From Actinomycetes bacterium (GTDB lineage Bacteria > Actinomycetota > Thermoleophilia > Gaiellales > F1-60-MAGs149): DNA of 64,000 nucleotides. Shown one piece after another: positions 1-64,000 of the stretch. The stretch covers positions 85,615-149,614 of the forward strand of contig JANYCN010000036.1 in assembly GCA_025360225.1 (NCBI GenBank). The letters are read 5' to 3'. Position numbers and translations under genes: made by a program. Positions within the stretch are counted from its first letter, which is position 1. Each line of letters begins with the position of its first letter. The notes beneath the pieces were generated by a model. The model was given only the letters and a program-made list of their open reading frames with translations, was not told the DNA's origin and did no database searches.

Positions 1-694
1 CGCGGGACAGGCCTTCGATCCGATCGGTTGCCTCGATGATCGTGGTCGTCGTCGACTGGGCGGCGATCGTCACGCTCGCGATCGCGGCGCGCACCGACTC
101 GGCCTCCTCGCGCGAGGTCGAGGCGAGCTTACGTACCTCCTCGGCAACGACCGCGAAGCCTCGCCCGGCGTCACCAGCCCGGGCAGCCTCGATGCGCGCG
201 TTCAAGCTCAACAGGTTCGTCTGCTCCGCGAGGTCGCCGATCACGTCGACGAACGACGTCATCCGCTGCACCTCGCCCGCGAGCTCCTCGAGCTGGCGCG
301 CTCCCACCAGCACCTGGTCGCGGACACGCCCGAGCGCGACGACGACCTCGTCGGAGGACGCGTCAGCAGCCGACCGGATTGCGGCAACGGCGCCATCCGC
401 CTCGCCGACAGCCGTAACGAGTCGCTCGACGCTGCGGGTGATGTCATCGGCGACGCCGTGCGCCTCGCCCGACGACGTTGCCGCGTCGTCGCAGGAGTCG
501 AGGATCTCGAGCACGACCGGCGCGACCTGCTCGAGCACGCGGGCGGCGACTGCGGCCCTGGTCGCGGCGGACGGCGCCTGCTCCGCCAGCGTCGGCGGGA
601 CATCGTCGGTCGCCCCGTCCCGGCGAGCGCGCGCGCTGGCGAGAAGCAGTCCGGCGGCGAGGCCAGCGCCGAGAGCAAGGAGCGTCGCGATCAT
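1..694 (-). CDS. Methyl-accepting chemotaxis-like protein, signalling domain (C-terminus truncated by window edge)
   Basis: Reverse-strand reading gives ...[57 protein letters not shown]..., the MCP signalling hairpin; start ATG at 694; open at left edge so absent from ORF track. Confidence 0.9.
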
Positions 695-845
695 CGTCTC
701 GGGGATCGACCATTCTCCGCGTGAGCGTGAGCCTCAGTTCGAGGCGTCGTGGCGGCGACGGGATTTATCAACCCTTAACGTCAGCGCGCGAACCTTCAAC
801 GAGATCGCGCATCTCCTTCAACGAATCGAGCGTAGAACTCAAGTC

Positions 846-2033
846 ATGGATGAACAGACCCCTTGGAGCCCGCCGCAGGCGAAGACCGCCTCGCGTGGCC
901 GTGCTCGACTCAACGCCGTTCCGCTCGTGCTCGCTGCGATCCTCGGTGGCGGCGTCTCCGCGCTCGCCGTCACTGCCGTCAACGGCGATCAGGCCACGAC
1001 CGCAACCGTCACCGTCGGCCAGCCACCCGTCGCGACCAGCTCGCCGTTTGCGAGCGCTCCGCACACCGTTCCCGCTGGCTCGCTGACGATCGGCGACATC
1101 TACCGTCAGGCCGGTCCGAGCGTCGTCACCGTCACCCAGGCATCCGGTCAGGGATCCGGGTTCGTCATCTCGAGCGACGGGTACATCCTCACGAACGCGC
1201 ACGTCGTCTCGAGCCAGGGACCGGTGTACGTGGCGTTCTCCAACAACGACCGAGCGCAGGCGACGATCGTCGGCTCCGACCCGTCCACCGACGTCGCGCT
1301 CCTCAAGGTCACCGTGGCGCCCGGCGCGCTGCACCCCGCAACGCTCGGCAGCTCCGCAGCGATCCAGGTTGGTGACGAGGTCGTTGCGATCGGCAACCCG
1401 TTCGGGCTCGACCGCACCGTCACCTCTGGCATCATCTCGGCGCTCAACCGCCAGATCACCTCGCCGAGCGACACCGCCATCAACGGCGCGATCCAGACCG
1501 ACGCGGCGATCAACCACGGCAACTCCGGCGGGCCGCTGCTGAACATCCAGGGGCAGGTGATCGGCATCAACTCGCAGATCGCCGACTCCGGCGTGAACGC
1601 CAACGTCGGCGTCGGCTTCGCGATCCCGATCGATCTGGTGAAGTCGGTCGCCGAGCAGCTGAAGGCCCACGGGGCGATCCAGCACCCGTGGGTCGGCGTC
1701 GGGCTCTCGACCGTCGACGCAGCGCTCGCGAAGCAACAGAGCCTCTCCGTCGATCACGGCGCGATGGTCAGCTCAGTCGTGCCTGGCAGCCCGGCCGATC
1801 GCGCGGGCCTCCGCGCATCGACGGGCCAGGTGACGATCGATGGGACCGGGTACGCCGTCGGCGGCGACATCATCACCGCGATCGACGGCAAGGCAGTGAC
1901 GGCGATCGCTGACCTCCAGAGCATCGTTCAAGGCCACAAGCCCGGTGACGCCGTCACGCTCACCGTCGTGCGGGGAGCAGCCACCATCCAGGTCAAGCTC
2001 ATCCTCGCTGCGCGGCCCACGAAGACCGGGTAG
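846..2033 (+). CDS. HtrA/DegP-like S1C serine protease with PDZ domain
   Basis: GSGFVISSDGYILTNAHVV, GNSGGPLLN, C-terminal PDZ; ORF 36..2033 trimmed to ATG 846, N-terminal TM segment. Confidence 0.93.
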   Translation: MDEQTPWSPPQAKTASRGRARLNAVPLVLAAILGGGVSALAVTAVNGDQATTATVTVGQPPVATSSPFASAPHTVPAGSLTIGDIYRQAGPSVVTVTQASGQGSGFVISSDGYILTNAHVVSSQGPVYVAFSNNDRAQATIVGSDPSTDVALLKVTVAPGALHPATLGSSAAIQVGDEVVAIGNPFGLDRTVTSGIISALNRQITSPSDTAINGAIQTDAAINHGNSGGPLLNIQGQVIGINSQIADSGVNANVGVGFAIPIDLVKSVAEQLKAHGAIQHPWVGVGLSTVDAALAKQQSLSVDHGAMVSSVVPGSPADRAGLRASTGQVTIDGTGYAVGGDIITAIDGKAVTAIADLQSIVQGHKPGDAVTLTVVRGAATIQVKLILAARPTKTG

Positions 2034-2048
2034 CCGCTGAAGCAGTAG

Positions 2049-2087
2049 CTCCCCCCGGCCAGCTGGGGAGGCGTCGGCCGGGGGGAG
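2049..2087. terminator. Perfect 12-bp GC-rich hairpin downstream of the protease
   Basis: ctccccccggcc (2049-2060) / ggccggggggag (2076-2087). Confidence 0.75.
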
Positions 2088-2178
2088 TTCCAGCATCATC
2101 GTAGGCGGCGACTGGCCGGTCGGCTAGGGCCGAGCGTACCGTTCTGAGCGGTACATTCGTCGTGATCTTGTCGCTGGA

Positions 2179-2847
2179 TCAGCGAGCTGCGACGGGCGGC
2201 AGCTCGAGGCTCGCCGCGGCGAGGAGGTGGGCGACGAGCTGCGCGATCGCGGGTGCGTGTGGGTTCTCCGCGTCGCAGTCGATGCGCGCGAGCCACGAGC
2301 CGGCGGTGCGGTTCGCGATCGCGACGACGAGCCCGACGCGCAGCACGCCACCGGTGGCGGTTCGTGCCATCAGCTCGACGTGATCGCCGGCCTCGAGCGG
2401 GAGGATCGTCCAGAAGGCGATCCGATCGCCGGCGAGCTGCAATGACGTGACCGGAACCCGCGTTCCAGCGGGAATCCGAGCGGCCTCGACGGCGCGGGCC
2501 GTGACCCGCATGCCGCCATCGGGCGCGTCGACGTGCGACTCCGAGATGCAGATGCTGCGCCCGCTCGGACGGAGCTTGACCACCGCGAACGGCATCTCCC
2601 GCGTCGACGAGACGAGGCACGGCATCTGCCAGACGCCGCCGGCGTCCTGCCACTCGAGTAAGATCGGTCGTTCGGGCGTCATGATGGCATCGGGAGCGGC
2701 AACCACCAGGTGACCCGGCTCGACGTCGTCGAGCCGACCTTCGTAGCGAGCGCCGTCGGTGAGGATGGCAACGCGCGAGTTGACGCGCGGGATCGTGAGC
2801 GGCGGGGCGGGGCGCTGCTGCGCTCGGCGTGGACGGAACCGGATCAT
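2179..2847 (-). CDS. PilZ/YcgR-like protein
   Basis: 222 aa ORF; NSRVAILTDGARYEGRLDDVEPGHLVV... beta-rich flagellar-brake/PilZ-like organisation. Confidence 0.5.
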   Translation of the reverse strand: MIRFRPRRAQQRPAPPLTIPRVNSRVAILTDGARYEGRLDDVEPGHLVVAAPDAIMTPERPILLEWQDAGGVWQMPCLVSSTREMPFAVVKLRPSGRSICISESHVDAPDGGMRVTARAVEAARIPAGTRVPVTSLQLAGDRIAFWTILPLEAGDHVELMARTATGGVLRVGLVVAIANRTAGSWLARIDCDAENPHAPAIAQLVAHLLAAASLELPPVAAR

Positions 2848-2933
2848 CGCAGGACATCTATCGGCATTCCGCGCCGTACGCTTAGCGCTTTCAAGTGATA
2901 CTGGATCGGCCTCGGGAGGAGTAGGATCTGCGC

Positions 2934-3161
2934 GTGACGGAGCAGACCGAGACGATCCTCGTCGATGGCATTCACTGCTTGCAGTGCCCGCCGAAGATCG
3001 CCGCTGCGCTCGGCGCCGTTCCCGGCGTGACCGGCGGCCGGACGACCCTCGCAGGCGAGGTAACGGTCTCCTACACGGGTGGAGAGGCGGTGCGCGGGGA
3101 GATCGTCACGGCGCTTGCCGTGGCGGGCTTTCCGTTACGGACGGTCGGCGATCTCGGCTAG
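2934..3161 (+). CDS. Heavy-metal-associated (HMA)-like small protein
   Basis: 75 aa, ILVDGIHCLQCPPKIAAALGAVPGV, HMA-type CxxC motif. Confidence 0.7.
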   Translation: MTEQTETILVDGIHCLQCPPKIAAALGAVPGVTGGRTTLAGEVTVSYTGGEAVRGEIVTALAVAGFPLRTVGDLG

Positions 3162-3368
3162 AAGCGCAAGCGTGGTGCCGAGGACGGTCCACACGATCGC
3201 GCCAGCCGCCGCCTCGAGCAGGCCAAGCGAGACGCTGCGCCCGTTGCCGCGGAACATGCCGTAGCCGAGCGCTACGACGGCCGTGCCGACCGCAGCGGCG
3301 TAGCACGCAACAGCTGCGCGCGGCACCTGGCCGGGTTGTCGCGCGAACCGCTTGGCGATCGTGTCCAT
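3135..3368 (-). CDS. Small membrane protein of unknown function
   Basis: 77 aa with two hydrophobic segments; leaderless -10 TAAGGT-N6-ATG. Confidence 0.6.
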   Translation of the reverse strand: MDTIAKRFARQPGQVPRAAVACYAAAVGTAVVALGYGMFRGNGRSVSLGLLEAAAGAIVWTVLGTTLALLAEIADRP

Positions 3369-3410
3369 GCGCGAACCTTACACACGTCGCGCCTTGTGTA
3401 GCCTGTAGCG

Positions 3411-4178
3411 ATGGACGTTCTGCTGGTTCGCGACGGAGCGGTCGCGACGATCACCCTCAACCGCCCCGACCGCTACAACGCTCTGACGACCGGCCTCCGC
3501 GCCGAGCTTCTGGCCGTCCTCGACGACGTCGCCGCTGACCAGATGACCCGCGCGGTCGTGCTGACGGGGGCGGGGCGCGCGTTCTGCTCGGGTCAGGACC
3601 TGAAGGAGTTCTCCGAGGTCGCCGACGTCGAGCAGGCGATCATCGACGAGTACAACCCGATCATCGAGCGGCTGACGACGATCGAGAAGCCCGTGATCGC
3701 GGCGATCAACGGGCCGTGCGCGGGCGCGGGGCTCGCGTTTGCCCTCGCCTGTGATCTACGCGTGATGGCCGCCGGCGCGTTTCTCAGCTGCGCGTTCGTC
3801 TCGATCGGCCTCGTCCCCGACTCAGGCGCCTCGTGGTTCCTTGCCCGGACCGTCGGGTACCAGCGCGCGCTGGAGATCGCGCTGACCGGCCGGCGGGTGG
3901 CGGGGGAGGAGGCGAAAGCGCTCGGGCTGGTGCTCGACGTCGTGGCAGACGACGAGGTCGCCGGCACCGCTGCCAAGCTCGCAAGCCGGCTGGCTGCCGG
4001 GCCGACCCCCGCGACGGGCCTCACGAAGACGCTTCTGCGCGAGGCTCTCGACGCGCCGCTTCCAACGCTGCTCGCACGTGAGGCCCGGCTCCAGGTCGAC
4101 GCTCTCGCCAGCGCCGACCACCGGGAGGGCGTGCAGGCGTTCCTCGAGAAGCGACCGGCGGTGTTCGGCGGGTCGTGA
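3411..4178 (+). CDS. Enoyl-CoA hydratase/isomerase family protein
   Basis: Crotonase signature: AFCSGQDLKEF, AAINGPCAGAGLAFALACDLRVMA. Confidence 0.93.
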   Translation: MDVLLVRDGAVATITLNRPDRYNALTTGLRAELLAVLDDVAADQMTRAVVLTGAGRAFCSGQDLKEFSEVADVEQAIIDEYNPIIERLTTIEKPVIAAINGPCAGAGLAFALACDLRVMAAGAFLSCAFVSIGLVPDSGASWFLARTVGYQRALEIALTGRRVAGEEAKALGLVLDVVADDEVAGTAAKLASRLAAGPTPATGLTKTLLREALDAPLPTLLAREARLQVDALASADHREGVQAFLEKRPAVFGGS

Positions 4179-5086
4179 AGCGCGTCCTCGTCATCGCGAA
4201 CCCGGTCGCTTCAGGCGTGACGCCGCGCGTTGAGGCCGCCGTGATGGGCGAGCTTACCGGCGTTGTTGCGGCCGAGCTCGTCCACACCGAGCGTCCGATG
4301 CACGCCGTCGAGCTCGCGGCGAAGGGCGTCGCCGATGGCTTTGACGCGGTGATCGTGATGGCAGGAGACGGCACCATGAACGAGGTGCTGAACGGCGTCG
4401 GCAACAGCGTCGCGCTTGGCGTGTTGCCGTGTGGTGGGACCAGCGTGCTCGCGCGCTCGCTCGGCCTCCCACGCGATCCGCGGGCGGCCGCTGCGCAGGT
4501 CAGCGCAGCGCTCGCGCAGGGGCGCGAGCGCTGGATCCAGCTCGGCACGCTCAACGGTCGCCGCTTCGCCTTCTCCGGCGGCGTCGGGCTCGACGCGGAC
4601 GTCGTGCGGCGCGTCGACGCGCGTGGGCGCGCCCGTGGGCGCCGGCCCGGTGACGTCTACTACGCATCGACCCTCGGACGTGTTCTCCTCGGTGGGCGCT
4701 ACCGGAGGCCGCTCGTCACGCTCACCTTCGACGGGCGTACGGAGCGGGTTGGGTCGGTGATCGCAGCGAACGTTCACCCGTGGACGTACGTCGGCTCCCG
4801 ACCGGTCCTCGTCGCCCCGCAGGCGATCGCCGAGGCGGGGTTCGACCTGCTTGCGCCGCGCACCCTGCGCCGGCGCATGGTGCCGCGCTTCACCACCTAC
4901 CTGCTCGTGAGCGGAAAGCACGCGGTCGGGGACGGTGATCCGCGGATCCTGTACGCGCACGACGTGACCGTCGCGCGCCTCGTTTGTGACGAGCCGCTGC
5001 CTGCCGAGGTCGACGGCGACGACGTGGGCGACGTGACCGAGGTCGATCTCGGGATCGATCGCGACGGTGCTCGGTTGCTCGTGTAG
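4175..5086 (+). CDS. Diacylglycerol kinase family lipid kinase
   Basis: VIANPVASG..., VIVMAGDGTMNEVLNGV, PCGGTSVLARSLGLP. Confidence 0.92.
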   Translation: MKRVLVIANPVASGVTPRVEAAVMGELTGVVAAELVHTERPMHAVELAAKGVADGFDAVIVMAGDGTMNEVLNGVGNSVALGVLPCGGTSVLARSLGLPRDPRAAAAQVSAALAQGRERWIQLGTLNGRRFAFSGGVGLDADVVRRVDARGRARGRRPGDVYYASTLGRVLLGGRYRRPLVTLTFDGRTERVGSVIAANVHPWTYVGSRPVLVAPQAIAEAGFDLLAPRTLRRRMVPRFTTYLLVSGKHAVGDGDPRILYAHDVTVARLVCDEPLPAEVDGDDVGDVTEVDLGIDRDGARLLV

Positions 5087-5124
5087 AGGGTCGACGTCGT
5101 GCGCGATAGACTGGGTGGCGAACG

Positions 5125-5661
5125 ATGCAGACGGCGATCGCTATCGGACAGGGAGCAGGGCTCGCCGTTGCTTGTGGCCTCGTTGCGCTGCTCCCGCTTG
5201 GCATCGGCGCGGTCGCCGCGCTTCTCGGCCTTCTCCCTGGCGCACTGACCGTGTACGAGGGCTTGCGCCTCGCCGTGTCGAGCATCATCGTTGGCGTCGC
5301 CGACGCTGCCGTACCGTTGGCGCTTCCCGCGCGCGTCCAGGCAGCGTTCGCGGCGCTTGGCGGCGGAGCGGTCTGCGAGCTGGTCGCCGGAGACCGGCTG
5401 CCGTTCGTGCCGGTCGCCCTCGGCGCGCTGCTCGGCGTGCTCGGCTGGTGGGCGGTGTCGCGCATGCTCGACGGTGCCCGTGCGGGCGGCGGAACCGTCT
5501 CAGGGGTAGCGATGATCGCCGGCGGCATGGGGCTTGCGGTCGGTGCGGCCGCGCTCGTCCCGTTCGTTGGCTACCTGCTTGCGCCAGCAGCCGCGTGGTT
5601 CGGCTGGCGATCGCGCAAGGTCGCCGACCGCAAGTACGCTGGCCTGAGGGTGCTGCGCTGA
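5125..5661 (+). CDS. Hypothetical membrane protein
   Basis: 178 aa, multiple hydrophobic glycine/alanine-rich helices. Confidence 0.65.
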   Translation: MQTAIAIGQGAGLAVACGLVALLPLGIGAVAALLGLLPGALTVYEGLRLAVSSIIVGVADAAVPLALPARVQAAFAALGGGAVCELVAGDRLPFVPVALGALLGVLGWWAVSRMLDGARAGGGTVSGVAMIAGGMGLAVGAAALVPFVGYLLAPAAAWFGWRSRKVADRKYAGLRVLR

Positions 5662-5689
5662 GCCCTGATCCGGCATCGCTCGCCGCGCC

Positions 5690-7180
5690 GTGCCGTCGCT
5701 CAGGCGTCATCAGAACACCGCGATCGACGCCGGATTGAGGCAGAAGAAGCTCGTCCTGATCGTCATCGACGGTCTCGGACGCCCGCTGTTCGACCGCGCC
5801 GTGCAGGAGGGGGTGGCGCCGACGATCGCCGCGCTGATCGAACGTGGGACGCTGCACGCGCCGTGCGTCTCCTCGTTCCCGTCGCTGACGCCGGTCTGCC
5901 TCTCCGCGATCGCCACCGGGCGCCACCCGGACGGCTCGTTCATCCCGGGCCTCACCTGGTACCGGCGAGGCGAGGACCGTTTCGTCGAGTACGGCTCGAG
6001 CTTCAACGCGACGCTCGTGGAAGGAGCGCAGATGGCGATCAATGACGCCATCCTGAACCTCAACCACCTCCACCTCTCCCAGCGCGAGCGAACCGTGTTC
6101 GAGGTGGTCGAGGACGCCGGGCTCGTCGCGGCGTCGATCAACTACTACGTGTTCCGCGGCCGCGTTCGCCACCCCCTGAAGCATCGCGCGGTGAGCGCCC
6201 TGGCACGACGGATCGGCGTCTTCGACGCCGCCTACGGGCCGACCCGGTTTCACTTTGGCGACCTGTTCGGGTCGGAGCGGACCGGTGCGAAGCCGAACCT
6301 CGGCGTCAAGGTGCGTCACGACCGGCACGCAGCGGAGGTTGGCGCATGGCTCGTGACGCGCGACGCCTTCGACCTGATGCTGTTCTACCTGCCAGACGTC
6401 GACATGGCGCAGCACCGACGCGGCCCGGACGGCGCCCTGCCGGCAGTCGCCGCCGCGGACGCGAGCATCGCCGCGATCGTCGCCGCCGCCGGCGGGCTCG
6501 ACCCGTTCCTCGAGCGCCACGCGGTGATCCTCCTCGCCGATCACGGGCAGACTGCCGTCCGCGAGACGTGTGACCTGGCTCCCGCGCTCGCCGATCTCGA
6601 CCTGTTTGCTGGCTCGCTCCGCAGCGACCCGACCGCCTGCCACGTCGCGCTCGCCGCCTCGAACCGTGTCGGGATGGTGTACCGCCTCGCCGGGGCGCCG
6701 CCATCCCGCGCGATCGCAGGGCGCCTCGAGCGTCTGGACGGGGTCGACGTGTCGGCCTTCGTGGAGGACGGCGCGTTCGTCATCCGGCGCGCGGGAGTCG
6801 AGCTTCGGGCGCGTCGCGGCGGGAGCGATCGCGACCCGCGCGGGAACGCCTGGACGGTTACCGGCGACCCCGACGCCCTGCTGCTCGTGCGCGACGGTGC
6901 GCTGCTCGCGTCCGTTGCGTACCCGAACGGTCTCGAGCGGGTTGCCTGTCTGCTCGAGTGCGTCAACGCCGGCGAGGTCGTGTGCTCTGCCGCCGCGGGG
7001 TTCGAGTTCCGCGATGCCGGTGGATCCCACCACCTTGGCGGCGGCTCGCACGGCTCGCTCTCCGCGGACGACAGCGTCGTCCCGCTGCTCACCGTCGGTC
7101 TCGATCCCACGCCCACCCTCGGGCCGGAGCCTTCGATCACTGACGTCCACGCCCTCGTTCGCGGACACTTCGGGATATGA
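5690..7180 (+). CDS. Alkaline phosphatase superfamily / type I phosphodiesterase-nucleotide pyrophosphatase
   Basis: LVLIVIDGLGRPLF, SFPSLTPVCLSAIATGRHP, ILLADHGQT. Confidence 0.88.
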   Translation: MPSLRRHQNTAIDAGLRQKKLVLIVIDGLGRPLFDRAVQEGVAPTIAALIERGTLHAPCVSSFPSLTPVCLSAIATGRHPDGSFIPGLTWYRRGEDRFVEYGSSFNATLVEGAQMAINDAILNLNHLHLSQRERTVFEVVEDAGLVAASINYYVFRGRVRHPLKHRAVSALARRIGVFDAAYGPTRFHFGDLFGSERTGAKPNLGVKVRHDRHAAEVGAWLVTRDAFDLMLFYLPDVDMAQHRRGPDGALPAVAAADASIAAIVAAAGGLDPFLERHAVILLADHGQTAVRETCDLAPALADLDLFAGSLRSDPTACHVALAASNRVGMVYRLAGAPPSRAIAGRLERLDGVDVSAFVEDGAFVIRRAGVELRARRGGSDRDPRGNAWTVTGDPDALLLVRDGALLASVAYPNGLERVACLLECVNAGEVVCSAAAGFEFRDAGGSHHLGGGSHGSLSADDSVVPLLTVGLDPTPTLGPEPSITDVHALVRGHFGI

Positions 7181-7749
7181 CCAGGTCGCGTCTTGACGAG
7201 CGCGAACGGATGGTCGACGAGCAGCTCAGGGCGCTCGGGATCGCGGACGTGATGGTGCTCGGCGCCGCCCGCGTGATCGAACGCGAGCTGTTCGTGCCGG
7301 TCGAGCACCACGCGGACGCCTACGCCGACCGCACGATCCCGATCGGCTACGGGCAACACCTCCTCGCGCCGTACGAGGCCGCCAGCCTGCTCGCGTCCGC
7401 TGCTGTCGGGCCGGCCGACCACGTGCTCGTCGTTGGCGCCGGCTCGGGGTACCTCGTGGCGCTCGTCGCCTCCGTCGTCGAGCGGGTGGTAGCGCTTGAG
7501 CGGGTGCCGCAGCTCGCTGCGCGCGCGGCTCGCGTGCTCGCAGGGCTCGGGCTGGCGAACGTCAAGGTGGTTGCCGCCGATGCCGCCCGTGGCGTGGCGA
7601 ACGGCGGACCGTTCGACGTGATCATCGTCACCTATCCGATCGCCGAGGTGCCTGGCCGCCTCGAAAGCCAGCTTCGGAGCGATGGCGGCCGGCTCGTCGC
7701 CCGGCTTGGTCGCGACGCGGACGTCGAGCCGACGATCGTTACCCGGTAG
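7177..7749 (+). CDS. pcm: Protein-L-isoaspartate O-methyltransferase-like protein
   Basis: Pcm family layout: MVDEQLRALGI..., VLVVGAGSGYLVALVASVV; overlaps previous stop (ATGA). Confidence 0.85.
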   Translation: MTRSRLDERERMVDEQLRALGIADVMVLGAARVIERELFVPVEHHADAYADRTIPIGYGQHLLAPYEAASLLASAAVGPADHVLVVGAGSGYLVALVASVVERVVALERVPQLAARAARVLAGLGLANVKVVAADAARGVANGGPFDVIIVTYPIAEVPGRLESQLRSDGGRLVARLGRDADVEPTIVTR

Positions 7750-7761
7750 ACTCCCGGCGCC

Positions 7762-8232
7762 GTGGCGCACGTCACCGACACTCCCCCGCCGGTCGAGCGC
7801 GAGCCCGCGACCGCTGGCCAGCGCGTCGCCGCCGGCCTTCGCCACCGCGGCAACTGGTGGCAGCTCGTCAAGTTCGGCCTCGTTGGAGCGAGCGGCTTCG
7901 TGATCAACACGGGCATCTACTGGCTCCTTCTGCGCGCCGGCGCGCACTACATCGCCGCCGCCGTCGCTGCCTTCACCGTCGCCGTCGCGAACAACTTCGT
8001 CTGGAACCGCGCCTGGACGTTTCGTCAGGTGCGTCACGAGGTTCACCCTGGCTTCCAGTTCGCTCGCTTCCTCACCGTCTCGGTCGTCGCCCTCGGTATC
8101 GATCTCGCGCTCCTGTCGCAGCTGGTCGAGCGGGAACACGTAGGGAAGGTCGTCGCCCAGATGATCGCCGTCGTGCTCGTCACGCCGGTGTCGTTCATCG
8201 GGAACAGGCTCTGGTCCTTCCGACGACGATGA
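7762..8232 (+). CDS. GtrA family membrane protein
   Basis: FGLVGASGFVINTGIYWLLL...NNFVWNRAWTF...GNRLWSF. Confidence 0.92.
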   Translation: MAHVTDTPPPVEREPATAGQRVAAGLRHRGNWWQLVKFGLVGASGFVINTGIYWLLLRAGAHYIAAAVAAFTVAVANNFVWNRAWTFRQVRHEVHPGFQFARFLTVSVVALGIDLALLSQLVEREHVGKVVAQMIAVVLVTPVSFIGNRLWSFRRR

Positions 8233-10256
8233 GGGTACGCAGAGCGCTCGGCGGTCTCGCGCTGGCCGTGCTCGTCGCGGCGCCGTCCGGTGCGCTCGCC
8301 AGAGCGTCGTCGACGATCGTTGGTGACCCGGGCGGGATCCTCTCCGCCGGCCCGCGACTCGACGAGCGAAAGGTCAACGACATCGCGGGCGCGAACACCG
8401 TCGTCTCGTCGGTCGTTTTCGGACACCCGCTCGCCGTCTGGTTCGCGGCGTACTCGGGCACGAGCGGCTGGTGGGTTGCGTCGCTCCGCGAGCCTGACCG
8501 ACCGGTGCTGGCGTGGGTGACGGTGCGCGATCGCGATAGCGTGGTGCTCGGCTCTCGGGTCGTCCCCGGGGACACGCCAGGGATCGCGAACCTCCGCACG
8601 GAGCAGGCGCAACGGCTCGCTGGCGCGCCAGCGAAGGTTCGCGACTGGGTTGTGCGCTACGAGTCCCATCACCTGCACGTGACGACGCAGACGTCGTATG
8701 ACCCGAACGGCATCTGGACGCGGCACTGGTGGTCGGTGGGTGGCGAGATCGCCCGCGTCACGGTGAACGACCGCACCCGCGCGATCGAGAGCGCGTGGAT
8801 CGGCCCACAGGTGGCCTGGTCGATGGCTCGCGGTGGTGATGGGTTCGGCAAGCGCATCAACGATCCGTGGATCTTCGCACCGCTCCTCGCGCTGTTCGTG
8901 TTCGGGCTGCTCGACTTCCGGCGCCTCTGGTCGCTGCGCACCGTCGACGTCGTCGCCCTCGCCGCGTTCTCCGTCTCGCTCTGGTTCTTCATCCAGGGCG
9001 AGGTGTTCTGGTCGGTGCCGACGGTCTACCCGTCGCTCGTCTACCTTCTTGCCCGGCTCCTCGGCATCGCCCTGGGCCGCGCGCCTCGGCCAGCGTACGT
9101 GACGTGCTGGCCGCTCTGGGTGATCGCAACGCTCGCCGTCTTCGCGATGGGGTTCCGCGGTGGGTTGAACGCGTGGTCATCGAACGTCATCGACGTTGGC
9201 TACGCAGGCGTCGCTGGCGCCGACCGGCTGCTCCACGGCCAGAGCCCGTACGGGTTCATGCCGAAACCGACCGCCCGGCCTTGCGGCGTGAAGTACGCCG
9301 ATGGCTCGTACTCGGCCTACATCCAGCCGGATGGTCGGTGTGAGTCCGCCGTCGAGCAGGGAGACACCTACGGGCCGATCACCTACGAGGTGTACGCCCC
9401 GTTCACCGAGGCCCTCGGTTGGACCGGGCGATGGGATGACCTGCCTGCGGCGCACGTCACGTCTGTCGTGTTCGACGGGCTCGCCTTCCTCGGGCTCGTC
9501 GTCGCGGGCTGGCAGATCGGTGGCCGGCGCCTGGCGGCGACGCTCGGCTTCTTCTGGGCGTCCTACCCGTTCACGCTGTACGCGATGTCCTCGAACTCGA
9601 ACGACGCGATCGTCGCCGCGTTCCTCGCCTGGACGTTCGCGGTGTTTCGCCGTCCGTTCTGGCGTGGGGTGGCGTTCGGTTGCGCTGCTCTCGCGAAGTT
9701 CACGCCGGTCCTGTGCCTGGCGGTGCTGCTGCGCGCCGACCGACGACCGTGGCAGGAACCAGCGGAGTGGCCCTTCAGCAGCGGCGGCCCGGCGCTGGTG
9801 CGCCGCCCGAGCCGCCTGCGGTCCGTCGTCAACCTCGTCCGGCCCGGCCCTGGCGGCGTGTCGTTCGCGCTCGGCGTCGCCGTCTCAGCGATCGTCGCCT
9901 TCGGCATCCTCCTGCCGATGGCGCACTGGTCGTGGCACCTGTTCTACGAGCGGACGTTCGGCTTCCAGCTCGACCGGCGTTCGCCGTTCTCGATCTGGGA
10001 CTGGGGTGACTATCCGGGGTTCCCTGACCTTGCCCGTGTCAAGCGCCTCCTCTGGCTCGCGTTGATCGCCGTCGCGGGGCTGCTCTACGTTCTCCCGCGG
10101 CGTCTCGACATCACGCGCGTCGCGGCGCTGGTAGGCGCGATCCTCGTCGGCATCCACATCGTGCTCACCCACTGGTCGTACCTCTACATGCCGTGGTTCG
10201 TGCCGGCGCTAGCGATCGCGTTGTGCGCCCCGCGAACGGGGAGCCGGCGGGCGTGA
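8229..10256 (+). CDS. Large membrane protein, glycosyltransferase (DUF2029/GT87-like)
   Basis: ORF trimmed to ATG 8229 (overlaps GtrA stop); signal peptide then multi-TM region with SYPFTLYAMSSNSNDAIVAAFLAW. Confidence 0.7.
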   Translation: MRVRRALGGLALAVLVAAPSGALARASSTIVGDPGGILSAGPRLDERKVNDIAGANTVVSSVVFGHPLAVWFAAYSGTSGWWVASLREPDRPVLAWVTVRDRDSVVLGSRVVPGDTPGIANLRTEQAQRLAGAPAKVRDWVVRYESHHLHVTTQTSYDPNGIWTRHWWSVGGEIARVTVNDRTRAIESAWIGPQVAWSMARGGDGFGKRINDPWIFAPLLALFVFGLLDFRRLWSLRTVDVVALAAFSVSLWFFIQGEVFWSVPTVYPSLVYLLARLLGIALGRAPRPAYVTCWPLWVIATLAVFAMGFRGGLNAWSSNVIDVGYAGVAGADRLLHGQSPYGFMPKPTARPCGVKYADGSYSAYIQPDGRCESAVEQGDTYGPITYEVYAPFTEALGWTGRWDDLPAAHVTSVVFDGLAFLGLVVAGWQIGGRRLAATLGFFWASYPFTLYAMSSNSNDAIVAAFLAWTFAVFRRPFWRGVAFGCAALAKFTPVLCLAVLLRADRRPWQEPAEWPFSSGGPALVRRPSRLRSVVNLVRPGPGGVSFALGVAVSAIVAFGILLPMAHWSWHLFYERTFGFQLDRRSPFSIWDWGDYPGFPDLARVKRLLWLALIAVAGLLYVLPRRLDITRVAALVGAILVGIHIVLTHWSYLYMPWFVPALAIALCAPRTGSRRA

Positions 10257-11905
10257 GGCGCTCCTCCGCCCTCGTCGCACTCGCCTACCTTGCCCTCTCG
10301 GTCGCCCTCTTCGGGAGGGGCGCTCTCGCCGATCCGTCGGGGTCGGTCGTAGGGCTCGGCGGCAGCGATCAGGGCGTGTTCATGTGGTCGCTCGAGTGGT
10401 GGCCGCACGCGATCACGACGCTCCACGATCCGCTGCAGACCGACCTGGTGTACGCGCCGACCGGCTGGAACCTTGCGTGGACATCGGTGATCGGCGGGCC
10501 GGCGCTCGCCCTCTGGCCTGTCACCGCGGCGTTCGGCCCCGTTGTCGCCCTCAACGTGCTGGCACTGCTCGCGCCGGCGCTCGCCGCTCAGTCGGCGTTC
10601 CTGCTCTGTCGCGAGCTGACGGCGCGGACCGCACCATCAGCGATCGGTGGTCTCGTGTTCGGCTTCTCGACCTTCATGGCGTCGCAGATGGTGAACCACG
10701 TCAACCTCGCGCTCTGCTTCCCGCTCCCGCTCGCCGCGCTCGCGGTGCTCCGCCACGCCCGCGGGCGCACGACGACGCGCCGTTTCGTTGTCGAGCTCGC
10801 GCTCCCCCTCCTTGCGTGCTACTCGATCTTCCTCGAGACCTTCCTCACGCTCTCGGTCCTCTCTGCCGTCGGACTCGTGATCGCCCACGTCGTTGTCGAT
10901 CGTCAGGCGAGCGTGCGGCTGTGGCGCACGACACGGATCGCGTTGATCACGTACGTCGGCGTGTGCTTGCTCACGGCGCCGTACACCCTGCACGCGATGC
11001 TGGCCGGCAACGAGGTATCCCAGGTCCTTGCGGGCGGCGCGTACCCGCTTGACCTCGCGAGCACGCTCTCGCCCACCCGCGTCACGGAGCACCACTGGCT
11101 CCGCCCGCTCGCCCCGTTGCGGCAGATCGTCAACGGCGACAACTTCACCGAGCAGGGCGCCTACGTCGGACCGATCGTTCCGCTCGTCGTCGTTCTCGCG
11201 ATCGCCGCGTTACGACGCTCACGGCTCCTGTGGGGAACGCTCGCCTTCGCAGCGATCGCTCTCGCGTTCGCGATCGGGCCGACGATCTACTACGCGGGCC
11301 GGCCCGTCGGTGAGCTGCCGCTTGGCTGGATCCTTAGCCAGCCGCTGATGCGCACCGTGCTGCTCGTTCGGGTGTTCGTCTACGTCTGGCTCGCGCTCGC
11401 CGTGCTCACCGCCCTGCTCGTCGCCCGCCTCCCGGCGGCCGCCGGGATTGCCCTCGCGACCGCGCTCGCACTCACCCTCGTGCCGTCGCTTGATCGCTCG
11501 TCGTGGACGACGTCGCTCACCGTTCCCGCGTTCTTCGACAACGGCTTGTGGCGCTCGGCGGTGCGCGAGAACGACAAGGTGCTGATCGTGCCGCCGGGGT
11601 TCGCCGGCAACTCGATGTTCTGGCAGGCGCGCACCGGCTTCGCGTTCCGCATGACGGGTGGGTACGTCAGCGCGATCCCCCCAGACCAGCTGTGGCGCTA
11701 CCCGACGTACCGCTCGATGTTCACGCGCGAGCCCGTGCTCGAGCCGGCACGCGAGCTGCGCCGGCTCCTCGTCGAACGCGCTGTTGACGACGTCGTCGTC
11801 GTCGACGGGCAGGACCCCAGATGGGAGGCACTGATGGGCGCCGTCGCGACCGGCCGACAGATCGGCGGCGTCACCGTCTGGCGGGTGCCGCGCTGGCTGC
11901 GGTGA
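10253..11905 (+). CDS. Multi-pass membrane protein, glycosyltransferase-like
   Basis: GTG 10253 overlaps previous stop; GGSDQGVFMWSLEWWPHAI, APTGWNLAW, many TM helices. Confidence 0.72.
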   Translation: MRRSSALVALAYLALSVALFGRGALADPSGSVVGLGGSDQGVFMWSLEWWPHAITTLHDPLQTDLVYAPTGWNLAWTSVIGGPALALWPVTAAFGPVVALNVLALLAPALAAQSAFLLCRELTARTAPSAIGGLVFGFSTFMASQMVNHVNLALCFPLPLAALAVLRHARGRTTTRRFVVELALPLLACYSIFLETFLTLSVLSAVGLVIAHVVVDRQASVRLWRTTRIALITYVGVCLLTAPYTLHAMLAGNEVSQVLAGGAYPLDLASTLSPTRVTEHHWLRPLAPLRQIVNGDNFTEQGAYVGPIVPLVVVLAIAALRRSRLLWGTLAFAAIALAFAIGPTIYYAGRPVGELPLGWILSQPLMRTVLLVRVFVYVWLALAVLTALLVARLPAAAGIALATALALTLVPSLDRSSWTTSLTVPAFFDNGLWRSAVRENDKVLIVPPGFAGNSMFWQARTGFAFRMTGGYVSAIPPDQLWRYPTYRSMFTREPVLEPARELRRLLVERAVDDVVVVDGQDPRWEALMGAVATGRQIGGVTVWRVPRWLR

Positions 11906-11911
11906 AGCGCG

Positions 11912-12079
11912 TTAGTCCCCTGCGCCGTCGAACCCCGACACCGCTTGCCAGGCCCGGTCGCGGGCAGCTGCGCGGCGTGCGCTGCTCGACTGTTCTGCGA
12001 TCGTCCGACGCCGCCACGCCTCGATGTTCACGAGGAGCGCGAGGGCGACCAGCGAGCAGACCAGGGCGGCGGCAAGCAT
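11912..12079 (-). CDS. Possible small single-TM protein (55 aa)
   Basis: Reverse strand: MLAAALVCSLVALALLVNIEAWRRRTIAEQSSSARRAAARDRAWQAVSGFDGAGD*; below ORF-track size cutoff. Confidence 0.4.
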   Translation of the reverse strand: MLAAALVCSLVALALLVNIEAWRRRTIAEQSSSARRAAARDRAWQAVSGFDGAGD

Positions 12080-12127
12080 CTCTGCCCTCTCGTTCGCGTG
12101 CCGCTGGCTGAGTCCTTCACGGCCCGC

Positions 12128-13045
12128 TCACCCGTCGGCAGCGCCGAGCGCGTCGCTCGCGCGCAGCAGCTGTTCGGCGATCCGCACGATCGCGCGGGTC
12201 GCGGGGCTCGTCGCGACGTCGCGACGTGTGACGATCGCGAACGTGTCGATCACCGGGTCGGCGAAGGCGACCGTCCCGAGCCCCTTCGGCAGGCTCGGGT
12301 GGCGGGCGATCGCCGCGCTCGCGACGGTGTCACCGACGCCGAGGGCCGCCAGCTGGAGCGCGACCCACACGTCCTCAACCTCGACGACGGGGCTGAGCGT
12401 CAGCCCCGCCCGCTGTGCGCGCTCGGCGAGCTGGCGGCGCATCGGATCGCGCAGACCGTGCGTTGCGTGCGGCAACACGAGACGAGCGGCGCAGAGCCGC
12501 TCGATCGTGACCGGCGTCGCGAGCCGACGGAGCGTCGCCGAGACGTACAGGACGGCGTCGGTCGCGATCGGGCGGATCTCCAGACCGGCCGGATCGACCG
12601 GGAGCACGACGAGGGCTGCCTCGACGCGTCCAGCGCGCACCTCGTCTGCGGCGTCGGCCGAGTTCAGTCCGACGGTGCGGACGCTCACCTGGGGGTGTCG
12701 TCGCCGAAACTCCGCGATCAGGTCTGCGATCAGGTAGAACGACGCGGTTCCGAACACGCCGAAGGTGACCGTGCCGGCGACGACCGTGCGTACGGCGGCG
12801 ACCGCCTGCGCGCCCTCCTCGGCGGCGGCAATCGCCCGTCGGGCGTGGCGGCGTAGGGCGCGACCAGGCTCCGTCAGCTCGACGTGACGGCCAGCGCGGA
12901 CGAACAGGGCGACGCCGAGCTCCCGTTCGAGCGTCCGGACGTGCTCGGAGAGGGACGGCTGGGCGATGCGGAGGGCGTGCGCGCCTGCCGTGAACGAGCC
13001 GTGGTCGGCGGCAGCGAGGAAGGCCCGCAGCTGCTGAAGCGTCAT
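12128..13045 (-). CDS. LysR family transcriptional regulator
   Basis: MTLQQLRAFLAAADHGSFTAGAHALRIAQPSLSEHVRTLERELG. Confidence 0.95.
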   Translation of the reverse strand: MTLQQLRAFLAAADHGSFTAGAHALRIAQPSLSEHVRTLERELGVALFVRAGRHVELTEPGRALRRHARRAIAAAEEGAQAVAAVRTVVAGTVTFGVFGTASFYLIADLIAEFRRRHPQVSVRTVGLNSADAADEVRAGRVEAALVVLPVDPAGLEIRPIATDAVLYVSATLRRLATPVTIERLCAARLVLPHATHGLRDPMRRQLAERAQRAGLTLSPVVEVEDVWVALQLAALGVGDTVASAAIARHPSLPKGLGTVAFADPVIDTFAIVTRRDVATSPATRAIVRIAEQLLRASDALGAADG

Positions 13046-13115
13046 AGGGTAATCCTATCGCTCTTGTCGAACATCTCATATATTTCTATTGCAGACAGCG
13101 TCGTACGGTAAGACC

Positions 13116-14060
13116 ATGATCTTCGCAGTCGCCCTCCTGATCGCCTCCATCCGTCCGGGACTCCGCCGCTGGCGCCGCATCGCCGAGGAGCGCCGCGGCC
13201 TGATCGCGATCCTGCTCGCGACGCTGGCGTTCGCCAGCCTGACCGTGTTCGTGCGCCTCGCCTCGGATGCCGGCGCGACGATCCCGACGATCCTCACCGG
13301 ACGCTTCACGATTGCCGCCGTGGTGCTCTGGGTGCTGGTGGCCCGCTCCGGCCACGCGCGCGTTGGCCGGCGGACGATCGCGATCGGACTCCTGCTCGGG
13401 GCCGGAGCCTACAGCGTCGAGTCGATGCTGTTCCTGGACGCCGTCGCCCGGCTGAACGCGCCGCTCGCGGCGCTGCTGATGTACACCTACCCGGCGATCG
13501 TCACCGTCGGGGCCGTCGCCCTCCGTCGCGAGCGCCTCTCGCTCCGGCGCGCCGCGGCGCTGGGACTCGCCTCGACCGGCACGGTGCTGGTGCTCGTCGC
13601 CGGCGGCGCGGCCCGCGTCGACGTCGCCGGGATCGTGCTCGCGCTGGGAGCCGCGGTCGCGTATGCCGCCTACATCCTCGCCGCCGACTCGGTGATGCGC
13701 CGCGCCGAACCGCTCGTTCTCGCCGCGCTGGTCTGCAGCGGCGCCGCGGTCGGCTGCGCGGGCGCCGGTGCTGCCTCGGGTCAGCTGTCCCTCGGGTTCG
13801 ACGAGACGGGGTGGATCTGGGTCGTCGCGGTCGCGCTCACCTCGACCGTGTTCGCGATCGGCGCGTTCCTGACGGGCGTCGCCCGCCTCGGCGCGTCTCG
13901 CGCCAGCATCCTCTCGACGTTCGAGCCGCTGCTGACCGTCGGCCTCGCGTTCGTCGTCTTCGGCACCCAGCTCGCCCCCGCTCAGATGGCGGGCGGCGCG
14001 CTCGTCCTCGCCGGCGCGCTGGTGCTCCAGCTGCGCCTGCCCCGCCGCACCGTCGCCTGA
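13116..14060 (+). CDS. EamA/DMT family transporter
   Basis: 10 TM drug/metabolite-transporter pattern; start revised from 13089 to ATG 13116 on TACGGT-N6-ATG. Confidence 0.85.
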   Translation: MIFAVALLIASIRPGLRRWRRIAEERRGLIAILLATLAFASLTVFVRLASDAGATIPTILTGRFTIAAVVLWVLVARSGHARVGRRTIAIGLLLGAGAYSVESMLFLDAVARLNAPLAALLMYTYPAIVTVGAVALRRERLSLRRAAALGLASTGTVLVLVAGGAARVDVAGIVLALGAAVAYAAYILAADSVMRRAEPLVLAALVCSGAAVGCAGAGAASGQLSLGFDETGWIWVVAVALTSTVFAIGAFLTGVARLGASRASILSTFEPLLTVGLAFVVFGTQLAPAQMAGGALVLAGALVLQLRLPRRTVA

Positions 14061-14064
14061 TCCG

Positions 14065-14850
14065 CTACGCGGACCGCCGGAAGAGCTCGATCGCTGTCGC
14101 CTTCCCCTCGGTGGTGCACGTGATGACGGCGCCCTCGAGACGTACGTCCTGATCCGCGGGCTCCGACTTCTGGTTCTGCTGCGTCAGGAAGCGGCGGAGG
14201 ATGATCTCCTTCTTCACCCCGATCACGGAGTCGTGTGGCCCCGTCATGCCGAGATCGGTGATGTAGGCGGTGCCGCCCGGCAGGACGCGCGCGTCGTTCG
14301 TCTGCACGTGCGTGTGGGTGCCGACCACGGCCGTCACCTTTCCCGCCAGGTGCCAGCCCATCGCGACCTTCTCGCTCGTCGCCTCGGCGTGCATGTCGAG
14401 CAACACGATCGGCGCCGCCGCGCGCGCCTCGGCGACCAGGCCGTCGACGACCTCGAACGGCGATCGCGCCGGCTCGAGCGCGAAGCGGCCGAGAAGGTTC
14501 CCGACGGCGACGCGCACCCCGTTCGCGGCGGTGACGACGACGAGGCCGCGGCCGGGGAGCGTCGCGAGGAAGTTCGCCGGCCGCGCAACCCGTTCTGCGG
14601 TGGTCAGGTACGCGCCGACGCCGGTGCGCCGCCACGTGTGGTTGCCCATCGTCAGGCAGTCGACGCCGGCAGCGAGGAGCCGCTCGGCGAGGCGCGCCGT
14701 GAAGCCGGCACCGTCCGCGACGTTCTCGCCGTTCGCAACGACGAGGTGGAGCTGAAGCTCGTCGCGCAGGTCGCGGACGTGGCGCTCGATCGCGCTGAGC
14801 CCGGACGAGGCGAACACGTCGCCGAGAAAGAGGATCCGCATCTCGGTCAC
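14065..14850 (-). CDS. YmdB family metallophosphoesterase
   Basis: MRILFLGDVFASSGLSAIERH, VANGENVADGAGFT, MGNHTW, DMHAEATSEKVAMGWHLAGKVTAVVGTHTHVQT, MTGPHDSVIG. Confidence 0.95.
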   Translation of the reverse strand: MTEMRILFLGDVFASSGLSAIERHVRDLRDELQLHLVVANGENVADGAGFTARLAERLLAAGVDCLTMGNHTWRRTGVGAYLTTAERVARPANFLATLPGRGLVVVTAANGVRVAVGNLLGRFALEPARSPFEVVDGLVAEARAAAPIVLLDMHAEATSEKVAMGWHLAGKVTAVVGTHTHVQTNDARVLPGGTAYITDLGMTGPHDSVIGVKKEIILRRFLTQQNQKSEPADQDVRLEGAVITCTTEGKATAIELFRRSA

Positions 14851-15836
14851 GGGATCGCCAGCACCTCGGCCGGCCGAACCTCGATGTGGACGTGGTTGCC
14901 GGCATCAGCCGTGTACTGCGCGATATCCATCTTCAGCACCGGGGAGAGGTCGACGACGGTGCCCAGCAGCGTCGGCGTCTGGGCGGAGATATCGGAGCCT
15001 ACCCGCAGCGATGGGTCGGGCGCCAGGTTCGACAACACGACCACGACCGTCGGATCGCCGAGCGGTTGGACGGAGACGACCGAGCCCCACGCGCGGCCGC
15101 TGACGACGTACGGGGTGATCCCGACGACGACTCCGGTCACCGGCGCGTACAGCTGCGTGCCAGCGGCGGCGCCAACGTCGACGCTCTGCGTCGATCCTCC
15201 GGACTCGTAGTACGACGGCGTCGCCGCCGTCCCGCCGATCACCTGGCGCTCGAGCCGGTCGAGCAGGCTGGCGTTCAACAGGCGACCCGACGGCGTCAGG
15301 TCGAGCGCCCGTGCGCCGTCGACCGTGTGGTAGTCGATCGCCGTGACCCGTGCCGCGGCGATCGGCACGTACAGCACGACCGAGCCTCGTGAGGCGAGCT
15401 TGAGCGGTACCGGTGGCCCGCTGGGGATCAGTGCAGCGGCTGGCGCCGGGCCGCCACCCGCCGGGTCGGGTACGGCTGGCCCGTCGTCACGCAGCGCCGA
15501 GCCGAGCGTCACGCTCGTCGCGATCAGGACCATCCCGAGCGCGACGAGGCGACGGATGCGGCGCAGCTCCGCACCGCTCCGTGGTCGTCGGCGTTCAGCG
15601 GTCGTGCGCCCTTGCGGCTCGCGCGCTCGGCGGCGGCGGCGTCGCGTCGAACGACGAGAGCGGTGCCGGATCGGGATCGCGATGGGCTCCATCGGGAGCT
15701 CGACGGCCGGCTCGCCGACGGGCACGAGAGGTGCCGCGGGCGTGCTGCTAGGATGGCCACGATGCTCCGGGGAGCCAGTCCATGCGCCCTCGGCGAACGG
15801 CTCGTCCCCGTCCCCGAACAGGTCCGGGTCGTCCAC
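14847..15836 (-). CDS. Membrane-anchored protein with LytM/M23-like C-terminal domain
   Basis: TM segment LVALGMVLIATSVTLGSAL; C-term GTQLYAPVTGVVVGI...GNHVHIEVRP resembles M23 HxH motif; start revised to GTG 15836. Confidence 0.65.
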   Translation of the reverse strand: MDDPDLFGDGDEPFAEGAWTGSPEHRGHPSSTPAAPLVPVGEPAVELPMEPIAIPIRHRSRRSTRRRRRRAREPQGRTTAERRRPRSGAELRRIRRLVALGMVLIATSVTLGSALRDDGPAVPDPAGGGPAPAAALIPSGPPVPLKLASRGSVVLYVPIAAARVTAIDYHTVDGARALDLTPSGRLLNASLLDRLERQVIGGTAATPSYYESGGSTQSVDVGAAAGTQLYAPVTGVVVGITPYVVSGRAWGSVVSVQPLGDPTVVVVLSNLAPDPSLRVGSDISAQTPTLLGTVVDLSPVLKMDIAQYTADAGNHVHIEVRPAEVLAIP

Positions 15837-15856
15837 GCGACCCACTGTACCGCCTG

Positions 15857-16558
15857 ATGGTGCTCGAGGCCGAAGGCGTCGGGCAGCGCTACGGCGCGCG
15901 ATGGGTGCTCCGCGGCGTCTCCTTCCACGTCGCTGCCGGGGAGACCGTCGCGCTCGTCGGCGCCAACGGCGCTGGGAAGACGACGCTGCTGTCGATCCTC
16001 GCCGGGCTACGTGAGCCGACCGAAGGCTCCTCATCCCGCGTTGCCGTGCCCGGGTACGTGCCACAGCGCTCCGCCCTGTGGAGCCGCCTGACGGCGCGTG
16101 AGAACCTGGCGCTGCTCGCACGCCTCGGCGGCGTTGGCGATGCCGAGGAGGCGACCGCGCAGCTCCTCGCTCGCGCGGGGCTCGACGAGGTCGCCGACCG
16201 GCGCGTCTCTGACCTCTCGGTCGGTCAGGCGCAACGCGTGAACGTCGCTGCTGGCCTGCTCGGCGACCCGCTGCTGGTGCTGCTCGACGAGCCAACCTCG
16301 TCGCTCGATCCGCGGCAGCGCCAGCTCCTGTGGGGCCTCCTTCGTGCGGTCACGGAGCGCGGTGGCGCGGTCGTGTTCACCACGCAGAACGTCGAGGAGG
16401 TTGCGGCGCACGCCGACCGCCTGGTCGCGCTCGACGCCGGACGCCTCGTGTTCGCTGGGACGGTCGGGGCCTTCCGAGCGGCCGCCGATGCGGGCGACGC
16501 TGACCCCTTCGAGCAGGTGTTCCTCCGTTTCCTCGAGCAGGCCCCAGCCGTCGCGTGA
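15857..16558 (+). CDS. ABC transporter ATP-binding protein
   Basis: Walker A GANGAGKTTL, signature LSVGQAQRV, Walker B LLVLLDEPT. Confidence 0.95.
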   Translation: MVLEAEGVGQRYGARWVLRGVSFHVAAGETVALVGANGAGKTTLLSILAGLREPTEGSSSRVAVPGYVPQRSALWSRLTARENLALLARLGGVGDAEEATAQLLARAGLDEVADRRVSDLSVGQAQRVNVAAGLLGDPLLVLLDEPTSSLDPRQRQLLWGLLRAVTERGGAVVFTTQNVEEVAAHADRLVALDAGRLVFAGTVGAFRAAADAGDADPFEQVFLRFLEQAPAVA

Positions 16559-17895
16559 TCGCAGCGTTCTCGCTCATCGTGCGAAAGGACCTGCGGGTGC
16601 TCGCGCGCTCCCGAGGGTTGCTCCTCGGGCTGGTCCTGTACCCGCTGTTGCTCGCGGTCCTGATCGCGCTCGTCGCCCGCGAGGCTGGCGGGCGACCCCG
16701 CATCGCTTACGTCGACGAGGCGCACCTGCCGGCGATCCTCAAGGTCGGGACATCGACGGTCGACTACGGCGCGCTCTTGCGCGGCGTCGCCGAGCACGTC
16801 GAGGTCGTGCCGATGAGCGTCCGCGACGCCAATGACGCCCTCGCTGACGGCTCGGTGCTGGCCATCGTTCGCGTGCCGGCAGGGTTCGTCGACGACCTCG
16901 CCTCGACGATCCGCTCGCCGGCCGTCGACGTCACCGTGCGTGGCGGGCTCGGCGGGCAGCGCGCGGTGCGGGAGATCGAGTCGCTCGCCTACCAGCTGAA
17001 CACCGGCGTGCAGAAGCAGCTGCTCGCGCAGGCGCTGAAGTTCCTGCGCCTCGTCGTCACCGGCGGCTCGATCCACGTCGGCACCACACGGCTCGACATG
17101 CTCGGCCTAGCGCCCGCGGCCTTGACCGTGGACGACCTTGCACGCCGGGCGACCTCGCCCGCAGATCGCGCCGCGCTGCTGCGGGTGCGCGACTTCGCGA
17201 CGGCTGCGCGGCTCGCGCTGGCCTTCGCCGATCCGTCGTTGAAGGTCGTCGCGCAGCCGGTGACGATCGCCGAGCACCATCGGGGCACCGACGATCTGCT
17301 CGGCACGCGTGGGATCGGCGTCGTCCTCGCCGTGGGGATCGTCCTCGCCAGCGTCCTGCTCGGCGCCGGCGCGCTCGCCGCTGAACGCGAGGAGCAGACG
17401 CTCACGCGCCTCCTGCGCGGGCGTGTGACCCTCACGACCGTCGTAGCGGCGAAGGTCGCGCACGTCGCGATCGTCGGCTCCGCGCTCGGCCTCGGCGTCA
17501 CGCTGCTCTACCAGCTCGTTGCGGTGCTGACCGGCGCGCCGGCACCCGGGATCGGCCGGATCGCCCTGGCGCTGCCGGTGTTCGCCGTCAGCGCGGCCGC
17601 CTCCGGCGCGGTCGGTGCGCTGATCGCAACGCTCGCCCGCGACCTCGCCGGTTCGGCGCTCGTCTCCGCCCTCGTCGCGCTGCCTTTCGTCCTCGTCGGC
17701 CTCGCGCCGCGCCTCGGAGGGTCGGTCGCGATCGTCACCGGCAGCTTCCCCTTCTCGCCGTCCGTCGACGGGATCGCCGGCGTCCTGTACGACCCGTCGC
17801 CGGCCGGCCCGCTCGTCATGGCGATCGTGCACCTCGGGCTCCTGACCCTTGCTGGCGCTGGCGTTGCCCGCGCCCTTTCCCGGCGGCTGGTCTGA
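16555..17895 (+). CDS. ABC-2 type transporter permease
   Basis: TM-periplasmic domain-5 TM architecture, EREEQTLTRLLRGRV; overlaps ATPase gene. Confidence 0.85.
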   Translation: MIAAFSLIVRKDLRVLARSRGLLLGLVLYPLLLAVLIALVAREAGGRPRIAYVDEAHLPAILKVGTSTVDYGALLRGVAEHVEVVPMSVRDANDALADGSVLAIVRVPAGFVDDLASTIRSPAVDVTVRGGLGGQRAVREIESLAYQLNTGVQKQLLAQALKFLRLVVTGGSIHVGTTRLDMLGLAPAALTVDDLARRATSPADRAALLRVRDFATAARLALAFADPSLKVVAQPVTIAEHHRGTDDLLGTRGIGVVLAVGIVLASVLLGAGALAAEREEQTLTRLLRGRVTLTTVVAAKVAHVAIVGSALGLGVTLLYQLVAVLTGAPAPGIGRIALALPVFAVSAAASGAVGALIATLARDLAGSALVSALVALPFVLVGLAPRLGGSVAIVTGSFPFSPSVDGIAGVLYDPSPAGPLVMAIVHLGLLTLAGAGVARALSRRLV

Positions 17896-17910
17896 CGGCC
17901 GCGTAGTACG

Positions 17911-18888
17911 ATGGCCGGCGTGGATAGCCGCCCCCGCCGGCTGCGTCGTACGCCCGGGCTCCGGAGCCTGGTGCGCGAGACGCATCTCGATCCCTCGCAG
18001 CTGGTGCTGCCGATGTTCGTCGTCCCTGGCGAGGATCGCCGCGAGCCGGTCGCGACCTTCCCGGGCGTCGCGCACGTGTCATCGGACGTTGCCGTCGCGG
18101 AGGCACGGCGCGCAAGCGATGCGGGTGTCGGCGGCGTGCTGCTGTTCGGCCTGCCAGAGCACAAGGACGCGGAAGGCTCCGCGGCCTGGAACGACGCCGC
18201 GCCCGTACAGACGACGACGCGGGCGATCCGCCAGGCCCTGCCCGAGATGACGATCATCACCGACGTGTGTCTCTGCCAGTACACCGACCACGGTCACTGT
18301 GGCCTCGTCGAGCCGGACGGGACGATCGCCAACGACGCCACCCTGCCGCTGCTTGCCCGCACCGCTGTGTCACACGCGCGGGCTGGCGCTGACATGGTTG
18401 CGCCAAGCGACATGATGGACGGCCGGGTGCGCGCGATCCGGGCCGCTCTCGACACCGAGGGCTTCGCCGAGCGCGTCGGCATCATGAGCTACTCGACCAA
18501 GTTCGCCTCCGCCTTCTACAGCCCGTTCCGCGACGCCGCACGCTCGACGCCGCAGCGCGGTGACCGGCGCAGCTACCAGATGGATCCAGCAAACGGCCGG
18601 GAGGCGCTGCACGAGTCGCTCCTTGACGCCGCCGAGGGAGCCGACGTGCTGATGGTCAAGCCGGCCGGCCCATACCTCGACGTGATCGCGCGACTGGCCG
18701 AGCGCACGACCCTGCCGATCGCCGCCTACCAGGTGTCCGGTGAGCACGCCGCCTTGCGGTTTGCCGCCGCGAACGGCGCCCTTGACCTGCGCCTCGCGAC
18801 GCTCGAGTCGCTGCTCGCGATCCGCCGTGCCGGCGCGTCGTTCGTGATGACCTACTCGGCCGTCGACGTGGCAGGGTGGCTCGCGTGA
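17911..18888 (+). CDS. hemB: Porphobilinogen synthase (delta-aminolevulinic acid dehydratase)
   Basis: DVCLCQYTDHGHCGLV, VAPSDMMDGRV, MVKPAGPYLDVI, AYQVSGEH; alternative leaderless GTG start at 17920. Confidence 0.97.
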   Translation: MAGVDSRPRRLRRTPGLRSLVRETHLDPSQLVLPMFVVPGEDRREPVATFPGVAHVSSDVAVAEARRASDAGVGGVLLFGLPEHKDAEGSAAWNDAAPVQTTTRAIRQALPEMTIITDVCLCQYTDHGHCGLVEPDGTIANDATLPLLARTAVSHARAGADMVAPSDMMDGRVRAIRAALDTEGFAERVGIMSYSTKFASAFYSPFRDAARSTPQRGDRRSYQMDPANGREALHESLLDAAEGADVLMVKPAGPYLDVIARLAERTTLPIAAYQVSGEHAALRFAAANGALDLRLATLESLLAIRRAGASFVMTYSAVDVAGWLA

Positions 18889-19259
18889 TCGCCGAGATCG
18901 CCCGTCGCGCCGCCGAGGCGAGCCCGGTCTGGGGCGCCCAGGCGACTCCGACCGCTGGCGCTCTCGGCGAGCTCGGCACGCGTGTCTCTCCCGCCTACGC
19001 CCTGGGGCTCGAGACGATCCGCGAGGGCTACCTCGTCCATCACGGCGCTGGACGTGCGTTCTCGCCAGCGACCTCCGAGCAGGCGATCCTGCTCGGCGAC
19101 TACCTCTACGCGGCCGGCCTCGTAGAGATCTGCCGCTCCGGCAGCATTGAGGCGGTGCGCGTGCTCGCGCGGCTGATCGCGGACGTCTCGGACGACCGCG
19201 CGCGAGGCCTTGCCGACGATCCAGCACGCTGGGCGAGCGTCGTCGAGGACCTCGCGTGA
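18885..19259 (+). CDS. Short protein of unknown function with polyprenyl-synthase-like segment
   Basis: GTGA overlaps on both sides (hemB stop and ubiD start); LLGDYLYAAGLVEICRSGSIEAVRVLARLI resembles GDYLFARAFTILAETGDMAAVSELAE of the synthase at 25.5 kb. Confidence 0.6.
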   Translation: MIAEIARRAAEASPVWGAQATPTAGALGELGTRVSPAYALGLETIREGYLVHHGAGRAFSPATSEQAILLGDYLYAAGLVEICRSGSIEAVRVLARLIADVSDDRARGLADDPARWASVVEDLA

Positions 19260-20755
19260 AGGACCTCCGCGAATGGATCGCGCTGCTGCGCGCCGAGGGC
19301 GAGCTCGTCGAGGTAACAGCAGAGGTCGACCCGCACCTCGAGATCACCGAGATCGCCGACCGCACGATGAAGGCCGGTGGGCCGGCGCTGTTGTTCCGCA
19401 ACGTCCGCGGCTCGTCGATGCCGGTGCTGATCAACCAGTTCGGCACCGAGCGCCGCATGTGTCTCGCGCTCGGCGTGGAGAGCCTCGACGAGGTGCGCCA
19501 GCGCGTCGCCGACATCTTCGAGCTCCTGAGCCCGCCGAAGGGTCTCGGCGAGGCGCTCGGCGCGGCGGCGACTGGCCTGCGGACGCTGAAGGACTCGAAG
19601 CCGAAGATCGTCTCCTCGGCGCCGTGCCAGGAGGTCGTGATGGCTGAGCCCAACCTCGACGTCCTGCCGATCATGCAGTGCTGGCCCGAGGACGGCGGAC
19701 CGTTCATCACGCTGCCGAGCGTGATCACGCGCGATCCGGTGACCGGTGGACGCAACGTCGGCATGTACCGCCTGCAGAAGCACTCCGCGACGACGCTTGG
19801 CCTGCACTGGCAGATCCACAAGGACGCGGCAGCTGACTGGCGCGCCGGTGCTGGTCGGATGGAGGTGGCGATCGCGCTCGGCGGCGATCCGATCAGCATC
19901 TACGCTGGGTCGCTGCCGCTGCCCAAGCACATCGACGAGCACGCCGTCGCGGGCGTCCTGCGCAGCGAGCGCGTCGAGCTGGTGCGCTGCAAGACGGTCG
20001 ACCTCGAGGTGCCCGCGAACGCCGAGATCATCATCGAGGGCTGGTGTGAGCGCGGCGTGCTCGCACCCGAGGGACCGTTCGGCGACCACACGGGCTACTA
20101 CACGCCGGTCGACCAGTTCCCGGTGCTGAACGTGACGGCGATCACGCACCGCAAGGATCCGATCTACCCCTCGATCGTCGTCGGGGTTCCGCCCTCCGAG
20201 GACGTCTGGCTCGGCAAGGCGACCGAGCGGATGTTCCTGCCGGCGGTGCAGATGACGCTGCCCGAGGTCGTCGACTACGACCTGCCGTTCGCGGGCGCGT
20301 TCCACAACTGCTGCATCGTCTCGATCAGGAAGTCCTTCCCCGGGCATGCACAGAAGGTGATGCACGCGATCTGGGGAACGGGGCTGCTGAGCCTCACCAA
20401 GGCCGTCGTCGTGGTCGACGAGTGGGTTGACGTGCACGACTACACGCAGGTGATGTGGCAGCTTGGCGCGAACGTCGACCCTGGCCGTGACGTGATGCTC
20501 TCCAGCGGTCCGCTCGACCAGCTTGATCACGCACCTTCGCGGCCGAGCCTCGGGGGCAAGATCGGCTTCGATGCTACGGCAACGTGGCCGGAGGAGGGCT
20601 ACGCCCGCACCTGGCCGGCCGTGGCACGCATGGATGATGCGACCAAGGCAGGTGTGGATGCCCGTTGGGGCGAACTGGGCATCATGCTTTCGGGTAGGGA
20701 ACGGCCGGGCCCAAGCTCGGCGCGTAGGAGCCGATTCGGGAGGAGGGGATCGTGA
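19256..20755 (+). CDS. UbiD family decarboxylase (menaquinone-pathway type)
   Basis: FRNVRGSSMPVLINQFGTERRMCLALGV, GPFGDHTGYYTP, FAGAFHNCCIVSI. Confidence 0.95.
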   Translation: MKDLREWIALLRAEGELVEVTAEVDPHLEITEIADRTMKAGGPALLFRNVRGSSMPVLINQFGTERRMCLALGVESLDEVRQRVADIFELLSPPKGLGEALGAAATGLRTLKDSKPKIVSSAPCQEVVMAEPNLDVLPIMQCWPEDGGPFITLPSVITRDPVTGGRNVGMYRLQKHSATTLGLHWQIHKDAAADWRAGAGRMEVAIALGGDPISIYAGSLPLPKHIDEHAVAGVLRSERVELVRCKTVDLEVPANAEIIIEGWCERGVLAPEGPFGDHTGYYTPVDQFPVLNVTAITHRKDPIYPSIVVGVPPSEDVWLGKATERMFLPAVQMTLPEVVDYDLPFAGAFHNCCIVSIRKSFPGHAQKVMHAIWGTGLLSLTKAVVVVDEWVDVHDYTQVMWQLGANVDPGRDVMLSSGPLDQLDHAPSRPSLGGKIGFDATATWPEEGYARTWPAVARMDDATKAGVDARWGELGIMLSGRERPGPSSARRSRFGRRGS

Positions 20756-20846
20756 GAGAGCTTGTGCGTTTCGTTCTCACGTTGACACCTGTCCGGCGGC
20801 GCGAGCAGAATGCGGGCGTACAGCCCATCGGAGGAGGTTGAGCTTC

Positions 20847-21500
20847 GTGGCGGATCCCTCGGGGAGCCACAACGAGTCCCAGAACGCTGCGGGTGCTGCC
20901 GCCGGCGCGTACGCCGACCCGGCGAGCGCCGCCGCGGCGGTCTCGCGCGGGCGCTTCCTCACGGGCGTCACGTTGGGGCTCGGTGGACTGATCGGTGCCG
21001 CCGTGACCGTTCCGGTGGTCGGCTTCGCGCTCGGGCCGTCGTTTGCGGGCGAGGAGTGGTACTGGGTTGACCTCGGCCCTGTCGATGCCTTCAAGGCGGG
21101 CGACAAGTCCTACACGCCTGTCCACTTCGAGCGTACCCCGAACGGTGGCAACCTTGCACGTCGCGTCGCCTTCGTGCGGCGCGACACGGACACCGCGTTC
21201 ACGGTCGTCTCCAACACCTGCATGCACCTCGGCTGCCCCGTGCAGGCGGGCTCGCTCGGCTTCTCGTGCCCGTGCCATGGCGGCCAGTACGACAGCGAGG
21301 GTAGGCGCATTGCTGGCCCGCCGGTTCGGCCGCTCAACCGCTACCAGTCGCGCGTCGAGAAGAACCACCTGTTCATCGGGCGCGTGTTCGCCTCGAAGGA
21401 GCTCGATAACGGGAGCGTCGTGATGACCGACTCCTGGAAGGATCCGGGCGAGCCCGTCACCGGTTTCCTCTCGTACCTCTACCCCGCGCCCCCGCGCTAG
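20847..21500 (+). CDS. Rieske iron-sulfur subunit of cytochrome bc complex
   Basis: CMHLGCPVQ...CPCHGGQYDSEGRRIAGPPVRPL; GTG 20847 behind ggaggagg. Confidence 0.95.
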   Translation: MADPSGSHNESQNAAGAAAGAYADPASAAAAVSRGRFLTGVTLGLGGLIGAAVTVPVVGFALGPSFAGEEWYWVDLGPVDAFKAGDKSYTPVHFERTPNGGNLARRVAFVRRDTDTAFTVVSNTCMHLGCPVQAGSLGFSCPCHGGQYDSEGRRIAGPPVRPLNRYQSRVEKNHLFIGRVFASKELDNGSVVMTDSWKDPGEPVTGFLSYLYPAPPR

Positions 21501-21509
21501 GAACCCGAG

Positions 21510-22223
21510 ATGGCACCTCCCATTCCTTCCCCGAAGGAGCTCGCGCAGATCCCGGTCGACTGGATCGAGGAGCGCAGCGGGCTCGTCTCGGGCCACAAGT
21601 ACCTGCTGTTCCGCAACGTCCCGAAGGACATCTCGTGGCTGCAGACGCTCGGCTCGGGCCTGATCACGACCTTCCTGATCCAGGCGACGACAGGCGTGTT
21701 GCTCGCGATGTACTACCAGCCGACGCCTGACGGCGCGTTCTCGTCGATCCAGTACATCACGGACACGGCGACGCTTGGCTGGATGATCCGTGGCATGCAC
21801 AAGTGGGGATCGACGATGTTCGTCATCCTCCTGTTCCTGCACATGGGACGCGTCTTCCTGATGGGCTCCTACAAGTATCCGCGTGAGATGACCTGGGTTA
21901 CAGGGGCCGTGCTGTTCCTGATGGTGATGTTCATGTCGTTGACGGGGTATCTCCTGGTGTTCGATCAGCGTGCCTACTGGGCGAGCGTCGTCGCGATCAA
22001 CATCAACGGCTCCGCACCGATCCTCGGGCCGTTCATCGCCGAGTTCCTGAAGGTCGGCCCAGAGTTCTCCCAGCACACCCTGTCCCGCTTCTACTCGCTG
22101 CACATGCTCGCCGTCCCGGGCGGCATCATGGCCTTCATCGGGCTGCACCTGTGGCTCGTGATCCGGCTCGGCGTTTCGTCACCACCCTGGTCAAAGCACC
22201 GGGCGAAGGCGGGTGAGGTCTAA
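21510..22223 (+). CDS. Cytochrome b N-terminal subunit (b6-like)
   Basis: MYYQPTPDGAFSSIQYIT, GSTMFVILLFLHMGRVFLMGSYK, TGYLLVFDQRAYW; four-helix cyt b module ending at residue 237. Confidence 0.95.
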   Translation: MAPPIPSPKELAQIPVDWIEERSGLVSGHKYLLFRNVPKDISWLQTLGSGLITTFLIQATTGVLLAMYYQPTPDGAFSSIQYITDTATLGWMIRGMHKWGSTMFVILLFLHMGRVFLMGSYKYPREMTWVTGAVLFLMVMFMSLTGYLLVFDQRAYWASVVAININGSAPILGPFIAEFLKVGPEFSQHTLSRFYSLHMLAVPGGIMAFIGLHLWLVIRLGVSSPPWSKHRAKAGEV

Positions 22224-23080
22224 TGCCGCGGATGACCGCGCGCGAGCGTCGCGAGGCGTACCAGCGCGAGTACCAGTTCCAGAAGAAGACCGGCAAGCCG
22301 TTCTTCCCCTACGCGGTGCTGCACGACACGATCACCAGCCTGGTCGTCGTCGCCCTCATCATGGGCCTGACGATCCTCTGGCACTCGGGCTTCGGTCCCG
22401 CCCCGACAGAGGCTGGCGGCGAGCGTCCCGGCGGGTTCCTTGGCCCGGCCTACGAGGCCCAGGCCGACCCGGGTACGGCGAGCTACGACCCGCGCCCGGA
22501 GTGGTACTTCTTCTTCCTCTTCCAGCTGCTGCGGATCTTCTCAACGCCCGAGCTGCTGCTGTTCGGCACGATCATCGTCCCGACGATGTTGATGGTGCTG
22601 ATGCTCGCGTGGCCGTTCCTCGACCGCGGGCCCGAACGCCGTGTCTCCCGTCGCCCCGTCTCGATGGCGCTGGCGATCGGTACGCCGATCGTGCTGCTCG
22701 CGCTGACGTGGTCGGGATCGCAGGCGCCAGCGGTCGGTGGTGCTGCCTCGGGCCACGCCGGCGCCGCGCTGTTCGCTGACACCGGGCTGGGCTGTGCGAG
22801 CTGTCATACCTTGAAGGACGCCGGCGCCAGCGGCACCGTCGGGCCCGTGCTCGACACGCTCAACCCGGACTACAAGACCGCGCTCGACTTCATCACGAAC
22901 GGCAAGGCTGGCACCGCGATGCAGTCGTACAAGGCGAAGGGTGCGACGGCCGACCAGATCGCCTGCGTGGCGTCGTACGTCGCGGCATGGGCGAACGGCG
23001 GCGCGAAGGCAGCCTCCGTCGACCAGGCGAAGTACGCAGCCGCCTGCAAGGCCGCCGGAGCAGACGGCACGACGAAGTAG
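22223..23080 (+). CDS. Cytochrome b C-terminal subunit (subunit IV-like) fused to cytochrome c
   Basis: PGTASYDPRPEWYFFFLFQLLRIF (PEWY) followed by GCASCHTL haem c motif. Confidence 0.95.
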   Translation: MPRMTARERREAYQREYQFQKKTGKPFFPYAVLHDTITSLVVVALIMGLTILWHSGFGPAPTEAGGERPGGFLGPAYEAQADPGTASYDPRPEWYFFFLFQLLRIFSTPELLLFGTIIVPTMLMVLMLAWPFLDRGPERRVSRRPVSMALAIGTPIVLLALTWSGSQAPAVGGAASGHAGAALFADTGLGCASCHTLKDAGASGTVGPVLDTLNPDYKTALDFITNGKAGTAMQSYKAKGATADQIACVASYVAAWANGGAKAASVDQAKYAAACKAAGADGTTK

Positions 23081-23083
23081 CCG

Positions 23084-23129
23084 AGCATCGAAGGGGCCGC
23101 CACCTCCGGGTGTCGGCCCCTTCGATGCT
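23084..23129. terminator. Perfect 16-bp hairpin after the cytochrome bc genes
   Basis: agcatcgaaggggccg (23084-23099) / cggccccttcgatgct (23114-23129). Confidence 0.85.
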
Positions 23130-23153
23130 GTGACCTCCGACGCCGGCTTGCAC

Positions 23154-23173
23154 GTACGGCTCCTCGTCCGTAC
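23154..23173. promoter_or_regulatory. Candidate antitoxin operator (inverted repeat gtacgg-N8-ccgtac)
   Basis: gtacgg 23154-23159 / ccgtac 23168-23173, abutting -10-like tacaac and ATG 23183. Confidence 0.4.
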
Positions 23174-23182
23174 AACGCGGGC

Positions 23183-23461
23183 ATGGCCGCCATCAAGCAG
23201 GATCGCGTTGAGGTTCGTGTACCGGAGTCCGAGAAGCGCCTGTACGCGCTCGCGGCGGCGCGCGCTGACGAGACGGTGAGCGACTTCATGCGCCGCGCGG
23301 CGCGCGAGGAGGCCAGACGCACGCTCGCCAAGGACACGACGATCCTCCTCTCGACGGCCGAGGCGCAGCGCTTCGTGGCGACCCTCGATGCGGACGTGGT
23401 GGACGACACGGCCACACGCCTCGCCGACCTCAACCGCCACCGGGATCACTTCGCGACGTGA
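23183..23461 (+). CDS. DUF1778 (ribbon-helix-helix) antitoxin
   Basis: VEVRVPESEKRLYALAAARADETVSDFMRRAAREEARR. Confidence 0.88.
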   Translation: MAAIKQDRVEVRVPESEKRLYALAAARADETVSDFMRRAAREEARRTLAKDTTILLSTAEAQRFVATLDADVVDDTATRLADLNRHRDHFAT

Positions 23462-23970
23462 CGCGCCACGCGCCGCCGGCCGCGTTCGATTCGACACGGC
23501 AGCGGAGCGACTCCTTCCGATGCGGACACCCGGCCCCGGACGCGTGGCTGCAGGTGTACGCGGGGCAGAACGAGAGCCGGAACGCAGCTCGCACGTTCGT
23601 TACGGTCGACGGTGAGACGACCGAGATCGTCGGCTACTACACGCTCGTCGCGTCGTCGCTGGCCCTCGCGGAAGCGACGAGCGACGTCGCGCGCTCCCTC
23701 GCCCCGCGCTTCCCGGTCCCGGTCGTCCTGATCGCACGCCTCGCCGTGGACGAGCGCCACCAGGGCGTCGGGCTTGGAGGCGCGCTCCTGCGGGACGCCG
23801 TCACCCGGACGCTGCGGGCGAGCGAGCACGTCGGCGTCCACGCGATCGTCGTGGATGCGATCAGCGCGGCGGCCGCCGCGTTTTACCGCCGCTTCGGGTT
23901 CGCGGGCCTGACCGACGACGACGCTCGGCTGATGGTTACGCTCGACGCGGCCCAACGCCACCTCGCGTGA
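23458..23970 (+). CDS. GNAT toxin, TacT-like
   Basis: FRCGHPAPDAWLQVYAGQNESRNAARTFV, VPVVLIARLAVDERHQGVGLGGALLRDAV, AAAFYRRFGF; overlaps antitoxin. Confidence 0.9.
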   Translation: MTRHAPPAAFDSTRQRSDSFRCGHPAPDAWLQVYAGQNESRNAARTFVTVDGETTEIVGYYTLVASSLALAEATSDVARSLAPRFPVPVVLIARLAVDERHQGVGLGGALLRDAVTRTLRASEHVGVHAIVVDAISAAAAAFYRRFGFAGLTDDDARLMVTLDAAQRHLA

Positions 23971-24092
23971 TCGCGAAGCAGGGGCGCTCGAGCACCTCGA
24001 GGTCGGCGTCACCGTGCGCTGACCCCGCCGCGGTAGGAGGGTGGCGGTAAGCGCCTGCCGACCGGTCACCCCACGCCTGGGATACTGCGTCC

Positions 24093-24686
24093 ATGCGGGT
24101 CTTCCTCGGGATCACGGGCGCGTCCGGCGCGCCCTACGCGGCGCGGATCCTGCAGGGCCTCGTCGCGGCCGAGGCGGACGTCGGGCTCTGCGCCTCGCGT
24201 GCCGGGCTCGAGGTGATCGCCTGGGAGCTCTACCGCGATCGCTCGATCGCACCCGACGACGCGCTCGCCCGCTTCCTCGCCGACTTCGGCGGCCCGTCCG
24301 TGACAGCGTACGCGGAGCGCGACTGGTTCTCGCCGTACGCCTCCGGCTCGGCGCGCTGCGACGCCTACGTCATCTGCCCGTGCTCGATGGCGACGGCCGG
24401 CACGATCGCAACGTCCGGGCAGGCGAACCTGATCCACCGCGCCGCCGGCGTGGCGTTGAAGGAGGACCGCCGGCTGGTGCTGGTTCCCCGCGAGACGCCG
24501 CTGTCGGTGATCCACCTGCAGGCGCTGCTCACCCTGAGGCAGGCCGGCGCGCTCGTCGCCCCCGCGATGCCCGGTTTCTACGGGCACCCCGATACCCTGC
24601 AGGATGCTGTGGACTTCGTCGCAGGCAAGGTGCTCGACCTGATTGGCGTCGACGCCGGGCTCTTGCGTCGCTGGGGGCAGGCATGA
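24093..24686 (+). CDS. ubiX: UbiX family flavin prenyltransferase
   Basis: MRVFLGITGASGAPYAARILQ, CPCSMATAGTIATSGQANLIHRAAGVALKEDRRLVLVPRETPLS. Confidence 0.95.
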   Translation: MRVFLGITGASGAPYAARILQGLVAAEADVGLCASRAGLEVIAWELYRDRSIAPDDALARFLADFGGPSVTAYAERDWFSPYASGSARCDAYVICPCSMATAGTIATSGQANLIHRAAGVALKEDRRLVLVPRETPLSVIHLQALLTLRQAGALVAPAMPGFYGHPDTLQDAVDFVAGKVLDLIGVDAGLLRRWGQA

Positions 24687-25453
24687 CGTCGACGGAGGTC
24701 GAGCCCCTCGAGCCACCCGAGCCGGTCGTCATTGAGACGTCTGGCACGCTGCCGCCGGAGCGCGTGCAGGCGATGTTCGACCGCATCGCGCGGCCGTACG
24801 ACATGATGAACCGCGTCATGACCGTCGGGCTCGACCGCCGCTGGCGAGCGCTTGCAGCAGACGAGGCGGTGGTCGGCGCTGGTGCCACCGTGCTCGACTG
24901 CTGCTGTGGCACCGGCGACCTCGCCCTGGAGCTCGCGGGGCGCGTCGGTAACGCTGGCGAGGTGCTGGGCGTCGACTTCTCTACCGAGATGCTCGCCGTC
25001 GCGCGCAGCAAGGCCGAGCGCGCCGGAGCCCGCAACGTGCGCTTCATCGAGGGAGACGCCCTGGCCCTACCGGCGGCGGATGACGAGTTCGCCGCCGCGA
25101 CGGTGGCGTTCGGCGTCCGCAACCTCGCCGACTACCTGCAGGGCTTCCGCGAGCTCGCGCGCGTCGTCCGCCCCGGCGGGCGCGTCGTCTGCCTCGAGAT
25201 CACGAACCCGCAGCACGGACACCTCGCGCGGTTCTACCGCGTGTGGTTTGACCGGCTGGTGCCGGCGATCGGCAAGGTTGCTGATCGCGGTGGCAACGGC
25301 GCCTACAGCTACCTTCCGGCCTCTGTTCGCCGGTTTCCCGGGCCGTCCGCGCTCGGGCAGGTCATGCTCGACGCCGGCCTCGTGAACGTGCGCTACCGCT
25401 TGCTGGCTGGTGGGATCGTCGCGCTCCACGTCGGCGAGGTGCCGCGACGATGA
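24683..25453 (+). CDS. menG: Demethylmenaquinone methyltransferase (UbiE/MenG)
   Basis: MFDRIARPYDMMNRVMTVGLDRRWR, VLDCCCGTGDLALEL, GVRNLADYLQGFRELARVVRPGGRVVCLEIT; ORF trimmed to ATG 24683. Confidence 0.94.
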   Translation: MTSTEVEPLEPPEPVVIETSGTLPPERVQAMFDRIARPYDMMNRVMTVGLDRRWRALAADEAVVGAGATVLDCCCGTGDLALELAGRVGNAGEVLGVDFSTEMLAVARSKAERAGARNVRFIEGDALALPAADDEFAAATVAFGVRNLADYLQGFRELARVVRPGGRVVCLEITNPQHGHLARFYRVWFDRLVPAIGKVADRGGNGAYSYLPASVRRFPGPSALGQVMLDAGLVNVRYRLLAGGIVALHVGEVPRR

Positions 25454-26419
25454 GCGCCACGGCAGAGTCCGCACACCTCGCCCGCGACGACGTCCGCGAC
25501 TACCTCTCCCGCCTCGAAGACCTGCTTCGGACGACCGGGGCGTCCTCGAATGGCCCGGCGGGTGTTGCAGCGCTCGCGACCGTCGACCGGCGGCAAGCGC
25601 CTCCGTCCCCTCCTCGTCTACCTCTGCGCACCCGAGGCGGGGCGTACCGGCGACGGTGTGCTGCTCGCCGGCGCGGCCGTCGAGCTGATCCACTCCGCAA
25701 CCCTCGTGCACGACGACGTGCTCGACCGCGCTCAGCTCCGCCGCGGACGCCCAACCGTCTGGGCACGCGATGGGGAGCTCGTCGCCACGGCGACCGGCGA
25801 CTACCTCTTTGCCCGAGCCTTCACGATCCTCGCCGAGACCGGCGACATGGCGGCCGTCAGCGAGCTCGCGGAGTGCACCCTCGGGCTTGCGCGTGGCGAG
25901 GCGATGCAGGTCGAGCAGGCACGTCAGCCCGGTACGACCCTCGAGGCGTACCTCGAGCGGTGCGGGCTGAAGACCGGGCTGCTGTTCGCGACCGCCGCCG
26001 CGCTTGGCGGCCGTCTCGGCGGGCTGGGTGAGGAGGCCTTGAGCCACCTTCGGGCGTATGGCCACGCGCTCGGCCTCGCGTTCCAGATCGCCGACGACGT
26101 CCTCGACTGCGCTGGCTCCATCGAGTCGACCGGCAAGCCGCTTGGCACCGACCTGTTGGACGGCACGACGACCTACCCGCTGCTCGTCGCGGCGTCGCTT
26201 GACCCCGTTGTCGCCCGGGCGGTCGAGCTCGGCCCGGAGCGCGACCACGTGCTCGAGGTCCTCGCGCGGGTCGCCGACACCGGCGCGATCGCGCGTTCGC
26301 GTGTTCTTGCACACGCCTACGCGCGGCAGGCGAACGAGGCTCTCGACGAGCTGGAAGATGACCTCGACACCCAACCGCTCCGCGCCGTCGCGCTCGGGGT
26401 CGTCGACCGGGAGGTCTGA
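25450..26419 (+). CDS. Polyprenyl diphosphate synthase with apparent frameshift near 25588
   Basis: Frame 25450 gives ...RDYLSRLEDLLRTT...ALATVD, then GGKRLRPLLVYL...LVHDDVLDRAQLRRGRPTVW...ADDVLD in the +1 frame. Confidence 0.85.
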
Positions 26420-26420
26420 C

Positions 26421-27536
26421 ATGGCGATCGCTACCCCCGTCTCCGCCGAGCTCCGAACGATCCGCGAGAAGGTCCTCGCAGGGGAGCGCCTCGACCTCGA
26501 CGACGGCATCACGTTGCTCGAGTGCGACGACCTGCTGTCGCTCGGCGAGCTCGCCGACTCTGCGCGGCGGCTCCGTGGCGGCAACGAGGAGGTGTACTTC
26601 GTCAACAACCTCTACCTGAACCACACGACGATCTGCCGGGTCAAGTGCAAGTTCTGCGCCTTCGCTCGTACCGCGAAACAGGCCGACGCGGAGATGTGGG
26701 AGATCGACGATCTCGTCGCGCACGCGCTACGCGTTCGCGAGCACCAGGAGTTCTCCGAGATCCACATGGTCGGCGGCGAGAACCCCCACCTCGACTTCTC
26801 CTACTACGTCGACATCACCGCGGCGCTGCGCAAGGCGATGCCCGACGTGCACCTGAAGCTGTTCACGGCGTCCGAGATCCACCACATGACCAAGCTGTCG
26901 GGCCTCACCCACGAGGATGTCCTCAAGGAGCTGATCAAGGCGGGTCTCGACACCCTGCCGGGTGGTGGCGCCGAGGTGTTCGCCCCGCGCGTCCGGAAGA
27001 TCGTCGCGCCCGGCAAGGAGCCCGGCGAGACGTGGCTGCAGACCCACCGCACCGCCCACGCGCTCGGACTGCGGACGCACTGCACGATGCTCTACAACCA
27101 CGTCGAGACCTACGAGGAGCGCATCGAGCACCTGCTCGCCCTGCGCGACCTGCAGGACGACACGAGCGGATTCATGGCGTTCATCCCGCTCCCCTTCCAC
27201 CCGGAGAACACCGTCTTCGAGCGGCGCGGCTGGAAGTTCACGACCGGCATGGACGACCTGAAGATGGTCGCAGTGTCACGGCTCATGCTCGACAACGTCG
27301 AGCACGTGAAGGCGTACTGGATCATGATCTCGACGCCCCTCGCGCAGGTCGCGCTGCACTTCGGCGCCAACGACATCCAGGGCACCGTCGTCGAGGAGAA
27401 GATCGCTCATGCAGCAGGTGCCGTGACGCCGACGGAGGAGAAGGTCGGCGACCTCGTGCACGTCATCCGCGAGGCCGGGAAGGTGCCCGTGCAGCGCGAC
27501 ACCTTCTACAACGTGATCCGGCGGTTCGACCCGTGA
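26421..27536 (+). CDS. mqnE: Aminofutalosine synthase
   Basis: Radical SAM CRVKCKFCAFAR; VGGENPHLDFSYY; ORF trimmed to ATG 26421. Confidence 0.93.
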   Translation: MAIATPVSAELRTIREKVLAGERLDLDDGITLLECDDLLSLGELADSARRLRGGNEEVYFVNNLYLNHTTICRVKCKFCAFARTAKQADAEMWEIDDLVAHALRVREHQEFSEIHMVGGENPHLDFSYYVDITAALRKAMPDVHLKLFTASEIHHMTKLSGLTHEDVLKELIKAGLDTLPGGGAEVFAPRVRKIVAPGKEPGETWLQTHRTAHALGLRTHCTMLYNHVETYEERIEHLLALRDLQDDTSGFMAFIPLPFHPENTVFERRGWKFTTGMDDLKMVAVSRLMLDNVEHVKAYWIMISTPLAQVALHFGANDIQGTVVEEKIAHAAGAVTPTEEKVGDLVHVIREAGKVPVQRDTFYNVIRRFDP

Positions 27537-28309
27537 TCCGCCTCGGCCGCGTCGACTACATCAACACCTTCCCGATCGCCTGGAGCCTGGCACGACACCT
27601 GCCGGCGGGGCTCGCGGAGGAGGTCGTCGGCGTCCCGACCCGCCTCAACGCGCTGTTGCACCAGGGGGCAGTCGACGTGGCGAACGTGTCGAGCGTCGAG
27701 TACGCCCGCCACGCCGACAGCTACGTGTTGTTGCCGTCGCTGTGTGTCGGGTCGGACGGCGCCGTCGAGTCGGTGCAGCTCGTCACGGCGCGCCGCCTCG
27801 ACGACGTGCGCACCATCGCCGCGACGTCACACAGCGCGTCGAGCGTCGTCCTCGCGCGCATCCTCCTGCCGCACGCGGAGATCCTTGCAGAGGATGCCGA
27901 TGCCGATGCCCGGCTCCTGATCGGCGACCAGGCGTTGCGCTCCGCCTTCGACGACCCGACGCCCCACCACGACCTCGGTGCGCTCTGGCGCGAGCGAACA
28001 GGTCTGCCAATGGTGTTCGCTGTCTGGGCGGCGCGGGTCGGCACCGACCGGCTCGAGGATCTCGACACCGCGCTCGCGGCAGCCGTCGCCGACAGCGCGG
28101 CACACGCCGCACAGGTCGCCCGTGACGCGGCAGAGCGCTTCGCGTTCCCCGCCGGGTTCCTGGCGCGCTACTTCGAGAAGCTCCGATACCGTTTCGGCGA
28201 GCGGGAGCGAGCGGGGCTCGCACGCTTCTTCGAGCTGGCGCACGCGGCCGGCATCCTCGAGGCGACGCCGACGATGCGCTTCGCCTCCGACCTGACCGGG
28301 GTCAGCTGA
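27533..28309 (+). CDS. mqnA: Chorismate dehydratase
   Basis: IRLGRVDYINTFPIAWSL..., RLNALLHQGAVDVANVSSVEYARH; GTG 27533. Confidence 0.92.
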   Translation: MIRLGRVDYINTFPIAWSLARHLPAGLAEEVVGVPTRLNALLHQGAVDVANVSSVEYARHADSYVLLPSLCVGSDGAVESVQLVTARRLDDVRTIAATSHSASSVVLARILLPHAEILAEDADADARLLIGDQALRSAFDDPTPHHDLGALWRERTGLPMVFAVWAARVGTDRLEDLDTALAAAVADSAAHAAQVARDAAERFAFPAGFLARYFEKLRYRFGERERAGLARFFELAHAAGILEATPTMRFASDLTGVS

Positions 28310-29412
28310 TGGCAGTCGCAACGCAAACACGGACGGTGAGCGAGATCCTCGCGCGGACGGTCGCGGGCGAACGTCTGCAGGACGACGACGCGCTCGTGCT
28401 GCTGCAGAGCCGCGACCTCGTCGCCGTTGGCCAGGCCGCGAACGAGATCCGCAACCGCAAGGCTGATCCGGACGAGGTGACGTTCATCGTCGACCGGAAC
28501 ATCAACTACACCAACGTCTGCGTCACGGACTGCGACTTCTGCGCGTTCTACCGCCTCCCGGGTGACAAGCGCGAGGGGTACGTGTTGCCGAAGCCGGTGA
28601 TCTTCAAGAAGATCGCCGAGACGCTCGCGATCGGTGGCACCGGCGTCCTGATGCAGGGCGGACACAACCCCGAGCTCGGGATCGAGTGGTACGAGGACCT
28701 GTTCCGCTCGATCCGCGAACGGTTCCCGACGCTGCACGTGCACGCGTTGTCGCCGCCGGAGATCCAGTACATCTCGCGGCGCTCGCACCTGAGCGTCCCC
28801 GCGGTCCTAACGCGGCTGCGCGACGCTGGTCTCGACACGCTGCCGGGCGGTGGCGGCGAGATCCTCGTTGACCGCGTGCGGCACATCATCGCGGCGAAGA
28901 AGACGAAGTCTGACGAGTGGCTCGGCGTGATGCGCCACGCACACCGCCTCGGCATGTCCACGTCCGCGACGATGATGTACGGACACGTCGAGACCGTCGC
29001 CGAACGCGTCGAGCACCTTCACCGGATCCGCGCGTTGCAGGACGAGGCGCCCGGCTTCCGCGCCTTCATCTCCTGGACGTTCCAGCCCGACAACACGCGC
29101 CTCGGTCAGCAGGTGACGACGACACCGACGTCGTTTGACTACCTGCTGACACAGGCCGTGACGCGGCTCTACCTGGACAACATCGACCACATCCAGTCGA
29201 GCTGGGTGACGCAGGGGATGAAGATCGGCCAGGTCGCGCTGCACTTCGGCGCCGACGACCTTGGCTCGGTGATGCTCGAGGAGAACGTCGTCTCGGCAGC
29301 GGGCACCACGTATCGCGCGAGCGTCGAGGACTTCTGTCGCACGATCCGCGCGGCGGGCAAGCGGCCGGTGCAGCGCGACACCTACTACCGGCGGGTGCGC
29401 GATGCGTTCTGA
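28309..29412 (+). CDS. mqnC: Cyclic dehypoxanthinyl futalosine synthase
   Basis: NYTNVCVTDCDFCAFYR, VLMQGGHNPELGIEWYEDLF, GLDTLPGGGGEIL, ISWTFQPDNTRLG. Confidence 0.95.
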   Translation: MAVATQTRTVSEILARTVAGERLQDDDALVLLQSRDLVAVGQAANEIRNRKADPDEVTFIVDRNINYTNVCVTDCDFCAFYRLPGDKREGYVLPKPVIFKKIAETLAIGGTGVLMQGGHNPELGIEWYEDLFRSIRERFPTLHVHALSPPEIQYISRRSHLSVPAVLTRLRDAGLDTLPGGGGEILVDRVRHIIAAKKTKSDEWLGVMRHAHRLGMSTSATMMYGHVETVAERVEHLHRIRALQDEAPGFRAFISWTFQPDNTRLGQQVTTTPTSFDYLLTQAVTRLYLDNIDHIQSSWVTQGMKIGQVALHFGADDLGSVMLEENVVSAAGTTYRASVEDFCRTIRAAGKRPVQRDTYYRRVRDAF

Positions 29413-29596
29413 TGGACACCTGCTGTACGTCTGGACGCCCCAGGGCTACCGCCTGGAGGAGCGCGACGGCGACGCGCCCCTCGTTGGCACCCTCGTCGAG
29501 ATCGGCGATGGCACGCGCTATGGCGTACAGAAGGTCGGCGCCTCGCCGTTCCCCGGCGACCGCCGCCCGTGCGCGTTCGTGAGCCGCGAGCCGTGA
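29402..29596 (+). CDS. Small protein of unknown function
   Basis: 64 aa ORF overlapping mqnC end and DedA start (translational-coupling spacing). Confidence 0.5.
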   Translation: MRSDGHLLYVWTPQGYRLEERDGDAPLVGTLVEIGDGTRYGVQKVGASPFPGDRRPCAFVSREP

Positions 29597-30213
29597 TCAG
29601 CCTCTCGATCACGGAGTCGATCGTCAACTGGGTGACGACGAACATCGCCGACTACGGCGCAGCGGCCGTGTTCGCGTTGATGGCGCTGGAGTCGGCCTGC
29701 ATCCCGATACCGTCCGAGGTGATCCAGCTGTTCGCTGGCTTCGAGGTGTCGCAGAACCACATGTACTTCGCAGTTGCTGTGCTCGCCGGTGTCGCCGGGA
29801 ACGTCGTCGGCTCGTGGATCGCCTGGGGGGTCGGGGCGCGCGGAGGCCGACCGGTAATCGAGCGGTACGGGCGGTTCGTTCACGTCACGCCAAAGCGCCT
29901 CGATCTCGCGCAGCGCTGGTTCGACCGCTACGGCAACAAGGTCGTCTTCTGGAGCCGCATGCTCCCCGTTGTACGCACCTTCATCTCGCTCCCCGCCGGC
30001 ATCGCCCGGATGCCGCTCGGTCGCTTCACGCTGTACACCGCCGCCGGCGCGCTGCCGTGGTGCACGGCGCTCACGCTGGCGGGGGTGCAGGTCGGTAAGC
30101 ACTGGCAGGAGTGGCACGACCGCCTGCGCTACCTCGACTACCTCGTCGCCGCGCTGCTGGTCGCGGGCGTCGTCGCCCTCTGGATGCGGTCCCGTCTCAC
30201 GAAGACCGCGTAG
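29593..30213 (+). CDS. DedA family membrane protein
   Basis: ALESACIPIPSEVIQLFAGF, AGNVVGSWIAWGVGARGG, FWSRMLPVVRTFISLPAGIARM. Confidence 0.93.
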   Translation: MISLSITESIVNWVTTNIADYGAAAVFALMALESACIPIPSEVIQLFAGFEVSQNHMYFAVAVLAGVAGNVVGSWIAWGVGARGGRPVIERYGRFVHVTPKRLDLAQRWFDRYGNKVVFWSRMLPVVRTFISLPAGIARMPLGRFTLYTAAGALPWCTALTLAGVQVGKHWQEWHDRLRYLDYLVAALLVAGVVALWMRSRLTKTA

Positions 30214-30370
30214 ATCTGCGGCCGACGAGCCGGTGATATCGTTGGCAGATCGCACGCAGTGACCTTTGGCTACCAGGCGATCGGGCCCGAGGCCGCGGGG
30301 GACCCGCAGACGCCCTTCGTCGAGTCGTCGGTGCCGGGCGTTCGCCTGTTGTGACCAGCGTTCGCCGTCC

Positions 30371-31078
30371 TCAGCGCTCCACGGAGGCCGCATAGCGCTC
30401 GTCGTCAAACGCGGCGAGCGAGCGGCGGGGAGCGGCGCGTGAGCTCAGCAGGTGACGAACAAGACGGCCCTTCGCGGCCTTCGCATCGTGGCCGCCGAGC
30501 GCGCCCCCGGACCGCTCCACGAGCGAGACGCGGAGCAGGTCGATCTCCGGCGATGGCGTCCAGGCGGCCCGGTGCTCGCCCGGCAAAAGGTCGACGACGA
30601 TGTGTCCAGCGACGTGCTTGGCCAGCACCTCGCTCAGCAGGTCGCGCCAGTGCCGTGCAACGAGGCCGACCGGGTCGAGGCGCGCGCCCATCTTCAGGCG
30701 GTAGTCCGGCACCGGGTCGTCGAGCGCGACGAGGCCGAGCAGACCGGAGACGATGACGACCGACTCGCGCGCCTTCCGCCGCAGGGCAGGGGAGAGGGAC
30801 GGCAACCCGACGTGGTCGTGGACGACGCCGGTGTAGCGGCGTGACGCCGGCAGCGTGGGCGCCCCCAACAGCGCACGGTTCGCCGTCCGCGCCCGCTCGA
30901 GGTGCTGACCGCCGACGCCGAGCAGCCGCTCGTCTCCGCCATCGCCCGTCCGCAACGCCTCGACGACCTCCATGCGGGCGCCTGCCAGTGGCAGGCCGAA
31001 CCGTCCGCTCGCGACGTCCCACGGCGCGCCCCGCCCACCGCTCGCCTTGCCCTCAGACGGCGGAAGGAGGATGATCAT
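30371..31078 (-). CDS. YaaA/UPF0246 (peroxide stress) family protein
   Basis: MIILLPPSEGKASGG, YTGVVHDHVGL, VVIVSGLLGLVALDDPVPDYRLKMGARL; trimmed to ATG 31078. Confidence 0.85.
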   Translation of the reverse strand: MIILLPPSEGKASGGRGAPWDVASGRFGLPLAGARMEVVEALRTGDGGDERLLGVGGQHLERARTANRALLGAPTLPASRRYTGVVHDHVGLPSLSPALRRKARESVVIVSGLLGLVALDDPVPDYRLKMGARLDPVGLVARHWRDLLSEVLAKHVAGHIVVDLLPGEHRAAWTPSPEIDLLRVSLVERSGGALGGHDAKAAKGRLVRHLLSSRAAPRRSLAAFDDERYAASVER

Positions 31079-32250
31079 CCGTTGCCGGGCGGGCCGATCA
31101 CCAGGTAGGGCGGTCGGTCGGCGAGGGAGAGAGCGACGCGGCCTTCGACGAGAGCGACGAGCTCGTTGCCGACAAGCTCGCGGCGCCATCCCGTAGCAAG
31201 GGGGACAGCACTGGGCTCGCCCATGATCACGCTCTCGAGGAACTCGTCGAGCTCGGTACGCGTCGCGACGAGCTCCGGGGCGACGCCGGCCTCGGTGCAG
31301 CGCACCTTCACGAGTGTGCCACCGAGCCCGGACGCGGCGTCGGCTCGGCGCGCGACCGCAGGCGGCGCCGGCGAGCCAGGGCTGATCGGCTCCGCCTCTT
31401 TGCCGATCTCGATCGCGGCGAGCAGGCTCGCGATGTCGGGCGCGCGGAGCCCGGTAACGCCGCGGACACGGTTCAGCGCGTCAGCCGTTCCCGGTGCGAC
31501 GCGTGCGATCTCGACGAGGGTCGGATCCTTCATCACCCAGCCAGTTGGCAGGTCGCGGCGGCGCGACTCGCGCTCGCGCCACGCGGTGACCTCCCGCAGC
31601 ACCGCCATCTGCTTCGTCGAGAGCCGTCCCCGGCGCTGCACCTTGCGGTAGGCCTCCAGCGGGTCGGGCGACGGGTCGGCGTCGTCTGGGTAGCGCCGTG
31701 CGAGCTCGTCCTCGGCCCAGCTCGTACGGCCTTGCGCCTCCAGCCGGCGGCGCAGCTCGGCCACCAGGGCCGCGAGCCAGCGGACGTCGTCGCCGGCGTA
31801 CTCGAGCTGGCTGGCGGTGAGCGGTCGACGCTTCCAGTCAGAGAACGACTCGTGGTGGTTCACCGTCACCTTCAGGCCGTCGGCGAGCAGCCGCTCGAGG
31901 CTCGCCGACGCCGTCAGCCCGACGAAGCCGGCGATCAGCTGGGTGTCGACGATCCGGTTCGGCCGAACCTCGTGGTGCAACGCGAACGCAAGGAGGTCGG
32001 CGGACGGCGCGTGCATCAGCACCTCGACGTCGGCGTCGGCGAGCAGCGCCGCGACTGGCGCGAGCGACGCACCAGCAAGCGGATCGATCAGCACGACCTC
32101 GTCGCCCACGGCGACCTGCACGAGACACAGGACGGGTGCGTAGGTCTTCTCCCAGAGAAACTCGGTGTCGATCGCGAACGTGCCGGCCTCACGAACGCGC
32201 TCCGCGAGCCGCTCGACGTCGCCGGTCTCCGTGATCAACGTGTCTGCCAC
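31075..32250 (-). CDS. rnd: Ribonuclease D-like 3'-5' exonuclease with HRDC
   Basis: TFAIDTEFLWEKTYAPVLCLVQVA, ..IVDTQLIAGFVG, YAGDDVRWLAAL. Confidence 0.93.
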   Translation of the reverse strand: MADTLITETGDVERLAERVREAGTFAIDTEFLWEKTYAPVLCLVQVAVGDEVVLIDPLAGASLAPVAALLADADVEVLMHAPSADLLAFALHHEVRPNRIVDTQLIAGFVGLTASASLERLLADGLKVTVNHHESFSDWKRRPLTASQLEYAGDDVRWLAALVAELRRRLEAQGRTSWAEDELARRYPDDADPSPDPLEAYRKVQRRGRLSTKQMAVLREVTAWRERESRRRDLPTGWVMKDPTLVEIARVAPGTADALNRVRGVTGLRAPDIASLLAAIEIGKEAEPISPGSPAPPAVARRADAASGLGGTLVKVRCTEAGVAPELVATRTELDEFLESVIMGEPSAVPLATGWRRELVGNELVALVEGRVALSLADRPPYLVIGPPGNG

Positions 32251-32263
32251 ACGGGTGAGCGTA

Positions 32264-33916
32264 CTACGCCGCAGCGCGGTCGATCGCGTCCGGCCCGCGC
32301 CGCGCCGCGCCGCGTCCGCCGCCGCCCCGGCGATCGAGCACCCGCTCGAGCGCGCCGACGACCGTCGGATCGAGCTGTGAGCCAGCCGCCTCGGCCAGCC
32401 GCCGCCGTGCCTCCGAGAGCTCCAGGGCTGGACGGTAGGGCCGGTCAGAGGTCATCACGTCCCACGTGTCGCAGCTGAAGATCACGCGGGAGAGCAGCGG
32501 GATCGTCTCGCCGCCGATCGCGTCCGGATAGCCACGCCCGTCCCATCGCTCATGCGCGGAGCGGACGGCCGTTGCGGCGGAGGCGAGGAACGGGATGCCG
32601 CGCAGGATCCGCTCGCCGATGACGGTGTGCTCCTCGATCAGGAGCCGCTCAGCCGGGGTCAACGGGCCATCGCGGTTAAGGATCGCCTCGGGGATGGCGA
32701 TCTTGCCGACGTCGTGCAGGACGGCCGCGAACTCCAGGTCGCGCAGGTCACTGGCGTCGAGACCGAGCTCGCGCCCGACGTCGACGGCGAGCCGCGCGGT
32801 CTCGCTCGCGTGCTCGTGGGTGTGCGCGTCCTTCGCCTCGAGCGCGTTTGCGAGGGCCGTCACCGTCGAGAGGTAGGCGCCTTCCACCTCCCGGTGCAAG
32901 CGGGCGCGTCGGATCACCCCGACAGCGTTTGAGGCGAGCGTCTCGAGCGAGCCGAACACCGCCGGGTCGGGTGAGTCGGCCTCAAGCAGCACGAGGATCG
33001 CACCGTACACGCCGTCTGCCTCGGCGATCGGCTCGAGGACAGCCAGCCGGCCGCGCACGTCGTGCGAGCGGGTTGGCAGGCCGAGCCGCGCGAACAGGGC
33101 GAGCGCGTCGACGAACAGCAGCGGCCGACCGGCAGCGAGCGACTCGACCGACACGAGCTCGGTGAGCCCAGCGAGCCGCACGCCCCTCAGATGACCGCCG
33201 GCCACCGCCGTCAGGTCGTCGCGTACCGGCCCGGCAGTCGCGCCGGCGATCCGAGAGCCCTCCTCGTCAGCGACGATCACCGCCGCGAACACGGCGTCGG
33301 AGACGTCTGCTGCACCCTCAGCGGTGCGCTGGAGCGCGACGCCGAGAGCGGGCGCCGATGCCGTCTCGAACGCGGCCCGTGCCAGAAGGCGCTCGCGGGC
33401 GAGGGCGCGTGCGTGCTCGCGTCGAGCCTCGTGCGCCGTGAGGACAACGGCGAGAGCCGTCCCTGCCTGCGCGAGCCGGGCTGCGTCGTCCGGGCCGAAC
33501 GGCTCGCCCTTCGTGCGGAACGCGATCAACGCGCCCAGCTCCTGGCCGCCGGCCGCGATCGGTGCAGCGGCGACCGAGATGACGCCCTGCTCGTTGACCA
33601 GCGGGTCATACACGTCTGAGACCGCGTAGTCAGGGATGAAGAGGTCGCGGCCCGCGAGCACAGCGAGCTCGATCAGCGGGTCGGCGCCGATCGGCACTTC
33701 ACCGCTCGTCGCGTGGCGCGCCTCGATCCCGAGCGTGTGGCGCAGCACCGCGTCTCGGTTGCGGCGTCGTCGCACGCAGACCCAGACGCCCTGGGCGCCC
33801 GCGAGCTCGCGCGCTGCGTCCGCCGCGGTCGGCGCGAGGTGCTCGAACTGCGGTGCGACGTCCACGAGGGCCGTGATCCGCGCGAGCGCGGCGTGATCCG
33901 AGGCGGCGGCGCGCAT
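32264..33916 (-). CDS. GAF-domain HD-GYP phosphodiesterase
   Basis: LHDVGKIAIPEAILNRDGPLTPAERLLIEEHTVIGERIL, HERWDGRGYPD; trimmed to ATG 33916. Confidence 0.92.
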   Translation of the reverse strand: MRAAASDHAALARITALVDVAPQFEHLAPTAADAARELAGAQGVWVCVRRRRNRDAVLRHTLGIEARHATSGEVPIGADPLIELAVLAGRDLFIPDYAVSDVYDPLVNEQGVISVAAAPIAAGGQELGALIAFRTKGEPFGPDDAARLAQAGTALAVVLTAHEARREHARALARERLLARAAFETASAPALGVALQRTAEGAADVSDAVFAAVIVADEEGSRIAGATAGPVRDDLTAVAGGHLRGVRLAGLTELVSVESLAAGRPLLFVDALALFARLGLPTRSHDVRGRLAVLEPIAEADGVYGAILVLLEADSPDPAVFGSLETLASNAVGVIRRARLHREVEGAYLSTVTALANALEAKDAHTHEHASETARLAVDVGRELGLDASDLRDLEFAAVLHDVGKIAIPEAILNRDGPLTPAERLLIEEHTVIGERILRGIPFLASAATAVRSAHERWDGRGYPDAIGGETIPLLSRVIFSCDTWDVMTSDRPYRPALELSEARRRLAEAAGSQLDPTVVGALERVLDRRGGGGRGAARRGPDAIDRAAA

Positions 33917-33974
33917 GGGGTACGTATCGCCCGATCGGGGGGTGAGCTTGAGGGCGGTCGGTATCCTCATCCGC

Positions 33975-35045
33975 ATGGCCGTGCCGCTGATGGACACGCG
34001 TGCCCAGTGGGACCCGCACATGGCGCGCGTTCGCGAGGCGGTCCTCGGCGTCATCGACTCGGGTCGCTACGTTCTCGGACCTGAGGTTGCCGCATTCGAG
34101 GCGGAGGCCGCTGCCGCCCTTGGGACGGCACACGGCGTTGGCGTCGCGAACGGCACCGACGCTCTCGTGATCGCGTTGCGTGCGCTCGGCGTGGTGCCGG
34201 GCGACGAGGTGATCTGCCCGTCCTACACCTTCTACGCAACCGCTGAGGCGATCGCGGCGATCGGTGCCACGCCGGTGTTTGCCGACGTCTGTGCCGACGA
34301 CCTGACGCTCGATCCGGCTGCTGTCGAGACAGCCATCACACCACGTACCAGCGCCGTTGTCGTCGTGCACCTGTTCGGACATCCAGCGCGGATGGCGGCC
34401 CTGCGCGCGCTGTGTGACCGTCACGGCCTCGCGCTCCTCGAGGACGCCGCCCAGGCGTTTGGCGCCGATGGTGTCGGGCTCGTCGGTGACGCGGCGACCT
34501 TCTCGTTCTACCCGTCGAAGAACCTGTCGACGTTCGGCGACGGCGGGCTGATCACGACGCCCCGGGCGGACGTCGCCGAGCGCTGTCGCGTGTTGCGTTT
34601 CCACGGCTCGCGCGACAAGCAGACCTTCATCGAGATCGGCTACAACTCGCGGCTCGACGAGATCCACGCAGCGATCCTCAGGATCTTCCTCGGGGCGATC
34701 GCTGGTTGGAACGGTCGGCGCGTCGAAGCTGCGGAACGGTACCGGTCGCTCGGGCTCGGAGACCACGTCGAGCTGCCGGCGCCGTCGGGCGTGTACCACC
34801 TGTACGTCGTGCGCACGACGTCGCGGGAGGCGATCGTCGAGTCGTGTCGCGCGGCCGGCGTTGGCACCGTCGTGCACTACGCCACGCCGTTGCATCGCCA
34901 GCCCGTGTTCGCGCACCTGCCGGCGCGCGAGCTGCCCGAGACGGAGCGCGCGGCGCGCACGGGGCTCGCGCTGCCGATGTTCCCGACGCTGACGGCGAGC
35001 GCGCAGGCCGCGGTCGTCGACGCTGTCGCGTCCCATCGCCGCTGA
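33975..35045 (+). CDS. DegT/DnrJ/EryC1/StrS family aminotransferase
   Basis: GVANGTDALVIALRALGVVPGDEVICPSYTFYATAEAI, DAAQAFGA, SFYPSKNLSTFGDGG. Confidence 0.95.
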   Translation: MAVPLMDTRAQWDPHMARVREAVLGVIDSGRYVLGPEVAAFEAEAAAALGTAHGVGVANGTDALVIALRALGVVPGDEVICPSYTFYATAEAIAAIGATPVFADVCADDLTLDPAAVETAITPRTSAVVVVHLFGHPARMAALRALCDRHGLALLEDAAQAFGADGVGLVGDAATFSFYPSKNLSTFGDGGLITTPRADVAERCRVLRFHGSRDKQTFIEIGYNSRLDEIHAAILRIFLGAIAGWNGRRVEAAERYRSLGLGDHVELPAPSGVYHLYVVRTTSREAIVESCRAAGVGTVVHYATPLHRQPVFAHLPARELPETERAARTGLALPMFPTLTASAQAAVVDAVASHRR

Positions 35046-36046
35046 TGCGCGTCTGGGTCGACCTGACCAACTCGCCGCACGTCGTGGTGCTCGCTCCCCT
35101 GATCGCGGCGATGCGTGCGCGCGGCGACGAGGTGCACGTCACGGCGCGAGACTTCGCCCAGACCGTCGAGCTTGCCCGTCTACACGGCCTCGATGTAGAG
35201 ATCGTCGGACACCACGGTGGTGCGACGCGGGCCGGAAAGGCGAGGGCTGCCGGTGATCGCGTCGTCGCGCTCGCACGCTGGGCGAGGCGCCGCCGGTTCG
35301 ACCGCGCGCTCGCCCACGGGTCGACCGACCAGCCGATCGTCGCGCGCGCCCTGCGCGTGCCAGCGACGACGATGTTCGACTACGAGTTCGCCACCCTCCA
35401 GCACTCGCTGAACTGTCACCTGGCCTGGCGGACGCTCGTGCCGGACGCGATCCCACCAGACCGCCTCGCGCGGTTCGGTGCGCGCGGTCGCCGCCTCGTG
35501 CGGTACCCGGGGTTGAAGGAGGAGTACGCGCTCGCCGGCTTCGTCGCGGACCCCTCCGTCGCCGCCGCCTTCGCGCCAGCCGGCGAGCTCCTTGCCGTTC
35601 TCCGTCCACCGCCTGAGCTCGCGCTCTACCACCGGTTCGAGAACTCGGTGTTCGACGACGTCCTCGCTCGGCTCTCGGCGACGGAGGGTGCAGCGACGGT
35701 CGTCCTTCCCCGGACGCGCGAGCAGGGGGAGCGCGTGCGCGCCCTCGCGCTGCCTCGTGTCACCGTTCCGACGACGGCGATCGACGGGCAGAGCCTCGTC
35801 GCCTCGGCCGACCTCGTCGTGTCGGCTGGGGGGACGATGAACCGGGAGGCGGTCGTCCTCGGCACGCCGGTCTACACGACGTTCGCCGGGCGCCTCGGCG
35901 GTGTGGACGAGAGGCTGATCGCTACCGGTCGACTCCGTCAGCTCGACTCGGCTGCTGACGTGGTGCTTGAGCGCAAGCCGGCGACTGGCGAGCAGCGGGT
36001 GCGGCGCGATCCCGCCGAGCTGGTCGCGCTCGCCCTCGACCGCTAA
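35045..36046 (+). CDS. DUF354 family protein
   Basis: MRVWVDLTNSPHVVVLAPLI, VSAGGTMNREAVVLGTPVYTTFAGRLGGVDERLI. Confidence 0.85.
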   Translation: MRVWVDLTNSPHVVVLAPLIAAMRARGDEVHVTARDFAQTVELARLHGLDVEIVGHHGGATRAGKARAAGDRVVALARWARRRRFDRALAHGSTDQPIVARALRVPATTMFDYEFATLQHSLNCHLAWRTLVPDAIPPDRLARFGARGRRLVRYPGLKEEYALAGFVADPSVAAAFAPAGELLAVLRPPPELALYHRFENSVFDDVLARLSATEGAATVVLPRTREQGERVRALALPRVTVPTTAIDGQSLVASADLVVSAGGTMNREAVVLGTPVYTTFAGRLGGVDERLIATGRLRQLDSAADVVLERKPATGEQRVRRDPAELVALALDR

Positions 36047-36051
36047 CACCG

Positions 36052-36057
36052 TATAAT
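36052..36057 (+). promoter_or_regulatory. TATAAT -10 box, leaderless spacing to ATG 36066
   Basis: exact TATAAT 8 nt before start codon. Confidence 0.55.
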
Positions 36058-36065
36058 CGTCGCTT

Positions 36066-37916
36066 ATGGGCCTGCTGAACCGCCACCGGATCGGGCACCT
36101 GCTCGCCGACGTGGCGCTGCTCGCGGTGGCGTGGTACGGCTCGTTCTTCCTGCGCCTGTTCGGCACGGATGACCCGAGCACGCAGTTCTGGCGGCACCTT
36201 CGCGACGAGGCACTGCCACGGGTGCTCGTGATCAAGGTCGTCGTGCTGGTCGGCCTCCGCGTCTACACCCGCCTCTGGCGGTACACGTCGCTGCACGACG
36301 TCGTCGCGCTCGCTCGCGCTGTCGCGGTCGCCGAGGCCGCCGCGTATCTCGTGCTCTGGCTCTCGCCGCCGGTCGCGATGCACGGGCACTCCGTCTCGAA
36401 CGGCATCGTCGGCATCGACCTGATCCTGACGGGCCTGTTGCTCGTCACTGCCCGCGCGGTCGCCCGGGCGGCGTTCGAGCACTCGGGCCCGTTCGTGCGC
36501 GGCCGTGAGGTGCTCGTGATCGGCGGCGGCTCCGCCGGGCGAATGATCGTGACCGAGATGGCGAAGCCGCGCTCGGGCTACGAGCCGATCGGGATCCTCG
36601 ACGATGACCCGGTCAAGCAGGGCATCCAGATCGCCGGCGTGAAGGTCGTCGGACGTCTTGACGACCTCGAGCGGACGATCATCAAGTCGCCGCCGGACGA
36701 GGTCGTGATCGCGATGCATCGCGCGCCCGGCGAGCGACGCCACGCGATCGTCGAGACCTGCCGTCGTCTCGGTGTTCCCGTGCGCACGCTGCCCGGACCG
36801 GAGGAGCTCCTAGAGGGTGACAACGGCCTCGGGCAGCTGCGCCAGGTGCGCGTCGAGGACGTCCTCGGGCGCCTGCCCGTGCTGCTCGATCTGTCGGAGA
36901 TCGCCGGCTACCTGACGGGTCGAACGGTGCTCGTGACCGGCGCCGGCGGGTCGATCGGCTCCGAGCTGGTGCGCCAGATCGCACGTGTTGCCCCGACGTC
37001 GCTCGTGCTCGTCGACAACGCTGAGACGAGCCTGTTCACCATCGACCGCGAGCTCGCGGCTCGCAACGTCGTCGGCGTCACGGCGCTGCTTGCCGACGTG
37101 AAGGACGTCGCGCGCATGCGGGCGATCCTCGCGACGCATCGTCCGAGCGTCGTCTTCCACGCTGCGGCCTACAAGCACGTGCCGATGACCGAGACCAACC
37201 CGGGTGAGGCGGTGCGCAACAACACCCTCGCGACGCGCGACCTGGCGCGGATCGCGCGCGAGGCGGACGTCGAGCGGTTCGTGTTGATCTCGACCGACAA
37301 GGCGGTCGACCCACAGACGATGCTCGGTGCGTCGAAGGCGCTCTGCGAGTGGGTCGTCGAGGCCGAGGCGCAGACAGGATCTGCCACGCGGTTCCTCGCC
37401 GTCCGCTTCGGCAACGTCCTCGCGTCCTCGGGCTCGGTGATCCCGATCTTCCGTGCCCAGATCGAGGCCGGCGGCCCCGTGACGGTGACCGACGAGCGGA
37501 TGACCCGCTACTTCATGACGATCCCGGAGGCGGCGCAGCTGGTGCTCGAGGCCGGCGGCGTGGGCGAGTCAGGCGAGATCTTCGTCCTCGACATGGGTGA
37601 GCCCGTCTCGATCATGGAGCTGGCACGCCACATGATCCGCCTCGCCGGCCGGGAACCCGACGTCGACATCGCGATCACCGTGATCGGCGCCCGCGCGGGT
37701 GAGAAGATCCACGAGGTGCTGTTCGAGGAGAGCGAGCTGGTCGCCGTCACGCGGCACGAGAAGCTTCGCGTCGCGCGCCGGCCGAAGATCGATGCCGCCT
37801 GGCTCGCCGACCGGCTCGCAACGATCGAGGAGCTCGTCGCGTGCGGCGACGAGGACGCGTTGCGCCAGCTCGTCTGGGACACGGTTGCCGCGCCGAGCCG
37901 TGACGTGGTGAGCTGA
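36066..37916 (+). CDS. FlaA1/CapD/EpsC family nucleoside-diphosphate-sugar epimerase/dehydratase
   Basis: N-terminal TM helices, VLVTGAGGSIGSELVRQI, HAAAYKHVPMTETNP, FGNVLASSGSVIPIF. Confidence 0.95.
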   Translation: MGLLNRHRIGHLLADVALLAVAWYGSFFLRLFGTDDPSTQFWRHLRDEALPRVLVIKVVVLVGLRVYTRLWRYTSLHDVVALARAVAVAEAAAYLVLWLSPPVAMHGHSVSNGIVGIDLILTGLLLVTARAVARAAFEHSGPFVRGREVLVIGGGSAGRMIVTEMAKPRSGYEPIGILDDDPVKQGIQIAGVKVVGRLDDLERTIIKSPPDEVVIAMHRAPGERRHAIVETCRRLGVPVRTLPGPEELLEGDNGLGQLRQVRVEDVLGRLPVLLDLSEIAGYLTGRTVLVTGAGGSIGSELVRQIARVAPTSLVLVDNAETSLFTIDRELAARNVVGVTALLADVKDVARMRAILATHRPSVVFHAAAYKHVPMTETNPGEAVRNNTLATRDLARIAREADVERFVLISTDKAVDPQTMLGASKALCEWVVEAEAQTGSATRFLAVRFGNVLASSGSVIPIFRAQIEAGGPVTVTDERMTRYFMTIPEAAQLVLEAGGVGESGEIFVLDMGEPVSIMELARHMIRLAGREPDVDIAITVIGARAGEKIHEVLFEESELVAVTRHEKLRVARRPKIDAAWLADRLATIEELVACGDEDALRQLVWDTVAAPSRDVVS

Positions 37917-38866
37917 TGGACACCCGCCAGCTCGAGGTCTTCTGCACCGTCGTCGATCGCTCGTCCTTCTCCCAGGCGGCTGAGCACCTCGGCGTGACGC
38001 AGCCCGCCGTCTCCCTCGCGATCCGCTCGCTGGAGAAGCGCCTCGGTGTGACCCTCATCGATCGATCGGGACGGCAGGTCGAGCCGACCGAGACGGGGCG
38101 CCACGTGTACCGCCAGGCGCAGCGGATCCTCGCGATCGAGTCCGAGATCCTGCGCACCTTGGCCGACAAGGGCGACCACGTCAGCGGCCCGCTGTTGGTC
38201 GGCGCCTCGTCCGGTCCGGGAGAGCGGGTGCTGCCGACGATCCTCGGCGCGTTCCGCGCGCTCCATCCAGACGTCGGCGTCTCGCTCCGGGTCGACGACT
38301 CGGAGACGGTGATCGATCGCGTGCTCGACCGCCAGGTCGAGCTCGGGATCGCCGCGATGGATCGCCCGCACCGGTCACTCCTCTTCGAGCCGTTCCTCCG
38401 CGACGAGCTGGTGCTGTGCTGTTGCCCCGGCAGCGCCTACGCGGGGCGACGGCTGACGCTGCAGGAGCTGCGAAAGACACCGCTCGTCGTGCAACAGGAA
38501 GGGTCAGGGGTTCGCGCACTCGTCGAGCGCGAGCTGCGCCACGCCGGCCTGCGCACCCGCGACCTGCACGTCGTCGCGGAGCTCGGCCTCTCCGAGTCGA
38601 CGAAGACGGCGGTCGAGGGAGGCCTCGGCGTCTGCTTCATGTCGCGTCTGTCGATCGACCGCGAGATCCGCGCGGAGCGACTCGCGATCGCGACGGTCGA
38701 AGGGCTCGACCTGCGGCGCATCCTCTACGCCGTCCAGCTCGCCAGCCGGCCGACGAGCCGTCTGGTGCGGTCGTTCCTCGACTTCGCCCGCGAAGAGCTC
38801 GGCGACCAGGCGGCGGTCCTCGACGCGCCGGGCACGCGCCCGGTCCGCGGCGGCCGCGTCGGCTAG
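37916..38866 (+). CDS. LysR family transcriptional regulator
   Basis: MDTRQLEVFCTVVDRSSFSQAAEHLGVTQPAVSLAIRSLEKRLG. Confidence 0.95.
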   Translation: MDTRQLEVFCTVVDRSSFSQAAEHLGVTQPAVSLAIRSLEKRLGVTLIDRSGRQVEPTETGRHVYRQAQRILAIESEILRTLADKGDHVSGPLLVGASSGPGERVLPTILGAFRALHPDVGVSLRVDDSETVIDRVLDRQVELGIAAMDRPHRSLLFEPFLRDELVLCCCPGSAYAGRRLTLQELRKTPLVVQQEGSGVRALVERELRHAGLRTRDLHVVAELGLSESTKTAVEGGLGVCFMSRLSIDREIRAERLAIATVEGLDLRRILYAVQLASRPTSRLVRSFLDFAREELGDQAAVLDAPGTRPVRGGRVG

Positions 38867-38873
38867 CCGACGC
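38856..38873. terminator. 18-nt perfect palindrome centred on the LysR stop codon
   Basis: gcgtcggcTAGccgacgc. Confidence 0.5.
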
Positions 38874-38909
38874 TACAGGAGCGCCACCGATCTGCCGACA
38901 ACGTCGGCG

Positions 38910-39128
38910 ATGACGGATCGAAGACCGCCCGCAAGCGCCCGTCCTGCCCTCCACCGCGAGCTCGGCAGGCTGCTCGTGCTGCTTGCCGAGGAGCCTGACG
39001 AGGCGACGCGGGTCGACATCGTGGACGAGGCGCTCGACGTGTTGACCGTGCTCGAGCGGCTCGCTGACGGCTCGGCTCTCGCGCACCCGCGTGGGCTCCG
39101 CGTCGTCGACGGTGGCCGTGCCGCCTGA
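38910..39128 (+). CDS. Small hypothetical protein
   Basis: 72 aa ORF with helical central segment. Confidence 0.4.
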   Translation: MTDRRPPASARPALHRELGRLLVLLAEEPDEATRVDIVDEALDVLTVLERLADGSALAHPRGLRVVDGGRAA

Positions 39129-39164
39129 GCGCTACGTGGTGCGAGCGGTGTCTACACTGGTCCA

Positions 39165-40282
39165 GTGCAGTTCTACGTTGACCGCGGGATCGCCGCCAGC
39201 GTAACCTCCGTCGGCGACCCCTGATCCTCCTCGGGGCGCTTGTCGCGTTCGTGGCGGTTTCAAGCGCCGCGCTCGGGTATTGCAGCTCGGGGCAGAAGTG
39301 GGCAACTGCGTCACCACACGCCGTCTGGATTGGGTGCAGCATGCCGTCCTCATGGGTTACGGCAATTCGCGCCTCGCAGACGACGTGGAACAACGCAGGT
39401 TCTCCGTTCCGCTTCCGCGACGTATCGCCGTGTCTGAGTGGCCCACCATGCCAGGGCGGCAACGTGGTTCGGGGACAAACCACCGCAGGCGTTCCTGCGG
39501 AGACGCAGTCGTCAGCTGTAAGCCAGGGTGCCGCCTCGATGACCTGGGCTGACACGACGATGAGTACGGCGTTCACCTGGAACACCGCTGGAATCATGAG
39601 CCAGTCGGCCGGACAGGCGGATGTTCGCACGGTGATCACGCACGAGCTAGCTAGGCGAAAGGTCTACCTCAGCGCAGCCCTGCTGATCGCGGTTTCAGGT
39701 GCTGGTGTCTGGCAGGGCGTGCTCGGCACCCGGGATCGGACACAGCGTCCACTGCAGACGATTCGCGTCAGCGGGTTTCCGCTCGATCGGAGCTTCGGCG
39801 CGATGGTGGCAGACGCTCGGGTCAACCTCGTGGTTCGCATGGATCGTCTGCAGGCAGGTGTGGCGCACTGGACGACGGCTGACGGTTCGGCGCCGGCCTA
39901 CATCACGGAGTCGCGCGCTCCAACTCGCGCAGAGGCCGAGGCCAACGACAAGATCGCGACGCCAATCGAGGGACGTATCGTGAAGCTCCTCTTCGGGAGG
40001 CCGCCGGGTCAGGTCCTCTCAACGGAGGTTCTCGGCGGTCGTGTCGGATCCGTCCAGGTGGTCGGTGGCGACGAGCAGGCCCCGGACGTTCTCCAGCTCA
40101 CGGCGCCCGGCTCGCGCATCCTCGCCGGCACCCTGCAACCATCGGGCTTCGTGGAGCTTCTGTACGTCTACGCCGAAGCTTCGGGACAGGTTCGAAGCCT
40201 CTTGTCATCGGGGAACGGCCCGGAGCCCGAGACGGTGGTTGGCCCGTACGAGGAGCAGCTGGCACGCCTGCCGGCACGGTGA
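39165..40282 (+). pseudogene. Chimeric/decayed ORF: truncated matrixin-like metalloprotease fused to an unrelated membrane-anchored domain
   Basis: WNNAGSPFRF...AFTWNTAGIMSQSAGQADVRTVITHEL then break (no HExxHxxGxxH) into ARRKVYLSAALLIAVSGAGVWQGVLG...; intact ORF portion 39251-40282. Confidence 0.55.
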
Positions 40283-40290
40283 GGAAAGCC

Positions 40291-40311
40291 GTGCGCCGTG
40301 CGCCGTGCGCC
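40291..40311. repeat. Tandem repeat gtgcgcc x3
   Basis: gtgcgccgtgcgccgtgcgcc. Confidence 0.9.
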
Positions 40312-40327
40312 ATGGCGTGGGCTCGGG

Positions 40328-41671
40328 CTACGCCGCGTCCGCGACGGCAACCCTGTCGCGCCCCGCGCCCTTCGCTCCGAGCATCGCGAGGTTCGCGTGA
40401 CGGAGCACCTCGTTCGCGTCGGTGGTCTCCGCCGCGTGTGCCGCAACGCCAACGCTCGCCGTGACGAACGCGGTATCCGTCGCCGGGCCTCGCCGCACGC
40501 CGCGCTCGCGTAGGCCGGTGCGGAGCCGCTCGCCGATCGCCAGCCCATCCTCAGCGGAGGCGCCAGGGAGGATCGCGACGAACTCCTCGCCACCGATGCG
40601 GTAGATGCGACCGTCGTCGCCCAGCGCTGCCTCGAACGCCTGGGCGGCCCCCGCTAGCGCGGCATCGCCCGCCTCGTGGCCGTGCTGCTTGTTCAGCTCG
40701 CCGAAGTGATCGAGGTCGAGGAAGATCACCGCGTACCCGCGCCCGGCGTGCACCGCGTCGTCGTGCGCGGTGGGCAAGTCCTCCTCGAACCGTCGTCGGT
40801 TCGAGATCCCCGTGAGAGGATCGGTGCGCGCTGCAAGCTCGCTCGCCGCGAAGAGCTGGCGCAGCTCCACCACCTCATCGCGTAGCGCCCGCCGCTCGCT
40901 GCCGAGCGCGTCGCGGAGGATCGAGCCGAGGCCGCGGCGGTCGGTCTCGGCGGTCTCCGGCTTGGACGCTCGTGGTGCCTCCGGCGGCCTGGTCGGCGCT
41001 GCCGCCGCAGCGGGAGAGAACGTCGCCGCAGCGGGAGCGGTCGACGCTGGGCGAGCTCGGCGTCGTCCGGGCTCCTCGCTTCCCCGAACGTGCAGGCGTC
41101 TGGTGACGGCGGCCATCACGTCCGCCTCGGTCGTCCCCCCGTTCAGGCGCGCGGCGTGCGCCTTGCGTCGGGCCTCCTCGCGCGCTCGCTCGATCTGGGT
41201 CGCCATCGAGACGGCGGGCTTCGTTCCCTGGGCGAGGACCGCGCGACAGATCGCAACGAAGTCGGTCGCCGCGATCGGCTCCCATCCGCGCAGGGCCGCT
41301 ACCCGCAGTGCAACGGGGCTCGGATCCGGTCCAACGACGAGCGCTGACACCTCCACCCCTGGCTCCGGCAGACCAGGGTCGAGCGCTCCCGCGGCGCCGA
41401 ACCCGACAAGCCGACCGCCACAAGCCTCGACCGCCGCCGTGATCGCGCCGCGGCGCTCCTCGTCGAACCCTGCCGCGACGACGCCGCGCCCTCGCAACCG
41501 CTTTGCGAGCTCGACCTCCTCGTGACGAGCTCGGATCAGGCCGAGCCCGATCGGCCGTTGCTCCTCGTCCGTTGAGGACTGTCCGCTCACCCGTGTTTGA
41601 TCGGCGGTGCTGATCGACACGTCGCTCCCTCTCTCGGGGGAGGATCGACCGTGTACGATCTGGCCAGTCAT
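40328..41671 (-). CDS. GGDEF (diguanylate cyclase) domain protein
   Basis: ARTDPLTGISNRRRFEEDL, FLDLDHFGELNKQHGHEAGD, RIGGEEFVAILP. Confidence 0.93.
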   Translation of the reverse strand: MTGQIVHGRSSPERGSDVSISTADQTRVSGQSSTDEEQRPIGLGLIRARHEEVELAKRLRGRGVVAAGFDEERRGAITAAVEACGGRLVGFGAAGALDPGLPEPGVEVSALVVGPDPSPVALRVAALRGWEPIAATDFVAICRAVLAQGTKPAVSMATQIERAREEARRKAHAARLNGGTTEADVMAAVTRRLHVRGSEEPGRRRARPASTAPAAATFSPAAAAAPTRPPEAPRASKPETAETDRRGLGSILRDALGSERRALRDEVVELRQLFAASELAARTDPLTGISNRRRFEEDLPTAHDDAVHAGRGYAVIFLDLDHFGELNKQHGHEAGDAALAGAAQAFEAALGDDGRIYRIGGEEFVAILPGASAEDGLAIGERLRTGLRERGVRRGPATDTAFVTASVGVAAHAAETTDANEVLRHANLAMLGAKGAGRDRVAVADAA

Positions 41672-41999
41672 GTCCGATCACGCCGCACCCGCCCACGCAG
41701 CGCACGACTCCTCCCAGCCGGCACCCTGGCTCGCCAACGCCGGGTTCGCCCTCGGGATCATCGGTGTCATCCTCTGCGCGACGATCAAGCTCTCCCCCGT
41801 CGGCTTCCTGGCTGGTGCGGGCGCGCTGACGCTGTCGGTGCTCGGCCTCGGCCAGGCGCTCGCGCAGTCGCGGTATTCCAAGACGGCGGTCGCGGGCCTG
41901 TTCTGCGGCATCCTCGTCGTCACGTTCTGGCTGATCGTCCGCCACGACATCACGTCCGTCGCCGGCGGCCGCGAGGCGTGGCCGAGCTGGATGCTGTAG
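41670..41999 (+). CDS. DUF4190-like small membrane protein
   Basis: ANAGFALGIIGVILCATIKLSPVGFLAGAGALTLSVLGLGQALAQ...; trimmed to ATG 41670. Confidence 0.7.
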   Translation: MSDHAAPAHAAHDSSQPAPWLANAGFALGIIGVILCATIKLSPVGFLAGAGALTLSVLGLGQALAQSRYSKTAVAGLFCGILVVTFWLIVRHDITSVAGGREAWPSWML

Positions 42000-42916
42000 C
42001 GCCACCGGCGGCTGAGGCGCGTGGCGTCTCGAAGCGGTTCGGAGCGGTCCAGGCGCTCCGCGACGTCACCGTTGCGATCGAGCATCCTGCGACGGGCCTG
42101 CTGGGAGCGAACGGCGCCGGCAAGTCGACGCTGATGAAGGCGCTGCTCGGCCTCGTGTCACCCGACGCCGGCACGATGAACGTCCTCGGGCTTGACGCCA
42201 CAACGGCTGCTCGCGAGATCCGCCGACGCGTCGGCTACATGCCCGAACACGACTGCCTGCCGCGCGAGATGACCGCAGCCGACCTCGTCGTCCACCTCGC
42301 GCAGCTGCGGGGCCTGCCTCGTCGCGCTGCCGTTCTTCGTGCGTCGGAGGTGCTGTTTCAGGTCGGGCTCGAGGAGGAGCGCTCGAGGCTGATCGGCGGG
42401 TTCTCGACCGGCATGCGCCAGCGCGTGAAGCTCGCGCAGGCGCTCGTGCACGGGCCGGAACTGGTGGTGCTCGACGAGCCGACGAACGGTCTTGATCCGG
42501 CCGGGCGCGAGGAGATGCTGACGATCGTTCGTCGCCTTTCCGCCGACCTCGGGATCAAGGTGCTCGTGTCCTCGCACGTGCTCGAGGACATCTCACGAAC
42601 CTGCGACGCTGTCGTGCTGCTGCGTGACGGTGAGGTCGTGCGCGCTGGACTCCTCGTCGATCTCCAGGGAGCGTCGGCCGGGGCGTTTCGCGCGCGGGTA
42701 TCCGGCGATCAGGCTGCCTTCGGCGACGCGCTCACCGCGCGCGGGCTGGTCATCGAACGCGTCGAGGACCACTTCGTCGTCCAGGTCGGCGATGACGGCG
42801 CGCTCGACGCGATCCGCGACGCCGCCGCCGACGCCGACGTCGGCCTCCGGTCGCTCGTGCCAGCGGTGGCGACGATCGAGGACGTGCTCGTCGGCGCGAT
42901 CGAGGGGACGGCGTGA
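41978..42916 (+). CDS. ABC transporter ATP-binding protein
   Basis: GANGAGKSTLMKALLGL, FSTGMRQRVKLAQALVHGPELVVLDEPTNGLDP; start GTG 41978 inferred. Confidence 0.93.
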   Translation: MAELDAVAPPAAEARGVSKRFGAVQALRDVTVAIEHPATGLLGANGAGKSTLMKALLGLVSPDAGTMNVLGLDATTAAREIRRRVGYMPEHDCLPREMTAADLVVHLAQLRGLPRRAAVLRASEVLFQVGLEEERSRLIGGFSTGMRQRVKLAQALVHGPELVVLDEPTNGLDPAGREEMLTIVRRLSADLGIKVLVSSHVLEDISRTCDAVVLLRDGEVVRAGLLVDLQGASAGAFRARVSGDQAAFGDALTARGLVIERVEDHFVVQVGDDGALDAIRDAAADADVGLRSLVPAVATIEDVLVGAIEGTA

Positions 42917-43779
42917 TGGCCAGCCGGCTCGTCGACGTGCGCTACACACGCTACGACGGCCCGCGTCGAGGGCAGCTTGCGGCCATCCTCTCGCTCGCTC
43001 GATGGAGCGCGCTGCGCGCGCTCGGCCTACGCCGCGGCTGGAAGGCGAAGGTGATCCCGATCACCGTCATCGTCCTCGCCTTCGGGCCCGCGTTCGTCTC
43101 GCTCGGCATCCGCGCCCTCGTCCCGGACGGCGTCAACTTCGACTTCGACCGGTTCCTGCCGTACACCGCGTACCTGGGCCTCGTTTCGACGCTGATCATC
43201 GTCTTCTCCGTCGTGATCGCGCCAGAGCTGCTCTGTCCCGACCGCCGCGACCGCGTTCTCGACCTCTACTACCCGACGGCGATCTCACCGCGGCTGTACC
43301 TTCTTGCGAAGGTGATCGCCGCCGTGGTGCCGATCGCGACCGTCACGGTGCTGCCACTTGGCTCCCTCTACCTCGGTCGGATCGCCTTTGCCGTGCACCC
43401 GCTCGGCTACGTCGAGGCCCAGGGTGGCCTGCCGCTCCGGATCGTTGCCGCCGGGACGCTCGTAGCGGTGTACTTCGCGCTGCTCTCCCTCGCGATCGCA
43501 TCGTTCACGAAGCGCCGACCCTTTGCCATGGGTGCCATCGCGGGGATCATCGTTGCGAGCGTCGCCGTTGCCGGAACGCTCAGCGAGGGGCTCGGTGTCG
43601 GTGTCGGCTATCGCGTCGTTGCCTTGCCGGTGATTCCGATCCAGGTCGCACAGCGGCTGCTCGGGCGCGACCGCCAAGGCGACGTCAGCACCGGATCATG
43701 GGTCACCGCCTACCTCGTCGTTCTCGCTATCACCACGGTGATCCTGCTTCTGCGCTACCGCAAGGGAGACGACCGGTGA
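42916..43779 (+). CDS. ABC-2 type permease
   Basis: six TM segments, between two ATPase genes with overlaps. Confidence 0.85.
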   Translation: MASRLVDVRYTRYDGPRRGQLAAILSLARWSALRALGLRRGWKAKVIPITVIVLAFGPAFVSLGIRALVPDGVNFDFDRFLPYTAYLGLVSTLIIVFSVVIAPELLCPDRRDRVLDLYYPTAISPRLYLLAKVIAAVVPIATVTVLPLGSLYLGRIAFAVHPLGYVEAQGGLPLRIVAAGTLVAVYFALLSLAIASFTKRRPFAMGAIAGIIVASVAVAGTLSEGLGVGVGYRVVALPVIPIQVAQRLLGRDRQGDVSTGSWVTAYLVVLAITTVILLLRYRKGDDR

Positions 43780-44711
43780 GCGCGACGGTCGTTGTCGACG
43801 GCGTTGCGAAGTGGTACGGCGACCGCGTCGCCGTGGCGGACGTGTCGTTCGAGCTCTCGCCCGGAGTTACGGGGCTTCTTGGACACAACGGGGCGGGGAA
43901 GACGACGATCCTCAAGCTCTGCTCCGGCTTCGCGCCGCCGTCAAAGGGTGTCGTGCGCGTGTTGGGGAAGGATCCGCGCGTTGATCCATCGGCATACCGG
44001 CACCTCGGGATCACGCCGGACGGCGACGCGATCTGGCCGTTCCTGACGGCGCGCGAGGTTGTCGCAACGCTCGCTCGGTTGCGCGGCGTCGCGGATCCGG
44101 CTGCCGCCGCGGAGCGTGCAATTGGGCTCGTCGGGATGGAGGACGCGATCGACCGCCGCGTTGGGGGCTTCTCCAAGGGGATGCGGCAGGCGGTGAAGCT
44201 CGCGCAGGCCCTCGTCCACGACCCGGACGTCCTGCTGCTCGACGAGCCGTTGAACGGCCTCGACCCGGCCCGTCGTCGTCACGTCGTGGAGCTCGTGCAA
44301 AGGCTCGGTGCGGCGGGTAAGACGGTGCTCGTGTCGAGCCACGTCCTGCACGAGGTCGAGCGGATGGCGCCGCGCGTCGTCGTGCTCGTCAACGGGCGAC
44401 TGGTCGCGGAAGGGTTCACGTCGGAGATTCGCGCGCTGATCGCCGACCGGCCCCGTGCCGTGCGGATCGATGCGGGCGCGGCGACACGCACGCTCGTTGC
44501 ACGGCTCGTCGGCGTCCCCGGTGTCGGCGCGATGCGACTCGATGGTGAGGGAGCAGTCATCGAGGCGGACGACGTCGACGCGTTCGCGAGGGCGCTCGCC
44601 CCGCTCGCCCGCGAGGCTGGCGCGACGCTTCGCCGGGTCGAGCCGGTGGGCGACGACCTCGAGAGCGTCTACGCGTACCTGCACGCCCGTGCCCGCGGAG
44701 CGGCACGGTGA
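43776..44711 (+). CDS. ABC transporter ATP-binding protein
   Basis: GHNGAGKTTILKLCSGF, FSKGMRQAVKLAQALVHDPDVLLLDEPLNGLDP; GTG 43776. Confidence 0.93.
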   Translation: MSATVVVDGVAKWYGDRVAVADVSFELSPGVTGLLGHNGAGKTTILKLCSGFAPPSKGVVRVLGKDPRVDPSAYRHLGITPDGDAIWPFLTAREVVATLARLRGVADPAAAAERAIGLVGMEDAIDRRVGGFSKGMRQAVKLAQALVHDPDVLLLDEPLNGLDPARRRHVVELVQRLGAAGKTVLVSSHVLHEVERMAPRVVVLVNGRLVAEGFTSEIRALIADRPRAVRIDAGAATRTLVARLVGVPGVGAMRLDGEGAVIEADDVDAFARALAPLAREAGATLRRVEPVGDDLESVYAYLHARARGAAR

Positions 44712-45424
44712 CCGGCGTCGTGGCGGTGCTGCTGCTGCGCGGCGTCGTGCGTGGCAAGCGCATGTTCGGGCTCGGCGCGGTGGCCCTCGCCCCGGTGTTG
44801 CTCGCGCTCGTTGCGACGGGGGTACACGTCCCCGACCCGACGACCTTCGTCGCCGGCGTGCTGGAGTCGCTGTTCCTGCCGACGGTCGCTGCGTTCGTCG
44901 CGCTCATCCTCGCCGCCGGCGTCCTCGGTGACGAGCGCGACGACGGCACGATCCTGTTCCTCGCCGCTACCCCGTTACCCCGTCGGACGCTGGTTCTCGG
45001 CGCGTTTCTCGCTGCCACAGCTGCCGCCCTCGCGATCCTCCTGCCGGCCGCCGTCGTGGTGATCCTCGCGGCCGGGTCAGTGACCATCGGCGGCCTCCTG
45101 CACCTCGTCGCGGGGACCATTCTGACGGTTGCCGCCTACTGTGCGGTGTTCCTCTTCCTCTCGCTCGCGACCCGGCGCCCGGTCATCTTCGGGGTGCTCT
45201 ACATCCTCATCTGGGAGAGCGTGATCGCGGGGTTCGCTCCCTCCGCACAGCGGCTATCGATCGCCGGATACGGCAAGACCTTCGTTGCCGATGCGCTCCC
45301 GGACGCCGGTCGGGGGGGAGTTCCTGACTGGGATCCGACGGCGTCGCTCGTCGTGCTGGTCCTCGTCATCGTCGTGGGCGTTACCGCGTCCACCTGGGCG
45401 TTGCGTCGCGCGGAGCTGCCCTGA
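44708..45424 (+). CDS. ABC-2 type permease
   Basis: GDERDDGTILFLAATPLPRRTLVLGAFLA, six TM helices. Confidence 0.85.
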   Translation: MTGVVAVLLLRGVVRGKRMFGLGAVALAPVLLALVATGVHVPDPTTFVAGVLESLFLPTVAAFVALILAAGVLGDERDDGTILFLAATPLPRRTLVLGAFLAATAAALAILLPAAVVVILAAGSVTIGGLLHLVAGTILTVAAYCAVFLFLSLATRRPVIFGVLYILIWESVIAGFAPSAQRLSIAGYGKTFVADALPDAGRGGVPDWDPTASLVVLVLVIVVGVTASTWALRRAELP

Positions 45425-45521
45425 TCGACGGGAGTGGCGAACGGGTGCAGTTCCCCCTTGACCATCCGGTCGAGGCTGCCGATACCGGGTGAGGCGAAGC
45501 GCTCGGCGAGGAGGCAGTTCG

Positions 45522-46373
45522 ATGGAGAACGTGGCACTGATGGAGCTGGTCGACGAGGTACGGGATCTCCCGTTGACCGTCTCGGCGGTGCTCGCGCAGG
45601 TGATCGGGGAGTGCGATAACGCCGATGCGTCGGTGTCGAGCCTCTCGCGGATCATGGCAGGCGACCAGGCGCTCGCGGCGATGGTGTTGAAGCTCGCGAA
45701 CTCTGCCTACTACGGCTATGCGCGCAAGATCGAGTCGCTTCCCGACGCCGTCGTCCTCCTCGGCTTCGCCTCGGTGAAGAACCTCGCGATCACGGCCTCG
45801 ATCACGCGGCTCCTCGCCTCCGACCGTGACGAGTATGCGCAGATCCGCTCCGACCTGTTCGACCACTCGCTCGGGACCGCTGTTGGCGCACGAATCCTTG
45901 GTCGCACGAAGCGCATCTCCGGCGAGAAGGCGTTCGTCGCCGGTCTTCTGCACGACCTCGGGCTGATCGTCCTCGTGTGCTACCGCAAGCCGCTCTTCGC
46001 CGAGCTGATGGCTGCGTCGGAGTCGGCTGGGGCAACGTTCGCCGACGTCGAGGTGGACGTGCTCGGGTTCGAACACGCCGAGCTCGGATCGCTGATCGCG
46101 GCCGAGTGGAAGTTCCCGCCGGCGCTGTGCGAGACGCTCCGCTACCACCACAACCCGGACGGCGCGATGATCGATCCTGCGCTGACCCGCGCCGTGCACG
46201 CAGCGGAGTGGGTCGCAAAGCATGCCGGGATCGGGCTCAACGAGCCCGGCCTTCCCGAGTGGCCGGACGCCGTCGCGGCGGCCGAGTTCGACATCACCGA
46301 GCACACGCTGCCGCGGCTCGAGTCCGAGGTGCGGGCCGAGTACCTCGAGGGCGAGTCCCTCAAGGCCGCCTGA
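45522..46373 (+). CDS. HDOD domain protein
   Basis: LPLTVSAVLAQVIGECDNADASVSSLSRIMAGDQALAAMVLKLANSAYYG, FVAGLLHDLGLIVL; trimmed to ATG 45522. Confidence 0.93.
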   Translation: MENVALMELVDEVRDLPLTVSAVLAQVIGECDNADASVSSLSRIMAGDQALAAMVLKLANSAYYGYARKIESLPDAVVLLGFASVKNLAITASITRLLASDRDEYAQIRSDLFDHSLGTAVGARILGRTKRISGEKAFVAGLLHDLGLIVLVCYRKPLFAELMAASESAGATFADVEVDVLGFEHAELGSLIAAEWKFPPALCETLRYHHNPDGAMIDPALTRAVHAAEWVAKHAGIGLNEPGLPEWPDAVAAAEFDITEHTLPRLESEVRAEYLEGESLKAA

Positions 46374-46391
46374 CCGCCTGATCGCTCGCCG

Positions 46392-46637
46392 ATGCTCGGC
46401 CGGTACGACGACCCCGAGCCACCGCTCCCAACCGGAGCGTCGCCACGGCGTCGGGCGGCCGCGATGATGATCACGCAGATGGGGCCGCTGCAGGCCGCTG
46501 CGGTCATCGAGGAGCTCTCGGCGTTCGAACGCGACTCGCTGATGCTCGAGATCACGCGCCCCGGGCGCGTCAGTGCACTCGAACGCGACCGGGCCCTCGA
46601 CGACTTCACGACCGGGCTCGACCGCAGCGCCTGGTGG
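46392..46637 (+). pseudogene. FliG N-terminal-domain-like fragment
   Basis: RRRAAAMMITQMGPLQAAAVIEELSAFERDSLMLEITRPGRVSALERDRALDDFTTGLDR then runs into repeat element. Confidence 0.5.
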
Positions 46638-46888
46638 TGTGATTGTCAAATGGCATGGTCATCGGGCAGTCAGAGCGAGCGGGAGCGTTGCGCGTCACGC
46701 AGGGGTTGCTGGGGCAAGCGCAAGCGGCGTGCGACGCTCCCGCGAAGCCCACGGCCCGGCACGCTCAGCGGGCCGGATCGTGGTCGCAGTAGCTGGCTGG
46801 CGGAGCCAGCCGACGGGTGGCAGAGCGGACCAGCGCAGGACGATCCAGGCAGCCGAATGACCACGCCACTTGGCAATCAGACCACGAG
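46631..46888. mobile_element. Non-coding element with terminal inverted repeats (MITE-like or IS remnant)
   Basis: 37-nt imperfect IR 46631-46667 / 46852-46888 (30/37 identical; 20/23 core), enclosing hairpins and no convincing ORF. Confidence 0.55.
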
Positions 46889-46915
46889 CATCGCGCGTCC
46901 GGTACGCTCGCTCCC

Positions 46916-48043
46916 GTGCGTATCGTGCTGGTCGACCCCCGCGGTGACGTCCGCCCGTACGCTCACGCGCTCGGCGCGGCGCTCGCCCGCCGCGGCCACG
47001 CCGTCGAGCTGGTGACGTCGCGGTTCCTGCGCGGCGACCTCCCACCCGCCCCCGGCGTGAGGATCCGGGAGCCGTTTTACCGGCTCAGCCGCATCCTGCC
47101 TGCGAGCCTACGACGCGTTGCCTGCGGCCTTGAGCACCCGCTCGACCTCGCGCTCCTGATCGGGCGCCTTGTCGTCAGTCGACCGGACGTCGTGCACCTC
47201 CAGGCGATGCCACTCCCGGCCGTCGATCGCATCGCGTGGCGCGTGGCGCGACGCCTGCTGCGCGGGCGGGTCGTCTACACGGCGCACAACGCGATCGTGA
47301 AGCATGGTGTCGGCTCGCCCGCGCAGGTGCGTGCCGACGCGACGGTGTTTGAACGCGTGATCGTGCACACGGCCGAGGGCGAGGCCTCGCTCACATCGCT
47401 CGGTGTTCGCCGAGAAGCCGTTCGGCGAGTCACGCACGGAGCGCTGACCGCCTACGCTGATGTCGTTGCGATCGAGCCTGCGCGGGTGCCGGAGGGTGTG
47501 CCCGTCGCGGCGTTCCTCGGGCTGATCAGGCCGTACAAGGGGCTCAGCGTGCTGCTGGACGCATGGCCGGCGGTGCGGGTCGCCGTCCCTGACGCGACGC
47601 TTCTCGTGTACGGACGCTCCGTCGGTGGCGATGCGGACGCCGCCCGCGCGGTCGGGCTCGAGCGGTCCGGCGGCTCCGGCGTCGTCGCGGAGATCCGCTA
47701 CGCGAGCGCGGCGGCGTTCGCCGGGGTGCTGCGCCGCGCCGACGTCCTCGTGCTCCCCTATCGCTCGATCGACCAGAGCGGCATCCTCCTCTCCGCCCTC
47801 GCCCTCGGCACGCCGGTCGTCGTCACCGACGTCGGCGGCCTGCGTGAGGTCGTCGAGACAGCGGACGCCGGCGTCGTCGTTCCTCCCGATGACCCGGTGG
47901 CGCTCGCGGACGCCATCGCGGCGTTGCTCGCCGATCCGGTGCGTCGGGCCCGGCTTGCGCGCAACGGTCGCGTTGCCGCCGCTGGCGCGTACTCCTGGGC
48001 GCGTGCTGCAGCCCGCACGGAGGAGATCTACCGAGGCGGCTGA
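46916..48043 (+). CDS. Glycosyltransferase family 4-like protein
   Basis: GLIRPYKGLSVLLDAWPAVR, VLVLPYRSIDQSGILLSALALGTPVVVTDVGGLREVV; GTG 46916. Confidence 0.92.
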   Translation: MRIVLVDPRGDVRPYAHALGAALARRGHAVELVTSRFLRGDLPPAPGVRIREPFYRLSRILPASLRRVACGLEHPLDLALLIGRLVVSRPDVVHLQAMPLPAVDRIAWRVARRLLRGRVVYTAHNAIVKHGVGSPAQVRADATVFERVIVHTAEGEASLTSLGVRREAVRRVTHGALTAYADVVAIEPARVPEGVPVAAFLGLIRPYKGLSVLLDAWPAVRVAVPDATLLVYGRSVGGDADAARAVGLERSGGSGVVAEIRYASAAAFAGVLRRADVLVLPYRSIDQSGILLSALALGTPVVVTDVGGLREVVETADAGVVVPPDDPVALADAIAALLADPVRRARLARNGRVAAAGAYSWARAAARTEEIYRGG

Positions 48044-48046
48044 GGC

Positions 48047-48688
48047 TCAGCGATCGTGCAGCTTCGCATCCGTCGACCCGCCGAGGTCGACGTTCGCACC
48101 ACCGTCGCCGAACAGGCCCTCACGCCGGACGATCACTCCCGGGGTGCGTCGAATGATCGCGAGATCGAGGCGCGGCGAGCGGTTCTCGACGTACCAGACG
48201 TCGAGGACGATCCGTTCCTCCCAGGTCAGCGCGTTGCGCCCGTTCACCTGTGCCCAACCTGTGAGCCCTGGCCGCACCTCGAGTCGACGGCGCTGGAAGG
48301 GGTCGTAGCGGTCCGCCTGCTCCATGAGCCCAGGTCGCGGCCCGACGACGCTCATCTCGCCGCGCACGACGTTCACGAGCTGAGGCAGCTCGTCGAGCGA
48401 CCAGCTGCGGAGCACGTGCCCGACGCGGGTGATGCGGTCATCGCCGCGCGCGACGTTCAGGCCGAGGCCCCGCCGGTCGGCGTCAACGATCATGCTGCGG
48501 AACTTCAGGACGGCGAACGGGCGTCCGCCGCGTCCTGCGCGCAGCTGGCGAAACAGCACCGGCCCACCGTCCTCGACGCGGATCGCGATCGCGACGGCGA
48601 GAAACACGGGGCTGAGCAGCACGAGCAGCGCGCCGGCAAGCGCGCGGTCGATCGCCGCCTTGATCAGGTCGCCCGCTCTCGCTCGCAC
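48047..48688 (-). CDS. Bacterial sugar transferase (undecaprenyl-phosphate sugar phosphotransferase family)
   Basis: PVLFRQLRAGRGGRPFAVLKFRSM, LRSWSLDELPQLVNVVRGEMSVVGPRPGL, RPGLTGWAQVNGRN; trimmed to GTG 48688. Confidence 0.94.
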   Translation of the reverse strand: MRARAGDLIKAAIDRALAGALLVLLSPVFLAVAIAIRVEDGGPVLFRQLRAGRGGRPFAVLKFRSMIVDADRRGLGLNVARGDDRITRVGHVLRSWSLDELPQLVNVVRGEMSVVGPRPGLMEQADRYDPFQRRRLEVRPGLTGWAQVNGRNALTWEERIVLDVWYVENRSPRLDLAIIRRTPGVIVRREGLFGDGGANVDLGGSTDAKLHDR

Positions 48689-48711
48689 GGAGGCGTAATA
48701 CCATGTCCGGC

Positions 48712-49695
48712 GTGGCGGAGCGCTTCCCGATCCTTGTGTCGAGCGCTGGCCGGCGCGGCGCGCTCGTCTCGATCCTCCAACGGACGCTCGCCGATCTCGC
48801 CCTCGACGGCCCGGTGATCGCTGCCGACGCGTCACCGTACGCGGCGGCGCGCCACCTCGCTGACATCCACGTGACCGTCCCACGACAGGACGACCCGGGT
48901 TACATCGACGCGTTGCTCGCGCTCTCAGCCGAGCACGACGTACGGCTCGTCGTGCCGACCCACGACGGTGAGCTGCCGCTGCTTGCCGCCGCCCGAGGGC
49001 GTTTTGCGGCGATCGGTGCTCGCGTGTCGGTGTCGGGCACCGAGGCGGTCGCGATCGGCCGCGACAAGGCCCACACGCACCGCTGGCTCGTCGCGAACGG
49101 CTTTCCCACGGTCCGACAGGGCACGGTCTCGTCAGTCCTCGCCGGGCCGTCGCAGTGGACATGGCCCTTGATCGTGAAGCCTCGTGTCGGCTCGGCGGCG
49201 ATCGGCGTTGAGATCGTCAGCGACGCAGCGCGGCTGGTACAACGGGCCGACGAGGACGTCGTGGTGCAGGAGGTCGCCCCTGGCATCGAGCACACGGTTG
49301 ACCTGCTGGTGCTCCGCGACGGCTCGTGCGCGGCGGCGGTCCCGCGCCGCCGTCTCGAGGTGCGCGCCGGCGAGGTGTCCAAGGGCGTCACCGTCCATGA
49401 CCCGGCGTTGGAGCGGCTCGCGCGGGCGATCGCCGAGCGGCTGCCGGAGCCCTACGGGGTGCTGAACGTCCAGGCGTTCGTCGCAGACGACGGAGCGATC
49501 AGGGTGATCGAGATCAATGCGCGTTACGGTGGCGGTTTCCCGCTCGCCGACGCGGCTGGCGCTCACCTCGCGGCTTGGACGATCGAGGACCTGCTCGGAC
49601 GGGTTCCCTCCGTCGCTCCGTGGCGGGCTGGGCTCGTCATGCTTCGCTACGACGCGGCGGTGTTCGTTGACGCGGCGGACATCGGCGGCGCGTGA
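48712..49695 (+). CDS. ATP-grasp protein (CarB/PylC-like)
   Basis: ILVSSAGRRGALV, WPLIVKPRVGSAAIGVEIV, VIEINARYGGGFPL; start revised to GTG 48712. Confidence 0.88.
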   Translation: MAERFPILVSSAGRRGALVSILQRTLADLALDGPVIAADASPYAAARHLADIHVTVPRQDDPGYIDALLALSAEHDVRLVVPTHDGELPLLAAARGRFAAIGARVSVSGTEAVAIGRDKAHTHRWLVANGFPTVRQGTVSSVLAGPSQWTWPLIVKPRVGSAAIGVEIVSDAARLVQRADEDVVVQEVAPGIEHTVDLLVLRDGSCAAAVPRRRLEVRAGEVSKGVTVHDPALERLARAIAERLPEPYGVLNVQAFVADDGAIRVIEINARYGGGFPLADAAGAHLAAWTIEDLLGRVPSVAPWRAGLVMLRYDAAVFVDAADIGGA

Positions 49696-50342
49696 TGCGG
49701 CTGGTCGTCGTCGACGTCGACGACACCCTCTACCTCGAGCGCGACTACGTGCGCAGCGGCTTTCGTGCCGTCGGTGCCGTGATCGGAGCGGAGGAGTACG
49801 GCGACCTGTGCTGGGAACTGTTTCTCGCTGGCGTCCGTGGAGACACCTTTACCCGTGCCGCTGTCGAGATCGGGATCGAGCCGACGGACGAGCACGTCGC
49901 ACGCTGCGTCGCCGCCTACCGCGGGCACGCGCCGGCGATCTCGCTGCTTCCCGACGCCTCGGCCCTTCTCGCTCGCTTGACGGGTGTCGCCTACCTTGGC
50001 GTGGTGACAGACGGCCCGGCAGTCAGCCAGCGTGCGAAGGTGCTTGCCCTGGGCCTCGAGCGCCTCGTCGATCGGGTCGTCGTCACCGACGAGCTCGGGC
50101 CGGGGCGCTCGAAGCCTCATCCGGCGGCGTTTGAGCTGCTCCAGAAGCATGCAGGAGCGAACGGTCGGGACTGTGTCTACATCGCCGACAACCCGGCGAA
50201 GGACTTCATCGCTCCCGCGGCTCTCGGCTGGCGAACGGTGCGGGTGCGCCGACCGGACGGGCTCCACGCTGCCGTGGAGAGCGGAGCCGACGTCGGACAG
50301 GTGGTTGAGACCCTGGCTGCGGTGTGCCTTGACGCCGCGTAG
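49695..50342 (+). CDS. HAD family hydrolase
   Basis: VVVDVDDTLYLERDYV, GVVTDG, SKPHPAAFELL, VYIADNPAKDFIAP. Confidence 0.92.
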   Translation: MRLVVVDVDDTLYLERDYVRSGFRAVGAVIGAEEYGDLCWELFLAGVRGDTFTRAAVEIGIEPTDEHVARCVAAYRGHAPAISLLPDASALLARLTGVAYLGVVTDGPAVSQRAKVLALGLERLVDRVVVTDELGPGRSKPHPAAFELLQKHAGANGRDCVYIADNPAKDFIAPAALGWRTVRVRRPDGLHAAVESGADVGQVVETLAAVCLDAA

Positions 50343-51729
50343 GCCGAGCGTCCGGCTCGCCGTCGGCGGCCTCGCTGCCTTCACCTACCTCTGGCGCCTC
50401 GGTGTTCCGTCATGGAACCGCGACGAGTTCGTCTACGCGAGCGCCGGTCGTCAGTACATCGCGGGCCACGCGGGGTACAACCTCGAGCACCCGCCGCTCG
50501 GCAAGTACCTGATCGGTGCGAGCGAGGTGCTGTTCGGGCACGGCCCGACCGGGGCCCGGCTCGCCGCCGTCAGCGCCGCGTTCGTGACCGGCCTCGTGCT
50601 CGCAGCGCTCGCACGCCGGGTCGCCGGTGACGGCGCAGCGCTTCTCACCTTCGCCCTCTGGGTCGCGTTGCCAAAGCCGACCGCCGGGCTGCGCGTCGAC
50701 CGGCTCGCGATGCTCGACGTGTTCGCGACGGGGTTCGCCACGCTCGCGGTCCTGCTCGCCGTTCGGCATCGTGACCAGCCGCGCGCCCGACGAGCGCTGC
50801 TCGTGGGCGTCGTCATCGGCCTCGCTGGCGCCGCGAAGCTCCCCGGGCTCCTCGTCGCTGTGCCGATTGGCGTCGAGCTCGTGATCGCCCGCCGTCGGAT
50901 CCGTCATGCCGTGCTCACCGCCGGTGCGACGGTCGCAGCGTTCGTTGTGACCTATCTTCCGCTCGACGTCTCGATCGCCGACGCGCTGCGCACCATGTGG
51001 GTCTTTCAAACCCACGAGGCGCAACGCGGGTTCGCAACGCTCGTCGACGGCCAGGTGTACACCCATGCCCCGTGGTGGTCGGCGGCCTGGTTTGCCTGGC
51101 ACCGCTCGGCGATCCTCACCGTCACGATCGCCACGCTGGTCGCCATCACCGTCGTCGCGGCGGTCCTGCGTCGCCGTGAGCGGGCCGTCGTCGCGATCAC
51201 GAGCGGCTGGGTCCTGGTGTCAATCATCAGCGTCGCGTTCGGCCCCGGTCGGTACTTCGAGCACTACGCGTACGCGTGGGCGCCGGGCGTGACGCTGCTC
51301 GCTGCGACCGCGCTCATCGAGCTGCACCGGCGCGTGCGGATCGTCGCTCTGGCGCTCGCCGTCCCGTTGATCGGCGTCAGCGCGGCGTCGCTGTGGGGGA
51401 TCGCCACGCTCCGCCCGGCTGACTACGCCCTCGCTGGCGAGCGCCTCGCCATGAGCGGCGCGCGCACCGTCCTCGTTGCCGGCCCGCGCACGGCCTTCCT
51501 CGGCTACGCCTGTCGTGACACGCGCATCGTCGGCGCTCACGACGGCGACGCGCCGGCCGCGTTCGACGCGATCATCGTCGACCCGTCGTTCGTCGGCGTG
51601 GAGCTCCACGGCTGGCCGCCGCCCGAGCTTCGCGACCACCCGGAGCGGTTCATCCGTACGCGCGCCGACCGCCTCACCGTCTACCTACGCCGCGGGTTAC
51701 CAGCGAGACGCTGTCTCGCCCCTCGATAG
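50329..51729 (+). CDS. ArnT/PMT-like glycosyltransferase family 39 membrane protein
   Basis: VPSWNRDEFVYASAGRQYIAG...NLEHPPLGKYLIG, multi-TM; possible TTG start. Confidence 0.82.
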   Translation: MTPRRPSVRLAVGGLAAFTYLWRLGVPSWNRDEFVYASAGRQYIAGHAGYNLEHPPLGKYLIGASEVLFGHGPTGARLAAVSAAFVTGLVLAALARRVAGDGAALLTFALWVALPKPTAGLRVDRLAMLDVFATGFATLAVLLAVRHRDQPRARRALLVGVVIGLAGAAKLPGLLVAVPIGVELVIARRRIRHAVLTAGATVAAFVVTYLPLDVSIADALRTMWVFQTHEAQRGFATLVDGQVYTHAPWWSAAWFAWHRSAILTVTIATLVAITVVAAVLRRRERAVVAITSGWVLVSIISVAFGPGRYFEHYAYAWAPGVTLLAATALIELHRRVRIVALALAVPLIGVSAASLWGIATLRPADYALAGERLAMSGARTVLVAGPRTAFLGYACRDTRIVGAHDGDAPAAFDAIIVDPSFVGVELHGWPPPELRDHPERFIRTRADRLTVYLRRGLPARRCLAPR

Positions 51730-51745
51730 CGCTGATCGCGTTGCG

Positions 51746-52252
51746 TCAGAGAAGGTCGGCGATCGCCGCCTGCACGTTCGCGTCCTTCGCCCGGACGGCG
51801 TCGGCGAGGGTCGACTGGAAGGCGACGACCCGGCCGCGCATCTCCGCGTCACCTGCCCCGAGGATGCGTGCAGCGAGCAGCCCGGCGTTCCTCGCGCCGC
51901 CGACGGCGACGGTCGCGACCGGCACGCCCGCCGGCATCTGCGCGATCGCGAGCAGCGCGTCGAGCCCTCCCATCGGCGTGGCGTTGATCGGCACGCCGAT
52001 CACCGGCAGCGGCGTGACGGCCGCAACGACACCGGGAAGGTGCGCGGCACCTCCGGCTCCCGCGATCAGCACGCGGAGTCCGCGATCGACCGCGCCGCGC
52101 GCCCAGGCGATCGTGTCGTCTGGCGTGCGGTGCGCGGACAGCGCGCGAACCTCACAGCGGACGTCGAACTCGCGCAACGCCTCGGCGGCGGCGCGCATCA
52201 CGGAGAGGTCAGAGTCAGACCCCATAACGATCCCTACGAGCGGTGCGGTCAT
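51746..52252 (-). CDS. purE: 5-(carboxyamino)imidazole ribonucleotide mutase
   Basis: [53 protein letters not shown]. Confidence 0.96.
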
Positions 52253-53661
52253 CGGGTCGGGAGGATAGCCGTAGCCGTGCCGTCGGCGACGAAGAGGATC
52301 GCCTCGATCCGTGTCGCCCGGCGGTCGAGTGGCGATGCAACGAGCCGTACCTTCCCACCCTCCTGGACGAACCGCTGAACCCGCGCGAGCAGCCCTGGCG
52401 TCCAGACGGTCGCGTTGACGAACACGAGCGTTCGCGCGGTGTGCGGAATGCCGGTGTCCTCGATCTGCTGGTCGGAGATCGCGCCGGCTGCCGGACTGGC
52501 GGTGAGCACCTTCCTCGCCCTGGTGACGAGCGTGGCGATGTCGCTGTCGGCGAGGCCCGCGAGGGGACGGTCGAGCGCCTGTGCCCCGCCCGGCAGGTCG
52601 GGGAGACCGTCCTCGTTTGCGTCGTACGGGTTCGCCATCTGCCAGCTATAGGTCGGGACGACGACGAGCGTCGCCGCGCCGCCCGGAATGGCGATCACGC
52701 CGGTCGCGGTGCCCACCGGCGTCGTCGCCCGCTCCACGTACAGCCCGGCGCTCGCGGGCTTCGAGGCGCTCGAGGTTCCCGTCCACACCAGTGCCCCGAG
52801 CGGCGACCCGTCAGCGCGGCGGAGCTCGACCGTCGCCGGATCGCTCGTCTGCACGTCGCCGTTCGCGTCGATCTCCACCGTTCGAACGCGTACGCCGATC
52901 GTCCCCGCAAGCTCGTTCTGCGCGAAGCCCGTGGGCACCCGGACGACGTTGCCGACCGCGTCCGTCGCCTCGTACCCGACGAGGTAGCTGCCTGGTTCGG
53001 CCGGCATGGAGGCCGTCCCCTCGGCGACCGGCCAGGCAAACAGCGTCCGTTGGGTCGGCGTCAGCGGCGCCGGCGGATCGGACCACCAGACGCGAGCGAC
53101 CGAGCCGTCTGCACTCACGTGGTACACGGCGAGCCGCGCCGACGCCGGCTCGTCGGCGGTGAGCGACACGCGCAGCACACCGGCATCGCCCTCGCCGCCA
53201 GGAGTGAGCAATGCGGGGTGCGACGAGAGCCCGCTGACGACCGGCGGCTGGGTGTCCACCGTGATCGTCGCGGGCACCAAGAACGACCGCAGGCCAACGA
53301 GCCGGACGCGAACGCGGTACACGCCGTCACGCACCCGCGCACCTCGGCCGTCGCGGCCGTCCCACGCCATCGCCAGCACGCCGCGCGCGCGTCGATGGTG
53401 GGCGAGGACGACGATCGTCCCTCCTCCCTGCGCCTCGATCGCGACGTCGACGCGAGCCTCGCGGGAGAGCGTGAGCGAGAAGCGCGCCGTCGCGTGGCTG
53501 CACGAGCACGTCGGCGAGATCGTCGTCGCCTCAGTGAAGTCGGTGCTCGTGATGTCCTTCAGCTCGGACTTCAGCGTCTGTCCCACGGCGAAGCCGATGC
53601 CGGATCCGATCAGAAGACCGACCAGTAACAGCATCCCCGCTGCTCGCTGGATCCGCGTCAT
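52249..53661 (-). CDS. Secreted/anchored protein with FlgD-Ig-like repeat
   Basis: N-terminal [28 protein letters not shown] (FlgD-Ig-like), putative GATase-like C-terminus. Confidence 0.6.
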
Positions 53662-53686
53662 CGGAGGATCGTACCGGGCGTCGAAT

Positions 53687-54127
53687 CTATCGTGCGTCGC
53701 TCAGGCTGCGGGCCGCATCCCGGAGGCCGCGGAGGATCGCGAGCACCTCAGGCCAGCTTGCGGTTGGTACGAGCAGGTGGTCCCGGGTTGTGGCGCCGAT
53801 CGGCACCAGCGGCACGCCGCGCTCGGCGAGGGCGCCCGCGATCACCGACATGAATCCGGCCAGTCCCGGGTCGAGCTGGGCGACGAGGACGATCGCCCGT
53901 AGAGGTCCGACCCGGACGGACGGGTCGGGTAGCGCCTCGGCGATCGCGGCTCGGAGGATGAACGTCGTCTCGTACGGATCATCGATGCGTACGGCAAACG
54001 CCTCCCCGGCGAGCGCGTCAGGCGTCGCCGGCGCCAGCCCCCGCTCGTAGCCCAACATGACAAACTCGTCATCGAGCAGCAATGGTTCGAGCGAGGCGAG
54101 CGCCTCGGTGAGCGGCGAGTCCGTCAT
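53687..54127 (-). CDS. Possible ACT-domain protein
   Basis: 146 aa; AFAVRIDDPYETTFILRAAIAEAL...LDPGLAGFMSVIAGALAERGVPLVPIGATTRDHLLVP; trimmed to ATG 54127. Confidence 0.55.
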   Translation of the reverse strand: MTDSPLTEALASLEPLLLDDEFVMLGYERGLAPATPDALAGEAFAVRIDDPYETTFILRAAIAEALPDPSVRVGPLRAIVLVAQLDPGLAGFMSVIAGALAERGVPLVPIGATTRDHLLVPTASWPEVLAILRGLRDAARSLSDAR

Positions 54128-54228
54128 GTCCTGGCGAGCATCGTACGCCGTCTGGGGGATGCAGGGTGGCCCATCCCGTTCCGATCCAGTGAGGGACTCC
54201 TCCCAACGGCGGAACGCGAGGCGACGGA

Positions 54229-54765
54229 ATGAACAAGGGACTTGAACGGGCGCTGCTCGGTACGGCATTCGTCTTTGGTGGGCTCCTGCATCGACGCGTG
54301 GCGGTGGTCGACGACCGCCTCGACACGATCGCGCGAGCGGTGGAGGAGCGCACGCCGCGACCGCGGCGCGAGCGCGAGCGCGAGCCGATGGCCGAGGGAA
54401 TGCCGCTCCCGACCGGATACGGGCTGCAGGTGAAGGGGCCCGTTGGCGAGGACATCCTCCTGCCCGTGTGCCTGCCGCCCGGGTTCGAGCTCGGTTCCCT
54501 CGTTCTGAAGCCCGCATTCCTGCCTGAGGAGGCCCGGCCGGCGGACGTGCCGCCAGCGAGCGTGCTGCCGTTGTTCCGGCCGGTCGTCGCGCCGACTCCG
54601 GTGCCGGCCACGCGCCCGACCGCCGAACGCCTTGACGCGGCGATCCAGCGCGTCTACTCCGACGAGCCCCTCTATCACACACAGGTTGACGGTGGCCCGA
54701 CGCCGCTCTCGAGCCCTCCGCCGGCTTCCACCCGCACGCCGTTCGCACACTCCCTGCTCGGGTAG
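54229..54765 (+). CDS. Hypothetical protein, proline-rich C-terminus
   Basis: 178 aa ORF with consistent high-GC codon positions. Confidence 0.4.
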   Translation: MNKGLERALLGTAFVFGGLLHRRVAVVDDRLDTIARAVEERTPRPRREREREPMAEGMPLPTGYGLQVKGPVGEDILLPVCLPPGFELGSLVLKPAFLPEEARPADVPPASVLPLFRPVVAPTPVPATRPTAERLDAAIQRVYSDEPLYHTQVDGGPTPLSSPPPASTRTPFAHSLLG

Positions 54766-54774
54766 ACGACCTTC

Positions 54775-55512
54775 CTACCAGCGGGGGATCCTGGGGGCGA
54801 CGCCTGCCAGAACGTCCGCGCCCGCCTCGAACAGCCAGCCGGGTGCGTGGCCGCGCGCGGCGGTCAGGTCGGGAGGTCGGCTCACGGCGTCGTGGGCGTC
54901 CGATGCGACGACGTGGGCACGGCGGGTCCTGATCAGGGTCTCGGCGCTCGACCGCGCGCTCGACCCGAACCGCCCGGTCAGCGACCCCGCAGTTAGCTGG
55001 ATGACCGCGCCGCAGACGACCAGCTCGTCGATGCGCTCTGGCGCGGCCTGCACCGCCCGTGAACGCTCCGGGTGGGCGACGATCGGCAGGTACCCACGGA
55101 GCCGCAGCGCCCGGCAGGTCGGTGCCAGCGCGAGGGGCCAGGCGCCGCCCCAGGGGAACTCGATCAGCAGCGCGCGACCGCCGGCGAGGGTGAAGGCGTC
55201 GAGCTCCTCGTCGCTCCAGCTTGCCGCGTAGGCGAGGTCGAGCTCGCCGCCCTGCTCGACGGTGATCGGCAACACCTCGGAGCGGGCTGCCTCGCGCAGC
55301 GCTTCGAGCGCCTGGTCGCGACGATCGACGCTCGTCGGGTACTCGGGCGTCACGTGCGGCGTTGCGCAGACCCGCTCGACGCCGTCGTCGACGAGGGCGC
55401 GCAGCAGCGCGAGTGCGGCAGCGACCTCGGTCGGCCCGTCGTCGATGCCGACGAGCACGTGGGAGTGGAGGTCGATCACCGTCGCAGCTGTCTCGGGATC
55501 GCGGTGATCCAT
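54775..55512 (-). CDS. CpsB/CapC (YwqE)-like PHP-family tyrosine phosphatase
   Basis: VIDLHSHVLVGIDDGP, CATPHVTPEYP, PIVAHPERS, HVVASDAHD; alternative start GTG 55479. Confidence 0.9.
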   Translation of the reverse strand: MDHRDPETAATVIDLHSHVLVGIDDGPTEVAAALALLRALVDDGVERVCATPHVTPEYPTSVDRRDQALEALREAARSEVLPITVEQGGELDLAYAASWSDEELDAFTLAGGRALLIEFPWGGAWPLALAPTCRALRLRGYLPIVAHPERSRAVQAAPERIDELVVCGAVIQLTAGSLTGRFGSSARSSAETLIRTRRAHVVASDAHDAVSRPPDLTAARGHAPGWLFEAGADVLAGVAPRIPRW

Positions 55513-56912
55513 CGTCGTTCAACCGGCAGGTAGAAGCCGAGGCCCAGCAGCACGAGCGGGTAGGAGAGAGCGAGCGCCAGCTGTCCGGCGAGCGGCGCCG
55601 CGATCGCCCGTCCGATGGCGTACAGGGCGACCGCGGTGATCGTTGCCAGTCCCACGCGCCGCCACTGGTACGCAACCGGGTAGATCCGCTGACCCGACCA
55701 GACGGTGGCGGCGACGAGCACGAGGGACGCGGCGACCGTCGCGACCGATGCGCCGAGGATGCCGTAGCGAGGGATCAGCACGAGGTTGGCGGCGACGTTC
55801 AACGCGGCGCCGGCAGATGCGATCAACCATGTACGGCCGGTGCGGTTCGAGCGTGCGATGACGATCGCGAGCATGGTGTACGCCGTCAGCAACGCGCCCG
55901 CGAACGCGAGCGGTCCGACGATCGCGCCCGCCGCCGCGAACGTCTGGTCAGTAACGAGCGGGACGAGCCACGGGGCGACAAGTCCGAGCGTCAGCGACAC
56001 CCAGCCGCCAACGAAGGCGATGTACGTGAGCACGAAGCTGAACGCGCGTCGGGCCTCCGCGTCGTCGGTGATCGAGTACGCGAAGGCGGGCCAGGCGGTG
56101 CGGAACGCCAGCTGCACGAGGATCATCGCGGACGCGAGCTTGACACCGACCGCGTAGACGCCGACGTCGTGCGTCGTGCGGAACTGGGCGAGCAGGTAGC
56201 GATCGGAGAAGTCGACGAGCCAGAGCGCGAGCCCGGCCGGCAGGAGCGGTAACCCGAAACGGTTCATCGCCCTGATGAGATCACGGTCCCAGGCCGGTCG
56301 CAGCTCGCGCCGGCGATCCCAGAGGAGCCACGCCAGCACGATCGTCGTGCCGGCGGCGTTGCCGAGCATCGCGCCGAGCGCCCCCATGTGCGCCGCGACG
56401 ACGAGGGCGAGGCTCGTCGCGACGGTGATCGCTAGGTTGGCCAGCGCTGCGACGGCGAACGCGACCGAGCGCTCCTCGACGCGGTACAGCGACGTGAGCT
56501 GCTCGTAGAGCATCTGCACGAGGAGCAGGAGGAACGCGACCCGCACGAGGTCTGCGTGGGCGGAGTCGCCGAGCAGCGCGCGGGAGATCGGCGCTGCAAG
56601 CGCCGTCCCGACAACGGCGCCGAGCACCGCACCGCCGGTGGTGAACCAGAAGACCGTGCGAATCACGAGGGAGGCGTCGGGTGCGAGCTCGCGCTCGTAG
56701 TAGAAGCGGAAGAAGCCCGTTGCTACGCCCGAGCGGAGGATCGGCACCAGCAGCGCGACGAGCCCGACGAGGAGCTCGATTCGACCGTACCCGTCGGCGT
56801 GGACGCGTGGCGAGATGACCGGCAGCAACAGGAACGAGGCGATCCGCGAGGCGAGCGATGCAAGGCCGTAGATCGCCGAGTGTCGGAGCAGCCGCCCTAG
56901 CTGCGCGCGCAT
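55476..56912 (-). CDS. Polysaccharide flippase (MATE/Wzx-like)
   Basis: 12+ TM pattern, YGLASLASRIASFLLLPVISPRVHADGYGRIELL. Confidence 0.9.
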   Translation of the reverse strand: MRAQLGRLLRHSAIYGLASLASRIASFLLLPVISPRVHADGYGRIELLVGLVALLVPILRSGVATGFFRFYYERELAPDASLVIRTVFWFTTGGAVLGAVVGTALAAPISRALLGDSAHADLVRVAFLLLLVQMLYEQLTSLYRVEERSVAFAVAALANLAITVATSLALVVAAHMGALGAMLGNAAGTTIVLAWLLWDRRRELRPAWDRDLIRAMNRFGLPLLPAGLALWLVDFSDRYLLAQFRTTHDVGVYAVGVKLASAMILVQLAFRTAWPAFAYSITDDAEARRAFSFVLTYIAFVGGWVSLTLGLVAPWLVPLVTDQTFAAAGAIVGPLAFAGALLTAYTMLAIVIARSNRTGRTWLIASAGAALNVAANLVLIPRYGILGASVATVAASLVLVAATVWSGQRIYPVAYQWRRVGLATITAVALYAIGRAIAAPLAGQLALALSYPLVLLGLGFYLPVERRWITAIPRQLRR

Positions 56913-56918
56913 CTCGCC

Positions 56919-57782
56919 CTACCGTGGTGCCGGAGCGACCAGGTCGGCGAGCGCGCCCTCGATCTCCGGATGTGCGAAGCGAAACCCGAGGCTCTCCGCC
57001 TGGGCGGGGATCACCCGTCGCGAGCCGAGCAGCTCAACGGAGAACCCGCCGAGCAACCCGCGCAGCGCAAAGGCGGGAGCGGGCAGCAGCGTGGGCCGGT
57101 GCACGACGCGACCGAGAGCCCGCGCGATGTCGATCTGCCGTGCCGGTCCGGGCGCGGTCGCGTTGACCGCACCTTCGTAGCGCTGATCGGCGATCGCCGT
57201 CCTCACCAGCGTCGCGGCGTCGTCGACGTGGATCCAGCTCCACCATTGCCGGCCGCTGCCGAGAGGCCCGCCGAGGCCGAGCCGGGCCGGCAAGAGGAGG
57301 CGACGAAAGGCGATCGCGTCGCGGGCGAGGATCACGCCAAGCCGTATCCGAACGACGCGTACGCCGAGGGCCGCGGCGCGCGCCGCTTGCTCCTCCCATG
57401 CCTGGCAGACGTCGGACAGGAACCCTGCGCCACGGGCAGAGCGCTCCGTGAGCACCTCGTCGCCGCGCTCCCCGTAGTAGCCGACGGCGCTCGCGGACAC
57501 GAGCACGCGGGGCCGCGCGCTTGCGGCCGCCATCGCGTCAACCAGCACGCGGGTGCCATCGCGCCGGCTCGCGAGGATCGCGGCTCGCTTCGTCGGCGTC
57601 CAGCGTCCGGCGACCGGCTCACCCGCGAGGTGGATCACGGCATCCACGCCCTCGAGCAGCCCCGGCGCGATCGAACCGGTCCGTAGCGAGAGCGGCCGCA
57701 CCGGCGTGCCGACACTGGCGAGGTCGCTCGCGAGTCGCCGGCCGAGCATGCCGCTCGCGCCCGTGATGACGGTCGTGGTCAC
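56919..57782 (-). CDS. TIGR01777-type NAD-dependent epimerase
   Basis: VITGASGMLGRRLASDL, HLAGEPVAGRWTPTKRAAILASRRDGTRVL, SASAVGYYGERGDEVLTE; trimmed to GTG 57782. Confidence 0.92.
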   Translation of the reverse strand: MTTTVITGASGMLGRRLASDLASVGTPVRPLSLRTGSIAPGLLEGVDAVIHLAGEPVAGRWTPTKRAAILASRRDGTRVLVDAMAAASARPRVLVSASAVGYYGERGDEVLTERSARGAGFLSDVCQAWEEQAARAAALGVRVVRIRLGVILARDAIAFRRLLLPARLGLGGPLGSGRQWWSWIHVDDAATLVRTAIADQRYEGAVNATAPGPARQIDIARALGRVVHRPTLLPAPAFALRGLLGGFSVELLGSRRVIPAQAESLGFRFAHPEIEGALADLVAPAPR

Positions 57783-57799
57783 TTGGCGAAGTATGCCGG

Positions 57800-58744
57800 T
57801 CAGGCGGGGCCGCGCACGGGCTCGCCGGCCCGTACCCACGAAACGACCCGCTCGAGCCCGTCGGCGAGCGGGACGGCCGGCGTCCATCCGAGCGCGGCGC
57901 GGATCGCCGAGGCGTCGATGCTCGACGCCTGCAACTCGCCTGCGCGAGCTGCGACATGCGTCGCCGCGACGGGTCGATCGGCAGCCCGTGCGAGCCCTTC
58001 AACGAGGTCAAGGACCGTCGTCTCGATGCCTGTGCCGACGTTCCAGAGGCCGGCCTCGTCGGCGTCGCTTGCCGCGAGCATCGCCGACACGACGTCGCCA
58101 ACGTACACGTAATCGCGGGTCTGGAGGCCGTCGCCGAACACGGTCGGCCGATCGCCCTGCAGCACGAGCCGCGCGAAGATCGCGATCACCCCTGCCTCGC
58201 CCGACGGGTCCTGGCGTGGCCCGAAGACGTTTCCTAGCCGCAGCGCGGTGTGGCGCGTGCCGAACAGACGGTTGTAGGTGCCGAGGTACTGCTCGGCGCA
58301 GAGCTTCGCGGTGCCGTACGGCGCCTCGGGAAGGGTCGGGCTCGTCTCCGGTGTCGGACGGTCGTTTGTATCGCCGTAGATCGCTCCTCCCGTCGACGCG
58401 AACACGACGCGCCCGTTGACGTCCTTCGCGGCGGCGAGCACGTTGAGGGTGCCGATCACGTTCACCATCGCATCTGCCGCCGGGTCGCCGACCGACACCC
58501 GCACGTCGGCCTGAGCGGCCAGATGGAAGATCGTCGCCGGGCGGTGCGTGGCGAACGTGGCGCTCACTGCGGCGGCGTCACGGATGTCAACCTGCGCGAA
58601 CGTGGCGCCATCGACCCTGTCGCGTCGACCCTTGGAGAGGTCGTCCACGACCAGCACGTCGACGCCGCGACCGACGAGCGCGTCCACGAGGTGGGAACCG
58701 ATGAAGCCAGCCCCTCCCGTGACGATGGCGCGGGCGGTGCTCAC
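57800..58744 (-). CDS. UDP-glucose 4-epimerase-like NAD-dependent epimerase
   Basis: AIVTGGAGFIGSHLVDAL, STGGAIYGD, PYGTAKLCAEQYL, LRLGNVFGPRQDP; trimmed to GTG 58744. Confidence 0.93.
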   Translation of the reverse strand: MSTARAIVTGGAGFIGSHLVDALVGRGVDVLVVDDLSKGRRDRVDGATFAQVDIRDAAAVSATFATHRPATIFHLAAQADVRVSVGDPAADAMVNVIGTLNVLAAAKDVNGRVVFASTGGAIYGDTNDRPTPETSPTLPEAPYGTAKLCAEQYLGTYNRLFGTRHTALRLGNVFGPRQDPSGEAGVIAIFARLVLQGDRPTVFGDGLQTRDYVYVGDVVSAMLAASDADEAGLWNVGTGIETTVLDLVEGLARAADRPVAATHVAARAGELQASSIDASAIRAALGWTPAVPLADGLERVVSWVRAGEPVRGPA

Positions 58745-59274
58745 CGGCCGATCACGACGAGAAGAACGGCGGGGCTGATCGTCGCCGGCGAGATGCCATC
58801 GAGCGGCTGCACGGCGCGCGCCGGGTTGAGGCCAAGGTGCCGCGCAAGCGCGACCGCCGCCGGCTGGCTTCCTGGGGTGAACAGCACGAGCTTGCCGCGG
58901 GCGTGCATCGTGATCCGCCGCAGAGCGACGATCGGGTATCCGACGCGCGCAAGGCTTGACGCGATTGCCTTCGCCCGGGCCCCGTTGTGAGAGGCGTTCC
59001 AGATCGCGACGCGGGTTTCCTTCGCCGCTGGCGCCACCGCCTCCGTCGACGCTGGCGCTGGCGCGACAGAGAAGCCTGCCGCCCGCGGCGTGTCCGGCTG
59101 TGCGAGGCGCGGCACGACGACGCTGAGCGCGAGGACGACCGCGCCGGCGCCCGCCGCGAGCAGCGCCCAGTAGGTGGCGCCACGACCGATACGGGTCGCG
59201 CGAGCGGCGCGGAACGCACCGGTGTCGAGGCGGATGCTGTGCTCGGGGTATGCCATCGGCTGAACGTTCGGCAA
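58741..59274 (-). CDS. LytR C-terminal-domain-like membrane protein
   Basis: Single TM then TRVAIWNASHNGARAKAIASSLARVGYPIVAL (LytR_C-like). Confidence 0.65.
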   Translation of the reverse strand: MPNVQPMAYPEHSIRLDTGAFRAARATRIGRGATYWALLAAGAGAVVLALSVVVPRLAQPDTPRAAGFSVAPAPASTEAVAPAAKETRVAIWNASHNGARAKAIASSLARVGYPIVALRRITMHARGKLVLFTPGSQPAAVALARHLGLNPARAVQPLDGISPATISPAVLLVVIGR

Positions 59275-59314
59275 CCGGCACGACCTCCCTTCCAGCGGCG
59301 GTTACCCTGTCCGC

Positions 59315-59896
59315 GTGTTCGTCTCCTTCGAGGGTGTAGACGGCGTCGGCAAGTCGACGCAGGCCCGGTTGCTTGTCGGCGCTCTGCGCGCGGCAGGCCG
59401 CGACGTCGTCGAGTGCCGTGAGCCCGGTGGGACGGTGGTCGGTGAGCGCGTTCGCGATCTGCTGCTATCCGACCACGGCGTGCCGCTCGGTCCGCGCACG
59501 GAGGCGTTGCTGTTCGCAGCGTCGCGCGCCCAGCTAACTGCTGAGGTGATTGAGCCGGCGTTGGCTCGCGGTGCGTGGGTGGTGTGTGATCGGTTCCTTG
59601 ACTCCTCGGTCGCCTACCAGGGTGGTGGCCGCCAGCTTGGCGAGGAGGCGGTGCGAGCGGTCAGCCTGTTCGCAACGGCCGGGCGGCTGCCGGACGTGAC
59701 GGTGCTGCTGGTTGGCGACCCCTATCGGACGACAGCGACCGATCGTATTGAGTCGGAATCCGATCTATTCCGGACACGGGTGCGAGCATCGTTCGACGCG
59801 CTTGGTCAGGGCGGATCTGAGCGTGTCGTCCTCGTCGCTGCGGCCGGAGCGGAGACGGAAGTGCAGCAGCGTGTGTGGGCCGCGCTCGCGCTGTGA
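59315..59896 (+). CDS. tmk: Thymidylate kinase
   Basis: FVSFEGVDGVGKSTQARLL, REPGGT, VVCDRFLDSSVAYQGGGR. Confidence 0.95.
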   Translation: MFVSFEGVDGVGKSTQARLLVGALRAAGRDVVECREPGGTVVGERVRDLLLSDHGVPLGPRTEALLFAASRAQLTAEVIEPALARGAWVVCDRFLDSSVAYQGGGRQLGEEAVRAVSLFATAGRLPDVTVLLVGDPYRTTATDRIESESDLFRTRVRASFDALGQGGSERVVLVAAAGAETEVQQRVWAALAL

Positions 59897-60984
59897 TGAG
59901 CGTCGCGGGTCAGCCTGAGGCGTCGCGACTGCTCGCCGCCGCGGCCCGCTCCCCGCGCCACGCGTACCTGTTGCACGGCCCGCGGGGCACGGGGATGGAT
60001 CGCGCGGCGCTCGCGTTCGCGGCCGACCTGCTCGGCTCGAGCCCGTATCGCGTGTTCGACGAGAGCCATCCCGACCTGTTCGTCGTCGAGCCCGAAGGCG
60101 AGGCGATCCTGATCGATCAGATCCGCGCTCTGCGCGCCGATCTCCACCTCCGCCCGTTCGAGGCCGAGCGCCGCGTCTACCTCCTGCGCGAGTGCGAGAC
60201 GCTCGGCCGCGACGCGGGAAACGCGCTTCTCAAGTCGCTCGAGGAGCCCCCCGGCTACGCCGTGTTCGTGCTGCTTTGCACCGACCGCGCACGGCTCCTG
60301 CCGACGATCGAGTCGCGTTGTCAACCGGTCCGGTTTCGCACCCCGGCACCGGCGGCGATCGCCGCGGCGCTTGGGGACGTTCCGGACGCGGCTCGGCTCG
60401 CACGGGTCGCTCGCGGCGATCTCGAGCTCGCCCAGCGCCTTGCTACCGACGCGGACGCCAGGACGCGGTTCGATCGCTCGGGCACGCTCGCGACGCTGGT
60501 CGTCCTCGACTCGACGTTCGACGCCGCAGACGCCGCGGCCGAGCTCGTCGCGTCTGCTCGTCGAGCGGGCGATGCCGCAGAGGTGTCGGTGAACGAGCGG
60601 CGTGACGCGATCCTCGAGCGCATCCCGCCAGGAAAGGCCGCGACACGCGAGATCAAGCGCATCCGTACGCAGCACGAGGCGCTCGCGAAGCGTCGGCGCC
60701 GACGGGCAGAGACGGATGAGATGCGCGCAGCGGTCGACGCGACGATCGGGATCTGGCGCGACGTCCTGCTCGTGGCAGTCGGTGCGTCTGGCGCGGTGAT
60801 ATCCTCAGAGCGCCTGTCCGACCTCGAGGCGCTTGCCGAGCAGGCTGGCCAGGCGGGTGCGGAGAAGGTGCTGCGCGCTGCGCAGGACGTTCGCCGTTCC
60901 TTTGATCTTCCGGTGATTGCCTCTCTCGCCGTCGAGCGCCTCTTTCACGAGATCGCGCTCGCCGTGCGGGTCATGTCGAGCTAA
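59896..60984 (+). CDS. holB: DNA polymerase III delta'-type subunit
   Basis: HAYLLHGPRGTGMDRAALAFAADLL, NALLKSLEEPPGYAVFVLLC, LLPTIESRCQPVRF. Confidence 0.88.
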   Translation: MSVAGQPEASRLLAAAARSPRHAYLLHGPRGTGMDRAALAFAADLLGSSPYRVFDESHPDLFVVEPEGEAILIDQIRALRADLHLRPFEAERRVYLLRECETLGRDAGNALLKSLEEPPGYAVFVLLCTDRARLLPTIESRCQPVRFRTPAPAAIAAALGDVPDAARLARVARGDLELAQRLATDADARTRFDRSGTLATLVVLDSTFDAADAAAELVASARRAGDAAEVSVNERRDAILERIPPGKAATREIKRIRTQHEALAKRRRRRAETDEMRAAVDATIGIWRDVLLVAVGASGAVISSERLSDLEALAEQAGQAGAEKVLRAAQDVRRSFDLPVIASLAVERLFHEIALAVRVMSS

Positions 60985-60994
60985 GCGAGCACGA

Positions 60995-61810
60995 GTGCCC
61001 CAGGTTGTCGGCGTCGTATTCAGTGCAGGCGGCCAGGTGCAGCCGTTCGATCCGGACGGCCTGACCCTGGCGTGGAACGAGCGCGTGATCTGCAACACCG
61101 TCCGCGGCCGCGAGTACGGGCGCGTCGTGCAGCCGAACCACGACGTGTCAGGCGGTGGCGGCCAGCTCCGTCGTGTGCTCCGGCGTGCGTCGGCCCAGGA
61201 CGAGGCGACGCGCAAGAAGCAGCGCGCGACGGCTGACCGCGCGATGAAGGCGTTCAAACGGGTCGTCCGCGAGCGTGGGCTCACCGTGAAGCCGTACTCG
61301 GCGGAGACGATGTTCGACGGTGGAAGGGTCGTGGTGCTGTACGGCTCGGAGGAGCGCGTCGACCTGCACGACCTCTCCCAGGTGCTGTCGAGCGAGGTCG
61401 GCACCCGCGTGGAGCTGCGCTCCGTCGGCCCGCGAGATGGCGCACGCGCCCTTGGCGGTGGCGGCATGTGCGGCGAGACGCTGTGCAGCTCGCGCTTTCC
61501 GTCCTACGAGAAGGTGACGCTGCGGATGGCCAAGGACCAGGACCTGCCGATGAACCCGGGCCGCATCACCGGGCTGTGCGGGCGACTGCGCTGCTGTCTC
61601 GCGTTCGAGCATCCGATCTACAAGGCCTTCCGTGACCGTGCCCCTGCCGTTGGCACGACGATCACCACGCCCCGCGGTCGCGCGCTCGTGCGCTCATATC
61701 GCGTGCAGCAGGAGTCCGTCATGGTGCGCGTGGACGGCGCGGAGGTCGACGAGCTCGTCTCGCTCGCCGAGCTGGGCGGCGCACGAAACGACGAGGCCCC
61801 CAGCAAGTAA
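60995..61810 (+). CDS. PSP1-domain protein (RicT-like)
   Basis: CGETLCSSRF...MAKDQDLPMNPGRITGLCGRLRCCLAFE; trimmed to GTG 60995. Confidence 0.93.
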   Translation: MPQVVGVVFSAGGQVQPFDPDGLTLAWNERVICNTVRGREYGRVVQPNHDVSGGGGQLRRVLRRASAQDEATRKKQRATADRAMKAFKRVVRERGLTVKPYSAETMFDGGRVVVLYGSEERVDLHDLSQVLSSEVGTRVELRSVGPRDGARALGGGGMCGETLCSSRFPSYEKVTLRMAKDQDLPMNPGRITGLCGRLRCCLAFEHPIYKAFRDRAPAVGTTITTPRGRALVRSYRVQQESVMVRVDGAEVDELVSLAELGGARNDEAPSK

Positions 61811-61889
61811 TACTTTTTTCGCGCAAGATTGCCGCCTCACCACCGTCTCCAACCCTGAGGCCACGTAACGCTCCGCTCGTGGCAGGTTC

Positions 61890-63500
61890 ATGACAATCTC
61901 GGCCGGTTCGGCCGAACCCCTCAGAGACCAGGCACAATTCGACCTAATGGCTGCAGTCCGCGACCCAGAGACAGGGCACGTCACGCCTCCGGCAATGCCG
62001 GCGGAGGCGCGTCTGCTGCTGCCCCGCGATCCGGCTCGAGCGACGGCGGTGCTGTACCGCAAGTACTCGACGACCGTCTACCGGTTCACGTGGCACATGC
62101 TCGGAAGCCGGGAGGATGCCGAGGACGCCACCCAGGCGACCTTCCTCTCCGTGCACTCGGCCTTGCAGGCCGGCACGGCGATCCGTGAGCCGCAGGCGTG
62201 GGTGCTGAAGATCGCGCGCAACGAGTGCCTGGCGCGGATCACCCAGCGCATGCGCCGCCCGTTGATGGACTCGCTCGATGACGAGACGACCGTTCAGGTC
62301 GCCGGCGTTGGCCCGACCGTGAGCCAGTCGGTGGAGATGCGCGGCGACCTCGACGCGGCAAACGGGGCGCTCGCGCGTCTTCCCACGTCGCAGCGCGAAG
62401 CGTTCGTGCTGCGGGAGTGGGTTGGGCTCTCGACGAGCGAGATCGCGATGTCGCTTGGCACCACCGTCTCCGCCGTCGACGCTCTGCTGAACCGCGCCCG
62501 CCGCGAGCTGATCCGCGTCGTTGGCGGAGCGGATGGCGCAGCTGGGTGTGGCGAGACGCGGGCTGCGCTCTCGGACGGGATCCTCGACCGTGCTGCGCGA
62601 GCCCATCTCGTCCGCTGCAAGGCGTGTCGTTCGCTGCGGCGCAACGTGTCGCCTCAGCTGGTTGCTGCCCGTGCGATCGTGCCGCCGGCGGCGATCGCTG
62701 CGCGGCTTGCCGACGCGCTGCCCGGGTTCGCCGCGAGCGCCGGATCGGCTGCTGCGGGTGGCGGCGCTGCCGTTGCCGGTGGCGGCGGGATCGCCGCGCT
62801 GATCGCGAAGGTCGCAACGGCGCCAGCTGTCTTGAAGGGTGCCACCGCGGCGCTCGTCACCGCCGTTGCCGTGGGTGGCGGGGTCGCCGCCGAGAACGCG
62901 CATAGCACCCGGAGCGTCCGCACGGCCGACCCGAAGGCCTCGTCCGCGGCGCTCCCGGTCTCGATCGTCCCGGTCGGCGCGGTGCGGTCGACGCACGCTG
63001 GCGTGCTCGCGCTGCCCGCTCTCGGCCAGAAGGCCTCGCCTGGCGGTCAGGTCGAGGCGGGTCATCCTTCCGGTTCCGGCACGAGCGAGCCGGTTGACGG
63101 CGCGCCCGTGTCGTCCGACCACAGCGCGACCTCTAGCCACTCGACGACTGGCGACGGTGAGGCCGCTGGCTCCGTCGGCGGCGGCGACTCGAAGCACGAT
63201 CCCGCGACCAGCGGCTCGAGCCACGACGGCACGAAGCACTCGTCGACCTCCGGCTCGACCGACCGCGCTACCAGCAGCGTCAGTGACCATCACCGCGGCA
63301 CGACGAGCGATCGGTCTGGTTCTGGGTCGGATTCCCGCTCCCGCTCCGGCTCTGGCTCGGGCTTGGGCTCGGGCGATAGCTCGAACCGTGGAGGCGGCGA
63401 CAGTGGGACGTCGGGTCGATCCTCGTCGGATCACACCTCGCATGACGACCCGTCTTCTTCGCACGATGGCTCCGGCGTCGGCCACGTCACGCTCGGCTAG
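61890..63500 (+). CDS. ECF-type sigma factor fused to zinc-finger/TM/Ser-Gly-Asp-rich extension
   Basis: sigma-2 (YRKYSTTVYRFTWHMLGSREDAEDATQATFLSVH), sigma-4 (LPTSQREAFVLREWVGLSTSEIAMSLGTTVSAVDALLNRARREL), HLVRCKACR, hydrophobic segment, ~190 aa low-complexity tail. Confidence 0.9.
   Translation: MTISAGSAEPLRDQAQFDLMAAVRDPETGHVTPPAMPAEARLLLPRDPARATAVLYRKYSTTVYRFTWHMLGSREDAEDATQATFLSVHSALQAGTAIREPQAWVLKIARNECLARITQRMRRPLMDSLDDETTVQVAGVGPTVSQSVEMRGDLDAANGALARLPTSQREAFVLREWVGLSTSEIAMSLGTTVSAVDALLNRARRELIRVVGGADGAAGCGETRAALSDGILDRAARAHLVRCKACRSLRRNVSPQLVAARAIVPPAAIAARLADALPGFAASAGSAAAGGGAAVAGGGGIAALIAKVATAPAVLKGATAALVTAVAVGGGVAAENAHSTRSVRTADPKASSAALPVSIVPVGAVRSTHAGVLALPALGQKASPGGQVEAGHPSGSGTSEPVDGAPVSSDHSATSSHSTTGDGEAAGSVGGGDSKHDPATSGSSHDGTKHSSTSGSTDRATSSVSDHHRGTTSDRSGSGSDSRSRSGSGSGLGSGDSSNRGGGDSGTSGRSSSDHTSHDDPSSSHDGSGVGHVTLG
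63300..63480 (+). repeat. Low-complexity Ser/Gly/Asp/His-coding stretch in sigma-factor tail
   Basis: repeated tcg/ggc/tcc codons: GSGSDSRSRSGSGSGLGSGDSSNRGGGDSG. Confidence 0.8.
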
Positions 63501-63507
63501 CCGAGCG
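63490..63507. terminator. 18-nt perfect palindrome centred on the sigma-factor stop codon
   Basis: cgctcggcTAgccgagcg. Confidence 0.5.
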
Positions 63508-63563
63508 TCCGCGAGCAGACTGCACGCCGTCCCGATCGTTCCGCCTAGAATGGGTCAGCACGC

Positions 63564-63636
63564 GCCGACGTAGCTCAGCTGGAAGAGCACATCACTCGTA
63601 ATGATGGGGTCGGGGGTTCGACTCCCCCCGTCGGCT
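63564..63636 (+). tRNA. tRNA-Thr (anticodon CGT)
   Basis: 7-bp acceptor gccgacg/cgtcggc, D-stem gctc/gagc, anticodon loop ctCGTaa on catca/tgatg, T-stem ggggg-ttcgact-ccccc. Confidence 0.95.
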
Positions 63637-63760
63637 CTAGAATCGGCGCCAAAATCGCGGTATGCAGGGATCCTGCGAAATTCCGCACAGGTGCACGGAG
63701 TGTCATAGAACGTGGTCAGATCGCACAGATCTGGCCACAATCTGGCCACAGGATCGCGGC

Positions 63761-64000
63761 GTGAACGCCGCTCTGGATGCGCTCCGGGCGGCCCTTCCCG
63801 GGGTCGCGGGCGAGGCGTTCCTGGCCGCAGCGGAGCTGCGCTCGGACGCTGACGGCGCGACCGTGCTGGCGGTGCCGGACGCGTTCGCGCGGACGTGGTT
63901 GGTGTCGCGGCATTTGGACACGTTGGACACATGGGCGCGATCCGCCGGCCTCGGAGCGGTCGCGCTCGTCGTCGACGAGCACCTCACCTGCCCCACCGTC
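63761..64000 (+). CDS. DnaA N-terminal-domain-like protein (truncated at window edge)
   Basis: VNAALDALRAALPGVAGEAFLAAAELRSDADGATVLAVPDAFARTWLVSRHLDTLDTWARSAGLGAVALVVDE; open to right edge, absent from ORF track. Confidence 0.55.
   Translation, partial: MNAALDALRAALPGVAGEAFLAAAELRSDADGATVLAVPDAFARTWLVSRHLDTLDTWARSAGLGAVALVVDEHLTCPTV

Follow-up and report, generated by a model that had tools for sequence, protein, structure and literature searches.

Genes and Features of the Locus

In the window (the whole 64-kb stretch of DNA that was analysed), an element of 258 bases with inverted ends is located between a short FliG_N-like gene and a gene encoding a group 1 glycosyltransferase, the start codon of which was picked by eye and lies about 30 bp 3′ of the element. 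The coordinates of the features are collected in Table 1. The in-frame codon at 46632–46634 is TGG in this copy and TAG in most other copies, and the upstream ORF reads through the element as far as 47015. The FliG_N-like gene thus probably once ended at this codon, as the CTAG of the other copies suggests that its ancestral form was TAG.

The two arms match in 30 of 37 positions (20 of 23 in the core), as proposed in the original prediction. In the 64-kb window, no other 37-nt inverted repeat with its outer ends separated by up to about 320 bp reached 29 matches. Both ends carry CTAG-like tetranucleotides, CTGG at 46631–46634 and CGAG at 46885–46888, which had been missed earlier. The hairpins noticed at that time proved to be real: 46679–46696 pairs with 46726–46743 in 18 of 18 positions (three of them G-U) and 46752–46758 with 46769–46775 in 7 of 7. 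In line with the view that the interior holds no convincing ORF, no ORF running across the element was seen to recur among the copies, and conservation tracked the base pairs.

Table 1. Positions of the element, its parts and the adjoining genes in the window.
Feature	Position	Strand	Remarks
Short gene, FliG_N-like (upstream)	46392–46634	+	Element starts at its in-frame C-TAG stop, here TGG
Whole element, short (~260 bp) form	46631–46888	+ (best-folding strand)	Boundaries from alignment with other copies
Left terminal inverted repeat	46631–46667	+	Contains CTGG as the target-like tetranucleotide; most copies read CTAG here
Arm A, long hairpin	46675–46748	+	Helices 3–5 of the consensus structure
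Arm B, hairpin cggcccg/cgggccg	46751–46779	+	
Arm C, branched hairpin	46782–46845	+	Helices 7–9; partly closed by the conserved GGACGATC strand
Conserved motif GCGCAGGACGATCCAGG	46833–46849	+	Kept in G003, largely also in G072/G073
Right terminal inverted repeat	46852–46888	−	End is CGAG
Group 1 glycosyltransferase gene (downstream)	46919–48043	+	Not part of the element

Copies in the Genome

The genome of the window (G000) is a 3.24-Mb draft in 89 contigs, and all genomes compared here are fragmentary drafts. The blastn search of G000 with the window element returned 94 pieces. The terminal repeat pattern gave 116 + 119 matches (reversed control, 0/0) and the exact outer 14 bases 101 + 89 occurrences (control, 0/0). 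A profile search of contigs C45 and C78 (334 kb) revealed about 15 copies, which scaled to the genome corresponds to approximately 145. With missed arms allowed for, the total is estimated at about 120–150 copies. The sequence is therefore not a single-copy one, with more than 100 copies indicated by blastn and end patterns, and the arms are not part of a conserved gene, as they recur at unrelated loci; either outcome would have spoken against the original prediction.

The copies are dispersed, range from 76 to 324 bp and have inverted ends of 30–37 bp. Three size classes were distinguished: the form of about 260 bp found in the window, a long form of about 320 bp carrying a 65-nt double-hairpin insert in the arm A tip, and shorter forms. 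The shortest copies (C49:59636–59714 and C29:5231–5306) consist of two arms with nothing between them and measure 76–79 bp. Nested copies and internal-deletion derivatives are present as well. The long-form insert (A2 columns 80–150) comprises two near-perfect hairpins strongly conserved across the long copies, and the loop of the second one switches among GAAG, CTTC and GTTCG. In the copy at C50:3338–3592 (L027), a stretch of the copy's own left flank (TTGGACGGCTGACGATCTAG), directly repeated over approximately 20 bp, takes the place of the right end.

Many G000 contigs start or stop about 140 bp inside a copy. Such breaks would arise if the assembly failed at identical copies, and some copies are thus probably recent; other G000 copies diverge by up to about 20%. 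Being abundant and frequent at contig ends, the repeat probably limits the assembly of G000.

Terminal inverted repeats, a length below about 600 bp, the lack of a conserved ORF and many dispersed copies are among the features of miniature inverted-repeat transposable elements (MITEs), and these four were found here. Of the identities offered by the original prediction, that of a MITE or structured non-autonomous element is borne out by the high copy number, the inverted ends, the CTAG target and the nested and deletion copies; that of an IS remnant is not, since the matches listed in the assembled contigs include no transposase sharing the element's ends. The element had no match among the Rfam covariance models up to E = 10 (the sole weak match, elsewhere, was unrelated) and none in the phage, plasmid and viral collections, and the literature search returned no paper naming this family.

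Relatives in the Order

A search of 129 genomes of the order with a covariance model gave matches in G000, G003, G072 and G073 only, i.e., in three genomes besides that of the window, within two families. The model matched the window element at 46631–46889 with 239.6 bits, the element being among the sequences used to build it. G003, from another genus of the same family, contains at least 15 diverged copies of the same architecture, and its loci match VFJZ01. G072 and G073 belong to another family, with model matches down to E = 2.5e-26; their copies have internal motifs in common with G000 and fold into the same arms, and their ends read GAGCTCGAATCAGAATGAGCG. Among the relatives, the multi-arm fold was kept, with changes that compensate each other and G-U pairs that stayed fixed, while the terminal sequences diverged. 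Matches of the motif pattern in other phyla were regarded as chance, since only the VFJZ01 (G003) loci scored with the covariance model.

Target Sites and Stop Codons

The outer tetranucleotide in G000 was CTAG in 33 of 47 left ends and in 34 of 61 right ends, followed by CTCG (6 left ends) and CGAG (18 right ends), and neighbouring or tandem copies have one CTAG in common. The variants mirror each other (left CTCG, right CGAG) and are of high frequency, and a simple direct target duplication does not explain them; the CGAG variant follows the body sequence weakly (p = 0.016). In G000, inspection by eye revealed no pattern that would indicate a target duplication of more than 4 bp. Among the paired copies of G072/G073, 6 of 8 had matched TAA, TTA or TGA flanks, corresponding to 3-bp TNA duplications. 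The target-site duplication that could not be identified at first is accounted for in part: the palindromic CTAG target is mutated at both ends of the window copy, and clear 3-bp TNA duplications occur in the relatives.

Three element-type right ends adjoin the motif AGCCCGTCAAAG (L016 ~1243, − strand; L042 ~1332, + strand; L096 ~15922, − strand), a sequence similar to the end of a further IS bounded by CTAG that was seen in G003 (L205:1–1419).

CTAG is rare in G000, with 129 free versus about 18 occupied sites in 533 kb, so that approximately one in eight sampled sites holds a copy. The flanking TAG was the in-frame stop of a strong adjoining ORF in 17 of 39 copies; for the free CTAG sites, the count was 27 of 129 (p = 0.007). 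The gene calls behind these counts were crude (stop-to-stop ORFs with GC3 bias). Joining of the flanks restored a coding ORF in only 5 of 39 insertions, and 35% of CTAG sites fall in coding sequence. The simplest reading is selection against disruption combined with tolerance at stop codons.

Conserved Fold and Strand Bias

The RNA fold predicted for the + strand of the window element had an energy of −153.3 kcal/mol compared with −113.7 ± 4.7 kcal/mol for shuffled sequences (z = −8.4). Covariation, named in the original prediction as a check should copies exist, was assessed in an alignment of 14 G000 and 7 G003 copies. The consensus structure comprises 63 pairs, 19 of which changed on both sides; many covarying pairs mirror the split between the genera, and the independent events are accordingly fewer than these counts. 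Paired cells amounted to 94.5% versus 87.9% in shuffles and 33–44% with slid partners, and the covariation score was reached by none of 500 shuffles. One G-U pair of arm C was found in all 21 aligned copies from the two genera.

The energy of the + strand was lower than that of the − strand in 34 of 36 G000/G003 copies, with a mean gain of 16–21 kcal/mol, and the same was observed in 6 of 6 G072/G073 copies that had not been used for model building. Altogether, 40 of the 42 copies, which come from three genera, folded better as the + strand; the copies are related and such counts are not independent trials, the agreement of the three genera being the stronger point. G-U occurred at ten pairs in 20% or more of the copies, a level that A-C reached at no pair; this excess is partly built in, as the structure was predicted with G-U allowed, an effect from which the energy comparison is free. 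Because one strand folds better in nearly all copies, its internal structure appears to be under selection.

It could be argued that the element is an ordinary MITE whose interior has no role, the fold being a mere by-product of its GC-rich palindromes and its long inverted ends. Any inverted repeat folds, the tips of the long form flip as DNA palindromes do, and the long-form copies of G000 taken alone lack double compensatory changes. However, the strand preference in three genera and the G-U in ten pairs, at a level that A-C does not reach, speak against a by-product, as does the finding that the internal arms A and C, beyond the ends, changed on both sides. The explanation of the fold as a by-product was therefore considered rather improbable, and selection on one strand of the internal structure is preferred.

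Candidate Mobilizing Transposase

Target duplications of 3 bp with the sequence TNA are known for groups of the IS5 family, and IS630-type elements use a TA target, often inside CTAG. The TNA duplications in G072/G073 point to an IS5-type DDE transposase as the likely mobilizer, and CTAG in G000 is compatible with a 4-bp YTAR target. A transposase with the element's own ends (GTGGTCTGATTGTGAAATGG) was not found among the matches listed in the assembled contigs (PF13358, PF13546, PF01609 and end patterns), an absence of little weight given that the assemblies are broken at repeats. An autonomous copy in the form of end pairs 0.8–4 kb apart was likewise not seen among the matches listed or in the stretches examined. 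Many MITE families are orphans, whose ends are not shared with any autonomous element.

The IS5-type transposases of G000 have ends that differ from those of the element; the IS5-family one corresponds to NCBIfam NF033580, as a fragment just below the cut-off. At two loci, C26 (L206 1–616) and C84 (L040 1–308), the C-terminus of this IS5-family transposase joins the right half of the element in the arm A tip; the junction base and the orientation are identical at the two loci, and the flanks differ. The common point at which the reading frame enters the right half might suggest that the intact element carries the transposase gene in this tip and that the copies of about 260 bp are its deletion derivatives. 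Against this, the divergence is about 3% between the transposase segments (97% identity) but about 11% between the element halves next to them (about 89% identity), and each of these halves is more similar to other copies. The two loci are therefore read as one IS having inserted twice at the tip sequence C-TAA-G, and the divergence does not favour composite transposition of the element together with the gene. Moreover, the junction GGACTC-TAA-G resembles the end of that IS at its own TNA target, and the loop without the transposase is the form shared with G003. Nested insertion is the simpler account, and a transposase-bearing ancestor seems very unlikely. In G072, a 132-bp copy lies directly behind an IS5-family transposase remnant, the two sharing one TAA (L207, C163, 3–745).

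An IS630-type or IS701-type mobilizer in place of an IS5-type one was judged to have a low probability. Such a mobilizer would fit the CTAG target, an IS630 transposase adjoins a copy at a shared CTAG in G003, and the end of an IS701-type transposase element in G000 is also at CTAG. On the other hand, the duplications in G072/G073 are TNA and not TA or YTAR, DDE_3 is absent from G000, and the terminal sequences of both types are unlike those of the element. An IS630 partner was rejected on the absence of DDE_3 and the terminal sequences, and an IS701 partner because the end of the one IS701-type transposase in G000, although at CTAG, has a different sequence. The G003 case comprises a 140-bp diverged copy at the 3′ end of the IS630-family transposase gene, with one CTAG in common (L122, 132–1393). 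The IS701-type gene lies at L113 (C35, 1–1345), and has the end ...GCACTACTAG; its continuation is apparently located at the end of contig C87 (L211).

Proposed Mode of Action

Based on sequence comparison and structure prediction, the element was judged to be a non-autonomous, IS-derived MITE with a conserved strand-specific RNA fold. Taken as a whole, the data are best explained by a MITE mobilized in trans, located at CTAG and stop codons and carrying a conserved one-strand fold with a role at the RNA level, and this explanation is held to be probably correct. In this account, the ends of about 30 bp would be bound in trans by a DDE transposase, most likely one of the IS5 type, which would insert the element at CTAG (TNA in the relatives). 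Copies would persist where they are harmless, i.e., in intergenic positions or at a CTAG holding the TAG stop of a gene, which is preserved by the insertion. The multi-arm interior, which may work as RNA or as one-strand single-stranded DNA, would have been kept via compensatory change as the terminal sequences diverged. At the 3′ end of an mRNA, the element would probably form a large structured tail affecting transcript ending or stability. Because copies sit on stop codons, an effect of the predicted fold on mRNA 3′ ends is the inference we prefer.

A stronger version, in which the one-strand fold is the working part of the element, needed by the transposition machinery or by host RNA processing at gene ends, was thought unlikely. 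If it held, the family could survive while the transposase-binding ends were exchanged between lineages. The diverged ends, the fold kept across two families and the insertion at TAG stops make this family a testable case of what maintains bacterial MITEs, an RNA effect at gene 3′ ends or transposition only. If the RNA role is true, more than 100 loci in one genome would carry it.

Comparison with Known Elements

The transcripts of Correia/NEMIS repeats of Neisseria undergo RNase III processing and the target of these repeats is TA, and ERIC of enterobacteria is about 127 bp long. The present element differs from Correia/NEMIS in its CTAG target and in the conserved multi-arm fold of its interior, and no sequence relation between them was seen (no Rfam match). 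From ERIC it differs in sequence and in the phylum of the host. It nevertheless resembles the former in being short, present in more than 100 copies and provided with inverted ends and folded transcripts, and the latter in intergenic location, high copy number (30–711 for ERIC) and stable transcript structure (PMC10969869).

MITEPsy1 of Pseudomonas syringae is an IS5-related MITE that inserts at CTAG or YTAA, and it is similar to the element described here in being non-autonomous, with inverted ends, CTAG insertion and a proposed IS5-type origin (PMC3189936). In contrast to our element, MITEPsy1 is 100 bp long, has few copies and a known partner, ISPsy2, and its transposition was observed, and no conserved internal fold is reported for it in the passages considered (PMC3189936). 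QMITE2 of Coxiella burnetii is also a MITE used by an IS as an insertion target, with a transcript structure predicted to be stable; it has 7–9 bp direct repeats and an unrelated sequence, whereas in the element described here it is the arm A tip that harbours an IS5-type gene (PMC10969869).
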